From NCBI GenBank assembly GCA_017937065.1, contig JAGBEI010000014.1:1-64000 (forward strand): a DNA stretch of 64,000 nt, written 5' to 3'. Numbering within the stretch: the first letter of the stretch is position 1; the number at the start of each line of letters is the position of its first letter. The notes under the pieces were generated by a model. It was not told the DNA's origin and ran no database searches. It saw nothing but the letters and a program-made list of their open reading frames with translations. This document shows, piece by piece, positions 1-64,000 of the stretch. The position numbers were made by a program, and so were the translations under genes. This DNA is from Clostridia bacterium (GTDB taxonomy: Bacteria; Bacillota; Clostridia; Oscillospirales; QAKW01).

Positions 1-79
1 ACAATTAACGGGTTCCTCTTCTTTGATGCTGTTTAATTTTCAATGTTCTTTTCGCACCCCATTTTTTGAGTGCCTGTAT
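1..79 (-). other. Putative rRNA-operon leader (boxA-like), leaving the window leftward
   Basis: Read on the minus strand, this stretch contains AACATTGAAAATTAAACAGC, which resembles the boxA-type antitermination segment found in Firmicutes pre-16S leaders and 16S-23S spacers. It lies just downstream of a strong leftward promoter with A-tracts. No open frame is supported here. I infer that a 16S rRNA gene begins just beyond the left edge, but the gene itself is not in the window. Confidence 0.4.
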
Positions 80-108
80 ATTCTATCATACACTCTTTCC
101 TTTGTCAA
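80..108 (-). promoter_or_regulatory. Strong sigma-A promoter with upstream A-tracts, probably rrn
   Basis: On the minus strand, TTGACA (103-108) and TAGAAT (80-85) are separated by exactly 17 nt. Upstream of the -35, at about 109-160, runs of A on the minus strand look like an UP element, which is typical of rRNA promoters. It drives transcription out of the window to the left. Positions 109-208 hold only this AT-rich sequence and the end of topB. Confidence 0.7.
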
Positions 109-208
109 CTACTTTTTTTCATCTTTTTTTCGCATTTAATTATGTATTTTTTTCTTTAAAATTTCCTACATATTTAATATATATTAATTTAACGATATTT
201 TACAATGT

Positions 209-2314
209 TCAGTTGAAATCAAAAGTAATATTTCCGTCGCTCTCCAAACGCAGGGTAGCAGAAAACTCTTTCCCGTTTTTGGAAACAAAGCCCTCAATTT
301 TAGATGTTTTTCCTGTTTCAATCAGTAGCTTTGCATTGGAAAGAGAAATCACACGTCTGCAAATCACGCCGTTGATACGGAATTTACACCCGTCCTTATA
401 CCCCATACAGCCAAAGCCGTACCTGCCGCGCACCACCTTTTGACCGCAAAGAGGGCAAAGCCCGACCTCATCGCCGTAAAATCCGCTGTCGCGGTCCTTT
501 TCGGGCGAAACACCCGTCTGAACGCGAAACACATCGGAAATTTCCGATTTTGCAAGCTCCACCGCATCTCCGACACTCATCTGTCCCCGATACACCTTTT
601 TCAGCGCCTGACCGAGCTGTGACGTTTTATATTTATCCATTGATATATCCATACGCATAAGCGATTCAATAAAATATTCACCGTCCGGCAAAATATAATA
701 CACATCTTTTTTGAGCTCAATATATTTACTGCGCCTCGCATTATCAATAATTCCCGTTCTTGTCGCCTCGGTTCCCAGCTCCAAGCCCTCAAACATCGCG
801 CGGTATTCTTCCTCATCGTCCTCGCCGTCACTTTCCGCCGCGCGGGTTTTCTCCTCCCTGAACGGATTTTTAAGATAGTTGTTGAGTGTTTCTATCGTAT
901 AGTGCTTTGGCGGCGACGTCTCCTTTTCCTTAGGTTTAAAATCTATATTGACGCTGTCTCCCTTTTCAAGCGGCGGCAGCAGCTTATCCTTTTGCGGGCT
1001 GTCGTCAAACCGCGTCCAGCCCGGCTCTAAGATAACGGTGCCGCGAAGCACAAATTGCTCCAGGTCTCCCACACCGATTGTTATTTCCGTCTTTTGCGCT
1101 CGGCATTCCTCGCTGCAAAAGACTGCGACAAAACGGCGGAAAACCGTCTGATACACCAGCATTTCCTCCTCAGACAGCGCCGACTTGGCAGGAATTTTAT
1201 AGGTAGGGGTCAGCGCCGAATGAGATTCTATCTTTGAATCGTCGAAAATTGTTTTTTTATCCTTGAATTCAACAGGATAACCAAGCTGAGCGACATTTGA
1301 AATTATTTTTCGTATCTTGTCCTTCTCGGCGACTGCCAGATATTCTGAGTTTGTGCGCGGATAGGTCAGATATCCCTGTTCGTACAGTCTCTGTACAATT
1401 TGCAGGCTTTGCTCCATAGACATTTTATATTTTTTCCCGAGAACATTTTGCAGCTTTGAAAGCGAATACAGCTTACTCGGCTTTAAAGTATCCTTTTTAG
1501 TCTTTTTATCCAGCACCCGCGCCGTCTGCGCGTTATAAAGCGCACAGGTCTCCAGCGCCTTTTGCAACCCGTCGCAGGGAAATTTCTTCTTGCTGACAAG
1601 CTCCACCTTATGTCCGCACGTCTCAGCGTCGGACTGTATTCCGTAATACTTTTCGGGCGTAAAATTACGGATTGCCATATCCCGCTCGTAAATCGCACGC
1701 ACTATCGGTGCAATAACCCTGCCCACGCGCAGCAAAACACCGGTTTTAAGAGTGGCGTAGCGCGTGAGGTTTATCCCGTAAAGCCAGTCGATATATGTAC
1801 GGGCAAAGCCCTCGTTTGCCAGCCCGTCATAATCCGACTGCGGCTTCATATCACAGAGTGCGGCGGAAACCGTCTGCGGGGTCTGGTCGGGCAGCCACAG
1901 CCGACAGACCGGCTTTTGGGTTTTTAGAGCTTTTTGAATACAAAGACGGATTATAATTTCTCCCTCACGGTCGGCATCTCCCGCATTGACTATCCTGTCC
2001 ACGTCATCACGGTTGCACAGCGACTTTATTGTATCAAACCTGTCTATGACGCCGCTGTCTCCGGTGCCGTCGGGATTTGTGCGAAGACGGAATTCAAAGC
2101 GCTCTGGAAAGCAGGGCAGTCCCTCCATGCTCCAGCGCGCGCCTTTATCCCTGCCCGTATAGTCCTCAACATCGTAAAGTGAAAACAAATGCCCGAACGC
2201 CCACGTTATAAGATACTCCCCACACTCAAGATACCCGTTCCTGCGCACACAGTCACCTATACCCGCTGCGATATTCCGTGCAAGACTGGGCTTTTCAGCA
2301 ATAATCAAGGTCAT
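209..2314 (-). CDS. topB: DNA topoisomerase III (type IA)
   Basis: This 701-residue type IA topoisomerase relaxes and decatenates single-stranded DNA segments in the cytoplasm. The N-terminal TOPRIM domain begins MTLIIAEKPS and has the metal-binding DADREGE at residues 113-119. The catalytic tyrosine is Tyr318 in GYLTYPRTNS. The C-terminal 80 residues contain a CPLC...C zinc-ribbon-like segment, as in many TopB proteins. The ATG start follows a near-perfect ribosome site (AAAGGAGGTGA). Length and motifs are complete. It lies 49 nt downstream of the exonuclease gene, behind that gene's terminator, so it probably has its own promoter or depends on read-through. Confidence 0.93.
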   Translation of the reverse strand: MTLIIAEKPSLARNIAAGIGDCVRRNGYLECGEYLITWAFGHLFSLYDVEDYTGRDKGARWSMEGLPCFPERFEFRLRTNPDGTGDSGVIDRFDTIKSLCNRDDVDRIVNAGDADREGEIIIRLCIQKALKTQKPVCRLWLPDQTPQTVSAALCDMKPQSDYDGLANEGFARTYIDWLYGINLTRYATLKTGVLLRVGRVIAPIVRAIYERDMAIRNFTPEKYYGIQSDAETCGHKVELVSKKKFPCDGLQKALETCALYNAQTARVLDKKTKKDTLKPSKLYSLSKLQNVLGKKYKMSMEQSLQIVQRLYEQGYLTYPRTNSEYLAVAEKDKIRKIISNVAQLGYPVEFKDKKTIFDDSKIESHSALTPTYKIPAKSALSEEEMLVYQTVFRRFVAVFCSEECRAQKTEITIGVGDLEQFVLRGTVILEPGWTRFDDSPQKDKLLPPLEKGDSVNIDFKPKEKETSPPKHYTIETLNNYLKNPFREEKTRAAESDGEDDEEEYRAMFEGLELGTEATRTGIIDNARRSKYIELKKDVYYILPDGEYFIESLMRMDISMDKYKTSQLGQALKKVYRGQMSVGDAVELAKSEISDVFRVQTGVSPEKDRDSGFYGDEVGLCPLCGQKVVRGRYGFGCMGYKDGCKFRINGVICRRVISLSNAKLLIETGKTSKIEGFVSKNGKEFSATLRLESDGNITFDFN

Positions 2315-2335
2315 TTGCCTTCACCTCCTTTACAA

Positions 2336-2369
2336 AAATAAAAATCGGCAAAGCCGCCGATTTTTATTT
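2336..2369 (-). terminator. Rho-independent terminator of the exonuclease gene
   Basis: A 14-bp perfect stem (2336-2349 with 2356-2369) has a 6-nt loop and T-rich arms. It overlaps the stop codon of the exonuclease gene, so that gene's last codons form part of the hairpin. Confidence 0.75.
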
Positions 2370-3242
2370 AACTGCCGCAAGCTTTCTGCCGTAGCTTTCT
2401 ATCATTTCCTCGCTTGCCGCGCTCACCCGCCGGGACGCAGAAAAGCCGCTGCCGTCGTGAAATGCCGTTATTACAAACTTCAGCGTTCCGTGCTCCGGAC
2501 AGTCCGCAATCGTCACCAGCTTTTCTCGGCTGCCTACCCACTTCCCGCGACCAAGTGAACGTGCGCAGAGCGGACACACGAGTCTGCGCAGACTTTTATC
2601 GCCCATTGCAGAACGAAGGTCGGAAAAGCCCTCAAAAACCTCCCTCTTTCTTCCCAGCTCCGTAAGCCGTACCAATCCGTCATATCTTTTAATGCCGTCT
2701 TCAAGGTCCATGCGCACCGCAATTTTAGCAGTGTTTATCGCATCAAAAAGTGCATTGTGCGACGGATGCCGCTGCTCAATCTCCAGAATTTCCATTGCAC
2801 CCGACAGTGACCACTGACGGCTGCTGTGAGTAACCTGATGATTGAATATAAGCTGTAAATCATAGCTTTTCGGAAGCGCACAGTTTATGCCGTGGGCACG
2901 CAGGTTGTCTTTCAGCATAGGTATATCGTCCCTGCCCCAGGTCATAAAACAAAACTCACTGCCGCAGAAATCCAAGAATTTACCGAACGCGCCATCAAAG
3001 TGCAAACATCCTCTCAGCGCGCCCTCCGTAATGCCGGTAATACGCCTGACATTACTGTTCATCTTCTTATAAAATACCGGCTCTATATTAATCGAGAAAC
3101 TATCGCACACGTCAAAATTCCCGTCAAGCTTAACGGCGCCTATCTGGATAACCTCGCCCGTCAGCAGGCTGCCGCGAACCTTCATCCGACCGCCGCTGTA
3201 TGCGGGCTGATTCCATTCCATGTCAAAAATTATGTAATTCAC
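2364..3242 (-). CDS. DEDDh-family 3'-5' exonuclease
   Basis: This 292-residue protein belongs to the RNase T/DnaQ-like exonucleases. Exo I is IIFDMEWNQ near the N-terminus, Exo II lies in the DFCGSEFCFMTWGRDD segment, and the HNALFDAINT segment supplies the DEDDh His and last Asp. This family removes nucleotides from the 3' end of DNA or RNA using two metal ions; the substrate here is unknown. The C-terminal third has a CPLC...C...C cysteine set that could bind zinc, an extra beyond the minimal exonuclease fold. The start appears to be GTG with a weak ribosome site. It is transcribed alone, ahead of topB. Confidence 0.8.
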   Translation of the reverse strand: MNYIIFDMEWNQPAYSGGRMKVRGSLLTGEVIQIGAVKLDGNFDVCDSFSINIEPVFYKKMNSNVRRITGITEGALRGCLHFDGAFGKFLDFCGSEFCFMTWGRDDIPMLKDNLRAHGINCALPKSYDLQLIFNHQVTHSSRQWSLSGAMEILEIEQRHPSHNALFDAINTAKIAVRMDLEDGIKRYDGLVRLTELGRKREVFEGFSDLRSAMGDKSLRRLVCPLCARSLGRGKWVGSREKLVTIADCPEHGTLKFVITAFHDGSGFSASRRVSAASEEMIESYGRKLAAVK

Positions 3243-3388
3243 AGTACCATTCTTTCGTGATTTTTTGCCGCGCTGACACGCGGCATAGCAGCTACAATAT
3301 ATTATAACATATTATATTTAAAAAATAAATACCCTAAATTTTTCCCCAAACACGGTGTATTTGTGATAAATATGTAAGTAAAATTGTA

Positions 3389-3417
3389 TTGAAAACACGG
3401 CATGTATATGATAAAAT
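3389..3417 (+). promoter_or_regulatory. Sigma-A promoter for TM2/DUF2752/asnA
   Basis: TTGAAA (3389-3394), a 17-nt spacer and TAAAAT (3412-3417) lie about 40 nt before the TM2 gene. The paralogous TM2 gene at 16468 has a similar TTGAAA-17-TAATAT promoter. Confidence 0.65.
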
Positions 3418-3459
3418 ATCCATATAAATAAGTACAGTAGTAAAAAGGAGTGCTGTTTT

Positions 3460-3879
3460 ATGCCGTATTGCAGAAACTGCGGCGGAGAGCTTTTTGAAAA
3501 TTCCACCGTCTGCCCAAGATGCGCGGCGCCGCGCGGCACGGGCGTTAATTTCTGTCCGAACTGCGGCAAGCCGACAGGACCTGCAATGGTGATGTGTCCG
3601 CAGTGTCAGACGACGTTTGAAAATATTGACCCAAGCATGGGCACTCCCTCGCCCAAGTCCAAAACGGCGGCGGGACTTTTGGGTATTTTTCTGGGTGCAT
3701 TCGGCGTGCATAATTTCTATCTGGGCTATACCGCAAAGGCGGTAATCCAGCTTGTCATTACGCTTCTGACCTGCTGTATGTGCTCACCGATAGCCGGAAT
3801 ATGGGGACTTGTGGAGGGTATCCTCATACTTTGCGGCAATATTTCCGTTGACGGGAAGGGCTACCCGCTTTGCGACTGA
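3460..3879 (+). CDS. Zinc-ribbon TM2-domain membrane protein (copy 1)
   Basis: This 139-residue protein has two or three N-terminal CxxC zinc knuckles (CRNCG, CPRC, CPNCG, CPQC). After a short linker comes a TM2 domain with two membrane helices (AGLLGIFLGAFGVHNFYLGY and a second one ending near GLVEGILILCGN). TM2 proteins are small integral membrane proteins of mostly unknown role; the ribbon should face the cytoplasm. The ribosome site AAAAAGGAG is good. It overlaps the next gene by 10 nt, so the two are translationally coupled. A close paralogue lies at 16468-16884. Confidence 0.82.
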   Translation: MPYCRNCGGELFENSTVCPRCAAPRGTGVNFCPNCGKPTGPAMVMCPQCQTTFENIDPSMGTPSPKSKTAAGLLGIFLGAFGVHNFYLGYTAKAVIQLVITLLTCCMCSPIAGIWGLVEGILILCGNISVDGKGYPLCD

Positions 3880-4241
3880 CAGGCTTTTGCCGCAGCTATT
3901 TAAAGGAAATACTGTTTTCCGCGCTTGTTGCGTTTGGCGTTGCCGTAATGTATTTTGCGGATATCGGCTGCTTTTTTAAATCAGTAACGGGCATCGGCTG
4001 TATAACCTGCGGAATTACCCGCGCATATATCAGTCTGCTGTCGGGCGATATTTCTGCGGCATTTTACTATCATCCGCTGTTTTTGCTGATTGTTCCGCTG
4101 TATCTTGTTTTATTTTTCCGCAGAAAATTTTCACAGCGGTTTGTAATGATTTTTGCGCTTTCGGTCATCGCAGCCTTTATTGCGGTATATATCGCGCGGC
4201 TGTTTTTTATCCCCGATTCACTAATTTACATAGGACACTAA
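3870..4241 (+). CDS. DUF2752 membrane protein
   Basis: This 123-residue integral membrane protein has three hydrophobic helices and the family signature GCITCGITRA before the second helix, with YYHPLF after it. DUF2752 proteins have no established function and often sit beside TM2 or DUF4190 membrane genes, as here. The TTG start lies inside the end of the TM2 gene (10-nt overlap), implying translational coupling. It precedes asnA by 18 nt and probably shares its transcript. Confidence 0.78.
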   Translation: MRLTGFCRSYLKEILFSALVAFGVAVMYFADIGCFFKSVTGIGCITCGITRAYISLLSGDISAAFYYHPLFLLIVPLYLVLFFRRKFSQRFVMIFALSVIAAFIAVYIARLFFIPDSLIYIGH

Positions 4242-4259
4242 ATTTAAGAAGGAACATAT

Positions 4260-5267
4260 ATGAGAAAACTTGTAATACCGGAAAACTACCGTCCCGTGCT
4301 GGACATTTGTGAAACTCAGCGCGCTATCAAGACAGTAAAGGACACCTTTGAGCGCGTGCTTTCAAACGCACTGAACCTGGAACGCGTAACGGCGCCTGTA
4401 ATAGTGCGTGCAGACAGCGGCATCAACGACGATCTGAACGGAGTTGAACGCAAGGTACATTTTACCATGAAGGAAATAAACGGAGAAGCCGAGGTCGTCC
4501 AGTCGCTTGCCAAGTGGAAGCGCATGGCGCTGATGCGCTACGGATTTAAAAAAGGAAGCGGTCTTTATACGGATATGAGCGCGCTGCGCCGCGACGACGA
4601 TGCGGATAACCTGCATTCCATCTATGTCGATCAGTGGGACTGGGAAAAGGTTATAACACGGGACGAGCGCACACTTGATTTTTTAAAGCAAACAGTCATA
4701 TCCATCGTCCGCGCCGTTTGTGCAACGCATCTTACGGTAAAGGCAAGCTATCCGGAGCTCAAATTTGTGACCTGCGAGACGCCGTTTTTTATCACCTCGC
4801 AGGAGCTGGAGGATATGTATCCGCAGCTGTCGGCACATGAGCGGGAAAATGAAATAACGAGGCAGAAAAAAACCGTTTTTATCATGCAGATAGGCGATAA
4901 GCTGAAAAGCGGCGTCCCGCACGACGGGCGCGCACCCGATTATGACGACTGGAGCTTAAACGGCGATCTTCTGATGTGGAGCGACGTTTTGAACCGCGCC
5001 ATAGAGCTGAGCTCTATGGGTATAAGGGTCGATGAACGCTCGCTTGCAGAGCAGCTCAGAAAATCGGGCTGCGAGGACAGAATGAAGTACGAATACCACA
5101 AAATGATTGCAAACGGTACGCTGCCGCTGACAATAGGAGGCGGTATCGGGCAGTCTCGTCTTTGTATGCTTATGCTGGAAAAGGCGCATATCGGCGAGGT
5201 TCAGTCCTCTGTCTGGTCGGAGGATATGCAACGTCAATGCTGCGGCGGCGGTATTGTTTTGCTGTGA
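4260..5267 (+). CDS. asnA: Aspartate-ammonia ligase
   Basis: This 335-residue enzyme makes asparagine from aspartate, ammonia and ATP in the cytoplasm, and is related to class II aminoacyl-tRNA synthetases. The order of family segments is complete: RAIKTVKDTFERVLS near the N-terminus, APVIVRADSGINDDLNG, the YVDQWDWEK segment, and the C-terminal GGGIGQSRLCMLML class II motif 3-like ATP site. The length matches the roughly 330 residues usual for the family. The ribosome site is AAGAAGGA. No T-box leader lies between it and the preceding gene, so asparagine-responsive control is not visible here. Confidence 0.94.
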   Translation: MRKLVIPENYRPVLDICETQRAIKTVKDTFERVLSNALNLERVTAPVIVRADSGINDDLNGVERKVHFTMKEINGEAEVVQSLAKWKRMALMRYGFKKGSGLYTDMSALRRDDDADNLHSIYVDQWDWEKVITRDERTLDFLKQTVISIVRAVCATHLTVKASYPELKFVTCETPFFITSQELEDMYPQLSAHERENEITRQKKTVFIMQIGDKLKSGVPHDGRAPDYDDWSLNGDLLMWSDVLNRAIELSSMGIRVDERSLAEQLRKSGCEDRMKYEYHKMIANGTLPLTIGGGIGQSRLCMLMLEKAHIGEVQSSVWSEDMQRQCCGGGIVLL

Positions 5268-5284
5268 TTTTAAATACTATATGT

Positions 5285-5317
5285 AAAAAACAGAGCGTAT
5301 TATACGCTCTGTTTTTT
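5285..5317. terminator. Bidirectional terminator between asnA and the alarmone synthetase
   Basis: A 15-bp perfect stem (AAAAAACAGAGCGTA with its complement at 5303-5317) has a 3-nt loop. T-runs on both strands mean it can end the two convergent transcripts. Confidence 0.88.
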
Positions 5318-5335
5318 ATTTTTATACAAATTCGG

Positions 5336-6034
5336 TTATTTGCCGTTTATAATATCTCTCACCGACTGCATACGCATATCAAGCGCCGCGCTTATTCTGG
5401 CACATTCGCTCAGCTCCCTTGAGGTGGAGCGAAGCAGCTGAAGACTCAGATTCTTTTTATATCTGAGCTGGTGCTCAAGGTTTGCCCAAAATTCCATAGC
5501 TATGGTGCGCAGCTGTACCTCGACCTTAACGCTGCGTTTTCCGTTTTCCAGAAATATCGGCACCTCCACTATAAGATGCAGACTGCGGTAGCCGTTCTCC
5601 TTGGGATTTTTTATATAGTCCTTGACGCGCACAAGTTTTATGTCGTCCTGACTGACAAGGCAGTCTGCCAGCATATAAATATCGTCCACAAACGAGCATA
5701 TAATACGAATGCCCGCAACGTCAAACAGGTTTTGCTCGATAGCTTCAACGGTCATCGGCAGCTTTTTGCGTTCCAGCTTTTGGACAATGCTGTCAAGGGA
5801 CTTAAGCCTTGAGGTGATACTGTCTATGGGATTGCGCTCAATGCTCAGCTTAAACCGCTCATTGAGCACCCTGAATTTTGTCTCCACCTCCATGATAGCG
5901 CACTGATAATAGGTCATAAGCTCCCGCACATCGTTGAAATTGCGCGTCATTTCCATAACATCCGTTTCGCTCAGCGTATTTTTGAGCTTTTCTTTAACTT
6001 TGTTTATTTCTGTCATATCTGTCTCCGAAATCAT
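5336..6034 (-). CDS. Small alarmone synthetase, RelQ/YjbM-like (p)ppGpp synthetase
   Basis: This 232-residue RelA/SpoT-type synthetase domain has no HD hydrolase, TGS or ACT domain, so it should transfer pyrophosphate from ATP to GDP or GTP but not degrade the product. Visible family segments are SPIxSxTxRLK-like near residue 70, GIRIICSFVDDIY, DYIKNPKENGYRSLH and EVQLRTIAMEFWANLEH. This is the RelQ-type order. The start ATG overlaps the stop of the upstream DUF3810 gene by the sequence ATGA, implying coupled translation. RelQ proteins are usually controlled transcriptionally and allosterically; nothing in the sequence shows how here. Confidence 0.88.
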   Translation of the reverse strand: MISETDMTEINKVKEKLKNTLSETDVMEMTRNFNDVRELMTYYQCAIMEVETKFRVLNERFKLSIERNPIDSITSRLKSLDSIVQKLERKKLPMTVEAIEQNLFDVAGIRIICSFVDDIYMLADCLVSQDDIKLVRVKDYIKNPKENGYRSLHLIVEVPIFLENGKRSVKVEVQLRTIAMEFWANLEHQLRYKKNLSLQLLRSTSRELSECARISAALDMRMQSVRDIINGK

Positions 6035-7158
6035 TTATTTTCCGCACTCTGCGCGCGTCGGTAGGCAAGCAGCAAATCCACCATCTCACCGTAGCTGTTC
6101 ATGCCGCTTTGCTGATTATTGGCGTTCAGATAGCTGTCGTACACCTTATTTGAAATATCCGCCGTTACCGTTTTGCGGTACGGCTCCCAGTATTCATCCT
6201 CAAATACAAGATCTCTCATCACGCCGTCCGACACAGTTGCCGCCACCGAGGCGGCAAGCTCGCTGTCCGCCTTGGACAGCTGCGGATAGCAGTAGGAAAA
6301 CGCCATCATTGCGCCGCTGTACCGAAAATCGTCGCGCGGCGACTCCATACAGGCAAGATAGCCCAAAAAGTTTGCCTCGTTCTCCCGCATAAATCCGCGA
6401 AAGTGCGTCAGCTCGTGACACATTGTAGCCGGAATGGAAAATGCGGGTACATCGACATTGATATTGGACTCAAAGGTGTACGGGATATAAATTCCCGTAG
6501 TCATAACCGCCGAAAACAGCTTTGAGGTGACAAGCGGCTTGTTGCGTATATCCGTCGCCTTCAGAAAGGAGTACTTATCGGACAGGCTGCGGTATGCGTC
6601 ACGCGCGCTTTTTGAGGTTTCGTATCTGTTTTTATCCGACAGTACGCTGACTCCGTTTTCGTCCTCTTCAAGCCTCTGCCGATAGTAGTTAATGTCGTCG
6701 GCAAGCGATTTTGTAAGCTCATACAGCTCCTCCACCGAGCTCTCATGCACAGAAAGCCCCAAATAGCGGGCAGCTTCAAAACGGTAATAGTTAAGACCCA
6801 TACAAAGCTGAAACGAAAACAGCGCGATTGACAGGACGCACAGCGCGTTTATAAACAGCTTGTAAAGTCTGTGCTTTACAGACTTCGGATTTTTCACAAT
6901 TCCGATAATGACGCGCACGATATAAAAAATCACAAGCCCGAAACCGACAACAGCCAAAAGCTCGGTCACGGAAAACGGGAAAAGTGACGTCAGCGTGCCG
7001 ATAGCGGCGGACAGCGGCTTATAGATAAACCGCACAAAAAAGTGCTCCACCCACCTGTTGTCAAGCCGCGCCAGAGCCACCAGCAGAAAGGAAAGCGGGA
7101 AAAGCAGAAGTATATACATTCTCTTAAACCGGAATATCCGTAGAATTAGCTTTTTCAT
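6031..7158 (-). CDS. DUF3810 membrane protein with HExxH motif
   Basis: This 375-residue protein has three N-terminal membrane helices (around residues 15-30, 55-85 and 105-120) followed by a large extracytoplasmic or cytoplasmic domain. That domain carries CHELTHFRG, a zinc-metalloprotease-like HExxH, and a downstream ENEANFLGYL that could supply the third ligand. These are the DUF3810 signatures; no protease activity has been firmly assigned to the family as far as I know. The ATG start (AAGAGGTG site) is preferred over a GTG two codons upstream. It is coupled to the alarmone synthetase through an ATGA overlap. Confidence 0.8.
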   Translation of the reverse strand: MKKLILRIFRFKRMYILLLFPLSFLLVALARLDNRWVEHFFVRFIYKPLSAAIGTLTSLFPFSVTELLAVVGFGLVIFYIVRVIIGIVKNPKSVKHRLYKLFINALCVLSIALFSFQLCMGLNYYRFEAARYLGLSVHESSVEELYELTKSLADDINYYRQRLEEDENGVSVLSDKNRYETSKSARDAYRSLSDKYSFLKATDIRNKPLVTSKLFSAVMTTGIYIPYTFESNINVDVPAFSIPATMCHELTHFRGFMRENEANFLGYLACMESPRDDFRYSGAMMAFSYCYPQLSKADSELAASVAATVSDGVMRDLVFEDEYWEPYRKTVTADISNKVYDSYLNANNQQSGMNSYGEMVDLLLAYRRAQSAENK

Positions 7159-7302
7159 GAGCACCTCTTTGATTTTATAAACAAATTATAGCAAAAACTT
7201 TTATAAAATACAATTAATAAGTTATGAACACTGTATTACGGCAGGGAGCATACAATAAACCGAGGGGCATTTTGCCTTAAAAAAATCAAGGAGCTAAATA
7301 CT

Positions 7303-8016
7303 ATGGATACTTACGGAATGCCGCACGTCGGTCAGAGCGCACCCGCTTTTACCGCAAGAAGTACCGGCGGCGTTGTCAATTTCCCGGAAAATTACGAGGG
7401 AAGATGGGTGATGTTATATATTTATATCGGTGATTTTATGCCCTGCTGTACATCGGACATTCTTGCACTGAGCAATGCCGCGGCGAGGTTTCAGTCATAC
7501 AGCACAGAGATTATCGCGGTGTCGCCCGATTCGGTGGCGGCGCACATTGCCTGGCTGCTGTCGCTGAGAAATATGAACAAGGGCAGCGATATAAATCTGA
7601 ACCTGATATCGGACAGAGACCTGAATATCTCCTCCAAATATGCCGTCAACAATGTCGGAGACGACGCGGGCAAGCTGGAAAAGGCGGTTGTTATTATCGA
7701 CCAGACCGGAGTCGTTCAGGCTGTGCACACCTTTCCGCATGCGACCGGCATAAATATCACGGAGCTGGAACGCCAGCTGCTTGCGCTTCAGACGGCGCGC
7801 TACCAGTTTGCAATGACACCGAGCGGGTGGACGCCCGGCGACGAGATACTTGAATATCCGCCTCAGACGCTTGCCACCGCAGGCAAAAATGTCACAGAAC
7901 GCACAGCATCGGGCAGCAGATGCGTGGACTGGTATCTCTGCTACCGCCAGGACTCGGGACTGCGCAAGCCCTCCCCCACCTCTCAGGTGGAGGCTCAGAG
8001 GACGAAAGAACAATAA
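7303..8016 (+). CDS. Peroxiredoxin (AhpC/TSA, Prx6-like) with altered active-site motif
   Basis: This 237-residue thioredoxin-fold peroxiredoxin should reduce peroxides through a peroxidatic cysteine. Aligned by eye with Prx6 (HPADFTPVCTTE), the motif here reads YIGDFMPCCTSD: the second Cys is in the catalytic position, but the usual Pro and Thr are Ile and Met. The C-terminal part (FPHATGINITELERQLLALQ, then WTPGDEILEYPPQ) fits Prx6-type proteins. CVDWYLCY near the end could give a resolving Cys. The last 22 residues are encoded by a CCACC/GGTGG hairpin-bearing stretch and look non-native. A CATACAAT at 7249-7256 upstream resembles a sigma-E -10 box, without a convincing -35. Confidence 0.75.
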   Translation: MDTYGMPHVGQSAPAFTARSTGGVVNFPENYEGRWVMLYIYIGDFMPCCTSDILALSNAAARFQSYSTEIIAVSPDSVAAHIAWLLSLRNMNKGSDINLNLISDRDLNISSKYAVNNVGDDAGKLEKAVVIIDQTGVVQAVHTFPHATGINITELERQLLALQTARYQFAMTPSGWTPGDEILEYPPQTLATAGKNVTERTASGSRCVDWYLCYRQDSGLRKPSPTSQVEAQRTKEQ

Positions 8017-8049
8017 AGTTTTTAAAGATTAAAAAAAGCACGGACCGCA

Positions 8050-8087
8050 AAAAGGAGAAGCTACATCCTTATGTAGCTTCTCCTTTT
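8050..8087. terminator. Terminator-like hairpin between peroxiredoxin and araC-type genes
   Basis: A 17-bp perfect stem (AAAAGGAGAAGCTACAT at 8050-8066 with 8071-8087) has a 4-nt loop. It lies between convergent genes. The T-run after it is short on both strands. Confidence 0.7.
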
Positions 8088-8148
8088 CGGTTTGATTACA
8101 ATAGTAGAAAATCAATCTTTACAGTACGAATTGAAAGGCAATTTCATG

Positions 8149-8925
8149 TTACTTTGTTAAGTATTCCTTTGGTGTGCATTGAAATTCGCTGTAAAACGCA
8201 CGATAAAATGTTCGCAACGAGTTAAAGCCGCTTTCATATGCACAGTATGTCACGTTATTAGAATGGTCTTTCATAAGCAGAACCGCTTCGCGCAGTCGCA
8301 TCTTTGTTATGTAGTTATTGATGCCGATGCTGAAGCAGGATTTGAAATAGCGTGACAGATAACTGGGATTATAGCCGAATTTTGAGGCAAGAGAGGATAG
8401 CGTCAGATCTTTTTTGAAATTTTCATTGATATACAGCAATATCTGTGTCATTTTTTGCGGTTGGACGCTCTCGGTGCATGGCTTAAAGCACATACTATCC
8501 AGCAGGATTCCTAATATCGCATAGACACAGCCCGTGGTCAGAAGCGTGTTGCAGTTATTCATTATCACATCACAACATGCTTTGATCTTGTCAAACGTAT
8601 CACGGTCGGTAATAAATGGGTCATCTGTGCACTTGTCACGTATAAGCGCATTAAATTCGACACACTTGTCGTACGGTATGATAAGATATATTGATGTTGC
8701 ATTGTTTTTGGTGTAGTATCGGTGAGCGTTATAACTGAAAGCAACAGACATTTCACCCGCTTTGAGTGTGCGGTGGCTGTCATTTATCCACACATCGATC
8801 TCGCCATCTTCTACAAGGTATAATTCAATAGGAGAATGAAAATGAAAAAGAACACGGGGATTCGTTGCTTTGCCGCAATATATTAGGGAATCACTTTCGC
8901 GCTTTGCTAAAAGTTGAGGATACAT
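8149..8925 (-). CDS. AraC-family transcriptional regulator
   Basis: This 258-residue regulator has an N-terminal cupin-like sensor domain (HFHSPIELYLVEDGEIDVWIN, then LKAGEMSV) and a C-terminal double helix-turn-helix of the AraC type (LTLSSLASKFGYNPSYLSRYFK, then VTYCAYESGFNSLRTFYRAF). I chose the ATG at 8923-8925, which has GGAG nine nt upstream, over a TTG ten codons earlier. It is divergent from the MATE transporter gene, 124 nt away, and is a likely regulator of it. The ligand is unknown. Confidence 0.87.
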   Translation of the reverse strand: MYPQLLAKRESDSLIYCGKATNPRVLFHFHSPIELYLVEDGEIDVWINDSHRTLKAGEMSVAFSYNAHRYYTKNNATSIYLIIPYDKCVEFNALIRDKCTDDPFITDRDTFDKIKACCDVIMNNCNTLLTTGCVYAILGILLDSMCFKPCTESVQPQKMTQILLYINENFKKDLTLSSLASKFGYNPSYLSRYFKSCFSIGINNYITKMRLREAVLLMKDHSNNVTYCAYESGFNSLRTFYRAFYSEFQCTPKEYLTK

Positions 8926-9049
8926 ATTCAGGTGCTCCGTAAAAAAATGACGCAATAAACATTAAATCTGGCATGAAACTGTCAAATTTTTTCGATATGA
9001 TTATATCAGTTCTTATAATGCGAGTCAAGAAAAAGGAGCAATATTTACG

Positions 9050-10416
9050 ATGTTTTCAAGGCGAGATATAATAAAAATGATAATACCGCTAATTTTACAG
9101 AATATATTATCCGTAACTATAGGCGCAATGGATTCCATAATGGTGTCGGCGGCGGGAGAGGCAGCAGTCTCCGGTGTATCGCTTGTTGGTACGCTTGATG
9201 TATTGCTGATCACAGCGTTTTCATCTCTTGTAACGGGAGGCTCTGTTGTTATTTCGCAGAGTCTTGGCGAGAACGATAATACAATGGCACGTGAATGTGC
9301 AAAGCAACTTATTTACGTCACTACGGGTATCGCTGTTGTCATAACGGTAATTGTCGGTTGTGTACGTGAGCCGTTACTTAATCTGTTGTACGGTAAAGCA
9401 GCGACAGATGTTATGCAAAATGCGCAAGATTATTTTATGATAATTTCACTGTCGTTCCCGTTTCTTGCAATAAACAGTTCTTGTGCGGCATTGTTTCGAA
9501 CCATGGGAAACACGGTCACGCCAATGGGAGTGTCTATCGGTATGAATATCATAAATGTAATCGGCAACGCCGTGTTTATATACGGTTTCCATATGGGTGC
9601 GGCCGGAGCCGCTATCGCAACGCTTATATCTCGGATAGCCGGAGCTGCAGTTGGTATTGTATTGCTGCACAACAGAAAAAACACAGTGTATTTTGACAAG
9701 ATTTTAAGATATCGACCGAATATCGGTATTATTAAAAAGATGCTGTATATAGGTGTACCGCACGGTATTGAAGAAAGTTTTTTCTCCTTGGGAAGACTGA
9801 TGACACAAAGTCTTATATCGTCTATGGGTACCGCTTCCATTGCGGCAAATTCAGTAGCAAGCACCATTGCCAACTATCAGTATATGACCAGCTCTGCGAT
9901 AAGCAGTGTTGTAATACCGGTTGTCGGACGCTGTATCGGCGCAAAAAAAAAGACGAGGCTATCAAATATTCAAAAATGCTTATGCGTATGACATACGCGT
10001 TTTTATGGGTGGTGATACTGATTACTTTTATCCTTGTACGACCGATAATCGGAATGTTCAATCTGTCCAAAGAGGCCGCTTTGATTGCACTTATGCTTAC
10101 GGTCTTTCACGCCATATGCACGGGATTGATACGACCGTTTGCTTTTTATCTGCCGGTCGTTTTTAAGGCGGCAAGTGATGTAAAATTTACCCTTGTAGTA
10201 TCTACCGTGTCGATGTGGGTATTTCGCGTTGCACTCAGCTTTGTTCTGTCGCTCGAAAACGTCACGGTTTTCGGCTTTGTTCTGCCCGGTGCAGGATTAG
10301 GTATTGCAGGTGTATGGATCGCCATGATGGTTGACTGGCTATTCAGAGGCACACTCTATCTTATAAGGTATTTAAGCGGCAAATGGCTTAAAAAAGCATT
10401 TGCTACTATTTCCTAA
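9050..10416 (+). CDS. MATE-family efflux transporter, interrupted by a frameshift
   Basis: Two overlapping frames, 9050-9991 and 9976-10416, together encode a full-length MATE multidrug or metabolite/cation antiporter of about 455 residues with some twelve membrane helices. The first frame ends soon after GRCIGAKKK; the second resumes exactly where the family continues (DEAIKYSKMLMRMTYAFLW). The break is at a run of nine A (9943-9951). Ten A would restore the frame, and so would -1 slippage at A AAA AAG. It may be a pseudogene, a sequencing error or a recoded gene. The divergent AraC gene probably controls it. Confidence 0.82.
9946..9952 (+). other. Slippery heptamer A AAA AAG at the MATE frame junction
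   Basis: In the frame of the first MATE fragment the codons are GCA AAA AAA AAG ACG. The heptamer A AAA AAG is the same as the Escherichia coli dnaX -1 slippery site. A -1 shift here gives AAA AAG then GAC GAG GCT, which is the family-expected reading. No clear stimulatory stem-loop was identified by eye downstream. Confidence 0.5.
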
Positions 10417-10570
10417 TGATACTTTTAACACCGGGAAATATATGTGCATAATCATATCGTGCATCAGATTTTGGCAACAAAATCCAAACACGAATATAAG
10501 TATAGAAAACGGCATGATTCGAAGGCTATGCCGTAGTGAAACGGTAATATTAAATTTGAGATACAGAATC

Positions 10571-10606
10571 CGTTGGGGCACCCTCCGTAAGGAAGGTGCC
10601 CCAACG
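10571..10606 (+). terminator. Rho-independent terminator after the MATE gene
   Basis: A 12-bp perfect GC-rich stem (CGTTGGGGCACC with 10595-10606) is followed by GTATTTTTTA. It lies about 150 nt after the MATE stop and before the converging small hypothetical gene. Confidence 0.8.
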
Positions 10607-10617
10607 GTCCGTATTTT

Positions 10618-10896
10618 TTATCCTGATATTAAAATATAAACAAGCGCCAACACAAGAGGTATATCGGTATCGCTGCTGTCACTTATGAGCAGGAAAATTA
10701 TACCGAGCAGCAATAGCTCGTCTCTGCCAACAGATGACAACGAAAGCAGTCCGCGCCTCTCGCGCTTTTCTGATATCTGCACTGTGTTTGGACACACTGC
10801 CGAATCGTCACGGCGCGGTCCGTCTGGCGGGGTTTCGGGCGGAAACTCCCGCTCGCCTTTGTGCAGCACCTTATAAAGCTGTCCGTCGGTTTGCAT
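10618..10896 (-). CDS. Small hypothetical protein with C-terminal membrane segment
   Basis: This 92-residue protein has a charged, proline-rich N-terminal two thirds (EFPPETPPDGPRRDD). It ends in two short hydrophobic stretches, ELLLLGIIFLLIS and IPLVLALVYILISG, separated by DSSDTD. Similar acid-spaced C-terminal hydrophobic tails occur in small uncharacterised Clostridia proteins. A GGAG site lies 6 nt before the ATG. It is the last gene of a leftward three-gene hypothetical cluster. No function is assigned. Confidence 0.6.
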   Translation of the reverse strand: MQTDGQLYKVLHKGEREFPPETPPDGPRRDDSAVCPNTVQISEKRERRGLLSLSSVGRDELLLLGIIFLLISDSSDTDIPLVLALVYILISG

Positions 10897-11037
10897 TTAA
10901 GTCTCCATTCTGCCGCCGTAATGTCGGCACAGACGCAATCTGATTTTCGGAGCTGCCCCGCAAGCGGCGGCGGGTATGCCTGCCTGTGCCGCAGACGCGG
11001 CGGGCGTTAATGCCGCCGGCAAAAATAACAAAGATTA

Positions 11038-11757
11038 TCAGCCGCCGTCATTTCCCGCCCCGTCGCGGAAAATATCCAAAACCTTGAGCATGCGCAGCAT
11101 CTGCGCCGCCTCGTCCACACGTTTGGCACGCGCCGATGATATGTACGGCTTTAAGTCATAAAGCAGTCGGGTGCGCTCATCCCCGACATCAGAATTCATC
11201 GCCGCCACAGCCCGTGTCACTTTAAAAAGCATATCTGGGTCAACCCCTGCGGGAAGCAGTCCGCCGCCTCCGCCCGAAAGAGCACCGAGCAGCCCGGCAA
11301 GCTCGCCCGACGACGATAAAGCGGACGCGCCGCCCTTTGCCCCCTTTTCACCGTCTGTAAGCGACCCCAGCAATCCGGCAAGCATGTCGGCATTTACACC
11401 GTCTTTATTTTTGCCTCCCGCAACCGACTGCAAAAGGCCGGACAGAGCACCGTCTCCCCCGTCTTTTCGCCCGGATTTGTCCTTTCCCGTTTTTGCGAGC
11501 GCGCTTTTAAGTCCGCCCAGCGTATCGGGCGCCGTCCCGCTCTCGCCGGCAAGCACGCGTGCAATAGATGACAGCGCGTCGGGGTTACTGCTTATAAGCT
11601 CTGCAAGCCCGCCGGACTGCTCCGTGGCTTTTTTATCCGTCTTTTCGGTGGCAGACGGCGACTCTTTGCCCTGCTGTTTACCTAAAAGACCCCGCAGCTT
11701 ATCGGCGGTCTTCGGATCGGAAAGCAGGTCGCTCAGCATATCGGCAAGCTCCGCCAT
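11038..11757 (-). CDS. Hypothetical protein, Gly/Ser/Ala-rich with conserved C-terminal helix bundle
   Basis: This 239-residue soluble protein has an N-terminal helical segment (MLSDLLSDPKTADKLRGLLG). A long low-complexity middle is rich in G, S, A and K, with GLLQSVAGG, LLGSLTDG and LLGALSGG repeats. The C-terminal 65 residues (LFKVTRAVAAMNSDVGDERTRLL and onwards) appear structured. No catalytic motif is visible. It sits nine nt after the 91-residue gene and shares LLxG-type helical repeats with it, so the two may act together. I do not recognise a function. Confidence 0.6.
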   Translation of the reverse strand: MAELADMLSDLLSDPKTADKLRGLLGKQQGKESPSATEKTDKKATEQSGGLAELISSNPDALSSIARVLAGESGTAPDTLGGLKSALAKTGKDKSGRKDGGDGALSGLLQSVAGGKNKDGVNADMLAGLLGSLTDGEKGAKGGASALSSSGELAGLLGALSGGGGGLLPAGVDPDMLFKVTRAVAAMNSDVGDERTRLLYDLKPYISSARAKRVDEAAQMLRMLKVLDIFRDGAGNDGG

Positions 11758-11766
11758 AGCTCTTGC

Positions 11767-12042
11767 CTAACCTAAAATATCGCGCAGCTTTTTCTGTATA
11801 TCGTCCCGTGACAGTGCGCGCGAAAGCTCGTTTTTATCGGAAAGTCCGTTTAAAAGCGCATTTATGTCAACTCCCGAAAGCTCTTTTTCCAGCTGCTGCT
11901 TTCCGTTTTTTCCGGACAGCATTTTTTTTAGCTTTTTCTGCTGGCTGTCACTCATTGACTGCTCCAGTGTGTTAAGCAGTGCGTCACGCTGCGTTTTGTC
12001 CATACTTTTCAGCTCGTTCATTATTTTTTCAATATTATCCAT
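11767..12042 (-). CDS. Small helical hypothetical protein
   Basis: This 91-residue, highly charged, all-helical protein begins MDNIEKIMNELKSMDKTQRD. It contains SQQKKLKKMLSGKNGKQQLE and two short INALLNGLSDK/DIQKKLRDIL helices. The ribosome site AAGGGTGA is good. It is the first gene of the leftward cluster with the 239- and 92-residue proteins, so a shared role is likely, but no family function is known to me. Confidence 0.6.
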   Translation of the reverse strand: MDNIEKIMNELKSMDKTQRDALLNTLEQSMSDSQQKKLKKMLSGKNGKQQLEKELSGVDINALLNGLSDKNELSRALSRDDIQKKLRDILG

Positions 12043-12114
12043 ACTATCACCCTTATAAATGTTTTCTCTATATTTTATGCCGCGGCGTCAGTTATGATAC
12101 CGCTTTTTTCCGCC

Positions 12115-12143
12115 TTGACCTTTTGTATATTTAGCTGTATAAT
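12115..12143 (+). promoter_or_regulatory. Sigma-A promoter for the phosphodiesterase-mrnC cluster
   Basis: TTGACC (12115-12120), a 17-nt spacer and a perfect TATAAT (12138-12143) lie about 30 nt before the ATG at 12175. Confidence 0.8.
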
Positions 12144-12174
12144 AAATATGTCGAAATTTCGACAGGGTGAGATT

Positions 12175-12636
12175 ATGAGAATTCTTGTTCTTTCCGATTC
12201 GCACGGACATTTGTCCCGCGTTATGGAAATTTATAACAAAACACGATGCGAAGCCGTTATTTTTCTGGGCGACGGACTGAAGGACGCACAGGATTTGTAC
12301 AAAATCAGCGGTTCGGTGCCGGTATATATGGTGTGCGGCAACTGTGATTTTTTTGCAGGCGGCACGCCCGACACGCAGCTTTTGGAGCTTGAAGGCAGAC
12401 GCGTGCTTATTACGCACGGTCATCGCCAAAACGTCAAAAGCGGGCTGCTGGAGCTGAAATCGCAGGCTTTGCGCAGTCATGCCGATATTGTGCTTTTCGG
12501 TCATACGCATCAGAGTCTTTTAACGGAGCAGGACGGGCTGCTCCTTGCCAATCCCGGCGCCGCTTCCTGCGGCAAATACGCCGTTTTGACATTAAACGGC
12601 AAAATCGAAATTGAATTCGGGGACATGTATGACTAA
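12175..12636 (+). CDS. YfcE/MJ0936-family metallophosphodiesterase
   Basis: This 153-residue calcineurin-like phosphoesterase hydrolyses phosphodiesters with two metal ions. All metal motifs are present: SDSHGH (D and H), GDG, GNCD (GNxD type), THGH and GHTH. The ATG at 12175 (ribosome site AGGGTGAG) gives the family start MRILVLSDSHG; a longer frame begins upstream but would overlap the promoter. The end overlaps the start of mrnC by 8 nt, implying translational coupling. The natural substrate is unknown. Confidence 0.9.
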   Translation: MRILVLSDSHGHLSRVMEIYNKTRCEAVIFLGDGLKDAQDLYKISGSVPVYMVCGNCDFFAGGTPDTQLLELEGRRVLITHGHRQNVKSGLLELKSQALRSHADIVLFGHTHQSLLTEQDGLLLANPGAASCGKYAVLTLNGKIEIEFGDMYD

Positions 12637-13024
12637 AGAGGAGATCATAAGAAATTACGGCTCGCTGTCGCTGGCATATATAGGAGACGCGGCATACGAG
12701 CTTACGGCAAGAGAATACCTGCTGAACAACGGAGTGACCGACAACGGCAAAATGCACGTAAAGACAAAAACCTTTGTCAGCGCACATGCGCAGAATACGT
12801 TTTTGCAGGTCATAACTCCGTTTCTTACCGAGGACGAGCTCGCGGTGGTCCGCCGCGGGCGAAACGTCAAGTCCCGCTCACATCCCAAAAACGCGGACCT
12901 TTGCGAATATCACGGCGCGACGGGGTTTGAAGCGCTTTGGGGTTACCTGTATCTTTCCGATGACAGGGAAAGAATGGCGAATTTGTTTGAAATAATCGTA
13001 AATACTAACTTTAAGACGGAGTAA
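12629..13024 (+). CDS. mrnC: Mini-ribonuclease 3
   Basis: This 131-residue RNase III catalytic domain lacks a dsRNA-binding domain. In Firmicutes, Mini-III trims the 3' and 5' ends of pre-23S rRNA. The signature is LAYIGDAAYEL, with the catalytic Asp in GDA, and a later acidic residue lies in ALWGYLYLSDD. VRRGRNVKSRSH matches the family's basic substrate-binding segment. The ATG at 12629 overlaps the upstream stop and is preferred over a TTG six codons earlier. It lies in a typical clostridial housekeeping setting, 29 nt before yitT. Confidence 0.9.
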   Translation: MTKEEIIRNYGSLSLAYIGDAAYELTAREYLLNNGVTDNGKMHVKTKTFVSAHAQNTFLQVITPFLTEDELAVVRRGRNVKSRSHPKNADLCEYHGATGFEALWGYLYLSDDRERMANLFEIIVNTNFKTE

Positions 13025-13053
13025 AACGCTCCGTCAAAGGAGAGTGTTTTACG

Positions 13054-13932
13054 ATGTTCAAAAATTTTTCGGCAAAAAACTTTTTAAAGGATACCGCGTC
13101 ACTCATTGCAGGCGGCACGGTGTTTGCCGCAGGGCTGTGTGTATTTGCCGCGCCCAATGATATTCTGACGGGGGGAGCCTCGGGAATTGCGATAATTTTA
13201 GGCAGCCTTTTTAAAATTCCGCTGGGACTTGGAATAATTATCGTCAACATCCCGGTGCTAATCGCAGCGTTTTTTGTATGTGGCAGGCGCTATACCTTTA
13301 AAACGCTGTACGCTGTTGTACTGTTTTCGGCAGTAATAGATATTTTCGAGCTGCTTATTCCGGCGCGCTACGGGGACAATCCGCTGCTGGGCGCCATTTA
13401 CGGCGGTATTCTGACCGCGATCGGTCTTTTTATCGTTATGAAGCGGTCAATCGTAACAGGCGGAAGCGACCTTTTGGCGTATATAATACAGCGAGTGCGT
13501 CCCGGCAAGCAGATGGGTACGCTGCTGCTCATTATTGACGGCGTTATTGCGGCGCTGGGCGCCGTAATTTACAGAAGTCTTGAAACGGCGCTTTATTCAA
13601 TGGTGCTTATTATTATACTCACCATGACGCTCAACACTCTGCTGTCCGGGCGCGCGCACGGCGCAGTGCACTTTATATTTTCACAGGAGATACAGAATAT
13701 AAAGGAATGTATTGATAAGGAGCTGGGCCGCGGATGCACCGTCATCTGCGCACGCGGCGGGTATAACGACGACCCGCGCGATATAGTCATGTGCGCCGTC
13801 AACCTGCGCGAATCTGTGCTGCTGCGCCGGCGCGTATTTGAAATAGACGACAAGGCATTTATAATAATCGCAGACGCCGCAAGGGTCTGCGGCAACGGAT
13901 TTTTAAAACCCGAAAAAGAGGAAATCTTTTAA
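13054..13932 (+). CDS. YitT-family membrane protein (DUF161/DUF2179)
   Basis: This 292-residue protein has five or six N-terminal membrane helices in two halves (DUF161-type repeats, including NDILTGGASGIAIIL and SIVTGGSDLLAYII). It also has a C-terminal soluble DUF2179 domain of about 90 residues (VHFIFSQEIQNIKECI, ARGGYNDDPRDIVMCAV). The transport substrate of the family is not established. The ribosome site GGAGAG is adequate. Its stop overlaps the ATG of the next gene (TAATG), so translation is coupled to the rRNA methyltransferase. Confidence 0.88.
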   Translation: MFKNFSAKNFLKDTASLIAGGTVFAAGLCVFAAPNDILTGGASGIAIILGSLFKIPLGLGIIIVNIPVLIAAFFVCGRRYTFKTLYAVVLFSAVIDIFELLIPARYGDNPLLGAIYGGILTAIGLFIVMKRSIVTGGSDLLAYIIQRVRPGKQMGTLLLIIDGVIAALGAVIYRSLETALYSMVLIIILTMTLNTLLSGRAHGAVHFIFSQEIQNIKECIDKELGRGCTVICARGGYNDDPRDIVMCAVNLRESVLLRRRVFEIDDKAFIIIADAARVCGNGFLKPEKEEIF

Positions 13933-15221
13933 TGAATATGCTTGAATATTTAAAAGATATAACGGATATTGCACCGTATGTCGGCACTCCGCCCTTGCAC
14001 GGATTAAGGTTTAATCCCTTAAAGCTGAGCAGACAGCGGTTTGAAGAGCTGACGCCTGTTAAAATCACTCCCTGCGGATTTTATTCCTGCGGTTACCGCT
14101 CGGACGGCGAGGCACCGGGTACCCATCCCCTGCACATGGCAGGCGGATATTACATACAGGAGCCCAGCGCGATGAGCGCGATTGCCGCGCTTCAGGCACA
14201 GCCGACGGACGTCATTCTTGATATGTGCGCCGCTCCCGGTTCAAAATCCACCGCTATCGCCGCTCACTGCGGCGTGCTTGTCGCAAACGAAATAAACCCC
14301 AAGCGTGTGATGTCTCTTATAGGCAACACGGAGAGGATGGGACTTTCCAACACTCTTGTCACCAACTCCGACAGTGCGGTTGCAGCAAAGGCGTTTGAGG
14401 GGTACTTTGATAAAGTGCTGGTGGACAGTCCGTGTTCGGGCGAGGGTATGTTCAGAAAACACCCCGAAATTCTGCGCAGCTGGACGCCTGAGCTGGTCGA
14501 AATGTGCGCGCGCCGCTCCCGTACAATCCTGAGCAACGCCGCGCGGACGTTAAAGAAGGGCGGCAGGCTTATTTACAGCACCTGTACCTACAACCTTGAG
14601 GAAAACGAGATGGTTATTCTCGATTTTCTTGAAAACAACCCCGATTTTGAGCTTGCAGACACCGGTCTTAACATCGGTGAAAACGGATTTTTGGGGCTGA
14701 ACCGAGCAAAACGGATATTTATAAAAAACGGCGGCGAGGGACATTTTGTCTGTGCGCTGAAGCGGCGTGACCCGCCGCGGTGCACATCGCGCGTACAAAG
14801 CTTTAACATAACGGACAAGACCGACTTTTTGGACGGCATCATCCTTGACAAGCTCAGATTTTACAAAGACCACGACTTTGGAATAATCGAACATGAGGGA
14901 ACAAAATACGCGGTGCACAAAAAGCTGCCAAAGCCGGACGGCGTGCGTATAATGCGCGCGGGCGTAAAGCTCGGTGCGTTTGTTTCAAAGACCTTTAAGC
15001 CGGATCACCATTTGTTTATGGCAGCACACCCGTCGGTATTCCAAAACTTTGAAGCCGACATGGACACGGCGGAAAAATTTCTGCGCGGTGAGCCACTGAG
15101 TGCTCCCGACCGGCTCAAAGGCTACGTTGCCGTCACCTTTGAGGGACTGGCGCTGGGATTCGGCAAGGCGTCAGGCGGAATAATCAAAAACCATCTGCCG
15201 CACGGACTGCGGCTTATCTGA
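13932..15221 (+). CDS. RsmF-like rRNA (cytosine-C5) methyltransferase
   Basis: This 429-residue NOL1/NOP2/Sun-type enzyme transfers a methyl group from S-adenosylmethionine to a cytosine in rRNA. The SAM motif I is DMCAAPGSKSTAIA. The catalytic pair is Cys in VDSPCSGEGMF (motif IV) and Cys in IYSTCTYNLEENE (motif VI). A C-terminal extension of about 140 residues ending in the CAxTFEGLALGFGKASGG segment matches the RsmF/YebU RNA-binding region. It is translationally coupled to yitT. The methylated position is not deducible here. Confidence 0.9.
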   Translation: MNMLEYLKDITDIAPYVGTPPLHGLRFNPLKLSRQRFEELTPVKITPCGFYSCGYRSDGEAPGTHPLHMAGGYYIQEPSAMSAIAALQAQPTDVILDMCAAPGSKSTAIAAHCGVLVANEINPKRVMSLIGNTERMGLSNTLVTNSDSAVAAKAFEGYFDKVLVDSPCSGEGMFRKHPEILRSWTPELVEMCARRSRTILSNAARTLKKGGRLIYSTCTYNLEENEMVILDFLENNPDFELADTGLNIGENGFLGLNRAKRIFIKNGGEGHFVCALKRRDPPRCTSRVQSFNITDKTDFLDGIILDKLRFYKDHDFGIIEHEGTKYAVHKKLPKPDGVRIMRAGVKLGAFVSKTFKPDHHLFMAAHPSVFQNFEADMDTAEKFLRGEPLSAPDRLKGYVAVTFEGLALGFGKASGGIIKNHLPHGLRLI

Positions 15222-15255
15222 AAATATTACACAATATATAATAAAGGAGATATAA

Positions 15256-16389
15256 ATGAAAAAAAGACTTTTATCTGTTTTATCATTCATAACGGCTGTA
15301 ATAACGGCAATGTCGCTTAATATATTCGCGTCTGCCGCAGGCAACACGCTCACCGTCGGCAACGCGGCAGAATATGTAAAGGATAACCTGTCAAACGGAT
15401 ACTTAAACTTCGGCATAAGCGGCGTTACATATGAAATAACCGGTGACGCGCTCAAGGAATTCTACTACAATTCCGACATAAGATACTATGTGTTCAAATC
15501 ATCCGGCATCAGCGTGCGCGCCGATAAAAATTCCTTTTTTGATTTCGGACTGGAAAAGATAACAGCAGCCTTGTCACTCAACGGATTTAACGTCAGCTTC
15601 TATTATCAGAACGGCAGCGAAAAGAAGCTGAGCGAGCTCAGCCTGCCCGCATACTATTCGATACCGTGGGAAAACGCAAGCTCACGCACCACGGCAAGCT
15701 TTAACGGCGTTACAGTGCCCGCCCTGTCATACGACGGAGGGCTTTTGGAGTTTGAGACCGGGCTTGTCGGCACATTTACAATCATAAACTTTGAGTTTGC
15801 AGATGTATCAGAGTCGTTCCGCTGGTACTACAACTATGTAAACTCAGCCGGTGCGCTGGGAATCCTTGACGGTACGGGCGACAATAAATTTGAGCCGAAA
15901 TCAAACGTAACCCGCGCGCAGCTTGCCGCAATGATAGTAAAGGCTACGCAGGACATTGTAAGCTACCGCATTGACCCAAGCCTTTCATTTTCCGACGTAC
16001 CCGAGGGCAAATGGTACTATGAATACGTTATGAAATGCGCGGCGCTCGGAATAGTAGACGGTGTGGGAGACGGAAAATACAACCCGCTGGCAGGAGCTAC
16101 GCGGGAAGAAATCGCAACGGTAATTGCAAGACTTATAAAAATAATCGGCAAATACGGAAACGAGCCGCTTCCCGAAATCGATTCTCAGACAGTACAGGCA
16201 GAGCTTGCGGCAATTTACAGCGACGCGGGCAGTATTCACAACTACGCCAGAGAGTCGGTTATGCTCTGCTACAAGCTGGGCATAATGCAGGGCGACAGCG
16301 AAGGCTTCCGCGCTCGCAGCAAAACGGTGCGCGCTGAATGTGCAAAGATTTTTTATCTCATAAACAGAGCGTTGTCCGGAATAAAATAA
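15256..16389 (+). CDS. S-layer-homology (SLH) domain surface protein
   Basis: This 377-residue secreted protein has a signal peptide (KKRLLSVLSFITAVITAMSL...FASAAG). An N-terminal domain of about 170 residues is of unknown fold. Three C-terminal SLH repeats begin near FRWYYNYVNSAGALGILDG, KWYYEYVMKCAALGIVDG and NYARESVMLCYKLGIMQG, each followed by a TR/VRAE segment. SLH domains anchor proteins to pyruvylated secondary cell-wall polymer. The ribosome site AAAGGAGAT is strong. It lies 34 nt after the methyltransferase gene and may be cotranscribed. Confidence 0.9.
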   Translation: MKKRLLSVLSFITAVITAMSLNIFASAAGNTLTVGNAAEYVKDNLSNGYLNFGISGVTYEITGDALKEFYYNSDIRYYVFKSSGISVRADKNSFFDFGLEKITAALSLNGFNVSFYYQNGSEKKLSELSLPAYYSIPWENASSRTTASFNGVTVPALSYDGGLLEFETGLVGTFTIINFEFADVSESFRWYYNYVNSAGALGILDGTGDNKFEPKSNVTRAQLAAMIVKATQDIVSYRIDPSLSFSDVPEGKWYYEYVMKCAALGIVDGVGDGKYNPLAGATREEIATVIARLIKIIGKYGNEPLPEIDSQTVQAELAAIYSDAGSIHNYARESVMLCYKLGIMQGDSEGFRARSKTVRAECAKIFYLINRALSGIK

Positions 16390-16406
16390 AATACCTGTAA
16401 AAATCA

Positions 16407-16435
16407 TTGAAAACCAACTGTAAATATGCTAATAT
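16407..16435 (+). promoter_or_regulatory. Sigma-A promoter for the second TM2 gene
   Basis: TTGAAA (16407-16412), a 17-nt spacer and TAATAT (16430-16435) lie 32 nt before the ATG at 16468. Confidence 0.65.
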
Positions 16436-16467
16436 ATAAATAAATTCAAAGAGGGAGATTGGACAAT

Positions 16468-16884
16468 ATGGCTTTTTGTAAAAATTGCGGAAACGAAATG
16501 GATGATCTGGCGGTCGTATGCGTAAAATGCGGCACACCCAAGGGCGCGGGCGCGTCCTTCTGCCCGCATTGCGGCAAGCCGTTAATGCCGGGTGCCGCCG
16601 TTTGTACAGCCTGCGGAGTTCCTGTCAACAATACAGTTGCAGCAGCCGGCAGTGAACAGAAATCAAAAATTGCCGCCGGAATTATGGGAATTTTGATAGG
16701 CTCGCTGGGTATACATAACTTTTACCTCGGCTATACCACAAAGGCTGTTATTCAGCTGGTTCTGACCGTAGCTACCTGCGGATTCGGAGCTGCCATTTCA
16801 GGGATTTGGGGGCTTGTAGAGGGTATACTCATTCTCTGCGGCAACATCAACACCGACGCCAAGGGCAACCCGCTCAAGGACTGA
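16468..16884 (+). CDS. Zinc-ribbon TM2-domain membrane protein (copy 2)
   Basis: This 138-residue paralogue of the 3460 gene has the same plan: CKNCG, CVKCG, CPHCG and CTACG knuckles, a short linker, then a TM2 domain (AAGIMGILIGSLGIHNFYLGY and GIWGLVEGILILCGN). The ATG with GAGGGAGA nine nt upstream is chosen over an in-frame TTG three codons earlier. The two copies share nearly identical TM2 ends (VEGILILCGNI...DxKGxPL), suggesting duplication within this lineage. The function is unknown. Confidence 0.82.
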   Translation: MAFCKNCGNEMDDLAVVCVKCGTPKGAGASFCPHCGKPLMPGAAVCTACGVPVNNTVAAAGSEQKSKIAAGIMGILIGSLGIHNFYLGYTTKAVIQLVLTVATCGFGAAISGIWGLVEGILILCGNINTDAKGNPLKD

Positions 16885-16920
16885 GCTTTTCACGTCGAAA
16901 GCTAAAATATCAAAAACAAA

Positions 16921-16946
16921 CCGGGCACGGAAAATTCCGTGCCCGG
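16921..16946. terminator. Bidirectional terminator between TM2 copy 2 and the G5/3D gene
   Basis: A 12-bp perfect stem (CCGGGCACGGAA with 16935-16946) has a 2-nt loop. T-rich sequence follows on both strands between convergent genes. Confidence 0.85.
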
Positions 16947-16960
16947 TAGTTTATTTTTTA

Positions 16961-18073
16961 TCAACCTATAACATATACATTGACGGTTCTTCTGCCGAAG
17001 CTATAGCATTCGCTTTCACTCTCAAGAAAAATATCAATTTTATTTCCCTTTATAGCGCCGCCCGTATCTGCCGCAACAGCGCTGCCGTAAATGTATCTGC
17101 CGTCAGAGGTCTCGATATAAAGCTTGGTTCCCAGCGGTATAACGCTGGGGTCAACCGCAACAACGCCGCGGTAAGGACGAATACCGGTAGCCGTGCGGTT
17201 TCCGCCGTCATCCCCGTAGGTATACGCCGTTGCAGTCATTGTATAGACAGCCTTATAGCTCGAAGGTGTGGAGGAGGTCGTTATCTGAGGTTTTTTCTTT
17301 GTTCCGACAAGAACAACTTTATTTACCGCCTCCTTGACGGTCTGCTCGCTCACAAGACTGCGCTCGCTCTCTTCACCGTCTATATAAGTCACGGCATAAG
17401 TATATTCCACCTTGCCGTTTTCACCCTGTGTTTTTACCTTTGTCTGACCGACATACAGCTCATCGGTATTGACCTTTTCCGTCTCATATTCTATAGTCTC
17501 GGTCTCCTTGACGGTTGCCGACGAGACACGGCTAATCTCGATAACCGCGTTATCCTCCAGCACCGTATCAAGTGAAACGCTCACAATATCCTCATCGGAT
17601 ACGGAAATTTCCGCCTTTTCAAGCACATCACGAACAGGTGCCTTTACTGTCTTTAAGGTAACCTGTGCACCGTCCGCCTTTACAGTAACGTAAAACGCGC
17701 GGTCAATATATACGCAGCTGCCCTGTGCCGTTACGCTGTCGCCGTCGTAAACCTCAACGCCGGCAAGCTCAAGCCACTGCCCGATGTCATTTTTAAGCGT
17801 CGTAAATGACGAAAGCTCTTCACCGTCAACAAAAACGGTGACTTCGTTTCTTTTTATAAATACCACTGACGTCAGCATCACCGTTGCGGTCAGTGCCGCA
17901 GCGAAGGTGAGCATGATTTTGTGACGTTTTGCAAACGATACGGTCTTTAAATTCTTTATTCCCTTTAATCTGTCAGCAGTTTTACTGAATATATCGAAGG
18001 CTTTGTCAAATACTTTTTTAAGATTAGCTTTGCATATGCCCGTCGCCTTTTTAACAAGCGATTTAATGTCCAT
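16961..18073 (-). CDS. YabE/Rpf-like cell-wall protein (DUF348, G5, 3D domains)
   Basis: This 370-residue protein has a membrane anchor or signal at residues 50-72 after a long basic cytoplasmic leader. Two DUF348 ubiquitin-like segments follow (VTVFVDGEELSSFTTLKND and YVTVKADGAQVTLKT), then a G5 domain (TETIEYETEKVNTDELYVG to the TKKK end). The C-terminal 3D domain (YTMTATAYTYGDDGG, VAVDPSVIPLG, ADTGGAIKGNKIDIF) has the three conserved Asp. Such proteins are muralytic or cell-wall-remodelling factors. Its 5' region has a good promoter and three WalR-like boxes, fitting control by a cell-wall stress system. Confidence 0.88.
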   Translation of the reverse strand: MDIKSLVKKATGICKANLKKVFDKAFDIFSKTADRLKGIKNLKTVSFAKRHKIMLTFAAALTATVMLTSVVFIKRNEVTVFVDGEELSSFTTLKNDIGQWLELAGVEVYDGDSVTAQGSCVYIDRAFYVTVKADGAQVTLKTVKAPVRDVLEKAEISVSDEDIVSVSLDTVLEDNAVIEISRVSSATVKETETIEYETEKVNTDELYVGQTKVKTQGENGKVEYTYAVTYIDGEESERSLVSEQTVKEAVNKVVLVGTKKKPQITTSSTPSSYKAVYTMTATAYTYGDDGGNRTATGIRPYRGVVAVDPSVIPLGTKLYIETSDGRYIYGSAVAADTGGAIKGNKIDIFLESESECYSFGRRTVNVYVIG

Positions 18074-18107
18074 AAAAAACTCCTTTTTGTTTTGTAAAGA
18101 CCGAATG

Positions 18108-18135
18108 ATTACAAATCGATTACAAAACTGTTACA
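18108..18135 (-). promoter_or_regulatory. Triple WalR-like box
   Basis: On the minus strand, TGTAAC, TGTAAT and TGTAAT (18130-18135, 18119-18124, 18108-18113) are separated by exactly 5 nt each. This matches the WalR/YycF consensus TGTWAH-N5-TGTWAH with a third unit. The array begins at about the predicted transcription start, so binding there would be expected to repress rather than activate. The regulator itself is not in the window. Confidence 0.55.
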
Positions 18136-18136
18136 C

Positions 18137-18165
18137 ATTGTAGCAGAAACCCGCGAAAAAATCAA
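18137..18165 (-). promoter_or_regulatory. Sigma-A promoter of the G5/3D gene
   Basis: On the minus strand, TTGATT (18160-18165), a 17-nt spacer and TACAAT (18137-18142) lie about 64 nt upstream of the ATG. The rest of the 297-nt gap up to 18370 holds an AT-rich stretch and a TTGACA at 18313 for the rightward lipoprotein gene, with no clear -10. No riboswitch was recognised. Confidence 0.7.
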
Positions 18166-18370
18166 GTCTTTTTTCAGTTTTGTTACTACTACGAAACTAA
18201 TTATATACAGATTTTTGCCTTTTTATTCTTCTTTACATTATATTAAGGATAATATTTACATGTTAATAAAAAAACGGTAACGGTTTTTCGCGTGGATTTT
18301 CTCATCGGTACATGTTGACATTTGACCGCGGTTATTGTAATCTTTAAATATAATATAAGGAGTGTATCAG

Positions 18371-19285
18371 ATGAAGCTTAAACGAATTTTTTGTTTTATA
18401 ATAATTTTAGCGATGATGACGGCGCTTTTCAGCTGTTCAAGGCAGCAGGAGCTGACAGAAGACGAGCCTGAGCCCTACACGCCGCCGGCGCCTCAAAGCG
18501 TCACCGTTACCGATTCGGACGGCAGAACGGTTACCACCTCCCAAACAAACGGAGATATTGTATCGGTAGGATATGAGGCGACCTCACTGCTTATCGCGCT
18601 CGGAGCAAAAGGCAGAATAACAGGCGCGCAAATGCAGGACGATTCCCTGCCTCTTATAAAAAAAGCATACCCTGAAATTGAAAATTTACCCGCCGTCACA
18701 GACAAAAGCGGCAAAATACTTACAGACAAAATAAAGGAGTTAAATCCCGGGCTTGTCATTCTGACAGGCGATTATGCCTCGCATCTTGAGGAGCTGGAGC
18801 AAGCAGGTCTTACCGTTGCAGTAGTGAGATTTGAGACGGTAGAGCAGGTAAAAAGCTCGGCTGAGCTGATAGGCCGCCTGTCCAACACAGATCAGACAGC
18901 CGAGCAGCTGAGCGCATTTTACGACAGCTCGCTTACGCGGTTGAAAACGCTCACAATGACAGAGGATAAAAAGACGGTGACGGTTTACAATGACGACCCG
19001 TTGCTTACGGCGCTTCTGTCATATCTCAACTGTGATATCTCGCCTCAGGGCGACTATACAGTGGCAAGAGCTGCGGACAATATAAGCGGCGCAATAACCG
19101 CTCCGTGCAAAATTGAGCCGTGGGACGAGCCGTCTGTCGCTTTGGTGCTGGGACTGTACTGGTACGCCTGCGAGCTTTTCCCCGACGCAGTATCTGTCGA
19201 TGAAGTAACACAAAAAGCAATAAATTTCTATTCGGATTTTTACGGTGTTAAATTTACAGCCGCAGACCTGGGAATAAATGCTTAA
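18371..19285 (+). CDS. ABC-type solute-binding lipoprotein (iron/cobalamin family), orphan
   Basis: This 304-residue lipoprotein has signal sequence KLKRIFCFIIILAMMTALFSC with lipobox LFSC. A Peripla_BP_2-type fold follows (DGRTVTTSQTNGDIVSVGYEA, then LNPGLVILTGDYASHLEELEQAG), as in iron-siderophore, heme and B12 binding proteins. The ATG with GGAG eight nt upstream is preferred over the GTG at 18362. No permease or ATPase gene is adjacent, so it either serves a transporter encoded elsewhere or has another ligand-sensing role. The C-terminal lobe (IEPWDEPSVALVLGLYWYACELFP) is less typical. Confidence 0.78.
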   Translation: MKLKRIFCFIIILAMMTALFSCSRQQELTEDEPEPYTPPAPQSVTVTDSDGRTVTTSQTNGDIVSVGYEATSLLIALGAKGRITGAQMQDDSLPLIKKAYPEIENLPAVTDKSGKILTDKIKELNPGLVILTGDYASHLEELEQAGLTVAVVRFETVEQVKSSAELIGRLSNTDQTAEQLSAFYDSSLTRLKTLTMTEDKKTVTVYNDDPLLTALLSYLNCDISPQGDYTVARAADNISGAITAPCKIEPWDEPSVALVLGLYWYACELFPDAVSVDEVTQKAINFYSDFYGVKFTAADLGINA

Positions 19286-19317
19286 ATACACATGCTTAAA
19301 GGAAATACATATTAAAT

Positions 19318-21324
19318 ATGGATATGAGAGGGAAAGTTCTGACTAAAACCGGTACCGCGCTGCCGGGCGTTGCAGTAAGCAACGGAAGACATATCTGCCG
19401 TACAAACGACGATGGCGGATTCTGCCTGCCGTACTGGGAAAAGTCGGCTGCCGTTTTTGTAATGCTTCTCACAAACGGACAGGATGACTGGTACATACTT
19501 ACCGAGAACCACAGTGAGGATTACATATTTTATATAGAGCCTTCGGAAATATCCGCAGAAAACTTCTGTTTTCTGCATATGTCCGATACAGAAATCGAAA
19601 ATATACGGCAATGTATCTTTATGCCTGACGTACAGAAGGCTGTTACTGAAAATAAGCCTGCTTTTTTGATAAATACAGGCGACCTGTGCCGTGCCGACGG
19701 TGTAAAGCTTCATATCAGACATATGAACAGCCGCACTGCGGGCTGTCCCGTGCGCTACACTATAGGAAACCATGATTTTCTCGAAGGCCCGTACGGTGAA
19801 TATGCTTATGAACGGCTATACGGACCGCTGTGGTACTCCTTCGACTGCGGGAATATCCATTTTGCAGCAGCGCCGATTGCAAAAGGAGATTTCCCATCGG
19901 GCTATGACGAGGAGGATTTCTGGCTTTGGCTTGAAAAAGACCTTGAAATGATGAAGCCGGGTCAAAAAGCAGTAATATTCGGTCACACTCACTGCAAAGA
20001 TCTGCGTCAGTTCAGACCCGAAATAGGCGGCAGGGTGTACGACCTTCGGGAAGCAGGTCTTATAGCCTGGATTTTCGGTCATTACCATATTCACAGCGTA
20101 AACGAAAGTGCGGGAATACTTAATATCTGCACTGCACAGCCGCATTGCGGCGGAATTGACTCATCCCCAAGCGGGATACGCAGGATAAACATAAACGGCA
20201 GCGTACTGTCTACTGACATAATCTTCAGCGCAAAGACCTATACCCCCGATACGGCGGAGTGGGAAACATCGCTGCCCGGACATATTCAGTTCTGCGATCC
20301 GTTAAAGTGGAACGACTGCGTTATCATATGTACAAACGACGACGGATACCCTAAAAAGTGCGGTATCTTCTGCCTTGACGGAAACGGTGAAATCAAATGG
20401 CGCCTTATGACAGAAAACGGTTTTCGCGGTGCCGCGGCAATATACGAGGGAAAACTGTACGCTCAGGACAGCGCAGGAATGCTGTATTGCCTTGACCCGT
20501 CAAACGGTGAGCTGATATGGAAAACACAAACAAAACTTAAGCCGATAGGCGATACGCGCATGTCTGTCACCGCCGGAGGCGGGAAAGTTTTCGGCGGCTG
20601 CCCCGGACTGATACAGGCATTTGATGCAGAAAGCGGCGTACCGGTTTGGTGTGCGCAGGAACTTTACAGCGAAAACTCACCCGCCGACCAAATATACGAC
20701 GCGGAAAACGGCAGGTTAATTGTAAGCGCGCATTGGAATTGTCTGTATGCCATAAATGCAGAAGACGGAAAAATATGCTGGAAGCAGGTATGGGACTCCG
20801 CGCCCGGCTTTCCATGTCCCGCCTGGTTTCGCTCCTCTGCTCCGCTTTTGCATGACGGACTGATCTACGGCGCGGGAAACATAGGAGCGTTTATTCTTAA
20901 TGCCCGCGACGGTACGCTTATTTTACAGAAAAAGATAGGATGCAATACAGATTCGCGTTCCGCCCCCGTCATGGACAACGAAACACTTTATATGTCAACG
21001 GCAGACAGCGGTGTCTTGGCGCTCGACCCAAAAACGCTTAAAATACTGCGCCGCTTTGAAACTGGTTCTGCCGGAATACATACCGCTCCGTATACTTACG
21101 GAAACATAATGACAGTCGAGAGCCCGCTAACTATAAAGAGTGAGCTTCTGATTTTCGCTGCGTCTGACGGAACTATCTATTTTTATGACAAAAATACGGC
21201 TGTGCTGAAAGAAAAGATACAGTTGGGAGCACCTGCTTTGACAGCACCGATTATAAAAGATACCAGCGTAACAGCGGCGGATTTTTATGCATGTGTCAGA
21301 AAATTTAAGCTTAAAAACATTTAA
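19318..21324 (+). CDS. Calcineurin-like phosphoesterase fused to a PQQ-type beta-propeller
   Basis: This 668-residue, three-part protein has an N-terminal carboxypeptidase-regulatory/MetallophosN-like beta domain (GKVLTKTGTALPGVAVSNG). Residues 85-270 are a metallophosphoesterase with NTGDL, GNHD, GHTH and GHYH. The C-terminal 350 residues are a PQQ-like propeller (LYCLDPSNGELIWKTQ, LYAINAEDGKICWKQ, VLALDPKTL repeats). The usual first metal motif DxH reads SDTE, so that His is missing. No signal peptide is visible, so it is probably cytoplasmic. The substrate is unknown. It is 32 nt after the lipoprotein gene and probably shares its transcript. Confidence 0.8.
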   Translation: MDMRGKVLTKTGTALPGVAVSNGRHICRTNDDGGFCLPYWEKSAAVFVMLLTNGQDDWYILTENHSEDYIFYIEPSEISAENFCFLHMSDTEIENIRQCIFMPDVQKAVTENKPAFLINTGDLCRADGVKLHIRHMNSRTAGCPVRYTIGNHDFLEGPYGEYAYERLYGPLWYSFDCGNIHFAAAPIAKGDFPSGYDEEDFWLWLEKDLEMMKPGQKAVIFGHTHCKDLRQFRPEIGGRVYDLREAGLIAWIFGHYHIHSVNESAGILNICTAQPHCGGIDSSPSGIRRININGSVLSTDIIFSAKTYTPDTAEWETSLPGHIQFCDPLKWNDCVIICTNDDGYPKKCGIFCLDGNGEIKWRLMTENGFRGAAAIYEGKLYAQDSAGMLYCLDPSNGELIWKTQTKLKPIGDTRMSVTAGGGKVFGGCPGLIQAFDAESGVPVWCAQELYSENSPADQIYDAENGRLIVSAHWNCLYAINAEDGKICWKQVWDSAPGFPCPAWFRSSAPLLHDGLIYGAGNIGAFILNARDGTLILQKKIGCNTDSRSAPVMDNETLYMSTADSGVLALDPKTLKILRRFETGSAGIHTAPYTYGNIMTVESPLTIKSELLIFAASDGTIYFYDKNTAVLKEKIQLGAPALTAPIIKDTSVTAADFYACVRKFKLKNI

Positions 21325-21329
21325 TTATA

Positions 21330-21362
21330 AAAACTCTGCGCGATATAATGCCGCAGAGTTTT
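21330..21362 (+). terminator. Rho-independent terminator upstream of cotJ
   Basis: An 11-bp perfect stem (AAAACTCTGCG with 21352-21362) is followed by ATTTTTATT. It ends the lipoprotein-phosphoesterase transcript and isolates the cotJ operon. Confidence 0.85.
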
Positions 21363-21386
21363 ATTTTTATTAAAAAAAGAAAATTA

Positions 21387-21416
21387 TTGACATACAAGGG
21401 AGAGTGAACGTAGTAT
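21387..21416 (+). promoter_or_regulatory. cotJ operon promoter candidate (sigma-E-like -10, or sigma-A)
   Basis: CATACAAG at 21391-21398 matches seven of eight bases of the sigma-E -10 consensus CATACAAT, fitting mother-cell expression of cotJ in Bacillus; the -35 region is weak. The overlapping TTGACA (21387-21392) with TAGTAT (21411-21416) at 18 nt is an alternative sigma-A reading. Confidence 0.4.
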
Positions 21417-21436
21417 AAACAGAAAGGAGCCTTCAA

Positions 21437-21703
21437 ATGAATAATATAAATAAAATTTACTCTATGTCACCGCCGGGGCTTATGCGACCCGACAGCGATG
21501 ATATGTCTGTTGACAACACAACCGCCGCTCCCGAGGAAGCGAGACCGGAACCAATGCGCAGCTGTATCGATGAGATGCCGCTTGCAATGGCATACGTACC
21601 GAGACAGAAGTGGCAGAATATATATGAGAACAGCAAGGCGGTCATGCGCGGCACTATTTTCAGCGATCTTGACCTGCCGTTCAAAGGAGCGGGAAAAAGA
21701 TGA
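21437..21703 (+). CDS. cotJA: Spore coat protein CotJA
   Basis: This 88-residue spore coat-associated protein is the first gene of the cotJABC operon. The C-terminal half (LAMAYVPRQKWQNIYENSKAVMRGTIFSDLDLPF) is the conserved CotJA core; the N-terminal 45 residues are variable. CotJA is a small mother-cell coat protein needed to assemble CotJC in Bacillus. The ribosome site AAAGGAG is good, and the end overlaps cotJB by 4 nt (ATGA). Confidence 0.9.
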   Translation: MNNINKIYSMSPPGLMRPDSDDMSVDNTTAAPEEARPEPMRSCIDEMPLAMAYVPRQKWQNIYENSKAVMRGTIFSDLDLPFKGAGKR

Positions 21704-21963
21704 CAGACAGAGAAAAAGCACTTATGCGCGTACAGACCAGTGCCTTTGCCGTAACTGAGGCGACACTGTTTCTGGATACGCACCCGGGCAGCCGCGAGGC
21801 GCTTGACTACTATCATAAAGCAGTTAACGAATATAACGACGCAGTAAATATCTTTATTACAAACTTCGGTCCGCTTGAGGCAACTCAGGTCAAGAGCCGT
21901 GACAACTGGACGTGGACAGAGGGATGTATGCCGTGGGAGGGCGAATGCAATGTGGAATTATGA
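21700..21963 (+). CDS. cotJB: Spore coat protein CotJB
   Basis: This 87-residue CotJB protein has the typical start REKALMRVQTSAFAVTEATLFLDTHP, the middle ALDYYHKAVNEYNDAVN and the C-terminal WTWTEGCMPWEGEC. It is a coat component made with CotJA and CotJC. It overlaps cotJA by 4 nt and cotJC by 14 nt, so the three are translated together. It is complete. Confidence 0.9.
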   Translation: MTDREKALMRVQTSAFAVTEATLFLDTHPGSREALDYYHKAVNEYNDAVNIFITNFGPLEATQVKSRDNWTWTEGCMPWEGECNVEL

Positions 21964-22540
21964 AAAACGGCTTCAGTACCCTGTAAGAATAAAAAAGCCG
22001 GACGGTATGGCGGCTAAAATTATAATAACTCAATTTGGAGGACCGGACGGCGAGCTTGCGGCTTCACAGCGATATCTGTCGCAACGGTATTCCATGCCCT
22101 ACGGAGATGTAGCGGGGCTTTTAACGGATATCGGAACGGAGGAGCTTGCGCACGTAGAAATGATTTGCGCGATTGTCCGCCAGCTTACAAAGGATTTAAC
22201 AATAGAACAGATTGAGGAAGCGGGACTTGCGCCGTATTTCGTCGACCATACGGTGGGTCTGTGGCCGCAGTCTGCCGGCGGCGTTCCGTTCTCTGCGACG
22301 GTTTTCCAATCAAAGGGCGACCCGATAACAGACCTGACCGAAGACCTTGCAGCAGATGGCACGACCTTGTATGAACAAACCGCATTTTCAAAATGCCGCA
22401 AACCCTTGATTTTACTGGGTTTTTGCCACTTTTCAAGGTCGTACAAGCCTTTTCATCCTGCAACCGCACAAGAACAACTTGTCACAAAAAATAATCAAAA
22501 TCACGATAGGACAAGCTGTTTTCAAGAAAAATCACATTAA
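21950..22540 (+). pseudogene. cotJC: CotJC N-terminal part, split by the inserted element
   Basis: The first 135 codons (21950-22356) encode the N-terminal two thirds of CotJC, a spore-coat manganese-catalase-family protein. They include GELAASQRY and GTEELAHVEM, which carry three of the five di-manganese ligands. From 22357 the frame reads element DNA and adds 61 unrelated residues before stopping at 22540. The missing C-terminal part is at 39070-39273. The 11-bp repeat CTTGCAGCAGA ends inside the codon of the fourth expected ligand, the Glu of EQKAR, which becomes Asp in the unexcised frame. The start is the ATG overlapping cotJB. Confidence 0.93.
22346..22356 (+). repeat. Left attachment repeat (attL core)
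   Basis: CTTGCAGCAGA is identical to 39070-39080. The flanking bases differ (C/T here against G/G at the right), so the shared core is exactly 11 bp. The codons are CTT GCA GCA GA. Confidence 0.9.
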
Positions 22541-22592
22541 AAACTCGGTGTTCACCACTTCCTTGTTTGGATGATTCGAACACCGATTTTTG
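22540..22592. terminator. Hairpin terminator between split cotJC and the helicase gene
   Basis: The inverted repeat CTCGGTGTTC and GAACACCGAT has T-rich outer arms and a long loop (about 24 nt). It can end both the rightward cotJ transcript inside the element and the leftward defence operon. Confidence 0.6.
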
Positions 22593-22623
22593 TATGTTTT
22601 AAGAAATTTTGTAATTGAAAGAA

Positions 22624-25600
22624 TCAGCTTTCTTTGATTAAATTCTTAATGATATCCAAGCTAATTCTACTCTTTTTTTCTTCATTAAATCCACTGATAA
22701 CACTTTCCATTGTATCCGCACTCCAATAAATTTTAAGCTTTTCTTTTGTACGTGTAATAGCAGTATAGAAAATGCCATGCGAAATCCGCTCTGAATTGCT
22801 ATTGGGTATGACTATTTTGATTGAGTTGTATTCCAAGCCCTGTGCCTTGTGTATTGATACAGCATAGGCCAATTGGAATGGAACGACAGATTTCATTCTA
22901 GCAATTTCATACTCCTCATCGGTTTGACCATCATCGTTTGCATATACTGAGAATTTAATCCGTGTAGAGTCATCCGTTCTTGAAACAATCTCCAAGTCCG
23001 TTCCTCTTGTTTTAAGGGCAGTCAAGACAATTGGTATATCAATAGTAAACACTATACTATTCAAATTACTTTGAATATCAACAATGATTCCTTTTAAATT
23101 GTTATACAACATAGGAAATCTTTTGCTTTCATTAAAGAGAATCGGATCTCCTATTTTATACTTCCATTCCGACCAGTAATATGCTTTTTGATTTGGATTA
23201 GCATCTTGAAAGTAACTATTAATACTATTCAAACCAAATTTACCGTCGTAGTTTAAGCACAAAACAACTTCATCATCATCTTGCCTTATAAAAATGTTTT
23301 TTCCGATATCCTCAGAAAATGGACCATTAATAACCAATTTTTCAGTGATTATTGGCTTTAAAAATCTGACTTCTTCCCATAGATCTTTGATTTTAGGCTT
23401 GTTTGTCCGCCAAGTATTGTCGAGTTCTATAACTGCACTTTCAGGAAGGATTTCTTTCGCGTAGAAAAACCAGTTACCAAAATCAATAGATTCAATTTGG
23501 TATATGTCACCAGCAAATACTAACAATGATTCGCCACTAACTTTTTCCAATAGTTTCACCATGGTTCTATTATCTATGGTGCTACATTCATCGACAAAAA
23601 TTATATCATAGTCAGCATCTACATAAGGTTTAACAAAGCTATCAATCCCCATAAACTCATAAGCAAATCCAGGAGACTTGATACGTCTTTTTAAGTTATC
23701 CAAAGCAGTATGAGTTTTAGTTAAAAACAACTTACTATACCCATCCATCATTGTAGAGATGTAATCCATAAGCGTTGTTTTTCCGGTTCCAGCTGCACCA
23801 TAAATCATTAATACTTTTGAATTGACGAACACATTTTTGAGCACCTTTATTTTTGTGTTATCTATATTGTCTTGGGCAATTTGAGTAACAAATTTTTGAT
23901 TTGCCTCATATTGACCATCATTACCGGAGGCCGTAGCTTCAATAAGTTTTCTTAAAATGTCGGTTGTGTTTTTAACATATTCATCCAAGTATATGTAATC
24001 ATCATATTCTTTCAGCTCGCAGCCTTGATTTTTATCATATTTTGTAATCCTACTATTATATGCTTGTACCGTCTGCCCAATTTCTGGATTTTCCAATTCT
24101 TCCTTAGAAAAATATAGTTCTCCGGTTGAATCGATTAGATGTTTCATTCGAATATATGGTAAAAATTCTGATATTTGTTTTGTGCCAATAGCACGCAATA
24201 CGTCTCTAGACACCATCTTACCATTAGTCTTTTTGTTAGGCAAATTGTATAAAATCGGATTTCTTATAAAAGGATAACACCCCTTTGAAAGATATACAAC
24301 TTCACTTATAAGCGCATCTTCAACGCTATCAGGGATTAAATCCTCCAACAAATCCTCCCGAAGCTGAATAATTGCGTATCTAACAACATGCTTTCCAAAC
24401 TCCTGTGATTTTTTACCAAATCTATTATGAAGCTTAAGCAACACATCTTTGGTATATGTAGTATTAGTGCTTCCATAAATTTTCTGTACAAGAGTGTTAA
24501 ATTGCTTATCACCCATATCAATAAAATCAAGTAAATTAATACCGGAAATTGTCATAAATTCCATTAAAGATGAGTATTCACCATATTTGCCTGATATTGA
24601 ATGACCAATTCGCAATATCTTTGCAAGCTTATTTAGCGATGCTGGTTCTATTGATACTCTCCAGTTTGTAACAACTTTTATCTTTGAAACATTTTCCCAT
24701 AGAAGAATTTCTGCTTCAGCACACCCAACCTGTATTGAATAGTTTGTTGATATGTCTGTCTTAGAATATACGGTTACTCGATTATACTTTGTTGCATATT
24801 TATCAGCAAGTTGCAGTGTTATCTCAAAATAACGTTCCCTCTCAACATAAAATGTAGTTTTCTTCTGAACATAATATCTATTATAATTTATAGGATTATG
24901 TGTATGCGCAACCTTTTCAATTGAATCTGCTAACAGCTTATTATACTCTTCATCCTCATTCTTAACACCTCGTGGAAACTCCTCCAAATTATCCAAGACA
25001 AATATCTGAAATACTTTTTGTAGATAATCTCTTATTTTCCAGAGAAAATTATAATATTTAAGCATCAATCGCTCATATTGTCCATCTTCAGGAACTTTCA
25101 GTCCAATATATCGTAAGCCCTGAAGAAACGTAGCCAAAAATTTGGTTTCAATGTTCAATAAGGATAATTCCCAAGCGACACGAAGATTGGTGGTATCATA
25201 AAATCTCAATGCATTTAACAAGATTGTGCCCCTACACAAATCATTAAGCTCTGTTAAGATTTTTCTTGAGATTTTATCACGAGTTTGATTGAATAAATTA
25301 CCTGTGTTGATCGCATCCGAAATGTTTTCGCACCGATTATAGATCAACCTTACAATATCATCTTTGTCGTATTCTTTAGCCTCCATTTGACTCATATAAG
25401 AATGAGTATCGGCAATAAAATCCAACTTATTGACAAATTCATTCACAGATTCATCAGTGTTTTTAATTTCATCATTTGCTGAAAAATCAATAGTAATGGA
25501 ATCCTGCTCGAAATTGATTGAAGCGATAAACTTAGGCGACATATATTTCCAGAACACTCTCTCTTGTCCTCGTTTGCCACCGTTTAGAACTACAAACAAG

Positions 25601-25944
25601 ATTCCAGGATCGGATGTAACACTATCTGCAATATATGCGGGAAAAGCAAGACTTTGCAACTGATATTTAAAGACACCATCAGCATTTATCCTTTCAATGC
25701 TTGTACCTTTTATTTGCACCGAAAAGTTCTGCTTAGGCCTTCTAGTAGTTTCTGGATCTGTCACGAGCTCAAAATGTCCATCAATGTTTGGGTATGTATC
25801 ATTACAAGCAAAACCATTATGTGCAATTTTTCCACCACAACGCAAAAAAGAATTGAGTGTTGCTACTGCATTTCTGTCGTCGTCTGAACGCAGAGTATGA
25901 GTCTTTATATGCCTTTGAATTTGTTCTTTTGTAATCTTGCCCAT
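22624..25944 (-). CDS. DUF4365-superfamily 1 helicase fusion protein
   Basis: This 1106-residue protein has an N-terminal DUF4365-like domain (HFELVTDPETT, FSVQIKGTS, ILFVVLNGG), a fold related to PD-(D/E)xK nucleases. A long helical middle follows, then a C-terminal RecD/UvrD-type superfamily 1 ATPase with Walker A GAAGTGKTTL, Walker B DIIFVDECSTID, AYAVSIHKAQGLEY (motif V) and FYTAITRTKEKL (motif VI). It is the last gene of the leftward defence operon, 55 nt after hsdR, and is AT-rich. The nuclease-helicase plan and the context suggest a DNA-targeting antiphage role. That role is inferred. Confidence 0.75.
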   Translation of the reverse strand: MGKITKEQIQRHIKTHTLRSDDDRNAVATLNSFLRCGGKIAHNGFACNDTYPNIDGHFELVTDPETTRRPKQNFSVQIKGTSIERINADGVFKYQLQSLAFPAYIADSVTSDPGILFVVLNGGKRGQERVFWKYMSPKFIASINFEQDSITIDFSANDEIKNTDESVNEFVNKLDFIADTHSYMSQMEAKEYDKDDIVRLIYNRCENISDAINTGNLFNQTRDKISRKILTELNDLCRGTILLNALRFYDTTNLRVAWELSLLNIETKFLATFLQGLRYIGLKVPEDGQYERLMLKYYNFLWKIRDYLQKVFQIFVLDNLEEFPRGVKNEDEEYNKLLADSIEKVAHTHNPINYNRYYVQKKTTFYVERERYFEITLQLADKYATKYNRVTVYSKTDISTNYSIQVGCAEAEILLWENVSKIKVVTNWRVSIEPASLNKLAKILRIGHSISGKYGEYSSLMEFMTISGINLLDFIDMGDKQFNTLVQKIYGSTNTTYTKDVLLKLHNRFGKKSQEFGKHVVRYAIIQLREDLLEDLIPDSVEDALISEVVYLSKGCYPFIRNPILYNLPNKKTNGKMVSRDVLRAIGTKQISEFLPYIRMKHLIDSTGELYFSKEELENPEIGQTVQAYNSRITKYDKNQGCELKEYDDYIYLDEYVKNTTDILRKLIEATASGNDGQYEANQKFVTQIAQDNIDNTKIKVLKNVFVNSKVLMIYGAAGTGKTTLMDYISTMMDGYSKLFLTKTHTALDNLKRRIKSPGFAYEFMGIDSFVKPYVDADYDIIFVDECSTIDNRTMVKLLEKVSGESLLVFAGDIYQIESIDFGNWFFYAKEILPESAVIELDNTWRTNKPKIKDLWEEVRFLKPIITEKLVINGPFSEDIGKNIFIRQDDDEVVLCLNYDGKFGLNSINSYFQDANPNQKAYYWSEWKYKIGDPILFNESKRFPMLYNNLKGIIVDIQSNLNSIVFTIDIPIVLTALKTRGTDLEIVSRTDDSTRIKFSVYANDDGQTDEEYEIARMKSVVPFQLAYAVSIHKAQGLEYNSIKIVIPNSNSERISHGIFYTAITRTKEKLKIYWSADTMESVISGFNEEKKSRISLDIIKNLIKES

Positions 25945-25999
25945 TTACTTTCACTCCATTACAATAGGTTTCCTGCTGCTTGGTTTTTTCATCAACAAA

Positions 26000-28900
26000 T
26001 TATGCTACACTGCCAACCCAGCCATAGCCCTGAACAGCCATATCAATGAAGTGTGTAAGTAGCAAGTCTGTTTTAATAATAAATATTTCCTTATCATAGC
26101 TATCAGGGAGGTCTTCGTCCAATGTTTCCATAATGGCATCTTTCACTCTTGCTTTTGGCTGTTCATCACGATACCAATCCACAACAAAAAGATTGTTTCG
26201 GTTTTCACTTAACTTTTTGAAGAGGTGCTTTGCAGAAAGAATAACTTTCTGTTCTTCAGCTTTGGTTAGGTTCTTGCCCTTCGTGAGTAAATCAAATATC
26301 TCCAATTCCTCTTCGGAAAGGCCCATCAAATTCGGTCTTTCCGATTCTTTTTTGAGGTCTTCGATCAGTTGCAATAACTGTTCATAGTAATCCTCGTTTT
26401 CAGAGCCACCGGCGTTATAGCGATCAACGATATTTTTGAAACGAACAGAGAATTTGTCGCGCGTACAGTTTTTGTCCATCATCTGTTTCAATGCTTCGTC
26501 TATAAATGTCTTTAAGTCATCGATTTCAACCGCTTTGTACGGTGCAGCTTTAATCTCGTGTTTCAATTGATCAACATCAATTTTGGACAAATCGATCACT
26601 TTCGTTCCATGAATAACATATCCCTCGTCATTGTCTTCTGCCTTTTGAGAGATAATGCTGTTATCAAGGACTTGTCCCATTCTCAGCCGAGCACGCTTGA
26701 TCTTTTCGTCATCAATCTGATTGTAGAGAAGACCGTGCAGATATGCGATAGGTGCAAATTTTTCATTGTGCCAACCAAGCTCAAACACTTCCGGCTTAGA
26801 TGCGTCGTGAAGATTCATTAAGGTATTAGAAAGAACCTTAAATTTCTCTTTATCATCATCGTTGGCAATGATGATATTAAATGCCTTACGCAGCTCTTCC
26901 ATCTTATCGAAGGTGTCATCACCTGCGATAATCGCTTCCAGATCCACAGACAATGTCTTCAGAAAATCATCTGTCTCGCCGATTGTTTGGTCTATTAGTT
27001 CAAGAAGGCGGTCAATATCTTTGGCTGGGAAATCCTGTCCGTCATCACCGGTTGCATATTGACTTAGTGCCTTCTGCATATACTTGAATACATTCACATA
27101 GTCAACAATAATGCCACAAGGCTTATCGGGATAGACACGATTTGCACGGGCAATCGCCTGCATAAGAGTGTGTCCCTTCATAGGCTTGTCCAGGTACAAG
27201 GTCGAAAGATTTTTAACATCAAAGCCTGTCAGCCACATAGCACAGACAAAAACCAACTTCAACGGATCATTGGGGTCCTTATACCGATCTTCAATATCTC
27301 TTCCGTCTTTTATGTCGTTCATTTTAGCACGATGGGCAGAAATACTGAGTCCCTGGGCAGCGAACTTTGCTTCCTCGTCCGCATCTTCCGAGATAATAAC
27401 CGCCATCTCTACCGAGTCCATAAAACTTATGATATCAGTGATACGATCACGGTCTTCTTTGGTTTTTGCTGTGTTTCGTTCCGCAACTAAAGCTTTCTTT
27501 TCTTCAGACCAGTAGTGCTGCACTTTATCATACATCTTTACGGCAGTAAACTTATCAACAGATACCACCATTCCCTTGCCGAGGAAACCTCTGCGAGGGA
27601 AATGATGGGCGATGTCACGGGCAATCTTGTCAAGGCGATCCTCTCGCTTGATTACTTCCAAAATGCGAGAAGAAGAATTCTCAAGAAGTCTTGTTTCGGC
27701 TTCGTTCAAATTCTCATCTTCGATAATATCCACTACGTCATCATCCAAAAAATCATTCTGCAAGCCAACTTCGGGAACACGGCGGGAATAGAACAGCGGA
27801 ACAGTAGAGCCATCTTCTACCGACTGCGCAAAGTTGTATTCAGATACATAGTCACCGAACCATTGATTTGTTAGACGCTTCGTTCCCAGCAAAGGCGTAC
27901 CCGTAAATGCAATAAAGTTTGCATTGGGCAAAGCCGTTCTCATATTTTCAGCCAAATCCTTATACTGTGTGCGGTGCGCTTCATCTACCATTACGATGAT
28001 GTCGTCACGCTCCGTGAGTACGGGATATTTCTTGGTCTTGTCATAGCGGAATTTATGTATCAGCGTAAAAATAAAGGATTTGTTGGTTTGTAGGAATTCA
28101 CGGAGTTGTGTGCCATTCTTTGGCTGACATTCTTCTTTGTTACCGATAACCTCTGTACGCATAAAGTTCTTATAAATCTGCGTATCCAAATCGTCACGGT
28201 CGGTGATAACAAGGAATGTAAAGTTGCCCTCAATTTTACGACGCACCTTGCGGGCAAACATAACCATAGAATAACTCTTACCGGAGCCTTGGGTGTGCCA
28301 AAATACGCCCAATTTTCCATTGAGTTCCTTGCGGTTCTTCACCGATTCCATCAGATTGTTAACGCCCAAGAACTGGTGGTTCTTGGCAATGATCTTGATA
28401 GATTTGTTTTCAAAAAGAATGAAGTTCTCAATATAGTCAATCAGCGTGTCCTTGTGCATCAGACCGTCAATGAAATAGTCGGCAGAAACACCACTCTCGC
28501 TGATGGCTTTTCGGTCGATGCGTTCGCCTTCCTTTTGCTTCAGCCATTCAAAGAAATAGTCAAAGGTGGCGTTGAACGCACCAAGACGGGTTTCAAATCC
28601 GTTGGACAGTACACAAATTTGATTGAAGGCAAAAAGATTGGGAATATCTTTAATATAGCTTTTCAGATTCTTCTGATAGGCTTCTTCTACTTTTACGATA
28701 CCGTTCTTCAACTCAATAAACACAAGAGGCAAACCGTTTATAAATACTATAATATCCGGTCTGCGCCAGTTGTAACGCCCCTTGATCCACATCTGCGAAA
28801 CGGCAGTAAAGGTGTTATTCTCAGGTTTATCAAAATCAATCAGTTTTACAAAGACAAAGTCCTCTTTGCCGTTTTTGAGCACAGGAATCTTTATGTAGTT

Positions 28901-29206
28901 GCGGATTTTGCTGTAAAGCTCATAGTTTTTAGAAATAAGATCGGAGTCAGAGAAGTCGGCAGTAAGGTCTTTGATTACGGAAGTCAGCTTATCACGGGAT
29001 ATTTCGGGGTTAATACGGCTGAGAGATTCCTCAAGAACACACGGCAAAATGCACTCTGTTTTCGCAGAGCGTCCCGTGCCGTCATTCAAATCATCCTTTT
29101 TGTCAGGAGAGGAATCGCAGATTAGGATATTGTATCCAAAATCCTCACTCCCCAGTTTTTTGAGCATCGCCTGCTCAATCATATCTTCCGTAATAAAGTT
29201 TGCCAT
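26000..29206 (-). CDS. hsdR: Type I restriction enzyme R subunit
   Basis: This 1068-residue motor-nuclease subunit translocates and cuts unmethylated DNA together with HsdM and HsdS. The N-terminal nuclease has PDIIVFINGLPLVFIELKNG, the PD...ExK site. The superfamily 2 motor has Walker A TQGSGKSYSM, VDEAHRTQY and FTGTPL, and motif VI ARANRVYPDKP. The C-terminal helical domain mediates assembly. The length is normal and no frameshift is seen. The ribosome site GGGAGG is good. It is 15 nt after the TIR gene rather than next to hsdS, which is unusual. Confidence 0.94.
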   Translation of the reverse strand: MANFITEDMIEQAMLKKLGSEDFGYNILICDSSPDKKDDLNDGTGRSAKTECILPCVLEESLSRINPEISRDKLTSVIKDLTADFSDSDLISKNYELYSKIRNYIKIPVLKNGKEDFVFVKLIDFDKPENNTFTAVSQMWIKGRYNWRRPDIIVFINGLPLVFIELKNGIVKVEEAYQKNLKSYIKDIPNLFAFNQICVLSNGFETRLGAFNATFDYFFEWLKQKEGERIDRKAISESGVSADYFIDGLMHKDTLIDYIENFILFENKSIKIIAKNHQFLGVNNLMESVKNRKELNGKLGVFWHTQGSGKSYSMVMFARKVRRKIEGNFTFLVITDRDDLDTQIYKNFMRTEVIGNKEECQPKNGTQLREFLQTNKSFIFTLIHKFRYDKTKKYPVLTERDDIIVMVDEAHRTQYKDLAENMRTALPNANFIAFTGTPLLGTKRLTNQWFGDYVSEYNFAQSVEDGSTVPLFYSRRVPEVGLQNDFLDDDVVDIIEDENLNEAETRLLENSSSRILEVIKREDRLDKIARDIAHHFPRRGFLGKGMVVSVDKFTAVKMYDKVQHYWSEEKKALVAERNTAKTKEDRDRITDIISFMDSVEMAVIISEDADEEAKFAAQGLSISAHRAKMNDIKDGRDIEDRYKDPNDPLKLVFVCAMWLTGFDVKNLSTLYLDKPMKGHTLMQAIARANRVYPDKPCGIIVDYVNVFKYMQKALSQYATGDDGQDFPAKDIDRLLELIDQTIGETDDFLKTLSVDLEAIIAGDDTFDKMEELRKAFNIIIANDDDKEKFKVLSNTLMNLHDASKPEVFELGWHNEKFAPIAYLHGLLYNQIDDEKIKRARLRMGQVLDNSIISQKAEDNDEGYVIHGTKVIDLSKIDVDQLKHEIKAAPYKAVEIDDLKTFIDEALKQMMDKNCTRDKFSVRFKNIVDRYNAGGSENEDYYEQLLQLIEDLKKESERPNLMGLSEEELEIFDLLTKGKNLTKAEEQKVILSAKHLFKKLSENRNNLFVVDWYRDEQPKARVKDAIMETLDEDLPDSYDKEIFIIKTDLLLTHFIDMAVQGYGWVGSVA

Positions 29207-29221
29207 AATAGACCTCCCACT

Positions 29222-30124
29222 TTATGGATAAATTTTATATGTAAATGATAAATTGTTGGTTCCTTTTCCGCGAGTTCTTACAGCGACATTTGTTACTAAA
29301 ATCGCTACAAACTTATTATTATGGTTCATATATACAACCACTTCGCCGACAAATATTTCTCGCGTTCTACTTGTGAAATCATATTCTGAAAAATCACTAT
29401 TTTCCGGAATGCTATTTTTTCCTGCGCAATATCCTATCAGTTTAGCTCTATCCCTGTATGCATATATTGTATTTCCATCGCACTCACTCCAATGTGTTAT
29501 AAATTCATACTCACCACTTCCAATTGTGAAATCGCCACTATTGCTTTTAAAATCAAAAGAAACTGTACCATCCATAAGTGGATTGTGGTATTGAGCTTTT
29601 TCTATATCGGTTTTTATTGTAATTGAATTGGCGTTTTTCTTTGAATATGGACTTTCTCCGAGAGGCGGTTTTAAGGAAATATCTTCATTATAAATACGAG
29701 CAAGTAGTTCGCTCATTTTATTCAGATATTCTTCGTCATTCGAAAAATTAACATAAAGCTTAGTTCCCAAAAATGTTGGCATTATATTGTTCTTGTTGCA
29801 TCTAACAACAGGTAAAATATAATCTATGTTGGTGTTTTTTAAAAGTGACTGAGTTAAAATCATTTTTTCATATCCCGAGCCACCTATCCCTGCATTCGCT
29901 TTCCTTACATATTCATCAGAACAAATGCAAATAACTAAAGAAGATTCGCTAAGTCCTTGTTCCATAAACAAGCTCAAATCTCCGCCTACCCTCAAATCCC
30001 ATTGATCTAAAATCACATCAACTCCAAAATGTTGCCTTAAATCGGTAGCAAGTTTCAGAACCCAATTTTTATGCGTATCGCTGTCGTGAGAATAAGAAAT
30101 AAATACTTTCGGATGTTCTACCAT
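29222..30124 (-). CDS. TIR/SEFIR-domain protein embedded in the hsd operon
   Basis: This 300-residue protein has residues 1-150 as a TIR-like SEFIR domain: KVFISYSHDSDTHKNWVLKL, VILDQWDLRVGGDLSLFME and SSLVICICSDEYVRKA. The C-terminal 120 residues (VSFDFKSNSGDFTIGSGEYEF onward, ending NLSFTYKIYP) are beta-rich and unrecognised. Bacterial TIR proteins often cleave NAD+ or make signalling nucleotides when infection is sensed; whether this one is active is unknown. It sits between hsdS (2-nt gap) and hsdR (15-nt gap) with its own ribosome site, so it is coexpressed with the restriction system. It may be a second-line effector. Confidence 0.8.
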   Translation of the reverse strand: MVEHPKVFISYSHDSDTHKNWVLKLATDLRQHFGVDVILDQWDLRVGGDLSLFMEQGLSESSLVICICSDEYVRKANAGIGGSGYEKMILTQSLLKNTNIDYILPVVRCNKNNIMPTFLGTKLYVNFSNDEEYLNKMSELLARIYNEDISLKPPLGESPYSKKNANSITIKTDIEKAQYHNPLMDGTVSFDFKSNSGDFTIGSGEYEFITHWSECDGNTIYAYRDRAKLIGYCAGKNSIPENSDFSEYDFTSRTREIFVGEVVVYMNHNNKFVAILVTNVAVRTRGKGTNNLSFTYKIYP

Positions 30125-30126
30125 TT

Positions 30127-31248
30127 TTATACCTCCAGTTTACCGCTCATAAGCCGTGGTAATAATAGGTCGCGCTGTTTGATAAGGTTTTGATTTTCTT
30201 TTTCAAGCATATTCCGTTGTTCATATAGGTCGGTAACCATTAAGTCAAACTTGGAAAGAACTGTTTCGTTCGGAATTAGAACTTTTAAATGATAAAGAAT
30301 ATCTGTGGTCATACTAGGCAATGCAGCGCCCGTATTAAATGATGCCATATCAAGCGATGACAACACATAGAAAAGGTATTTTTCAATATGTGGTATCAAT
30401 GCTTTGGTATAGAACATAGTATCAACAGACCAAAACGGTTCATTAACCCACATTATGTTATTTAACGAACCTTTTCTTGGGATAAGCACCGATTCACCGT
30501 CATACAGAGCACGATTGCCGTATCTCATAATACCGCCAGAACCATATACGGGAATACTACCATCTTCCACTTTTGAATGGTCTTTACCATAGCAAACAGT
30601 GATAATCTTATCTAATTTTTTGTATTCCCACCCCTTTGGCAGACCGTTTTCAAACTCTGCCGTTTTATGTCTGGGAAAACGGAAACGCACAAACCATTCT
30701 TTGTAGAGGTTCTCCGCCATCTGTTCCAACAACCTAATTCTCTTGTTGTTGTTCTCGATGAGATTGTCATAGTTGGAGAGAAAGTCTACTATTTTTCTTT
30801 GCTTTTTTGTGTCAAAGTCAGGAATAGTAAATCTCAAAAGACCTTCTATACGAAGATTTGGTTGTGTAGCTACACAAGAAATATTATCAATATATTGCAT
30901 AAATTCTTTTGTTTGAAAAGTGTAATATGCAAACTTGGGAATAACCGTATCATTAAACCTTAATCTAATCGTTCCGTTATTATAAACCGATTGAAGAGTT
31001 TTGTTAATATATACTGAAACACCAACAGTAGCACCTGTTCTTGCAACGAGAACATCATTTTCTTTAAGTTGAAAATTTGCTCTGTCCTTATCTGTTGTAG
31101 TTGTAAACCCCCAATCCTCGTAACCTTTGTTTTGAGAAATATCTTGAATTCTAATACATTTCAATCCTGTATCAACATCAACTATTGGGGCTCTTTTAAT
31201 CGCATCTAAACCAGTATTGGCTTTTGTAACACCATCTTTTAATCTCAT
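30127..31248 (-). CDS. hsdS: Type I restriction enzyme S (specificity) subunit
   Basis: This 373-residue HsdS has two target-recognition domains (residues 1-150 and 195-330), each followed by a helical spacer. The first spacer is QRKIVDFLSNYDNLIENNNKRIRLLEQMAENLYKEWF; the second ends in QRDLLLPRLMSGKLEV. It defines the bipartite sequence methylated by HsdM and recognised for cutting. The target cannot be predicted by eye. The start has GGGGTGAT upstream. It is 4 nt from the end of hsdM. Confidence 0.93.
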   Translation of the reverse strand: MRLKDGVTKANTGLDAIKRAPIVDVDTGLKCIRIQDISQNKGYEDWGFTTTTDKDRANFQLKENDVLVARTGATVGVSVYINKTLQSVYNNGTIRLRFNDTVIPKFAYYTFQTKEFMQYIDNISCVATQPNLRIEGLLRFTIPDFDTKKQRKIVDFLSNYDNLIENNNKRIRLLEQMAENLYKEWFVRFRFPRHKTAEFENGLPKGWEYKKLDKIITVCYGKDHSKVEDGSIPVYGSGGIMRYGNRALYDGESVLIPRKGSLNNIMWVNEPFWSVDTMFYTKALIPHIEKYLFYVLSSLDMASFNTGAALPSMTTDILYHLKVLIPNETVLSKFDLMVTDLYEQRNMLEKENQNLIKQRDLLLPRLMSGKLEV

Positions 31249-31252
31249 ATTA

Positions 31253-32989
31253 TCACCCCAACAATTCTTTAAAATTATTAGAGATTAATGTTTCAAGAGA
31301 ATGTGCCTCCTCATTGAGTTTCGCAAGTTTACTGTTTAGGGAAAGCATTTCTGCTTTGAACTCTTCCTTAGTCATACCGTCGTCTTCAATGACAACACCC
31401 ACATAGCGGCCTGCATTGAGAGAATAGTCTTGGTCTATGATGCCGTCTTCGCCTTCAAGGGATGCTACCTTACAAAGACCGATAACATCCCTATATTTGC
31501 CTTCGGGGAATCTTTCCAAAAGCCAATCGATCTGTGCTTGCCAATAGGCCTTGGTTATTACTTCCTTATCGTCAGATTGTTCGGGAGCAGATGTGAGTTC
31601 CGCTCTGTATTCTTCTACAAGGTCAATGAATGCCTGCTCGTCACCGTTATAGAGCTTAGTAATGATACCGAGGTTCTTGATTTGTTCATCAGAGAACTTC
31701 CTGTGTGCTCTGTCAATCTGCGTAAACACATTACGAGCATCAATAAAGAGGATTTTATCCTTTTTATCGGTATTGGGTTTCTGTTTGTCAAAGAACCAAA
31801 GGGTTGCGGGCAAAGTAACCGATGCAAACATATTGGAGGGAAGAGTAACCATTTGAGAAATGATACCTTCCTCAATCATTTTCTTTCGGATGTCATACTC
31901 GCTGTTGCCGACATCCGATGCGGAGTTTGCCATAACAAGACCGGCCCTGCCGTTCTCGTTCAAAGCCGTTGCAAAATAGGAAATCCAAAGATAGTTTGCG
32001 TTAGGAACAGTTTCCTTCTTGTCGGAAGCCTTCTTTGTTGTTTTGGATTTATTCTTTGGAATTCCGTATTCATTAAAACGGGCATCGTCCTTTACCTTAT
32101 CATAAACAACCTCATCTACATTGAAAGGCGGATTTGCCATAACATAGTCAAATCGACCTACGGCATTATGAGGATCAGCGTAGAAAGAGTTGGCCTCACG
32201 GATGTCACCACGGACATTATTCAAAAGCAAATTCATCTTCGCAAGTTTTACGGTGTCGGGTTCCTTTTCTACGCCGTAGCACATAAACTTCATCATATCG
32301 TCAGCGGTCGCATTATGACGGTGCATATAGCGAGCCGCCTGAACGAACATACCGCCGGAACCGCAAGCCGGGTCAAGAAACAGCTTGTTGCCAATCTCGG
32401 GTTTTAACACCTCAACCATATAGCGCACAACGGTAGCGGGGGTATAGAATGTACCGCCGTCCTTGCCTTCCTGCAAGGCGAAGTTGCCCAAGAAGTATTC
32501 GTAAATTTCGCCAAAAAGGTCAATGCCGATATCTTCAGGAATATCCTTAAACACGCGGATGATTTTGGAAAGAAGCTCCGGTTCCTCTTCGGGAACAAGC
32601 TGCCCATAAACCTCTTTAGGAAGCACACCAGACATACTGGGGTTTTCTTTCTCGATTTCCTCCATTGCCTTCTTCACAAGGGTGGCTTTTTCGGCATCAT
32701 CAGGTGCATTGTTGATAAAATCGAAGTAGGCACACTCGGGCAGATAAAAGCCGCACTTTTCGATAGAAACCTGCTTCATTGTTTTTTCAGAACGGGTTCC
32801 GATTTTGCGCTGATATTCTTCCGCAATTTCTGCCTTGTGTTGCTTGAAAAGAATATCGGCATAGCGAAGGAAGATCAAACCCAAAATTGGTTGACCGTAT
32901 TTATTGGCGGCAAGGTGTGCGCTTGCACGGAGCATATCCGCAGAGTGCCACAGGTCGTCTTTTAATTTTTTAAGTTGTATATCTGTCAT
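31253..32989 (-). CDS. hsdM: Type I restriction enzyme M (adenine methyltransferase) subunit
   Basis: This 578-residue N6-adenine methyltransferase has an N-terminal HsdM_N helical domain (LKKLKDDLWHSADMLRASAHL), SAM motif I FLDPACGSGGMFVQAARY and catalytic motif IV MANPPFNVDE. It protects host DNA and joins HsdS and HsdR. The ATG at 32989 with AAGGAG upstream is chosen over an in-frame ATG nine codons earlier. The gap to mrr is 90 nt. It is complete. Confidence 0.94.
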   Translation of the reverse strand: MTDIQLKKLKDDLWHSADMLRASAHLAANKYGQPILGLIFLRYADILFKQHKAEIAEEYQRKIGTRSEKTMKQVSIEKCGFYLPECAYFDFINNAPDDAEKATLVKKAMEEIEKENPSMSGVLPKEVYGQLVPEEEPELLSKIIRVFKDIPEDIGIDLFGEIYEYFLGNFALQEGKDGGTFYTPATVVRYMVEVLKPEIGNKLFLDPACGSGGMFVQAARYMHRHNATADDMMKFMCYGVEKEPDTVKLAKMNLLLNNVRGDIREANSFYADPHNAVGRFDYVMANPPFNVDEVVYDKVKDDARFNEYGIPKNKSKTTKKASDKKETVPNANYLWISYFATALNENGRAGLVMANSASDVGNSEYDIRKKMIEEGIISQMVTLPSNMFASVTLPATLWFFDKQKPNTDKKDKILFIDARNVFTQIDRAHRKFSDEQIKNLGIITKLYNGDEQAFIDLVEEYRAELTSAPEQSDDKEVITKAYWQAQIDWLLERFPEGKYRDVIGLCKVASLEGEDGIIDQDYSLNAGRYVGVVIEDDGMTKEEFKAEMLSLNSKLAKLNEEAHSLETLISNNFKELLG

Positions 32990-33079
32990 TATTTTGCTCC
33001 TTGGCCATTTTTTCATTAGGTATCTACATATTTCGCGCTGTCGAGCATAAAAACTGTAATCTGCGAAAATATTTATATT

Positions 33080-33991
33080 TTATTCTTCTATATTATAAAA
33101 CTCATCCAACACATAAGTTTTAACCGGTGTTATGTACAGTTCGTATCTTATAACTAATCTAACCAATTCATTGCCATCAATGAGTGTAATTGGCGAGCCT
33201 TCTCGTGCGGCTGTTTTGGCAGCATTGGTAAATCGACCGTTGGTAATAAATACGCCATAATCTGCTTGGTACTTGTTCATTGCACCCAAGAACTGATTAA
33301 TTTCAGGTTCAGATACGGGAGCAACATTGTATCTCTTGCACTGAATTACTACTCTCGTTGTCCTGAAATCATTGACATCAATGTGATAGCCGTAGCCATC
33401 AATACCACCGTCGTTGCTGATTTGAACACCTTTTTCGGTAAATTCAACGCCCATGCGGTTAAGTAGCGCTCTTGAAAATGCTTCAAACTTTTTCGGAGAC
33501 ATTTTCGCAATCGCTGCAAGAAGTTTATCCTTAAAATCATCTTTGATTTTTTCTTCTGCTTGAGATTCTTCTTCGTTATCGTCTGCTACTTTATCCTTCT
33601 TATTGTTCTTCTTATTTGCATCGCTCAACTCTGCCCAAAATTTCTTTGAGGGTTCGATGATATCCTTTTGAACGTCAAGACTATCAACATCAAGGTACAA
33701 TCCTTTTTCCGTTAATGTAACGGGCGAAGAATTAGAAAATGTAAGCAAACCAATAAAAGATAAGTCTTTAATAGCAAAATTAAATTTAAAATTAAATTCC
33801 TTGTATTCGCTACCGGTCTTTTTAGATTTCTTTACAATTTCAGCATATTCAGCAATTTGGTCATCCAAATCGGCAATACGTTCCTTGATTTCAGAACGTT
33901 CCAACTGACCGCCTGCTTCTTGTAATACTTTCAAAATAGGCTTAATCAAATATGCAATTTTGCCTTCCGAAGATAATGTTTTCAAGCTCAT
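33080..33991 (-). CDS. mrr: Mrr-type restriction endonuclease
   Basis: This 303-residue protein has an N-terminal winged-helix Mrr_N domain (IAYLIKPILKVLQEAGGQLERSEI), a charged linker (NKKNNKKDKVADDNEEESQAEE) and a C-terminal Mrr catalytic domain of the PD-(D/E)xK fold. The catalytic site is GGIDGYGYHI...VVIQCKRYN, with D, Q and K visible. Mrr enzymes cut methylated foreign DNA. The ATG at 33991 (GAGG site) is preferred over a TTG two codons earlier. Its host must be compatible with HsdM-methylated DNA, so a different methylation target is expected. Confidence 0.9.
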   Translation of the reverse strand: MSLKTLSSEGKIAYLIKPILKVLQEAGGQLERSEIKERIADLDDQIAEYAEIVKKSKKTGSEYKEFNFKFNFAIKDLSFIGLLTFSNSSPVTLTEKGLYLDVDSLDVQKDIIEPSKKFWAELSDANKKNNKKDKVADDNEEESQAEEKIKDDFKDKLLAAIAKMSPKKFEAFSRALLNRMGVEFTEKGVQISNDGGIDGYGYHIDVNDFRTTRVVIQCKRYNVAPVSEPEINQFLGAMNKYQADYGVFITNGRFTNAAKTAAREGSPITLIDGNELVRLVIRYELYITPVKTYVLDEFYNIEE

Positions 33992-34015
33992 AATCAATAC
34001 CTCTTTATCATTAAA

Positions 34016-35086
34016 TCAAACTAATATTTCCCATTTACCGTAGCGTTTGCCGCTTTCGCGGCGGATATATTTTTTATCTTGCAGTGATTTCATAATTCTC
34101 TTTATGCTTCTGATGGATTTCCCAGTTTCATCTGCAAGTTCTTGCTGTCTAATAGATGGATTCTTTTTTATTAAATCTAATACCGCCAGTTCTTCTAAAG
34201 TGCCGACTTGGCACTTTGAGATATTGGAGTTGGCACTTTGGAAATTGTTTTCATCCACATAATCAGTGTGCATATATCTGTTTTTCAGCTCGTAGTTTGT
34301 GCCTAAAAGGAGGTTGCCGAAAAACATTTCCAAAAACCTTGTTGTGGAATGCACACCTTTTTGCAAATTATTATAATTTGCTCTCACTAAAGCGTTGCGG
34401 AAGTACCAAGAGTTTTTCTCAAAAGCATCATTATTAACACGGAATCCGAAGGTTTTCATATATTGAATCATAAAAACGGCGGTGGCTCTTGTGTTGCCTT
34501 CGCAGAAGGGGTGAATTTGCCAAATGTCCGAAGCAAATTTTGCAAGATGTTTTACCGATGCATCTACTGATAGTCCCTCATAAGAAAACTGCTTTTCTGT
34601 GGCAAAATCGTAATCCAAAGTGTCTTTGATACTGTGGAAATCCGCATAGATGACGGTATCGCCGTTCAGCACCCATTCTTTTTTTGTGATGTTGTACTGA
34701 CGAATCTGCCCGGCATGACTAAATACGCCCTCAAACAGTCTGCGGTGAATAGTAAGCCAAGCGGCAGGAGAAAACTGAAAGGTTTTTTCGCCTAATAGCT
34801 TTGCAATTCTTGCCGAAACAATATCTGCCTCTTTGGTATTATTTTCAACTTCGGTGCGGTCGCTACACTGCTCATAGTAGCTCTGTATGCGCTTTTGTGC
34901 CTCATCAATGCTGATGTTGCCCTCGATGTGCTCCTTGGCAGTATCAAGCAAATATGCAGAAGTATTCAGCCCATCAACAGCCTGCAAGCCGATAGCGGTT
35001 TGCCAGGCTTCGCTTTTTTCAACTTGCCCGGGTTCACCCTGTTTAATATATTCTTCAAGTTCAAATTGCCATTTGTTATCCGACAT
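34016..35086 (-). CDS. Fic-domain protein with C-terminal winged helix, variant motif
   Basis: This 356-residue Fic-family protein has its active loop at IHPFCEGNTRATAVF, which differs from canonical HPFxxGNGR by having T for the second G. An N-terminal helical extension (residues 20-75) could hold an inhibitory helix. After the Fic core, the C-terminus is a winged helix-turn-helix (RQQELADETGKSIRSIKRIMKSLQD), suggesting DNA binding. Fic proteins transfer AMP or other nucleotides to target proteins. The ribosome site GAGGAG is good. It follows the first fic gene by 17 nt, so two Fic proteins are expressed together. Confidence 0.85.
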   Translation of the reverse strand: MSDNKWQFELEEYIKQGEPGQVEKSEAWQTAIGLQAVDGLNTSAYLLDTAKEHIEGNISIDEAQKRIQSYYEQCSDRTEVENNTKEADIVSARIAKLLGEKTFQFSPAAWLTIHRRLFEGVFSHAGQIRQYNITKKEWVLNGDTVIYADFHSIKDTLDYDFATEKQFSYEGLSVDASVKHLAKFASDIWQIHPFCEGNTRATAVFMIQYMKTFGFRVNNDAFEKNSWYFRNALVRANYNNLQKGVHSTTRFLEMFFGNLLLGTNYELKNRYMHTDYVDENNFQSANSNISKCQVGTLEELAVLDLIKKNPSIRQQELADETGKSIRSIKRIMKSLQDKKYIRRESGKRYGKWEILV

Positions 35087-35103
35087 ATTTGCTCCTCACT
35101 TAC

Positions 35104-35709
35104 TTACAATTCCTCCGTTTTGAATGTTGTATATCCCTCGTAGTAGTAGCTGTGGTCTATGCCTTTCATATAAACCTCGCGGTCGGTGGTTTTATCGGTC
35201 AGGGCGTTCTTGAGGATATGCTTGATTTCAATATCTTTAATCGGGCTGCGCTCCATAGCAAGTAAATAATCCTCTTTATCAACCCTGCTCCAGTCGACAA
35301 CCATACCGATTTCTTTTTTTAAAATCTGGTCGAGCCAAATGCGAGTGCTTCTGCCGTTGCCTTCGCGGAAAGGGTGGGCGATGTTCATTTCTACATATTT
35401 CTCTATGATTTCGTCAAAGGTTGACTGCGGCATTTTATCAATGTTTTCAAGCGCCGCTTCCAAGTACATCAAAGGTGCAAAACGGAAGTTGCCTTTTGAA
35501 ATATTGACGGTGCGGAGCTTACCGGCAAAATCGTAAATATCCTCAAAGAGATATTTATGGATTGCTTTTAAGGATGCAAATTTACCGGCTTCCATCGTGT
35601 CAAGCAAGCCGTTTTCAAACAGTTCCGCCGCTTTTTTCTTGCTGATTTTTTCTTCTGCTTCGGCAAGCTCGGGGGAGCTTGTAATTCCGAGTTTATTTTC
35701 GAGCGCCAT
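35104..35709 (-). CDS. Fic/DOC-family protein with canonical motif
   Basis: This 201-residue Fic protein has a perfect active-site loop, AHPFREGNGRSTRIWLDQ, and the flap segment GNFRFAPLMYLEAAL. It should be a competent AMP-transferase unless inhibited. The ATG at 35709 with AGGAGG nine nt upstream is chosen over a start eight codons earlier that overlaps the XRE gene. It lies immediately downstream of that XRE gene, like toxin genes paired with regulators. The target protein is unknown. Confidence 0.88.
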   Translation of the reverse strand: MALENKLGITSSPELAEAEEKISKKKAAELFENGLLDTMEAGKFASLKAIHKYLFEDIYDFAGKLRTVNISKGNFRFAPLMYLEAALENIDKMPQSTFDEIIEKYVEMNIAHPFREGNGRSTRIWLDQILKKEIGMVVDWSRVDKEDYLLAMERSPIKDIEIKHILKNALTDKTTDREVYMKGIDHSYYYEGYTTFKTEEL

Positions 35710-35710
35710 A

Positions 35711-35932
35711 TTATTCGCCCTCCTTTGCTTCATCGGGGACGAACTCCATAATGTCGCTTATATCGCAATTCAGGCAGGCGCAAACCTTGCCCAGCGTATC
35801 CACCTGAACAGACTCATTTTTGCCCATCTTCGCCATAGCGTTTGATGTTATACCGGACATTTTCACAAGCTCGGTCTTTTTCAGTCCTTTATCAATCAAT
35901 AATTTCCACAATTTATTGTAACTGATAGCCAT
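35711..35932 (-). CDS. XRE-family helix-turn-helix regulator of the defence operon
   Basis: This 73-residue Cro/CI-type DNA-binding protein (KLWKLLIDKGLKKTELVKMSGITSNAMAKM) is the first gene of the nine-gene leftward operon. The ATG at 35932 has GGAGG six nt upstream. It is related to the chromosomal XRE at 43169-43390, which has the same 73-residue length and KLWKLM..KGV start. It probably represses its own promoter, and so the fic-mrr-hsd operon. It could also act as the antitoxin partner of the Fic protein. Confidence 0.85.
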   Translation of the reverse strand: MAISYNKLWKLLIDKGLKKTELVKMSGITSNAMAKMGKNESVQVDTLGKVCACLNCDISDIMEFVPDEAKEGE

Positions 35933-35973
35933 AGCAACCTCCAAAATCATTTCTTACACTTACACATATTTAT

Positions 35974-36002
35974 ATTGTACCATATTTTCTCCTTGTTTTC
36001 AA
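35974..36002 (-). promoter_or_regulatory. Sigma-A promoter of the defence operon
   Basis: On the minus strand, TTGAAA (35997-36002), a 17-nt spacer and TACAAT (35974-35979) lie about 42 nt upstream of the XRE ATG. GTGTAAGTGTAAG direct repeats lie just downstream and could be operator half-sites. Confidence 0.7.
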
Positions 36003-36304
36003 TATTCTTTCGACACTTTTAAAATTTTGATTGAATTTTTCAAGCGAATTTGATGAAATTCAAATCCGCACCGAAATTCAGCTTGACTCGGCATCGGCAA
36101 AGGTTAAGTTTGCGGCACACAACGGTCACAGCGTTGTTTTAGAGGGGAGTATGGCGTGTAAGCAAAAATTAGCTTTATCGAGTACCAGCGGTTTCTGTGA
36201 GCATTTCTGCGGCTCGCAGAAGGCATTGGCTTAACGGGAACAAATCTCAAATGATTTACTATACCGTATGATATATAACCTTCATTTCGGAATGATGAGC
36301 ATCA

Positions 36305-36396
36305 TCATTTGTAAATGATAAAATGATCGTCATTTGAAAAAGCCATTGAGATTTATTTTAGATTTATGACGGATTTATCCGGTCATTTTTAAATGA
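36305..36396. repeat. TCATTT/AAATGA palindrome cluster
   Basis: Two 14-bp dyads, TCATTTGTAAATGA (36305-36318) and TCATTTTTAAATGA (36383-36396), plus an inverted AAATGATCGTCATTT between them, form a cluster of six half-sites. They look like binding sites for a dimeric DNA-binding protein. Confidence 0.55.
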
Positions 36397-36758
36397 TTGC
36401 GTGACCCTCTTTTCGGAATGACAGGGGGGACATTTTCATATGACAAGCCTGCTTCCTCTTTTCGGAAGCAGGGGGGATTTACCTCTTATCATCACGGAGA
36501 GCATTTCATCTTTTTTATCATAAAAAAGGAGGGTGTTCAGGCTGAAAAGCAGGTCATTTTCAAGCGAAAAATCATTGCCTGAATTTTTTGAAATAAAGTC
36601 ATTTAAAAACACGAAAAAAATCATCTCAAAAAACCGTCCGAAATTTTATCATTCCGAAGCGAAAATCATTCTTTAAGATTTTTGATAGAAAGCCGTAAAA
36701 ACGGGTAAAAAGGGGGTGAAGTACGTTTTTTTCGGGGTTATTCACGTTTTTACCCGGG

Positions 36759-36801
36759 GTGAACCCCCTTTTAACCCCCTGTGAACCCCCTTTTACCCCC
36801 T
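36759..36801. repeat. Two tandem ~22-bp direct repeats
   Basis: GTGAACCCCCTTTTAACCCC at 36759 is repeated as GTGAACCCCCTTTTACCCCC at 36781. The C-rich units resemble iterons. Confidence 0.6.
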
Positions 36802-36905
36802 AATCATCTATCATAAATCCTAAAGGGGAAGCGTATTTAAAAACGAAGTTGCGTTTTTAAAATCGTTTAAATGTACACCGCTTTGTGCACTATTTTGACA
36901 CCGCT

Positions 36906-37037
36906 CTGTACCCCGAATTATGCACCGGTTTGTACCTCTGTTTGTGTCCCACTTTGTACCCCAAATCGTTTCCCATTTTATATCCCATCTCGTATCCCGA
37001 TTTATCTCCCAATTCATATCCCAATTTGTATCCCAAT
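36906..37037. repeat. Eleven degenerate 12-bp tandem repeats
   Basis: The consensus is about TTGTATCCCAAT. The six units from 36966 to 37037 are the most regular, and five more degenerate units extend back to 36906. On the minus strand they read as a tetrapeptide repeat such as NWDT/NWDM/NWEI. They could be iterons or the repeats of a small repetitive protein. Confidence 0.7.
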
Positions 37038-37205
37038 TCAGATTTTTTGCCATAAAAATTTCAGTCTGCACACTTTGAACGAGGTGTGCGTTTCTTTTTT
37101 TACTTGCCAAAATTTATGCCCGTTTTCATATTGCCCGTACACGCATCGGAATAGCGGACTTGCCGCTGTTCATATAGTGTATTAGTAATTTGAAGGAGGC
37201 CCCAT

Positions 37206-37358
37206 ATGGCAAAGATCGAACAGCCAAGCAACATTTGCAAGAGTGTTTTCAAAAGCGGCGAAAACACGACTACAAGAGATGAATTCACGAAAAAGTGGAT
37301 TGAACTGATAAACAGACTGGAGAGGAGCAAAAGCGTAAACTTTTGCGAAAAGCAATGA
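37206..37358 (+). CDS. 50-residue small protein upstream of the recombinase
   Basis: The ATG at 37206 has AAGGAGG six nt upstream, the best ribosome site in this part of the element. The product begins MAKIEQPSNICKSVF and has a predicted amphipathic helix DEFTKKWIELINRLERSK. I do not recognise the family. Its position directly before the serine recombinase and its size suggest a recombination directionality factor, as SprB (about 58 residues) is for SPbeta. This is inference. The recombinase promoter overlaps its stop codon. Confidence 0.7.
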   Translation: MAKIEQPSNICKSVFKSGENTTTRDEFTKKWIELINRLERSKSVNFCEKQ

Positions 37359-37393
37359 CAAAACGCCTTTCGTATGTTAGAATATATACGAAA
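37355..37393 (+). promoter_or_regulatory. Recombinase promoter with overlapping operator-like dyad
   Basis: ATGACA (37355-37360), a 17-nt spacer and TAGAAT (37378-37383) form a sigma-A-type promoter. The dyad TTTCGTAT (37368-37375) with ATACGAAA (37386-37393) flanks the -10, as expected for a repressor site. No sporulation-sigma promoter was found here. Confidence 0.6.
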
Positions 37394-37425
37394 ACAGCTT
37401 GTTCTGTCTCTAAGGAGATAGAAAT

Positions 37426-38991
37426 ATGAAAGTAGCTATATATTGCCGCTTATCCGAAGAAGATAGAAACAAGCAATTTGAAACCGACGACAGCAACAGC
37501 ATTCAAAACCAAAAAGCAATGCTGATGCAGTACGCCGCGGAACAGGGGTGGGAGCTTTATAACATTTACAGCGACGATGACTACACCGGCTCTGACCGAC
37601 GCCGACCGGAATTCAACCGACTGCTGAAAGATGCGGAAGCGCGCAAATTTGATATTATCCTCTGTAAAACGCAGTCACGTTTTACCCGCGAATTAGAGCT
37701 TGTGGAAAAGTATATCCACGGTCTGTTTCCGATATGGGGCATCCGTTTTGTCAGTATCGTTGACAATGCGGACACCGCCAACAAGGGAAACAAGAAGTCC
37801 CGGCAGATTAACGGACTGGTCAACGAATGGTATTTAGAGGATATGTCCGACAACATCCGCAGCGTTCTGACGAGCAGACGGCAAAACGGATTTCACATCG
37901 GCGCATTTGCCCTTTACGGTTACAAGAAAGACCCCGACCAAAAAGGACATCTGATTATCGACGAAGAAGCCGCCTCTGTTGTTCGTGAAGTGTTTACTTT
38001 GTTTTCACAGGGATACGGCAAAACCGCCATCGCCCGTATGCTCAATGACAGAGGCATACCGAATCCAACCGAATACAAGCGCCTAAAAGGTCTGCGCTAT
38101 CAGCAGCCGAAAGCAAAAAACAGCACGCTTTGGAAATACTTTGCGATTTCCGATATGCTGACCAATGAAATTTACATCGGCAATATGGTGCAGGGTAAAT
38201 ACGGCAGTGTTTCCTACAAGACCAAGCAAAACAAACCCCGCCCGAAAGAAAATTGGTACAGGGTTGAGGGTACGCACGAGCCGATTATCGACCGTGCGCT
38301 TTGGGACAGAGTGCAGATGATGGTTGCCGAGCGTGCAAAGCCGTTTGATGTCGGAACTGTCGGACTGTTCGCCAAGAAAGCGCGGTGTGCGAACTGCGGT
38401 TATGTGATGCGTTCCTCCAAAACAGCTCCGGAGCGCGGCGGCAAGCACTATTTGCTGTGTTCCAACCGTCATGTGTCAAAGGACGCCTGTATCGGCTCGT
38501 TTATCTCGGTTGACAAATTGGAGCAGCTTGTGATTGACGAGTTGAACCGACTGTCGGCAGAATATCTCGACAAAGACGAGTTGGAACGGAACATTGAGTT
38601 TTGCAGTAACCTGCAGGAGCAGAAAAAGCGTATCCTTGCCGACATTGAAACCTATCACAAAAAGGTCGAAGAGTTGTCAAAGGGAATTCGGGAGCTGTAT
38701 ATGGATAAGGTCAAGGGACTCATTACCGAGGCTGATTATCTGGAAATGTCGGAAGAATTCACCACAGACCGCGACCGCATGGAGCTTCTGATTGCAGACG
38801 GCGAAAAACAAATATCTGCAATCGAAGAAAAAATGGCGGTCGGAGACAACCGCCGCGAGCTTATCGAGCAGTACACAAATTTGGAGCATCTCAACCGTGA
38901 AATGGTGGAAACGCTGATTGATTATGTGTCGGTCGGCAAGCGAATTCCGGGGACAAGGGACGTTCCCATCGAAATTCACTGGAATTTCTAA
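37426..38991 (+). CDS. Large serine recombinase (site-specific integrase/excisionase)
   Basis: This 521-residue enzyme has an N-terminal resolvase domain with catalytic Ser10 in YCRLSEED and the downstream arginines of QSRFTREL. Next come a recombinase DNA-binding domain (GYKKDPDQKGHLIIDEEAASVVREVFTLF), a zinc beta-ribbon (CANCGYVM...CSNRH) and a coiled coil near residues 390-450. Large serine recombinases join short attachment sites by double-strand exchange. It ends 78 nt before the right repeat, the usual place for an integrase next to its att site. The ribosome site AAGGAGAT is good. It is complete, so the element is probably still mobile. Confidence 0.95.
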   Translation: MKVAIYCRLSEEDRNKQFETDDSNSIQNQKAMLMQYAAEQGWELYNIYSDDDYTGSDRRRPEFNRLLKDAEARKFDIILCKTQSRFTRELELVEKYIHGLFPIWGIRFVSIVDNADTANKGNKKSRQINGLVNEWYLEDMSDNIRSVLTSRRQNGFHIGAFALYGYKKDPDQKGHLIIDEEAASVVREVFTLFSQGYGKTAIARMLNDRGIPNPTEYKRLKGLRYQQPKAKNSTLWKYFAISDMLTNEIYIGNMVQGKYGSVSYKTKQNKPRPKENWYRVEGTHEPIIDRALWDRVQMMVAERAKPFDVGTVGLFAKKARCANCGYVMRSSKTAPERGGKHYLLCSNRHVSKDACIGSFISVDKLEQLVIDELNRLSAEYLDKDELERNIEFCSNLQEQKKRILADIETYHKKVEELSKGIRELYMDKVKGLITEADYLEMSEEFTTDRDRMELLIADGEKQISAIEEKMAVGDNRRELIEQYTNLEHLNREMVETLIDYVSVGKRIPGTRDVPIEIHWNF

Positions 38992-39069
38992 AAATCACGA
39001 AAATGTGCAAAAATCGGCTACAAATATGATTTCGTTGTGCACTTTCACAACGATAGTTGTGCTTGGGTG

Positions 39070-39080
39070 CTTGCAGCAGA
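39070..39080 (+). repeat. Right attachment repeat (attR core)
   Basis: CTTGCAGCAGA is identical to 22346-22356 and in the same cotJC codon phase (CTT GCA GCA GAG here). Confidence 0.9.
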
Positions 39081-39273
39081 GCAAAAGGCACGTACTACCT
39101 ATGATAATATCCTGCGACTTGTCGACAACCCCGACGTTACCGATGCAATAAGGTTTTTACGCGAGCGCGAAATAGTACATTTTCAGCGTTTTGGCGAAGC
39201 ACTACGCAACGTACAGGATCATCTTGACAGCAAAAACTTTTACGCGATTAACCCCGCGTTTGACAATAAATAA
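39070..39273 (+). pseudogene. cotJC: CotJC C-terminal part, displaced by the element
   Basis: This frame encodes LAAEQKARTTYDNILRLVDN, then REREIVHFQRFGEAL, and ends with DSKNFYAINPAFDNK. It is the C-terminal third of CotJC and holds the last two manganese ligands (Glu of EQKAR, His of IVHFQR). An in-frame ATG at 39037 lies in element DNA and lacks a good ribosome site, so this part is probably not made alone. Joined to 21950-22356, the two parts give exactly 200 codons including the stop. No decay is visible in either half. Confidence 0.95.
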
Positions 39274-39313
39274 AACCCCTTTTTCACGTACCGCTTCGGT
39301 ACGTTCATATATA

Positions 39314-39340
39314 TGCCCGCGTCTTACGCGGGCAATTTTA
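39314..39340 (+). terminator. Terminator of the reconstructed cotJ operon
   Basis: The stem TGCCCGCG/CGCGGGCA (39314-39321 with 39327-39334) is followed by ATTTTATTTT. A smaller hairpin, CGTACCG/CGGTACG, precedes it. Confidence 0.8.
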
Positions 39341-39352
39341 TTTTAAAATAAA

Positions 39353-39385
39353 AATCGGACGCAAATAAAAATTATCCGTCCGATT
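39353..39385 (-). terminator. Terminator of the GNAT-HD-DUF6062 transcript
   Basis: On the minus strand, a 9-bp stem (AATCGGACG with 39353-39361) is followed by a T-rich run. Confidence 0.65.
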
Positions 39386-39406
39386 TATCGCATTATTTCC
39401 GATTTG

Positions 39407-39898
39407 TTATTCTTTGCCCCTGTTTGCCAAAGCCGTGAGCGTGTCGCCCGTCACTCTGTAAACCGTCCAGTCATCCATGGGTTTTGCACCGCGGGATTTA
39501 TAAAATTCAACAGACGGAGTATTCCAATCAAGACATGACCATTCCAGTCTGCCGCAGCCCTCGCGCAAAGCTATACCGGCAAGCTCACTCAAAAGCCTGC
39601 CGCCCACTCCCCTGCCGCGAAAATCGGGACGTACAAACAGATCCTCAAGATAAATACCGCGTTTGCCTAAAAATGTTGAAAAATTATAAAAATACAGCGC
39701 AAACCCACACGGTGTTTCGCCGCAAAAGGCAATGAGCGCCCGCGCGCCGCCTTTATCAAACATCTCACGCTTCAGCGTTTCTTCGTCAGCCTCCACCTCA
39801 TGCTTCAGCTTCTCATATTCCGCAAGCCCGCGGATAAACTCCAAAACTACCGGAATATCCTCCCTGCCTGCCTCTTTTACCGTTATACTCTTTCCCAT
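39407..39898 (-). CDS. GNAT-family N-acetyltransferase
   Basis: This 163-residue acetyltransferase uses acetyl-CoA. Motif A is LEDLFVRPDFRGRGVGGRLLSEL and the later WNTPSVEFYKSRGA is motif B. The arrangement resembles spermidine/diamine acetyltransferase-like (SAT2) proteins, so a small amine is a reasonable substrate guess. The ATG at 39898 (site AGGTG) is chosen over a start nine codons upstream inside the HD gene. It is coupled to the HD gene by close packing. Confidence 0.85.
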   Translation of the reverse strand: MGKSITVKEAGREDIPVVLEFIRGLAEYEKLKHEVEADEETLKREMFDKGGARALIAFCGETPCGFALYFYNFSTFLGKRGIYLEDLFVRPDFRGRGVGGRLLSELAGIALREGCGRLEWSCLDWNTPSVEFYKSRGAKPMDDWTVYRVTGDTLTALANRGKE

Positions 39899-39905
39899 AG
39901 CGCAC

Positions 39906-40568
39906 CTATATAAGCTGCTGCTCATTTATTATCAGCTTAAATGACGCGTTCAGTCTCTGCGCCGCCTTGCGGCAAAGTATCATACGCGCGGAATAAATCT
40001 CAAAATAGTCAATCACGGGGCAGAGATTGGTATCTATTGTAAGGCTGAGCTTAATTTCACGCGTCTGCGCATCTACAAAAATCTGCGAGCTTTTAACTGA
40101 ATAGTTCACCCTGTCGTGAATGTCAAAGCTCGATACATCAGTCACGTTGCGCACGCGGTTTGCACGCACGTCAGTTTTATCGGCAAGAATAAGCGCCGCA
40201 GAAATATTGCTGACGGGAAACGCCGTGCGCTCGTCGTGATGCCCGACGGCGGTTATTATATCAGCCTTATCCTCAACATCGCAGTTCATTCGCGTCAGTA
40301 TGGAATATGCTAAAATTCCGCCGGATTGAGCATGGTCGTCACGGTTTATTACATTTCCGATATCATGAAGATAGCCCGCAATCTTTGCCTTTTCACACTC
40401 CCGCTCGTCAAAGCCGAGCGTAGATAATATATTATAAGCGGTATGAGCCACTTTATCGACATGCGCAAAGCAATGCTCCGTATACCCGATGGCGGTCATA
40501 ACGTCATCCGCCTTTTTAATCAGTATATGTACTTCGGGATCATTTTTTATCTGTTCATAAGTTATCAT
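39906..40568 (-). CDS. HD-domain phosphohydrolase
   Basis: This 220-residue protein has an HD-type metal site: H in KVAHTAYNIL, HD in AGYLHDIGNVINRDDH and later HHDERT. An N-terminal segment (VMTAIGYTEHCFAHV) matches clostridial HD proteins. It probably hydrolyses a phosphorylated nucleotide, but the substrate is unknown. It sits 13 nt after DUF6062, with its stop 7 nt before the GNAT start. Confidence 0.8.
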   Translation of the reverse strand: MITYEQIKNDPEVHILIKKADDVMTAIGYTEHCFAHVDKVAHTAYNILSTLGFDERECEKAKIAGYLHDIGNVINRDDHAQSGGILAYSILTRMNCDVEDKADIITAVGHHDERTAFPVSNISAALILADKTDVRANRVRNVTDVSSFDIHDRVNYSVKSSQIFVDAQTREIKLSLTIDTNLCPVIDYFEIYSARMILCRKAAQRLNASFKLIINEQQLI

Positions 40569-40581
40569 GTTTTTCAGCTCC

Positions 40582-41268
40582 TCACTTTAAAAACTTTACT
40601 GCCCGTTCAACGGAATCCTTTGAGTTTTTCCAGTCCTCGTCCTTATACCGGTAATCGAATTTTTTGCAAAACCAGTCCAAATCCCCCAACAGCTCCTGTG
40701 AGTACGCGCCGTTTATATCGTTCAGCGTCCTGCAAAAGCCGCGGTATGCCTCCTTCGACAGCTCCCTGCCTGCCGCCTCCAGCAGACAGTGCATATGCCG
40801 CAGACAGAAATACGGCTGCTCCCGCATACGCCCGTCAAACTCCGCGTCCGTGCGGTACATATACGCAAATGCCGAGTAAGTCGCGCTCATAAATTCACGC
40901 TTTCGCGCGCAGACATAGCAGCTCTTACGCTTTTTTTCCAGCACTGCAAGCTGTTTTTTCGGGTCAGGCGTGTTTTTGAGCAGCGGAATACTGTCGCGGT
41001 ACAGCTTTTTTGTAAACTCCGCCAAATGCGTTTGCAGCATCAGAGCATAAGACAGCTTGTTGGACATGCCCAAAAGCCTGTCAAGATGCTTTTCGCAAAA
41101 GCCCTGTTCATTGGTTTTGACACGGACATCCGGCTCCATCATCGCCGCGCCCAGTATCCGCTCCAGCTCGTCTGCCTCCAGCTTATCCTCAACGGTGCAA
41201 AGCGGGCAGCCGCACTTTTGGTTCATGGCTTCCGTTATTCGTATTGTGTAAATTTTTTCGTTTGACAT
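40582..41268 (-). CDS. DUF6062-family cysteine-rich protein
   Basis: This 228-residue protein has four Cys/His clusters: CGCPLC near residue 18, FCEKH near residue 58, CYVC near residue 117, and CLRHMH near residue 154. These probably bind zinc. This pattern and the opening KIYTIRITEAMNQ match DUF6062 proteins of Clostridia. The function is unknown. It is the first gene of a leftward unit with the HD and GNAT genes. Confidence 0.75.
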   Translation of the reverse strand: MSNEKIYTIRITEAMNQKCGCPLCTVEDKLEADELERILGAAMMEPDVRVKTNEQGFCEKHLDRLLGMSNKLSYALMLQTHLAEFTKKLYRDSIPLLKNTPDPKKQLAVLEKKRKSCYVCARKREFMSATYSAFAYMYRTDAEFDGRMREQPYFCLRHMHCLLEAAGRELSKEAYRGFCRTLNDINGAYSQELLGDLDWFCKKFDYRYKDEDWKNSKDSVERAVKFLK

Positions 41269-41292
41269 CTTTTATTATTTCCCTTTTTATGC

Positions 41293-41298
41293 TATACT
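41293..41298 (+). promoter_or_regulatory. -10 element TATACT of the glycosylase gene (leaderless)
   Basis: TATACT ends only 9 nt before the ATG at 41308, so the transcript would start at or just before the start codon. No ribosome site precedes the ATG. A -35 was not convincing. Confidence 0.4.
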
Positions 41299-41307
41299 TA
41301 TTATATT

Positions 41308-42156
41308 ATGAATACTGAATTTTTCGAAAACAAAATAATTATCAAAAATGCCGATGGCTTTGACCTTAAAAAAACGTTTGAATGCGGGCAGTGCTTTCGC
41401 TTTGACAGCGTGGGCGACGCCTTCGAGGGAGTCGCCTGCGGCAAGCTGCTGACGCTGAAGGACATCGGCGGCGACATTGAAATCATGGGGATTACAAAAG
41501 AGGAATTTGAAACAACGTTTATACGTTTTTTTGACCTCGAACGGGATTACAGCCAAATTGACAGCGCCCTTGCAAGCGACCCGGTGCTAAAACCAATCAT
41601 TCCGTTTTCAACGGGCATACGGATACTGCGCCAGGAACCGTTTGAGACACTGACCTCGTTTATAATATCCGCCTCAAACAACATTCCGCGAATCAAAAAA
41701 ATCATCGGTCTGCTGTGTGAAAATTTCGGTGAAAAACACACGCAAAACGGGCGTGTTTATCACTCGTTTCCCGACGCGGAGACGCTTGCCGGGCTTTCGC
41801 TCTCCGACCTTGCGGTAATCCGGGCGGGGTTCAGGGACAAATACATACTCGACTGCGCCCAAAAGGTAAATTCGGGAGAAATCGACCTGCATGCCGTTGC
41901 AAAAATGCAGTACAGTGACGCGGCGCGTCAGCTCATGAAAATAAACGGCGTCGGACAAAAGGTTGCCGACTGCGCGCTCTTATTCGGGTTCGGCTTTCTG
42001 GACAGCTTTCCGAAAGACGTATGGATAAAGCGCGTGCTCAAAAGCTATTATAACACCGAAGACAGCTCAGCGCTCGACTTTCACGGCTACGGCGGAATTG
42101 CACAGCAGTATCTGTTCTACTACGCCAGAGAAACAGCGCTGCGCGACAACGCATAA
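41308..42156 (+). CDS. 8-oxoguanine DNA glycosylase (OGG1-like, HhH-GPD)
   Basis: This 282-residue base-excision-repair glycosylase/AP-lyase has an N-terminal OGG_N domain (FDLKKTFECGQCFRF). Its helix-hairpin-helix GPD core has INGVGQKVADCALLF, with the catalytic Lys in GQKVADC, and FPKDVWIKRVL, with the catalytic Asp. It should remove oxidised guanine from DNA. The gene lacks a ribosome site, and a TATACT lies 9 nt upstream, so it may be translated from a leaderless mRNA. It diverges from DUF6062 with only 39 nt between the starts. Confidence 0.9.
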   Translation: MNTEFFENKIIIKNADGFDLKKTFECGQCFRFDSVGDAFEGVACGKLLTLKDIGGDIEIMGITKEEFETTFIRFFDLERDYSQIDSALASDPVLKPIIPFSTGIRILRQEPFETLTSFIISASNNIPRIKKIIGLLCENFGEKHTQNGRVYHSFPDAETLAGLSLSDLAVIRAGFRDKYILDCAQKVNSGEIDLHAVAKMQYSDAARQLMKINGVGQKVADCALLFGFGFLDSFPKDVWIKRVLKSYYNTEDSSALDFHGYGGIAQQYLFYYARETALRDNA

Positions 42157-42198
42157 GCGTATGTAAATATCATAACATTTTCGGGAGAAAAAAACAAT

Positions 42199-42510
42199 AT
42201 GCTATTCGGCAAAAAGAAAAATAAAGCGCGCTCACCCTCGGCAGAGCTGATACTTTCACGCCACGGCAGGGAGATAAAGTACATGACCCGCCGTGGCGCT
42301 GCAGCCGCCGACGAGACGATAATCGGAAAAGACGGGGTTATAAACATCGTTGAAAACGAGCTTGTCATAAGCTGCGGCAATGATATTATTTTCCGCGCAC
42401 CGATAGACCGACTGCAGGCGTACGAGCTGATGAACCTGTCGGGAATCAACCTTGTATTCGAGGGCGTCTCCTATGTTGCGTACTATACAAAAGGAATAGA
42501 GAACAAATGA
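42199..42510 (+). CDS. Conserved small hypothetical protein
   Basis: This 103-residue protein has a basic start (LFGKKKNKARS) and then a compact alpha/beta region (ELILSRHGREIKYMTR...IIFRAPIDRLQAYELMN...VAYYTKG). It is not recognised. It lies 42 nt after the glycosylase and overlaps the YfbR-like gene by 4 nt (ATGA), so it is coexpressed with both. Confidence 0.65.
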   Translation: MLFGKKKNKARSPSAELILSRHGREIKYMTRRGAAAADETIIGKDGVINIVENELVISCGNDIIFRAPIDRLQAYELMNLSGINLVFEGVSYVAYYTKGIENK

Positions 42511-43094
42511 ACAACGCTTTTTTTGCATTCATCTCACGAATGAAATATATCAACCGCTGGGGGCTTATGCACAATTCCAGGTACGAAAATCTGTCAGAGC
42601 ACAGCTTTGAAACGGCATATATCGCAAATGCGCTTGCCAGCATCGAAAACACCATGTTCGGCGGCAATTATGAAACAGAGAGAATCACGACGCGTGCGCT
42701 GTTCCACGACAGCGCCGAGATAATCACGGGAGACATGCCGACACCCGTCAAGTATAAAAGCGATACCATGGCGGACGCATACGCGCTATCGGAATCAAGC
42801 GCAAAAGAAACTCTTCTGCGCGGTCTGACACCGGAGCTAAAAGAAACATACCGCGGATATCTGAGCTTTGACGACAGAGATGACGCTGAAATAATAAAAG
42901 CCGCCGACAAGCTGTCGGCGCTTATCAAGTGCACCGAAGAAATCAATATCGGCAACCGGGACTTTAAAAGCGCCGAGAAGACTATCCGAGACACGCTTAG
43001 TAAGTCCGGGCTGCAAAGCGTCGGCTATTTTATGGAAAATATTCTCCCATGCTTTTCCCTCACGCTGGATGAGCTTTCGGAACTTACAAAATAA
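42507..43094 (+). CDS. YfbR-like HD-domain 5'-deoxynucleotidase
   Basis: This 195-residue HD phosphohydrolase has the YfbR pattern: RWGLMHNSRYENLSEHSFETA (H of the first motif), ALFHDSAEIITGDMPTPVKY (HD and the later TPVKY) and ADKLSALIKCTEE (last Asp). YfbR enzymes dephosphorylate deoxynucleoside 5'-monophosphates. It overlaps the preceding hypothetical gene (ATGA) and ends before a bidirectional terminator. Confidence 0.87.
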   Translation: MNNAFFAFISRMKYINRWGLMHNSRYENLSEHSFETAYIANALASIENTMFGGNYETERITTRALFHDSAEIITGDMPTPVKYKSDTMADAYALSESSAKETLLRGLTPELKETYRGYLSFDDRDDAEIIKAADKLSALIKCTEEINIGNRDFKSAEKTIRDTLSKSGLQSVGYFMENILPCFSLTLDELSELTK

Positions 43095-43130
43095 AAGCAA
43101 ATGCCGCCGCCTTTATCCTTATCATAAATA

Positions 43131-43164
43131 AAAAGAGTGAAAACAATTAAGTTTTCACTCTTTT
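43131..43164. terminator. Bidirectional terminator after the yfbR-like gene
   Basis: A 14-bp perfect stem (AAAAGAGTGAAAAC with 43151-43164) has a 6-nt loop and T-runs both ways. It separates the YfbR-like gene from the converging XRE gene. Confidence 0.85.
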
Positions 43165-43168
43165 ACTT

Positions 43169-43390
43169 TCAGTAAATATCCTGCTCATCTTCCAGTTCAA
43201 CATACTCCGCAATATCCTCCAGCTTGCAATTCAGCGCGGCGCACAGCTTATTGAGAGTCTTGGTTTCGGTATTTTTGTTGTTTTTCAGCCTGCTGATGGT
43301 TTTGCCGTCAATTCCGTACTTTTCACGCAGTGTATATGTGCTGACACCTTTTTGACTCATCAGTTTCCATAATTTATCAAATACAATCAT
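43169..43390 (-). CDS. XRE-family helix-turn-helix regulator
   Basis: This 73-residue Cro/CI-type protein (KLWKLMSQKGVSTYTLREKYGIDGKTISRL) has an acidic tail. The ATG at 43390 has AGAGGTG upstream, preferred over an ATG six codons earlier. It stands alone with its own promoter. It is similar to the element's XRE (35711) in length and layout. Repeated CGACA sequences near its promoter are possible operators. Confidence 0.82.
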   Translation of the reverse strand: MIVFDKLWKLMSQKGVSTYTLREKYGIDGKTISRLKNNKNTETKTLNKLCAALNCKLEDIAEYVELEDEQDIY

Positions 43391-43410
43391 CGCATGCACC
43401 TCTTGCATAT

Positions 43411-43439
43411 ATTATGTCGAATTTTGTCGTATTTGTTAA
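43411..43439 (-). promoter_or_regulatory. Promoter of the XRE gene
   Basis: On the minus strand, TTAACA (43434-43439), a 17-nt spacer and CATAAT (43411-43416). The repeated CGACA (ACGACAAAATTCGACA) lies in the spacer. Confidence 0.6.
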
Positions 43440-43555
43440 GAGGATATATTCCACTATATAGGAAAATAAGGTAATTTTTTACTTTTTATCGTAAAATTTT
43501 ACGTCTTTTGCATCAGATGACTGTAAATACGGTAAAAACCGGTGTTATTTCCCTG

Positions 43556-43584
43556 TTGACAGGCTATCTACTATGTGTTACAAT
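43556..43584 (+). promoter_or_regulatory. Promoter of the padR-DUF1048 operon
   Basis: TTGACA (43556-43561), a 17-nt spacer and TACAAT (43579-43584). PadR proteins usually repress such a promoter. Confidence 0.75.
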
Positions 43585-43628
43585 ATAGCAGTAATATGTA
43601 ATAAAGAGTAGAGTGCAGAGGTGATGAC

Positions 43629-43973
43629 ATGGAGAATATAACAGAGATGCTGAAAGGAATTTTAGAGGGATGCGTGCTTGAAATAATCAGCCGCAGCGAG
43701 ACCTACGGCTATGATATTACGCGTCGGCTCAATGCGCTCGGATTTGACGGCGTTTCACAGGCAACGGTATACACAATCTTAATCCGTCTGGAAAAGAATA
43801 AACTTATAAGCTCGAAGAAGCTGCGCTCAGAGCTGGGACCTTCGCGAAAGCTGTTCAGTCTTACAAAAGAGGGGGAGACGGAGCTTATCTCATTTTGGGA
43901 CAGATGGAACTTTATATCATCCAAAATCAACGAACTGGAGGAAACATCGAAATGGCTAATATTTTCAGAATGA
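43629..43973 (+). CDS. PadR-family transcriptional regulator
   Basis: This 114-residue winged-helix PadR repressor has LKGILEGCVLEIISRSETYGYDITRRL and a wing at SSKKLRSELGPSRKLFSLT, with a C-terminal dimerisation helix (WDRWNFISSKINELEE). The ribosome site is GAGGTGATG. It overlaps the DUF1048 gene by 22 nt, the usual PadR-DUF1048 pairing in Firmicutes. Its inducer is unknown. Confidence 0.9.
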   Translation: MENITEMLKGILEGCVLEIISRSETYGYDITRRLNALGFDGVSQATVYTILIRLEKNKLISSKKLRSELGPSRKLFSLTKEGETELISFWDRWNFISSKINELEETSKWLIFSE

Positions 43974-44299
43974 TTATCGGAGCTAAAGAGGATAAGGCAG
44001 CATGGCACAGACTTCAGGCACGCGCCGAGGCACTGCCGCCCGATTATCGGTTTGTATACAAAAAAATGCAGGGATACATGATGAATTTTGCAGGCGGCGA
44101 CGGCATGGAAGTTGTGGAGCTTTGCAAAAGCATTGCCGAGCTTTTGGAGGAGGGCGCAGCGGACGGAAAGAACGTGCGTGATGTTATCGGAAACAACCCT
44201 GCTGAATTCTGCGACGAGCTTATGAAAGACGCGGAAACCTGGACGGGCAAGCTGCGTATATCGCTTAACGACAGCATTGCCAAACGACTGAACTCATAA
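43952..44299 (+). CDS. DUF1048-family protein
   Basis: This 115-residue, mainly helical protein has the DUF1048 pattern (IIGAKEDKAAWHRLQARAEALPPDYRFVYKKMQGYMM, then NPAEFCDELMKDAETW). The ATG with GGAGG ten nt upstream lies inside the padR gene, so translation is coupled. The function is unknown, but such proteins are almost always encoded with PadR. Confidence 0.85.
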   Translation: MANIFRMIIGAKEDKAAWHRLQARAEALPPDYRFVYKKMQGYMMNFAGGDGMEVVELCKSIAELLEEGAADGKNVRDVIGNNPAEFCDELMKDAETWTGKLRISLNDSIAKRLNS

Positions 44300-44304
44300 A
44301 AAGC

Positions 44305-44339
44305 AAAAACGTCAGACTGCTTAACAGTCTGACGTTTTT
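44305..44339 (+). terminator. Terminator of the padR operon
   Basis: A 15-bp perfect stem (AAAAACGTCAGACTG with 44325-44339) has a 5-nt loop and a T-run. Confidence 0.88.
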
Positions 44340-44659
44340 ATTCATTCCGATATTAAACAAAACCCCGCTCAGAGGTGTAACATTTATGCAATTAAAAAAA
44401 TCAATTTATCTATTTCCTCTTTTGCTGTTAAATACGTAAAGCAAAATCTAACCGCACAGGTAAATTTATACCAATAATGAGCAGATATACTTTATTAAAC
44501 TTTTTATGCTTGAAGCCGAATGCTTTGCCAAACGGCGCACCCGCAAAAGGTTGGTAGCGACAGGGCGCCGTCGTGAGGGCGTTTACAACCGAGCAGGCGA
44601 ACCGAGCGTGACCTTTTGCGGAAAGGAGGAGCAGCGGCATGAGCGCGCTCTGACTTTTG
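44340..44659. other. Non-coding gap with a structured inverted repeat
   Basis: No gene is supported between the padR terminator and the tRNA terminator. The first 160 nt are AT-rich. From 44541 to 44621 there is a GC-rich, foldable repeat, described separately. Confidence 0.5.
44541..44621. repeat. 81-nt inverted-repeat structure
   Basis: The outer arms CCGCAAAAGGT (44541-44551) and ACCTTTTGCGG (44611-44621) are perfect. Inside, CGAC...GTCG encloses AGGGCGCC. It could be a small structured RNA, or a remnant of a REP/MITE-like repeat. No T-run follows on either strand, so it is not a simple terminator. Confidence 0.45.
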
Positions 44660-44697
44660 AAAAAAGTCGGAGCAAGCGATAAAAAGCTTGCTCCGAC
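44660..44697 (-). terminator. Terminator of tRNA-Leu
   Basis: On the minus strand, a 12-bp stem (GTCGGAGCAAGC with its complement) has an 8-nt loop and is followed by TTTTTT, directly after the tRNA 3' end. Confidence 0.88.
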
Positions 44698-44698
44698 G

Positions 44699-44785
44699 TG
44701 GTGCCGGTAACCGGACTCGAACCGGTACGGTATTGCTACCACGGGATTTTAAGTCCCGGGCGTCTGCCAGTTCCGCCACACCGGC
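44699..44785 (-). tRNA. tRNA-Leu (anticodon UAA)
   Basis: On the minus strand, the acceptor GCCGGTG pairs with TACCGGC, and the discriminator A is followed by an encoded CCA (44701-44699). The anticodon stem CGGGA/TCCCG holds the loop CTTAAAA, giving anticodon TAA. A long variable arm (GTGGTAGCAATACC) marks a class II tRNA, and the T arm is CCGGTTCGAGTCCGG. It reads UUA/UUG codons. Confidence 0.95.
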
Positions 44786-44811
44786 ACATACGGTTATACC
44801 GCGTGCCAATA

Positions 44812-44840
44812 ATTATATACTAAAGTTTATCACTTGTCAA
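44812..44840 (-). promoter_or_regulatory. Consensus promoter of tRNA-Leu
   Basis: On the minus strand, a perfect TTGACA (44835-44840), a 17-nt spacer and a perfect TATAAT (44812-44817). The -35 lies inside the last codons of ymdB (stop at 44830), so the tRNA promoter is embedded in the upstream gene. Confidence 0.85.
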
Positions 44841-45663
44841 CACTGACAAGACGGATATCCGTACATTTTTTGCTCACGGGATCAATGCTTGCAAAAACGC
44901 CGCTGAGGATACAGGCGCCTCTGCCGTCCGTTATTTTACTGCGCTCACGGGGATATCTGAAATTATTCACGCAGCACTCGACAGCCTTGCCCAAAACCGC
45001 AGTTTTAGCGCCTGTCATGCCGATATCGGTTATATATCCTGTTCCGCACGGAAGTATCTGCGCATCGTTTGTCTGAACATGTGTGTGCGTACCGAACACA
45101 AGCGATACATGTCCGTCCAGAAAAAAGCCGAGTGCGCGTTTTTCACTTGTAGCCTCGGCATGAAAATCCACGACTGTGACGGCGGACGTATCAATTACGC
45201 CGCCGTCAGGCATACGCTGCCAGCCGTAATTCTCCCGATTGCCGTCGGTTTCGCCCTGGAGCAGGCGCTGAACACACTCAAACGGGTTTTCACACTCATT
45301 CATATAAAGTGACCCCGATAAATTTATGACGCGCAGCCGCTCTCTGCCGAAATCCAGAGTAATTTCTCCCCTGCCGGCAGTGTAAGCCGTCGCATTGGCT
45401 GGACGGATTATCCGCTTTTGTTCCTCGTGCAGCTCAAGCGCACTCTTTTTCTGAAACGAATGGTTGCCGCCCGTCACAACATCGGCGCCTGCCGCCATTA
45501 TCGCTTCATATGCAGCAAGGTCAATTCCGTTTCCGAGTGCGGAGTTTTCACCGTTTACGATTACAGCATCCGCCTGAAATTCACGCCTGAGCCGCGGCAG
45601 CCTTCTTTCAAGGAGCTCCACGCCCTCGCGGGAGACTACGTCTCCTATACATAATATTTTCAT
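44830..45663 (-). CDS. ymdB: YmdB-family metallophosphodiesterase (TIGR00282)
   Basis: This 277-residue dimetal phosphodiesterase has KILCIGDVVSREG, IVNGENSALG, VTGGNHSFQ, VVDFHAEATSEKRAL and VFGTHTHVQTND. In Bacillus, YmdB hydrolyses 2',3'-cyclic nucleotides and affects biofilm and development. It overlaps the preceding lipoprotein gene (ATGA), which is a less common neighbour; ymdB often sits with rny. Its end carries the tRNA-Leu promoter. Confidence 0.92.
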   Translation of the reverse strand: MKILCIGDVVSREGVELLERRLPRLRREFQADAVIVNGENSALGNGIDLAAYEAIMAAGADVVTGGNHSFQKKSALELHEEQKRIIRPANATAYTAGRGEITLDFGRERLRVINLSGSLYMNECENPFECVQRLLQGETDGNRENYGWQRMPDGGVIDTSAVTVVDFHAEATSEKRALGFFLDGHVSLVFGTHTHVQTNDAQILPCGTGYITDIGMTGAKTAVLGKAVECCVNNFRYPRERSKITDGRGACILSGVFASIDPVSKKCTDIRLVSVDK

Positions 45664-47054
45664 TTATATCTGCTGTTTATTTGCGCCGCGCGGGCATATG
45701 CTTCACCAAAGGTGTTATACACCGTGTCGGGAGAACCGTAAAGCTCTACCGGCATCTTCTCCGTCAAAAACTGAGTTTCTATCTGCATATCGGCGTTATA
45801 AAGCCCGCCGCCTTGCTCACAGAACGTAAGATAGCTGTCCGCCTCTGTCGGACTGAGACCGACATCATGTATCAGCTCATCGGCGCGGCTTTCGGAATAC
45901 CTTGCGCTCCACAGCGTCATAAACGCCGCCGCGGCGCCCCTTTTATCCTCCGCAACCGTATTGGAAAGACCCATCGCTGTGCCGAAAAACTCGCCGACAT
46001 ACCTACCCTCATCCGAAAATTTCGGAATCGGCGCCCAGCCTGCTTCAAAATCACCTTTTTCCGGCGTATCACCGAACATAAAAAGAGTATTGCCCGCCTT
46101 AAAGGAAAAATCCCCGTCCGCCGTGCCGCCGTCCTTATTGAACAGTGTTCCGAACGCCTCAAATGAATCTATTACCGTCTCGTCAGTAAGCGCGATCGCA
46201 TACCCTTCGCCTGTCATTCCGCTGCCCTGAATTTTGCCCGCAGAACCGAAGGAAATCCAGCTTTCACACTCCAAAAGTCTGTTGGCAGCCGTATCCATGC
46301 CGTTATATATAACAGTCAGCTTATCGGTTGTCCATGAATTTTCCGTATACAGCTTAAACGGGTCATTTTCACCTATCAGCTTTTTATTATACCAGAGCAC
46401 GCGGCTGTTGCCCCTTGCCGTAAACAGCTTACCGCCTGTCAGTTCAAATATACGCGACGACAGCGGCGCAGAATCGCCGAGCGTCACTATATCCCCGGCA
46501 CTCTGCATAAGAGACAGCATTGCGGCGCAATCGTTCACCTTTGTACTGATTATATCAGGATTTTTACCCGCCTTTACCGCAATCAGCTGAGAAGAATACA
46601 GCGTCCTGTCCGGTCTCAGCGTATAGCTGAGCTTGAGTCCGTATTCCTTTTCAAGCGCGTCAAACCATTGCTTTTCGTCCATGCTTCCGGCAGAAAACGC
46701 GCTGTCCTCAGATGTATAAAAGCTAAGCTCCGCCCCGCTCAGCTGCGGGGTCTTGAAAGCAACGATGTTTTGACCGTCAATATCCGCTGTCGGGCGTATA
46801 TGATCGTTTTTCGTTTTATTTTTAAGATACCGCGCGCCGTCGGTAAGCTCCTCATCGCTCTGTTCATCACCTGCAGTCTGCTGCTCCGGCTCTGTTTTCT
46901 CGTCCTGTGCCTTCGTGCTGTCCTGCAAAGGCGCAGACGTTTCCTGCTGACTGCCTTCATTGTCTGACGGCGCCGTCTTAATATTATCCGGTGCACAGGC
47001 AAACAGCGAAAGCATAAGCAGCATTGCAGATATCAATGAAAAAGCGCGCCTCAT
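45660..47054 (-). CDS. Extracellular solute-binding lipoprotein (family 1), orphan
   Basis: This 464-residue lipoprotein has signal RRAFSLISAMLLMLSLFAC, then an acidic Ser/Thr/Gln-rich linker (residues 22-75). A family 1 solute-binding domain follows, with segments like ADLxEAFEKEYG (here WFDALEKEYGLKLSYTL), NSRVLWYNKKLIGEND and GLSPTEADSYLTFCEQG. Such domains bind sugars or peptides, but no permease is near. It is coupled by ATGA overlaps to both nifU and ymdB, a strange location for an uptake protein. Confidence 0.82.
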   Translation of the reverse strand: MRRAFSLISAMLLMLSLFACAPDNIKTAPSDNEGSQQETSAPLQDSTKAQDEKTEPEQQTAGDEQSDEELTDGARYLKNKTKNDHIRPTADIDGQNIVAFKTPQLSGAELSFYTSEDSAFSAGSMDEKQWFDALEKEYGLKLSYTLRPDRTLYSSQLIAVKAGKNPDIISTKVNDCAAMLSLMQSAGDIVTLGDSAPLSSRIFELTGGKLFTARGNSRVLWYNKKLIGENDPFKLYTENSWTTDKLTVIYNGMDTAANRLLECESWISFGSAGKIQGSGMTGEGYAIALTDETVIDSFEAFGTLFNKDGGTADGDFSFKAGNTLFMFGDTPEKGDFEAGWAPIPKFSDEGRYVGEFFGTAMGLSNTVAEDKRGAAAAFMTLWSARYSESRADELIHDVGLSPTEADSYLTFCEQGGGLYNADMQIETQFLTEKMPVELYGSPDTVYNTFGEAYARAAQINSRYK

Positions 47055-47491
47055 TTGTGTTCAACCCCGCAGTCGCCGCAGCAGGAAGTACAGGAACAGC
47101 CGGGAGATTCAATATCATTTTCAATCCCGTTTCTGTCGTAATAGTCCTTGACAGCTGCCTTGACAGCCTCCTCGGCAAGCACGGAACAGTGAACCTTTAC
47201 GGGCGGCAGACCGTCCAGTGCCTCGATAACCGCTTTATTTGTAAGTTTAAGTGCGTCCTTAACCGACTTGCCTTTGATAAGCTCTGTCGCCATAGAGCTT
47301 GTCGCAACCGCCGCACCGCAGCCGAAGGTCTTGAACTTTACATCGGTTATAATATCATTATCTATCTTAAGATACATTCTCATGATGTCGCCGCATTTGG
47401 CGTTGCCCACCTCGCCGACACCGTCGGCATTTTCAATCTCGCCCACATTTCTTGGGTTGGAGAAATGATCCATTACCTTATCGCTGTACAT
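47051..47491 (-). CDS. NifU/IscU-like Fe-S cluster scaffold with a Cys-rich tail
   Basis: This 146-residue NifU_N-type scaffold receives sulfur from the cysteine desulfurase encoded just upstream. The three cluster cysteines are Cys33 (NAKCGD), Cys58 (FGCGAAV) and Cys102 (VHCSVL). After the domain there is a short tail, GCSCTSCCGDCG, with five further Cys. The tail is not part of the basic scaffold and could hold metal or interact with partners. It is 15 nt downstream of nifS. Confidence 0.9.
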   Translation of the reverse strand: MYSDKVMDHFSNPRNVGEIENADGVGEVGNAKCGDIMRMYLKIDNDIITDVKFKTFGCGAAVATSSMATELIKGKSVKDALKLTNKAVIEALDGLPPVKVHCSVLAEEAVKAAVKDYYDRNGIENDIESPGCSCTSCCGDCGVEHK

Positions 47492-47506
47492 ACATTTTTT
47501 CCTTTC

Positions 47507-48688
47507 TTATTTATTCTTATTGTCCGGTCTGTTTTCCCATACAGGCGACATTGCCCGAAGTCTGTCCACAACCTTGGGCAATACCTCCAGTATATAATCA
47601 ATATCCTCATCTGTTGTCTCGTCATTTATGGTAAGGCGCAGCGAACCGTGCGCAACCTCGTGCGTAAGCCCCAGCGCAAGCAGCACATGCGACGGGTCAA
47701 GCGAACCGGTAGTACATGCCGAGCCGCTTGAAGCACAGATGCCGTTTAAGTCAAGGAGAAGTATCAGGCTCTCGCCCTCGATATACTCAACACTTATATT
47801 TACATTTCCCGGCAGGCGGTGTTCCCTGCCGCCGTTGAGACGTGTATACGGAATATTTTTCAAAATTCCGTCAATCAGGCGGTCACGCATCGCCGTAACG
47901 CGCGGGGTAACCTCATCTATATGCGACAGTGTTAGAGACAAAGCCTCGGCAGTGCCTATAATTCCGGCAATATTTTCCGTTCCCGCACGTTTTCCGCGTT
48001 CCTGCCCTCCGCCGAGAATGAGATTTTTCGGATTAATTCCGCGTTTCACATACAAAACACCCGTACCCTTGGGACCGCCGAATTTATGTGCAGACAGAGA
48101 CAGCATATCTATATTTTCCGCTCTCACGTCTATTTTAAGGTGTCCTGCCGCCTGTACCGCGTCGGTATGAAACGGGATTTTATGCTCGCGTGCAATCTCG
48201 CCGATTTGTTTTATCGGCTGAATAGACCCGATTTCGTTATTGGCATACATTATCGTGATAAGAATAGTGTCCTCGCGTATCGCCGCACGCAGTGCATCAA
48301 GAGAAATAATTCCGTCGCCGTCAACGTCAAGATACGTTGCCTCAAAGCCCTCTTTTTCAAGCGCCTGAACGGTGTGAAGCACCGCATGATGCTCTATTTT
48401 AGATGTAATTATATGACCCTTGCCGCGTTTTTTCGCTATTCCGGTTATTGCCGCATTGTCGCTTTCACTGCCGCCGGAGGTAAAAATTATCTCGTTTGGA
48501 TCACAGTTTAAACACTGCGCAATTTTTTCGCGCGCATGTAGTATAGCAACGGCGCTGTCGCGCCCGATAGAGTAAATGCTGGACGGATTGCCGTAATGCT
48601 CTGTAAAATACGGAATCATTTTAGCAAAAACCTCAGGTTTTACGCGGGTAGTTGCCGCATTGTCAGCATATACAAACCTTTTTTCCAA
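47507..48688 (-). CDS. nifS: Cysteine desulfurase (NifS/IscS-type)
   Basis: This 393-residue PLP enzyme releases sulfur from cysteine as a persulfide for Fe-S assembly. The PLP lysine is in [14 protein letters not shown] and the catalytic Cys is in [16 protein letters not shown]. The N-terminal [10 protein letters not shown] matches the family. It is directly followed by the NifU scaffold gene, so the pair forms a minimal NIF/ISC system. It is 1 nt from rnhA. Confidence 0.94.
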
Positions 48689-48689
48689 T

Positions 48690-49139
48690 TTATATACTTC
48701 CTTTCAGAAACTTTTGATATTCGCTCACTGCCATTTTATCGCAGCGCTCGTTGTATTCATGACCGTTATGTCCCTTTACCCAGGTAAAGGTGACTTTGTG
48801 CTTTGAAAGCTGACTGTCAAGACGCTGCCACAGCTCAGGGTTCAGAACAGGCTTTTTGTCCGCCTTTTTCCAGCCGCGAGCTTTCCAGCTTTCCAGCCAA
48901 CCGAGATTTACAGCGTCGCACAGGTATTTCGAATCGCTGACTACTTCCGCTTCACACGGTTCGCGCAGCGCCTCCAGCCCGCTTATTGCGCCTAAAAGCT
49001 CCATGCGGTTATTGGTCGTTTCTTCAAAACCGCCGCTGATACACTTTTCAACGCCGTTATAAATGATTATCGTTCCGAAGCCCCCGGGGCCGGGATTTCC
49101 GGAGCAGGCACCGTCAGAATATATTTTTACCCTTTTCAT
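48690..49139 (-). CDS. rnhA: Ribonuclease HI
   Basis: This 149-residue RNase HI cleaves RNA in RNA-DNA hybrids. The DEDD active site is visible: Asp in [15 protein letters not shown], Glu in [12 protein letters not shown], Asp in [12 protein letters not shown] and Asp in [19 protein letters not shown] includes the conserved His. It is complete and in the leftward cluster, starting directly after the end of the hypothetical membrane gene. Confidence 0.94.
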
Positions 49140-49730
49140 TCAGTCAAGCCTTTCGCGCAGTTCGTCATAAGCCCGGCGCATTGCGCTTGTCAGCTTGTTT
49201 GAATTGACCTTATTTAGCTCTGCAAGCGCCGCTTTATCCTCACCGTCTGCCTCCAGCTGCTGTGCAGCAAGCAGGTAATCCGCATTTTCTATCAGCTCCG
49301 CCGCCTCATCCAAAAGCTCGGCATCGGTTCCCGACAGCAGCTCCAGACGTTCCGCCTTTTTCTTGTATGTTTCAAGGTCACGCTTAAGCGCCTCATTCTC
49401 GTCCTGTATGTTTTTAATGGTTGACTGACTGGACGTCTGTGCGCTTTCATACCTGTCCTGGTAGTACTCTGCCTTGCTGTTTATTTTCCCCTGTATTATA
49501 GAGGAAACAACAATAAGTACCAGTGCAAACAGGCAGAAAAGCGTGGTATATATCCAAAGCGTTTTGATATTCTTTTCAAACTGCACCTCGCTTCCGGCGC
49601 CCGCGCTGTCTTTATCTTCAGATTTACCGACAGCTTCGCTCACCGGCGCGGTATTTTCATTATTTAAGTTACTTTGAGGCTCAAAATCAGGGCTATTACT
49701 TTCCGCCCGCTTTTTCTTTCTGTTAAACAA
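49140..49730 (-). CDS. Single-pass membrane protein with coiled coil
   Basis: This 196-residue protein has a basic, Asn/Ser-rich cytoplasmic N-terminus. One membrane helix at about residues 59-80 (IYTTLFCLFALVLIVVSSII) is followed by a coiled coil (residues 95-130, NEALKRDLETYKKKAERLELL) and a TPR-like helical tail (ADYLLAAQQLEADGEDKAALAELNKVNS). It resembles small envelope scaffold proteins but matches no family I know. It sits between parB and rnhA in the cluster. Confidence 0.65.
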   Translation of the reverse strand: MFNRKKKRAESNSPDFEPQSNLNNENTAPVSEAVGKSEDKDSAGAGSEVQFEKNIKTLWIYTTLFCLFALVLIVVSSIIQGKINSKAEYYQDRYESAQTSSQSTIKNIQDENEALKRDLETYKKKAERLELLSGTDAELLDEAAELIENADYLLAAQQLEADGEDKAALAELNKVNSNKLTSAMRRAYDELRERLD

Positions 49731-49745
49731 ATTACCTGTCCTCCG

Positions 49746-50591
49746 CTATGACAGCATTTCAATGAGCTTTTCCAGCTCTGCCGTCGAATTATAGAAAATT
49801 TCTATTTTACCCGTATTCTTGGGTGAATGTTTTATTCTCACCTTATTCCCCGTGCCGCTCATGGCGCGCTCTTCCAGTTTCCTGAGCGCAAGCTCAATTT
49901 CGGGGTCGGTAGGTTTTGCGGGCTTTTGCCCCTCTTTCAGCTTTTTGACAAGCTCTTCGGTTTTGCGCACCGAAAGCTCATCGGTAATAATTTTGTTTGC
50001 CGCAAGAAGGATATCGTCCGCATTTTCAAGCGCGAGCAGTGTGCGGGCATGCCCGGCAGACAGCTCGCCTGTCCTTACAAAATCAAGAACCTGCTCGGGA
50101 AGCGACAGCAGACGCAGAGCATTGGCAACAGCGCTTCTCGATTTGGACACCTTGACCGCCACCTGCTCCTGCGTGAGGTTGAAGCTGTCCATCAGCCGCC
50201 TGTAACCGCACGCCTCCTCAAGAGGATTCAGGTTTTCACGCTGCAGATTTTCAACAAGTGATATTTCTGACAGCTCCTGCTCATTGTATTCACGCACAAT
50301 AACGGGCATCTTTGAAAGTCCCGCCAGCTTTGAGGCGCGCCAGCGCCTCTCCCCTGCAATGATGCGGTATCTGCCGTTTTGCAGACGTGTTACAACAATC
50401 GGTGAGATAACGCCGTGCTGCTTTATCGACTCCGCCAGCTCTCCCAGCGCCTGCGCGTCAAATTCGCGGCGGGGCTGATTTTTGTCCGGCTCGATATCGT
50501 TTATATCAGCTTCGGTCACGGGCTTGTCCGCTATATCAAAGGCATTTTCCTCAAAAAGCGCGTCAAGACCTTTGCCTAAACCCTTTTTCAT
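49746..50591 (-). CDS. parB: Chromosome-partitioning protein ParB/Spo0J
   Basis: This 281-residue CTP-dependent DNA clamp binds parS. The N-terminal ParB/Srx domain has DKNQPRREFD and GERRWRASKLAG (CTPase/box II). The helix-turn-helix is LTQEQVAVKVSKSRSAVANALRL, and the C-terminus dimerises. It overlaps parA by 4 nt (ATGA). Two perfect parS sites lie upstream of parA. Confidence 0.95.
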   Translation of the reverse strand: MKKGLGKGLDALFEENAFDIADKPVTEADINDIEPDKNQPRREFDAQALGELAESIKQHGVISPIVVTRLQNGRYRIIAGERRWRASKLAGLSKMPVIVREYNEQELSEISLVENLQRENLNPLEEACGYRRLMDSFNLTQEQVAVKVSKSRSAVANALRLLSLPEQVLDFVRTGELSAGHARTLLALENADDILLAANKIITDELSVRKTEELVKKLKEGQKPAKPTDPEIELALRKLEERAMSGTGNKVRIKHSPKNTGKIEIFYNSTAELEKLIEMLS

Positions 50592-51367
50592 GCGTTATTC
50601 TCCCCTCTCTGGTTACTTAAAAATTCCTTTGCGAGTTCTCTGTATGTAAGCGCGCCCTTGGAATAACGGTCATATGCAAACACCGGCATACCGTGGCTGG
50701 GAGCCTCACACAGCCGCACGTTCCTCGGAATTACATTTTTATAAACGCTTGTTCCGAAAAACTTTTTGACCTCCCCTGCCACCTGCAGCGTCAGGTTAAG
50801 CCTGCCGTCATACATGGTGAGCAAAACGCCCTCCATGTCAAGCGACGGATTTATCGACTTTTTCACCTGCCGCACGGTATTTATCAGCTTAGACACGCCC
50901 TCCAGGGCAAAGTATTCGGGCTGAATGGGAATAAGTATCGTATTTGATGCCGCCAGCGCGTTGAGCGTGAGAAGCCCCAGCGATGGCGGACAGTCAATAA
51001 AGATAAAATCGTATAGATGGCGCACCTTGTTAAGCGCGGTTTTGAGCAGATACTCGCGGTTATCCATGACAACCATCTCTATCTCAGCGCCTGCAAGGTC
51101 TATATGCGACGGAAGCACGTCAACATCAAAAAACGGCGTTTTAACAATAGCTGATTTCGGCTCGGCGCCGCTTATCAGCACGTCATAAACGCTTGCTTTG
51201 ATGCCCTTGGGTGATATTCCGTAGCTCGACGACGCGTTGGACTGGCTGTCCATATCCACAAGCAGCACCTTTTTGCCCGCCTCCGCAAGTGCGCAGACAA
51301 GATTAACGGTTGTTGTTGTTTTGCCGACGCCGCCTTTTTGATTTACCACTGAAATTATCTTTCCCAT
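50588..51367 (-). CDS. parA: Chromosome-partitioning ATPase ParA/Soj
   Basis: This 259-residue deviant Walker ATPase has KGGVGKTTTTVNL at the N-terminus, the switch DMDSQSNASSSYG, and FIDCPPSLGLLTLNAL (Walker B). It acts with ParB in origin segregation and replication control. It starts the leftward cluster. A weak TACAAT -10 lies upstream near 51423. Confidence 0.95.
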   Translation of the reverse strand: MGKIISVVNQKGGVGKTTTTVNLVCALAEAGKKVLLVDMDSQSNASSSYGISPKGIKASVYDVLISGAEPKSAIVKTPFFDVDVLPSHIDLAGAEIEMVVMDNREYLLKTALNKVRHLYDFIFIDCPPSLGLLTLNALAASNTILIPIQPEYFALEGVSKLINTVRQVKKSINPSLDMEGVLLTMYDGRLNLTLQVAGEVKKFFGTSVYKNVIPRNVRLCEAPSHGMPVFAYDRYSKGALTYRELAKEFLSNQRGENNA

Positions 51368-51472
51368 TTATATTTCCCTGTATACCTTTTGTTTTGCCGA
51401 ATATTCATATTCAGCGCTAATTATTGTAACACATTATTAAGTAAAAATAAAGCCTTTTATAATATTTAATAA

Positions 51473-51488
51473 TGTTTCACGTGAAACA
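51473..51488. promoter_or_regulatory. parS site 1
   Basis: TGTTTCACGTGAAACA is a perfect 16-bp parS palindrome, the binding site for ParB/Spo0J. Confidence 0.96.
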
Positions 51489-51501
51489 TTCACGGAAGTC
51501 C

Positions 51502-51517
51502 TGTTTCACGTGAAACA
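51502..51517. promoter_or_regulatory. parS site 2
   Basis: A second perfect TGTTTCACGTGAAACA starts 29 bp after the first. Clusters of parS lie near replication origins in Firmicutes. Confidence 0.96.
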
Positions 51518-51522
51518 AAATA

Positions 51523-51552
51523 TGCGGTGCAAGCTGTAAAGCCTGCACCGCA
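51523..51552 (-). terminator. Terminator of the topoisomerase IV genes
   Basis: The stem TGCGGTGCA/TGCACCGCA (51523-51531 with 51544-51552) is followed on the minus strand by TATTTTG. Confidence 0.7.
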
Positions 51553-51559
51553 CGATTAT

Positions 51560-53776
51560 TTATTCAAACATATTCTGCTGCAAGGGCTGCTCCAAGTCGC
51601 TGTCCCTTAAAAAGTGCCCGACGGCGGGAATTGCCTTTGTCCTGTAATAGTCGGTGTTTTTAATGCCAGCCTCTTTCGCTGCTTTGACTTCCGTCAGTGT
51701 GTTTTTGCCCTTTTGCGTAAACACAATCACGCCCTGCGTCGATTTGGTTGCTTTTACGGGAATAAGCGCGGTATTTATTATCAGCGCCTTGTTGTTGGAC
51801 GCTGTGAGCAGAAACTCGCAGTCCTCCCTGATAAATACCGCCCGCACAAGCGCAAATTTATCGCAGAAAGCGCCCACAAGCCTTTTGCGGTTGGTCTGTG
51901 TGCGGTACGCCGACACAGGCACCTTTGCCGCCCTGCCGTTTTCAAAGAAAAATATCATGTACCCGCTGTAATCAGACGTCGCCGCCATTGCCAGGACCGC
52001 CTCGTCCTGCTCCATGGACAGCTTTGCGGGCACATAGTCGCCCAGCGCGCTTGCCTTCGTGTCGTCAAACTCGCTCACGCGCGTTTTGTAAGCGCAGTGC
52101 ATATTCGTAAAAAATATCAGCTCCTGCGCGTTGCTGCTTTCAAAGCTCTGCCAAAGCCTGTCCCCGTCCTTGAAGCTCTGCGCGCTGTTCATTCTCAGCG
52201 ACTGCGGCGTTATCTTTTTGAAATATCCCTGCTCGGACAAAAACAGCGTAACGCCGTAATCCTCCACATGCTCCTCAATATCCGCCGCGTCATCCTGCTC
52301 GTCATAGACAAGCTCGCTTTTGCGCTCGCTCGGATACTGCTTTTTAATGCGCTTCAAATCCTCGATTATTATTTTGTGCTGCTTCTTCCTGTCCGCAAGC
52401 ACGCCCTCCAGCTGTGCAATTTCCGCCTTTAGCTGCTCGACTTCCTCCAGGCGCTTTAAAATATACTCGCGGTTTAAATGCCGCAGCCGGATGTTTGCGA
52501 TATATTCCGCCTGCACCTCGTCAATGCCGAAGCCTATCATAAGGTTAGGCACAACCTCGTCGTCATGCTCCGTCTCGCGCACAATTTTGACCGCCTTGTC
52601 GATGTCCAGCAAAATCGTCTGAAGTCCCTGTAAAAGATGCAGCTTTTCCCGCGCCTTGCCCAGTGAAAAGTACGTGCGCCGCTTTATGCACTCGGTGCGA
52701 AACGCCAGCCACTCGTCAATAATCTCCCTGACCGAAAGCACGCGCGGCACGCCGCCCACCAGTATATTGAAATTGCAGCCGAAGCTGTCCTCCAGCGGCG
52801 TCATTTTGTACAGCCGCGCCATGGTCTTGTCGGGGTCTGTCCCGCGCTTCAGCTCAATACGAATTTTAAGCCCCGACAGGTCGCTCATGTCCTTTACGTC
52901 GGAAATTTCCCTTAGCTTGCCCGCCTTTACAAGGTCTACAATCTTGTCGATTATCGCCTCAATGGTGGTCGTGTACGGGATTTCGGTGACGATAATGCTT
53001 CCCGATTTCTCGTCAATGCCGTACTTTGCGCGTATGCGCACGCTCCCCCGCCCTGTCGTATAAATCTGCTCGATGTCCGACTTGTTCATCAGAATCCGCC
53101 CGCCCGTAGAAAAATCGGGCGCGGGCATGGTCAGCGCAAAATGGTGTTCGGGGTTTTTGAGGTACTCAATGACCGTGTCGCACACCTCGGCGAGATTGAA
53201 CGAACAGATGTTCGACGCCATGCCGACCGCAATGCCCTGATTTGGCGTTGTAAGTATCGTCGGGAACGTGACGGGCAGCAGCGACGGCTCGGTCGTCGAG
53301 TTGTCGTAGTTGGGCACAAAATCCACCGTCTGCTTGTCGATATCGTCAAACAGCTCGCGGCAAATCGGCGCCAGTCCCGCCTCGGTGTAACGCGATGCGG
53401 CATACGCCATGTCCCGCGAATAATATTTTCCAAAATTTCCCTTTGAATTAATAAACGGATGCGGCATCGCCTCATACCCGCGCGTCAGCCGCACCATCGT
53501 CTCGTAAATCGCGCTGTCGCCGTGCGGGTTGAGCTTCATTGTAGCGCCGACGATGTTGGCACTCTTCTGCCGCCCGCGCAAAAGCCCCATGCCGTACATG
53601 GTATACAACAGCTTGCGGTGCGCGGGCTTCAGTCCGTCGATTTCGGGAATCGCGCGCGACATGATAACGCTCATCGCATACGGCATGTAGTTGGTTTCCA
53701 GTGTCTGCGTTATCGGTCTCGGTATCGGCTCGCAGTAAACGTATTCTTTTTGTACAGATTTTTTCTTTTTTGCCAT
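51560..53776 (-). CDS. parC: DNA topoisomerase IV subunit A (ParC-like)
   Basis: This 738-residue type IIA topoisomerase breakage-reunion subunit has catalytic Tyr130 in AASRYTEAGL. The quinolone-determining segment NPHGDSAIYETM has the usual Ser and acidic residue. The C-terminal region is a shorter, degenerate propeller than in GyrA, consistent with a decatenase. It pairs with parE, upstream with a 247-nt gap. Confidence 0.9.
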   Translation of the reverse strand: MAKKKKSVQKEYVYCEPIPRPITQTLETNYMPYAMSVIMSRAIPEIDGLKPAHRKLLYTMYGMGLLRGRQKSANIVGATMKLNPHGDSAIYETMVRLTRGYEAMPHPFINSKGNFGKYYSRDMAYAASRYTEAGLAPICRELFDDIDKQTVDFVPNYDNSTTEPSLLPVTFPTILTTPNQGIAVGMASNICSFNLAEVCDTVIEYLKNPEHHFALTMPAPDFSTGGRILMNKSDIEQIYTTGRGSVRIRAKYGIDEKSGSIIVTEIPYTTTIEAIIDKIVDLVKAGKLREISDVKDMSDLSGLKIRIELKRGTDPDKTMARLYKMTPLEDSFGCNFNILVGGVPRVLSVREIIDEWLAFRTECIKRRTYFSLGKAREKLHLLQGLQTILLDIDKAVKIVRETEHDDEVVPNLMIGFGIDEVQAEYIANIRLRHLNREYILKRLEEVEQLKAEIAQLEGVLADRKKQHKIIIEDLKRIKKQYPSERKSELVYDEQDDAADIEEHVEDYGVTLFLSEQGYFKKITPQSLRMNSAQSFKDGDRLWQSFESSNAQELIFFTNMHCAYKTRVSEFDDTKASALGDYVPAKLSMEQDEAVLAMAATSDYSGYMIFFFENGRAAKVPVSAYRTQTNRKRLVGAFCDKFALVRAVFIREDCEFLLTASNNKALIINTALIPVKATKSTQGVIVFTQKGKNTLTEVKAAKEAGIKNTDYYRTKAIPAVGHFLRDSDLEQPLQQNMFE

Positions 53777-54023
53777 ATTTTTACTCCAAAAGAAGTTTTT
53801 AACAAATTATAATTATTGTGGACAAACAATGTGGGGCATAGCGCAAAACGACGGGAACATACTGGGCTTTGCGCCGGCTAACGCAGCCGCAAATCGTGTA
53901 TATATTTTCCGTAAGGCTTTGCGCCTCTGCTGCAAGCCGCAAATCACGCTCTGCAGAATATCATTGCGCTGCGGCATACAGTCTGCGCAAAATGCCGGCA
54001 GACACGCGCGCTCCGCCTTAAAA
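53777..54023. other. Gap between parE and parC without a clear gene
   Basis: This 247-nt stretch is GC-rich and has the near-repeat GGCGCAAAGCC/GGCTTTGCGCC. A leftward 85-residue frame crosses it (53813-54070) but overlaps the parE end and has no ribosome site. I see no promoter or RNA gene. Confidence 0.4.
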
Positions 54024-56006
54024 TCAGGATAAGTCCACGTCGTCCAGATACTTATAGCCGTTGTCGGCAATAAAGTCCTTTCTGCCCTGGAGATTGTCGC
54101 CCAGCAGAATGTCGAACATCTGCGCGGTCGCCTGCGCGTCGTCGGGGGTCACCTTGATAAGCCTCCGCGTTTCGGGGCTCATGGTGGTAAGCCACATCAT
54201 GTCCGGCTCGTTCTCACCCAAGCCCTTGGAGCGCATGACCGTGCACTTTTTGCCGCTGTGAGAAGCGACGATTTCGTCCTTGTCTCTGTCCGACCACGCA
54301 AACAGCGGCGCGTCCAGCCCCTGCACCGTTATTTCAAACAGCGGCGACTCTGCAATGTATACATATCCCTGCTCGATAAGGCTGGGCGTTAACCGATACA
54401 GCATCGTCAAAATCAGCGTACGTATCTGAAACCCGTCCACGTCCGCGTCGGTGCAGATGATTACCTTGTTCCAGCGCAGATTGTTTATGTCAAAATTTTG
54501 TAAATCTTTGGTATTTTTGTTTTTAATTTCCACGCCGCAGCCTAAAATTTTAAGCAGGTCAACGATAATGTCGTTTTTGAAAATCTTGTCGTACTCCGCT
54601 TTCAGGCAGTTGAGGATTTTGCCGCGCACCGGCATAATCGCCTGAAAAAATGAGTCCCTGCCCTGCTTGCAGGAGCCGAGAGCCGAGTCGCCCTCGACGA
54701 TATACAGCTCGCGCTTTGAAACGTCCTTTGTCTCGCAGTCGACAAATTTCTGTATGCGGTTGGTGATGTCCAGCGAGCCGGACAGCGTTTTTTTGATGTT
54801 GACGCGCTCGCGCTCGCTCTTTTCGCGCGCGCGCTTGTTAATCAGTATTTGGTTTGCGATTTTCTGCGCGTCAAGCTTGTTTTCGATGAGGTAAATTTTC
54901 AGGTTGCGGCGCAGAAAATCGGTTGTGCACTCTTGGATAAATTTGTTAGTAATTCCTTTTTTTGTCTGATTTTCATAGCTTGTCTGGGTGGAAAAGCAGT
55001 TTGAGACGTAAACAAGACAGTCGGCTATGTCCTGAAAGGTGATTTTCGCCTCGCTCTTGTTATACTTGCCCTCTTGTTTTAGATATGCGTCAAATTCCGC
55101 CACAAATGCGGAGCGCAGAGCCTTGTCCGGTGCGCCGCCGTGCTCCAAAAAGCTGGAGTTGTGGTAGTATTCTATAAGGTTTGCGGTGTTGGAAAAGGTG
55201 AACGCGCAGGACAGTCTGACCTTGTATTCGGGCTTGTCCGCACGGTCGCGCCCGCGCCGCTCGTCCTCCCACATGATGACGGGTGTCATCGCGCTGTCCC
55301 CCGCCGTTTCGGCAATATAATCGGAAATGCCGTTTTTATAATGGAATTCTTTGGTAACAAATCCATTTTCTGTCTCGTGGCGGAAAATAAAGGTCACGCC
55401 CGCGTTGACAATCGCCTGTTTTTTGAGAATATCCTCAAAATATTCGGGCTCAATGGAAATATCTGTAAATACCTCAAGGTCGGGTTTCCAGCGGGTGACG
55501 GTGCCTGTGCGCCTGCCCGACACGTCCTCCTCGTGCAGACCGCCGACGTTTTCGCCCTTTTCAAAGCGGAGGGTGTATTTTTTGCCGTCGCGGTAGACGG
55601 TGACGTCCATGTATTCGGACGAGTACTGCGTGGCGCACGCGCCCAGACCGTTAAGTCCGAGTGAATATTCGTAGTTTTCGCCTGAGATGTTGTTGTATTT
55701 TCCGCCCGCGTACAGCTCGCAGTAGACGAGCTCCCAGCTGTACCGCCCCTCTTTGCTGTTGTAGCCGACGGGGCAGCCGCGCCCGAAGTCCTCGACTTCG
55801 ATGGAGTGGTCGGCAAAGGCGGTGAGAATGATTTTGCTGCCGTAGCCCTCTCTTGCCTCGTCGATGGAGTTGGATAAAATTTCAAAGGCGGAGTGCTTGC
55901 AGCCCTCCAGACCGTCCGAGCCGAAGATGACGGCGGGGCGTTTGCGCACGCGGTCTGCGCCTTTGAGGGAGGTTATACTTTCGTTGTTATAATTGTTTCG
56001 GGGCAT
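54024..56006 (-). CDS. parE: DNA topoisomerase IV subunit B (ParE-like)
   Basis: This 660-residue GHKL ATPase has LSNSIDEAREG (Asn of the N-box), VEDFGRGCPVGYN (G1), a transducer domain, and the TOPRIM motif VEGDSALGSCKQGRD with PVRGKILN. It is of the clostridial ParE type, distinct from GyrB at 62073. It has its own promoter (56059-56087). It pairs with the ParC subunit downstream. Confidence 0.9.
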   Translation of the reverse strand: MPRNNYNNESITSLKGADRVRKRPAVIFGSDGLEGCKHSAFEILSNSIDEAREGYGSKIILTAFADHSIEVEDFGRGCPVGYNSKEGRYSWELVYCELYAGGKYNNISGENYEYSLGLNGLGACATQYSSEYMDVTVYRDGKKYTLRFEKGENVGGLHEEDVSGRRTGTVTRWKPDLEVFTDISIEPEYFEDILKKQAIVNAGVTFIFRHETENGFVTKEFHYKNGISDYIAETAGDSAMTPVIMWEDERRGRDRADKPEYKVRLSCAFTFSNTANLIEYYHNSSFLEHGGAPDKALRSAFVAEFDAYLKQEGKYNKSEAKITFQDIADCLVYVSNCFSTQTSYENQTKKGITNKFIQECTTDFLRRNLKIYLIENKLDAQKIANQILINKRAREKSERERVNIKKTLSGSLDITNRIQKFVDCETKDVSKRELYIVEGDSALGSCKQGRDSFFQAIMPVRGKILNCLKAEYDKIFKNDIIVDLLKILGCGVEIKNKNTKDLQNFDINNLRWNKVIICTDADVDGFQIRTLILTMLYRLTPSLIEQGYVYIAESPLFEITVQGLDAPLFAWSDRDKDEIVASHSGKKCTVMRSKGLGENEPDMMWLTTMSPETRRLIKVTPDDAQATAQMFDILLGDNLQGRKDFIADNGYKYLDDVDLS

Positions 56007-56058
56007 GTTTTAAGTCCTTTTTATTTACTGAATGTAATATTTATTGTATAATATACTT

Positions 56059-56087
56059 ATTGTAACTTATTTTTGCGGTCTGTGCAA
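56059..56087 (-). promoter_or_regulatory. Promoter of parE
   Basis: On the minus strand, TTGCAC (56082-56087), a 17-nt spacer and TACAAT (56059-56064) lie about 50 nt before the ATG. Confidence 0.6.
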
Positions 56088-56152
56088 TATTATACTATTT
56101 TAAAATCATGTTGTCAAATATGGTATACTCATTTCATAATCTGTTGCTTTGA

Positions 56153-56181
56153 TTGACAATATTAATCAAATATTTTATAAT
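56153..56181 (+). promoter_or_regulatory. Consensus promoter of the methyltransferase
   Basis: A perfect TTGACA (56153-56158), a 17-nt spacer and a perfect TATAAT (56176-56181). A strong promoter for the methylase fits early protection against the partner endonuclease. Confidence 0.85.
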
Positions 56182-56232
56182 ATAAATAGTATTAGCTAAC
56201 GGTGAGCAGGTCAAGTAAGGAAGGATTTATAT

Positions 56233-57510
56233 ATGACTGAACATAAAATAATATTCGGCGATAGTCGTTCGCTGAATCAAATTTCGGATAAAGCCGTGCA
56301 GTTGATCATAACCTCGCCTCCGTATTGGCAATTAAAAGATTACGGAACAGAAGATCAAATCGGCTTTAATGACAGTTATGAGGAATACATAAATAACCTT
56401 AACCTTGTTTGGAAAGAGTGCAATCGTGTTTTAGCCGATGGCTGCAGACTTTGTATAAATATCGGGGATCAATTTGCCCGCTCTGTGTATTATGGCAGAT
56501 ATAAAGTTATTCCTATTCGAACTGAAATAATTCGTTTTTGTGAATCGTTAGGCATGGATTATATGGGTGCCATTATTTGGCAAAAGCCCACCACAATGAA
56601 CACTTCCGGCGGCGGTGCAGTTATGGGCAGCTTTCCGTATCCCCGAAACGGAATACTAAAAATGGATTATGAGTTTATTTTGATATTTAAGAAATTGGGA
56701 AACGCACCTAAACCGACCCCCCAGCAAAAAGCTGATTCAAAAATGACTAAAGAGGAATGGAATCAGTACTTTTCGTCGCATTGGATTTTTAACGGAGTAA
56801 AACAAATGGGACACATTGCGATGTTTCCCGAAGAGCTGCCCAAACGATTAATTAAAATGTTTTCTTTCGTTGGCGAAACCGTTCTTGATCCGTTTGCCGG
56901 AAGCGGTACTACGTCTTTAGCGGCTAAAAATTTAGGCAGAAACTCAATAGGATATGAGATAAATAAAACTTTTGCGCCTATTATCAAGGAAAAGCTTTGT
57001 GCCGACCAATTAAGTATATATGATAATAATTCACAAATTACTTTTCTTGAAGATAATGAAGGGATAAAGCATACATTTGAAGATTTGCCGTATCTGTTTT
57101 GTGACCCACATAAAATGGATAAAAAGGTAGATATTGGAAAACTGCAGTTTGGTTCAAGGATTAACAATAATAAACAAAAACCCAAAAGCCTTTTTACAGT
57201 GAAAAACGTATTAAGTGCAAATACAATAGAGCTCAACAACGGTCAGATTGTTAAACTCTTAGGTATAAAGCCCATACCCCAGTATGAAGCTGAAGCGATA
57301 AACTTTTTGCAAAATATATTCAGAAAAAGGAAAGTTTTTTTAAAGTATGATTCAGAAAAATACGACAGCAAAAGCGAGCCGTTATGTTATGTATACCTTG
57401 ACAACAAAACCTTTGTAAATAACCATTTGGTCAGAACAGGATATGTCAATGTCGATACTGATAACGAATATAATTGTAAGAAAAAATTTTTAGCTTCTAT
57501 CCCGGTATGA
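56233..57510 (+). CDS. Type II DNA methyltransferase (beta-class) with C-terminal SNase-like domain
   Basis: This 425-residue protein has catalytic motif IV TSPPYW at residues 27-32 and SAM motif I DPFAGSGTT at 219-227. That order gives the beta class, and SPPYW is typical of N4-cytosine methylases. The C-terminal 135 residues (VLSANTIELNNGQIVKLLGI, then VYLDNKTFVNNHLVRTGYVNVD) have the layout of a staphylococcal nuclease fold, but its catalytic Arg and Glu are not evident. It probably protects the site cut by the MjaI-like enzyme encoded convergently downstream. The ribosome site is AAGGAAGG. Confidence 0.85.
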   Translation: MTEHKIIFGDSRSLNQISDKAVQLIITSPPYWQLKDYGTEDQIGFNDSYEEYINNLNLVWKECNRVLADGCRLCINIGDQFARSVYYGRYKVIPIRTEIIRFCESLGMDYMGAIIWQKPTTMNTSGGGAVMGSFPYPRNGILKMDYEFILIFKKLGNAPKPTPQQKADSKMTKEEWNQYFSSHWIFNGVKQMGHIAMFPEELPKRLIKMFSFVGETVLDPFAGSGTTSLAAKNLGRNSIGYEINKTFAPIIKEKLCADQLSIYDNNSQITFLEDNEGIKHTFEDLPYLFCDPHKMDKKVDIGKLQFGSRINNNKQKPKSLFTVKNVLSANTIELNNGQIVKLLGIKPIPQYEAEAINFLQNIFRKRKVFLKYDSEKYDSKSEPLCYVYLDNKTFVNNHLVRTGYVNVDTDNEYNCKKKFLASIPV

Positions 57511-57512
57511 AA

Positions 57513-57538
57513 TAGGCGGAGGTGCAAACCTCCGCCTA
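57513..57538. terminator. Bidirectional terminator between methylase and endonuclease genes
   Basis: An 11-bp perfect stem, TAGGCGGAGGT with 57528-57538, has a 4-nt loop between convergent genes. Confidence 0.85.
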
Positions 57539-57541
57539 AAT

Positions 57542-58135
57542 TTATTCCTCGACTTCAATAGTTAAGCCTGCTTTCTTTTTTGTATAATAGATCATATTTA
57601 CTTTGATATCCTCCGACAAGCGCCGCATGGTTTTGTATGTATCAGGCTTTATAGAATATGCGGTTTTTCCGACATACCCGTCAATTCCACGGGCTTCTTC
57701 CTCAGGATTGGCTAATCTGTAATTCTCTCCCCTGATTTCAGCAAGTTTACACAGAATTGCCTTCTGAACATACAATCCGTTATATGTTTTAGAGATGACC
57801 AAGTCCTCCACCCATTTTTGAATCATTTCCCTGTCAATCAGCTTAATGGCTTCCTTCAGATTTTCCACCTGAGCAAAAATTCTGTTTGTTGCCTCTTCAA
57901 TAGCTTTCGGGTAATGCTCTAAATACCAGCTTCTCCAACTGTCAACAGAAACCGTATCACAGCTTCTTTCGTATTCGGGGAACAGCTCGGAGAGCTGACC
58001 GACTACTCGCGGGCGTGTTCCCTGCGCATTTTGATTTGCCCAGTTAATCAGCTGGGACGTGTATTTGGGAAAATTTGGATTTTCGCTGCCGTTAAGGGTT
58101 ATTATTTCCTCGTTTTTAATTGTAAATTTCATCAT
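57542..58135 (-). CDS. MjaI-like type II restriction endonuclease
   Basis: This 197-residue protein resembles the RE_MjaI family. The N-terminal YTSQLINWANQNAQGTRPRVVGQLSELFPEY is the recognisable segment, with GTRPxxVGQ. A later GIDGYVGKTAYSIKP could be the PD-(D/E)xK catalytic core. MjaI cuts CTAG, so CTAG or a related target is a reasonable guess. It is convergent with the methylase. The family call is from recall of the signature, not a search. Confidence 0.72.
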   Translation of the reverse strand: MMKFTIKNEEIITLNGSENPNFPKYTSQLINWANQNAQGTRPRVVGQLSELFPEYERSCDTVSVDSWRSWYLEHYPKAIEEATNRIFAQVENLKEAIKLIDREMIQKWVEDLVISKTYNGLYVQKAILCKLAEIRGENYRLANPEEEARGIDGYVGKTAYSIKPDTYKTMRRLSEDIKVNMIYYTKKKAGLTIEVEE

Positions 58136-58252
58136 TTTGTACCTTTAAAGTTTTTTGTTATTATTTTCTGCACTTAACAAGTCAACATTCTTATTATCTC
58201 TATAACTTCTCATGATTTAAACAGATTTTTCTCTCATATATAATTGACATAA

Positions 58253-58462
58253 TCAATTTAATCTGCGAAATGTTGGTATAAGCCCTAAAATATAATCCGC
58301 AGACACATTATAATACTTACAAAATATGATTAATATATCACTCGGCAATACGCGAAGCCCATTTTCATAACGCTCATATGATTTTTTTGAAATGCAGGCA
58401 ATTTCAGCACATTCCCGCTGTGTCAAATCGTTATCTTCTCGCAAGTCTCTCAATCTATTCAT
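58253..58462 (-). CDS. XRE regulator, tandem copy A
   Basis: This 69-residue Cro/CI-type protein (RLRDLREDNDLTQRECAEIACISKKSYERYENG) ends in YNVSADYILGL. It is a close paralogue of the next gene upstream, with about 45 of 69 residues shared by eye. A dyad TATAGAC-N6-GTCTATA covers its TATAAT -10, implying autorepression. The ribosome site is GAGGG. It is 117 nt from the endonuclease gene and may control it. Confidence 0.82.
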   Translation of the reverse strand: MNRLRDLREDNDLTQRECAEIACISKKSYERYENGLRVLPSDILIIFCKYYNVSADYILGLIPTFRRLN

Positions 58463-58496
58463 GCTATCCCTCTGTATAGATATTTCTTATTGACAT

Positions 58497-58545
58497 TATA
58501 GACAGTTTGGTCTATAATAAAACCAAAAATAGACCATATAGTATA
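58497..58545. promoter_or_regulatory. Operator-like sites 1 and 2 (TAGAC-N6-GTCTA)
   Basis: Site 1, TATAGACAGTTTGGTCTATA (58497-58516), is a perfect dyad overlapping TATAAT on the minus strand. Site 2, TAGACCATATAGTATA (58530-58545), is an imperfect copy that matches site 3 in the opposite direction. Confidence 0.65.
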
Positions 58546-58552
58546 TTAGCAT

Positions 58553-58762
58553 TCAATATAATTTCCTAAATTCATTAATTAACCCCAAAACATAATCTGC
58601 TGAAACATTATAATATTTGCAAAACTTTATCAAAACGTCAGTGGGCAATACATTTTGACCATTTTCGTATCTCTCATATGATTTTTTTGAAATATAAGCT
58701 ATCTTTGCGCATTGTTCCTGCGTCAAATTGTTATCCTCTCTTAAATCTCTTAATCTATTCAT
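58553..58762 (-). CDS. XRE regulator, tandem copy B
   Basis: This 69-residue Cro/CI-type protein (RLRDLREDNNLTQEQCAKIAYISKKSYERYENG) is nearly the same as copy A and 300 bp from it, a clear tandem duplication. It has its own upstream region with operator-like sites 3 and 4, shared with the divergent XRE gene at 58866. It may bind the same sites as its relatives. Confidence 0.82.
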   Translation of the reverse strand: MNRLRDLREDNNLTQEQCAKIAYISKKSYERYENGQNVLPTDVLIKFCKYYNVSADYVLGLINEFRKLY

Positions 58763-58799
58763 AGCTATTTCTCTTTCTTAATCTCAGTTACTTATAATA

Positions 58800-58845
58800 T
58801 AGTCTATATGGTCTATTTTGTGTGAAAATTAGACTATTTAGTCTA
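58800..58845. promoter_or_regulatory. Operator-like sites 3 and 4 in the divergent XRE intergenic region
   Basis: Site 3, TAGTCTATATGGTCTA (58800-58815), is the reverse of TAGACCATATAGACTA and nearly equals site 2. Site 4, TAGACTATTTAGTCTA (58830-58845), has perfect 7-bp arms. They lie between two divergent XRE genes. Confidence 0.65.
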
Positions 58846-58865
58846 CAAAAATAAAAAGGAAAAAA

Positions 58866-59096
58866 ATGGAACTTCGTTTAAAAGAAATAAGAATACAATA
58901 CGGTTTTACAAAAAAAGAAATCGCCGATATAATCGGCGTTTCAATTATAAAATATTTTCTTTACGAAAATAAACTTTTAAAAATAAATGCAAATGAATTA
59001 ATAACTCTAAGTCAACATTTCAACATATCCATTGATTACGTAATAGGCTTGTCAGACGAATGTAAACCACTATACGGAGAGGATAATCTATCATGA
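58866..59096 (+). CDS. XRE regulator C (divergent)
   Basis: This 76-residue XRE protein (RLKEIRIQYGFTKKEIADIIGVSIIKYFLYENK) ends in ISIDYVIGLSDECK. It is encoded divergently from copy B. It shares the C-terminal N(V/I)SxDYVxGL signature with copies A and B. The ribosome site is AAGGA. It overlaps the next gene by 4 nt (ATGA). Confidence 0.8.
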   Translation: MELRLKEIRIQYGFTKKEIADIIGVSIIKYFLYENKLLKINANELITLSQHFNISIDYVIGLSDECKPLYGEDNLS

Positions 59097-59311
59097 ATAA
59101 TACTATACGTTTAAAACAAATCCGCAAACAAAACCACATGACACAAAATCAGGTCGCAGAGGCGGTCGGGCTTTCAACGCGCCACTATCAAAAGCTCGAA
59201 AATTTGCAGTCAGACATCAAGCTCTCACAAATTGTAAAATTCTGTAAATTTTTCAATGTCAGCATCGCCTATTTTTTAGGCGAAACAGACGAATTTACAA
59301 CCTACTATTAA
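59093..59311 (+). CDS. XRE regulator D
   Basis: This 72-residue Cro/CI-type protein (RLKQIRKQNHMTQNQVAEAVGLSTRHYQKLENLQ) has the ending NVSIAYFLGETDEF. It is translationally coupled to regulator C by an ATGA overlap. Together the four XRE proteins form a regulatory cluster beside the MjaI-like system, possibly left from a prophage or a plasmid-like element. Confidence 0.82.
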   Translation: MNNTIRLKQIRKQNHMTQNQVAEAVGLSTRHYQKLENLQSDIKLSQIVKFCKFFNVSIAYFLGETDEFTTYY

Positions 59312-59345
59312 ACACAAAACCGACATGAAATGGGGCTTTTACTTT

Positions 59346-59483
59346 ATGGACAACGAAACAGAAAAGCTCATAAAGCTCTCGGAGGAATTGCTCGCGGTGG
59401 AAAACGACAGAAACGCGGGCATTTTCGGCTGCACGCTTGACGAGCTAAAAAAGCATCTTGACACTGTAATTGAACAGAGCTGA
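59346..59483 (+). CDS. Small hypothetical protein after the XRE pair
   Basis: A 45-residue frame begins MDNETEKLIKLSEELLAVEN and is acidic and helical throughout (TLDELKKHLDTVIEQS). An in-frame ATG seven codons earlier is possible. Neither start has a strong ribosome site. It lies 34 nt after regulator D and ends just before a terminator. Confidence 0.45.
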   Translation: MDNETEKLIKLSEELLAVENDRNAGIFGCTLDELKKHLDTVIEQS

Positions 59484-59493
59484 TTTTTCCATT

Positions 59494-59526
59494 AAAAAAC
59501 ACACGGAAAATTTCCGTGTGTTTTTT
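59494..59526. terminator. Bidirectional terminator before gyrA
   Basis: A 16-bp perfect palindrome, AAAAAACACACGGAAA with 59511-59526, has T-runs on both sides. It ends both the XRE transcript and the gyrBA transcript. Confidence 0.9.
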
Positions 59527-59546
59527 ACTTCATTATTATATATATA

Positions 59547-62048
59547 CTATTCCGCTGTCAACTCCGCGCTCTCGTCCGCTTTTTCAGCCTCCGCGCTCTC
59601 CTCCTTCTCGGTGCGCGAAATATCAATAATCCGCACGCCCTCCTCCAGCCGCACAATCCGCACGCCCTGGGTAGTCCGCGAAATTACCGGAATTTCACTC
59701 ACCGCAGTGCGCAGCACAACGGCGCCCGACGTCAGCAGCAGTATATCGTTATTATCGTCAACGACGCTTATCGCCGCGATTTCTCCCGTCCGCTCGGTGA
59801 TGTTATAATTCATAATGCCCTTGCCGCCGCGCGTCTGCATTCTGTATTCCGAAATCGCGGTGCGCTTTCCGTAGCCCTTTTCGGTGACGGAAAGCAGCGT
59901 CGCGTTTTCCCGCTCAACCGCCATTCCGACAACATAATCGTCATCGTCCAGGCGTATTCCGCGCACACCGCGCGTCACCCTGCCCATGCTGCGCACATCG
60001 TTTTCATTAAACCTAATCGCCTTGCCGCAATGGGTTGCCAGAATTATATTATCGTCCCCCGTCGTGCGCACAACGGACTTCAGCTCGTCGCCCTCATCCG
60101 TTATAATCGCAATCACGCCGCTTTTGCGGATATTGGCATAATCCATTATCGGCGTTTTCTTTACCGTTCCGTTTCGCGTTGACATAAGCATGTACTCGCC
60201 GTCGTTGAACTCGCGCACGCGAATCATGGACGTGACCTTTTCTCCCGACATGAGCGGCAGCAGGTTTATAACATTAGTACCCTTTGAAAACCGCGAGCCT
60301 GCCGCTATCTCAAAGCCGCGGCTTTTATAGGCGCGCCCCAGGTTGGTAAAAAACAAAATCGTATCATGCGTCGAGCCGACAAACATCTCGCGGACAACGT
60401 CCTCCTGCTTGGTGGTCATGCCGCGCACGCCCACGCCGCCGCGGTGCTGCGAGCGGTACTCGGAAACGGCAATTCTCTTGACATATCCCGCGTTTGTCAG
60501 CGTAAACACGCAGTCCTCAACGGGAATCAAGTCCTCGTCCTCAATTCCCACCTCGCCGACGCCGATTTCAGTGCGGCGCGCGTCACCGTACTTGCGTTTG
60601 ATTTCCAAAAGGTCGGTCTTTATTATCTCAACCACGCGGCTGTCATGCGCCAAAATGTCCTCCAGCTCCGCAATTTTCTGCTCAAGCTCGGCGTATTCGC
60701 TTTCAATCTTGTCGCGCTCCAGACCGGAAAGCTGACCCAAACGCATATCCACAATCGCCTGCGCCTGCACGTCGTCCAGCTCAAAGCGCTCCATAAGCGC
60801 CGTTTTCGCATCGGTTATAGACTTGCTCTTTTTGATTATCTCTATAACCTCGTCGATATAGTCAATCGCCTTTATGAGACCTTCCAAAATATGGGCGCGG
60901 GCGCGCGCTTTTGCAATATCAAACTGCGTGCGGCGGATAATGACGCTTTTTTGGTGCTTTACATACTCGGACAGAATTTCCTTGAGGTTGAGCACGCGCG
61001 GCACGTTATTTACAAGCGCTATCATTATCGCCGAGCAGGTCACCTGCATATCTGTGTATTTATATAGCTGGTTTAGGACAACCTGCGGGTTTGCCTCGCG
61101 CTTCAGCTCGACAACAAAGCGCAGTCCGTCCTTATCGCTCTCGTCGCGGATATCGGAAATGCCGGATATACGCTCGCCCTTAACCTCCTCCGCTATCTTC
61201 TCGATAAGCGCGCTTTTACGGATACCGTAGGGTATCTCAGTCACGGCAATTCTAAAGCGCCCGTCCTTATACTCCTCGATTTCCGCCTTGGCGCGGACAT
61301 AAATCTTGCCGCGGCCCGTGCGGTAGGCGTTGCGGATACCCGTCTTGCCCATGATTATGCCGCCCGTCGGGAAATCGGGGCCTTTTATGTATTCCATAAG
61401 CCCGTCGATATCAAGCTCGGGGTTTTCCATCAGCGCGATGGTACCGTCGATAACCTCGTTTAGATTATGCGGCGGAATTTCGGTCGCCATGCCGACGGCA
61501 ATGCCCGACGAGCCGTTGACAAGCAGGTTGGGAAAGCGCGCCGGCAGCACCGACGGCTCCTGTCCCTTATCGTCAAAGTTGGGCACGAAATCAACCGTGT
61601 CCTTGCGGATATCGGTCAGCATTTCCAGCGCGATTTTTTTCATGCGCGCCTCTGTATAACGGTAAGCCGCGGGCGGGTCGCCGTCAATCGAACCGAAGTT
61701 GCCCTGTCCGTCAACAAGCGGATAGCGCAGAGAGAACGTCTGCGCAAGGCGCACCATGGCGTCATAAACCGACGCGTCGCCGTGCGGATGGTAATGACCC
61801 AGCACGTCGCCGACTGTTGTAACCGATTTCCTGTAAGGCTTGTCGGGGGTAAGCCCCGCCTCAAACATTGTATAGAGTATGCGGCGGTGAACGGGCTTCA
61901 GTCCGTCGCGCACATCGGGCAGCGCGCGGCTGACAATAACGCTCATCGCGTAGTCCAAAAACGCGCTGCGCACCTCTTTTTCAACGTCAATTTCAATGAC
62001 GTTCTGACCCTCAAAGCTTATTTCACTGCTGTGTTTAACTTCTTCCAT
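59547..62048 (-). CDS. gyrA: DNA gyrase subunit A
   Basis: This 833-residue gyrase A subunit has catalytic Tyr131 in [11 protein letters not shown] full C-terminal propeller includes the GyrA box-like QTRGGKGI segment, which wraps DNA for negative supercoiling. The quinolone segment reads [12 protein letters not shown], with Ala92 where E. coli has Ser83 and Asp96 where it has Asp87. The tail is acidic ([21 protein letters not shown]). It is 24 nt after gyrB, in one operon. Confidence 0.95.
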
Positions 62049-62072
62049 TTTTATCTCCTAAACCGACGGTAA

Positions 62073-63998
<1,926 letters not shown>

Positions 63999-64000
63999 TT

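Follow-up and report, generated by a model that had tools for sequence, protein, structure and literature searches.

Four small genes for XRE-family regulators lie side by side in the window, by which we mean the whole 64,000-nucleotide stretch of DNA that was analysed. Genes A (58253..58462) and B (58553..58762) occupy the minus strand and encode putative 69-aa repressors with the same recognition helix, SKKSYERYE, and genes C (58866..59096, 76 aa, helix SIIKYFLYE) and D (59093..59311, 72 aa, helix STRHYQKLE) occupy the plus strand. The first-pass annotation had listed four small XRE genes, and all four open reading frames are indeed present, with products that match HTH_3 and HTH_19 above the Pfam curated cut-offs (A also matches HTH_31). 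It had also described C and D as a divergent pair, which they are not: both read in the same direction, sharing 4 nt (ATGA), and it is this operon, headed by C, that is divergent from B. Further along the plus strand is small ORF E (59346..59483; 45 aa from an inner ATG, or 52 aa from 59325), possibly the last gene of the C-D operon, and a terminator-like hairpin (59493-59527) lies 3' of it. On the other side of the cluster are genes for an MjaI-type restriction endonuclease (R, 57542..58135, minus strand; RE_MjaI PF09568, E 2.1e-67) and a DNA methyltransferase (M, 56233..57510, plus strand; N6_N4_Mtase, E 1.4e-46), neither of which we judge to be part of the circuit proposed below.

The AlphaFold2 model, made for B only, has a mean pLDDT of 93.4 and displays a five-helix XRE domain (helices at residues 4-10, 15-21, 26-33, 41-51 and 55-58), with KKSYERYE as the 26-33 helix. 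Attempts to follow the cluster through orthologs of C, D and E gave weak matches or none. In 365 genomes of the order, C (E ≤ 1e-10) returned its own match and matches of 35-41% identity in five others, and D (E ≤ 1e-15) was found in its own genome only; the phage and plasmid matches of D, in 61 phage and 11 plasmid records, are below 60% identity. ORF E matches no Pfam or NCBIfam family and, among 49 genomes at E ≤ 1e-4, occurs only in its own. Inside gene C, at 58905-58938, is a promoter-like TTTACA-17-TATAAT sequence (11/12) with its -10 box within the palindrome CGCCGAT-ATA-ATCGGCG. It may serve D as an internal promoter/operator, or may have arisen by coincidence from the coding sequence.

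The A-B gap (90 bp) and the B-C gap (103 bp), 193 bp in total, each hold two dyads with at most one mismatch to TAGAC-N6-GTCTA. Putative operator site 1 (TAGACAGTTTGGTCTA, 58499..58514) is a perfect match, and site 2 (TAGACCATATAGTATA, 58530..58545), 31 bp away, has one mismatch. Putative site 3 (TAGTCTATATGGTCTA, 58800..58815) also has one mismatch and borders candidate -10 boxes of B and C, and site 4 (TAGACTATTTAGTCTA, 58830..58845), again perfect, lies 30 bp from site 3 and 20 bp before the start codon of C. These are the four dyads reported in the first-pass annotation, whose coordinate of 58497 for the first includes two flanking bases. Chance is ruled out as their source by shuffling and by a genome count. 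Among 20,000 dinucleotide shuffles of both gaps (mean 0.011 sites), 220 had at least one site and none reached four, nor did any of 2,000 shuffles of the region 58136-59545 (mean 0.019 sites). Allowing two mismatches, the motif is not enriched over the whole window (17 places versus 14.3 expected, with 30 of 100 shuffles reaching 17), and one further place with one mismatch occurs in the window, at 55594. In the 1.91-Mb genome, the 12-base form TAGACYNNNNRGTCTA is matched with at most one mismatch at five places, four of which are sites 1-4 and the fifth of which lies inside an ORF on another contig. The dyad motif is thus uncommon in the genome, given that the reversed pattern, used as a control, occurs at 22 places. 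The longer TATAGAC-N6-GTCTATA, with up to two mismatches, occurs at 12 places versus 17 for its control; site 3 is among them and only site 1 is perfect. Any regulon of the dyads is local.

Genes A and B are a tandem duplication, as had been proposed. Their proteins are 78-79% identical, and the DNA is 71% identical over 228 nt with a period of 300 bp, within which sites 1 and 3 recur at 301 bp. The duplicated unit was therefore operator plus gene, ~300 bp in all. By position, the duplicate sites are 1 and 3, and 2 and 4. Over 21 nt, sites 2 and 3 show 90% complementarity, in keeping with the earlier description of them as nearly identical in opposite orientation.

Which of the four proteins would read the dyads? 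Helix 3 of XRE proteins contacts bases, as in the 434 and P22 repressors. PMC4321490 describes helix 3 base contact in C.Csp231I as well. We compared helices with upstream sequences across the family, which is broad: 179 of 394 genomes of the order have a match at E ≤ 1e-17. A genome scan with B gave 157 relatives, the best 80 of 157 being taken as loci; family and order scans gave more loci, and viral contigs gave 54 and 1. Collecting XRE genes from loci L025-L288 by a fixed helix spacing yielded 191 pattern matches, reduced to 180 when two registers of one gene were merged, and to 179 when one with <150 bp upstream was dropped. This table excludes the own-genome loci L001-L024 and includes A, B and D via L109; C is outside it because the search pattern does not match its sequence.

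The helix SKK[ST]YERYE occurs in six genes of the table, namely A, B and one in each of four other loci (L028, L029, L040 and L045). All six have the dyad (at most one mismatch, at most 260 bp upstream) and none of the 173 others does. Without the window genes, the association is 4/4 versus 0/173 (Fisher p 2.5e-8), although these four may represent two lineages, since L028 and L029 are alike, as are L040 and L045. The TAGAC motif originated in the window and was tested on the other loci, and the dyad conservation that the first-pass annotation had put forward as a check was found with A/B-type proteins at four places outside it. With an upstream limit of 200 bp, the same six genes have a dyad. 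At 300 bp, D and the XRE gene divergent from the A/B-type gene of L045 also reach dyads, because divergent genes share the array, and C, being divergent from B, has sites 3 and 4 upstream. Position alone therefore cannot tell which protein binds.

Other helices go with other dyads, counted at up to two mismatches: TACYCC-N4-GGRGTA in 14 of 16 [SG]KNSYIRYE genes, GCATTC-N4-GAATGC in 7/7 of the TRQQYQLYE type, ATATCC-N4-GGATAT in 7/9 of the TQPQYYRYE type, TACAAC-N4-GTTGTA in all five genes of the HKTTYTNYE type and TATCTC-N5-GAGATA in all six of the RQNTYSQYE type. These rates for the non-TAGAC motifs are optimistic because the motifs were read off the very sequences counted. Off the diagonal, counts per motif were 0 or 1 within classes and ranged from 0 (TAGACC) to 8 in the mixed group of 119; no class motif was found for the SQTMYARYE genes (n = 11). 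The half-sites of five helix classes have a CAT-like inner part in common (TAGACCAT, TACCCCAT, GCATTCAT, ATATCCAT, TACAACAT) and differ in their outer bases. Spacing between sites in the SKK[ST]YERYE class is 30 and 31 bp in the window, 25 and 23 bp in L040 and L045, and 48-49 bp in L028 and L029; in the other tabulated classes it is mostly 23 to 33 bp, the exceptions being the TQPQYYRYE type, at 56-57 bp, and one gene each at 51 and 79 bp. The window lacks the third, gene-proximal site of L040 and L045. Scanning the class (391 genomes, E ≤ 1e-27) turned up no SKK[ST]YERYE member beyond the window, and none of 68 viral stretches with TAGACCANNTGGTCTA has the A/B helix. Four phage records among the B matches have other helices and no TAGAC dyad; two of them have a perfect dyad with 6-bp arms upstream.

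The association of helix with operator makes the four dyads very probably the operators of A and B. We judged C and D unlikely as the main readers, since their recognition helices differ and, in this family, dyads change along with the helix. The first-pass idea that all four regulators share the sites is accordingly retained for A and B, with their SKKSYERYE helix, and is not supported for C and D. In the lambdoid CI/Cro switch, divergent regulators face operators that extend across both promoters. The window likewise has divergent regulators and dyads over both promoters, and a lambda-like circuit in which A/B (CI-like) and C/D (Cro-like) repress each other from the same four dyads would suit this layout and the possession of HTH_3/HTH_19 domains by all four proteins, as well as the placement of C directly behind sites 3 and 4 and the XRE gene that is divergent from the A/B-type gene in L045. 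Unlike CI and Cro, however, C and D are not expected to read the dyads, and the repressor with its operator is tandemly duplicated. Given the helix differences, we consider mutual repression improbable. What stands of the compact cross-repressing circuit proposed in the first pass is a repressor circuit, which is the best reading; the backing for cross-repression by C/D is positional.

Promoter P+ (58490..58518, plus strand) is a perfect sigma-A type sequence, TTGACA-17-TATAAT (12/12), that points antisense into B and towards C. Site 1 overlies it, bearing out the earlier observation that the dyads lie in promoters with one across a TATAAT box. In fact, site 1 joins two opposed TATAAT boxes, as it is the core of the longer palindrome ATTATAGAC-N6-GTCTATAAT. 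The 64-kb window contains four perfect TTGACA-17-TATAAT promoters versus 0.01 expected, and two of the other three are upstream of the parE-like and methyltransferase genes. Two perfect TTGACA-17-TATAAT promoters stand back-to-back at 56089-56181, in the gap that separates the parE-like and methyltransferase genes. Promoters reading towards A and B have weak -35 boxes (at most 8/12). A has kept the perfect divergent promoter; only a 9/12 version is left in the B gap, and the 11/12 match of B falls inside C. No plus-strand terminator was called from P+ to the start of C.

A strong promoter divergent from the repressor gene recurs in the family, and within the operator array it is perfect (12/12) in L028, L029 and L040 and scores 10/12 in L045. 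Across five helix classes (RQNTYSQYE was left out of this comparison), a divergent promoter of 11-12/12 lies within 200 bp upstream in 28 of 41 genes besides A and B, a raw count without shuffle control; towards the XRE gene, no promoter in those classes exceeds 10/12.

So, does the cluster time the nearby restriction genes, as the first-pass annotation suggested? A lies upstream of R on the same strand, separated by a 117-bp gap, and no terminator was called between them, so a read-through transcript from A to R is possible. The endonuclease occurs in 10 of 394 genomes of the order, the window's included, and we took one R locus from each of the other nine (L110-L118), excluding second matches (L119, L120). 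In seven of the nine, a small XRE gene of a different type, the C protein gene of the MjaI-type family, lies upstream of R (the query source L112 and six at 79-93% identity); L115 is cut by the contig end, and L117 is without the upstream C-type gene. A controller-like protein, MDIVKVFG...HRTYIS, is encoded upstream of R in L110-L114, L116 and L118 and is absent from the window's system. No copy or remnant of this canonical C gene was found in the window by tblastn at E ≤ 1, and its matches in the window's genome are only 33-39% identical.

A, with or without B, might have replaced the missing C protein, with R expressed by read-through from a promoter of A that is autoregulated via sites 1 and 2. 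The place of A and B upstream of R, where the C gene sits in seven of nine relatives, would fit such a replacement, as would the lack of a called terminator between A and R and the geometry of the sites: the window's 16-bp sites with 14-15 bp between them resemble the 15-bp C.Csp231I sites (CTAAG-N5-CTTAG), for which PMC4321490 gives a separation of 18 bp. A weak promoter of its own, however, is called before R (TTTAAA-17-GATAAT, 9/12), the A-R gap contains no dyad with up to two mismatches, and neither R nor M has a match (tblastn E ≤ 0.01) in the four other loci that combine the helix with the operator. Of ten larger ORFs from those loci, none matches a restriction or methylase family in Pfam; they are housekeeping genes, a sigma factor or unmatched. 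The TAGAC dyad, in turn, is found in none of the nine R loci of the relatives. The restriction-modification genes and A/B therefore occur separately elsewhere, as the first pass had proposed looking for, and we regard the replacement of the C protein as unlikely. Control or timing of the restriction genes by the cluster is not supported.

The B model has the same fold as C proteins such as C.Csp231I, C.AhdI and C.BclI (4jcy, 1y7y, 2b5a), known controllers of restriction-modification systems. As in their systems, small XRE genes precede a restriction gene in the window, and there are two dyads per promoter region. The dyads are nevertheless TAGAC-N6-GTCTA and not the C-box GACTTATAGTC, the common-class operator as given in PMC4321490; the GACT...AGTC arms of site 4 are separated by a 4-bp centre, versus 3 bp in the common C-box of that source. 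The C protein of the MjaI-type family is also a different gene. RptR, the repressor of a type I restriction island, is another small regulator beside restriction genes, but the abstract of PMC12255303 describes a type I association and a minimal site, TAGCTA, that differs from the dyads of the window.

The restriction-modification genes have features of their own. The C terminus of M has a Staphylococcal-nuclease-like match (PF00565, 24.5 bits versus a cut-off of 21). Methyltransferase ORFs of 423-424 aa are present in L110, L111, L113, L116 and L118, which suggests that M of the relatives may likewise carry the SNase-like match. In L111, a second RE-like gene (872-1504) with a 36% match to R lies beside it, and in L112 (2109-2776) and L114 (813-1480) two short ORFs beside R look R-like by eye.

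The cluster, M and R form an AT-rich block (22-41% GC per piece, 47% for E) between parE-like and gyrA genes of 52-55% GC. The window has two adjacent type IIA topoisomerase sets at 51560-63986, read from the ORFs as gyrB, gyrA, then parE-like and parC-like. In the same-genus locus L150, gyrA is followed by the parE-like gene with no such block genes between; of the two remaining same-genus loci, L151 stops shortly past gyrA, and in L152 another gene occupies that position. The composition of the block, its absence from this junction in L150 and the 9/12 divergent promoter of B are what one might expect of a decayed phage or integrative-element remnant with no current regulatory role. Against decay, the four ORFs are open, the operators and one perfect promoter are intact, and, by ORF reading, the block encodes M, R and A-E only, without a transposase, integrase or rep gene. 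We assign the remnant explanation a small chance.

The cluster resembles the repressors RstR of inoviruses and ImmR of ICEBs1. Neighbours of B in sequence or fold include PezA, ICEBs1 ImmR, P22 c2, CylR2, 434 Cro, the C proteins and an HTH protein known from work on arbitrium phages. B matches 145 phage records, including 75 Streptococcus phages and 15 'bajarodino' viruses, and its best annotated phage matches are genes of small inoviruses annotated 'repressor protein'. For each of A, B, C and D, phage_RstR of the Inoviridae ranks first or second among NCBIfam matches, although their NF041951 scores (37.1, 47.3, 37.0 and 47.0 bits, respectively) are below the cut-off of 80. Unlike RstR, B is divergent from an XRE gene, C, and not from phage replication genes (rep); the repressor of the window is duplicated, and the cluster is without adjoining phage genes. 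ICEBs1 ImmR is the second-best relative of solved structure by sequence (7t8i, E 6.6e-8) and a fold match as well, but no integrative-element genes were seen in the window, and A and B, at 69 aa, comprise little beyond the DNA-binding domain.

What lies opposite the A/B-type gene varies among the four related loci. L040 is inovirus-like: the A/B-type gene, with its operators, faces away from a 61-aa ORF and a Rep gene, beyond which comes a Zot-like gene. In L045, the closest divergent gene that could be recognised is another XRE gene. L028 (3429-4859) and L029 (3481-4911), from MAGs labelled Oscillospiraceae and Ruminococcaceae, have divergent genes for 476-aa proteins (WG repeat; BspA-type LRR) whose N termini look, by eye, like signal sequences, a hint that the repressor-operator unit might switch surface proteins on and off. 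Since the divergent genes differ, the repressor-operator unit seems to act on more than one kind of target.

Returning to the window, we consider it likely that A and B are tandem phage-type repressors acting at the four dyads, where they repress themselves and C-D(-E), with P+ running antisense through B. A dimer of A or B would read each dyad through the helix KKSYERYE, and the 30-31 bp between paired dyads, about three helical turns, would allow pairwise binding. Site 1 covers the A promoter's TATAAT together with part of P+, the strong divergent promoter, and sites 3 and 4 lie over the weaker candidate promoters for B and C. As the sites overlie the promoters of A, B and C as well as P+, we infer that A/B repress themselves and the divergent C-D(-E). 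Through the duplication, B came to stand between P+ and C-D-E, so that a P+ transcript should run antisense across B. If repression failed, this transcript should continue through B into C-D-E, turning B down and C-D-E on. A bolder extension, which we regard as speculative and somewhat doubtful, is that duplication of operator plus repressor, by setting P+ antisense first to B and then reading into C-D-E, generated a bistable interference switch and, more broadly, that nine helix residues predict the operator.

Overall, the cluster has the look of an ordinary phage-style switch in a new arrangement. In a limited literature search, we found no description of the TAGAC operator or of a helix-operator table for this small XRE family. 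The window offers a clean case for how the joint duplication of a repressor and its operator alters a switch, and illustrates that proximity of a small XRE gene to a restriction gene does not by itself make it the controller. The table of helix versus operator, which is nearly block-diagonal, provides testable predictions for small repressors of many Clostridia and some filamentous phages.
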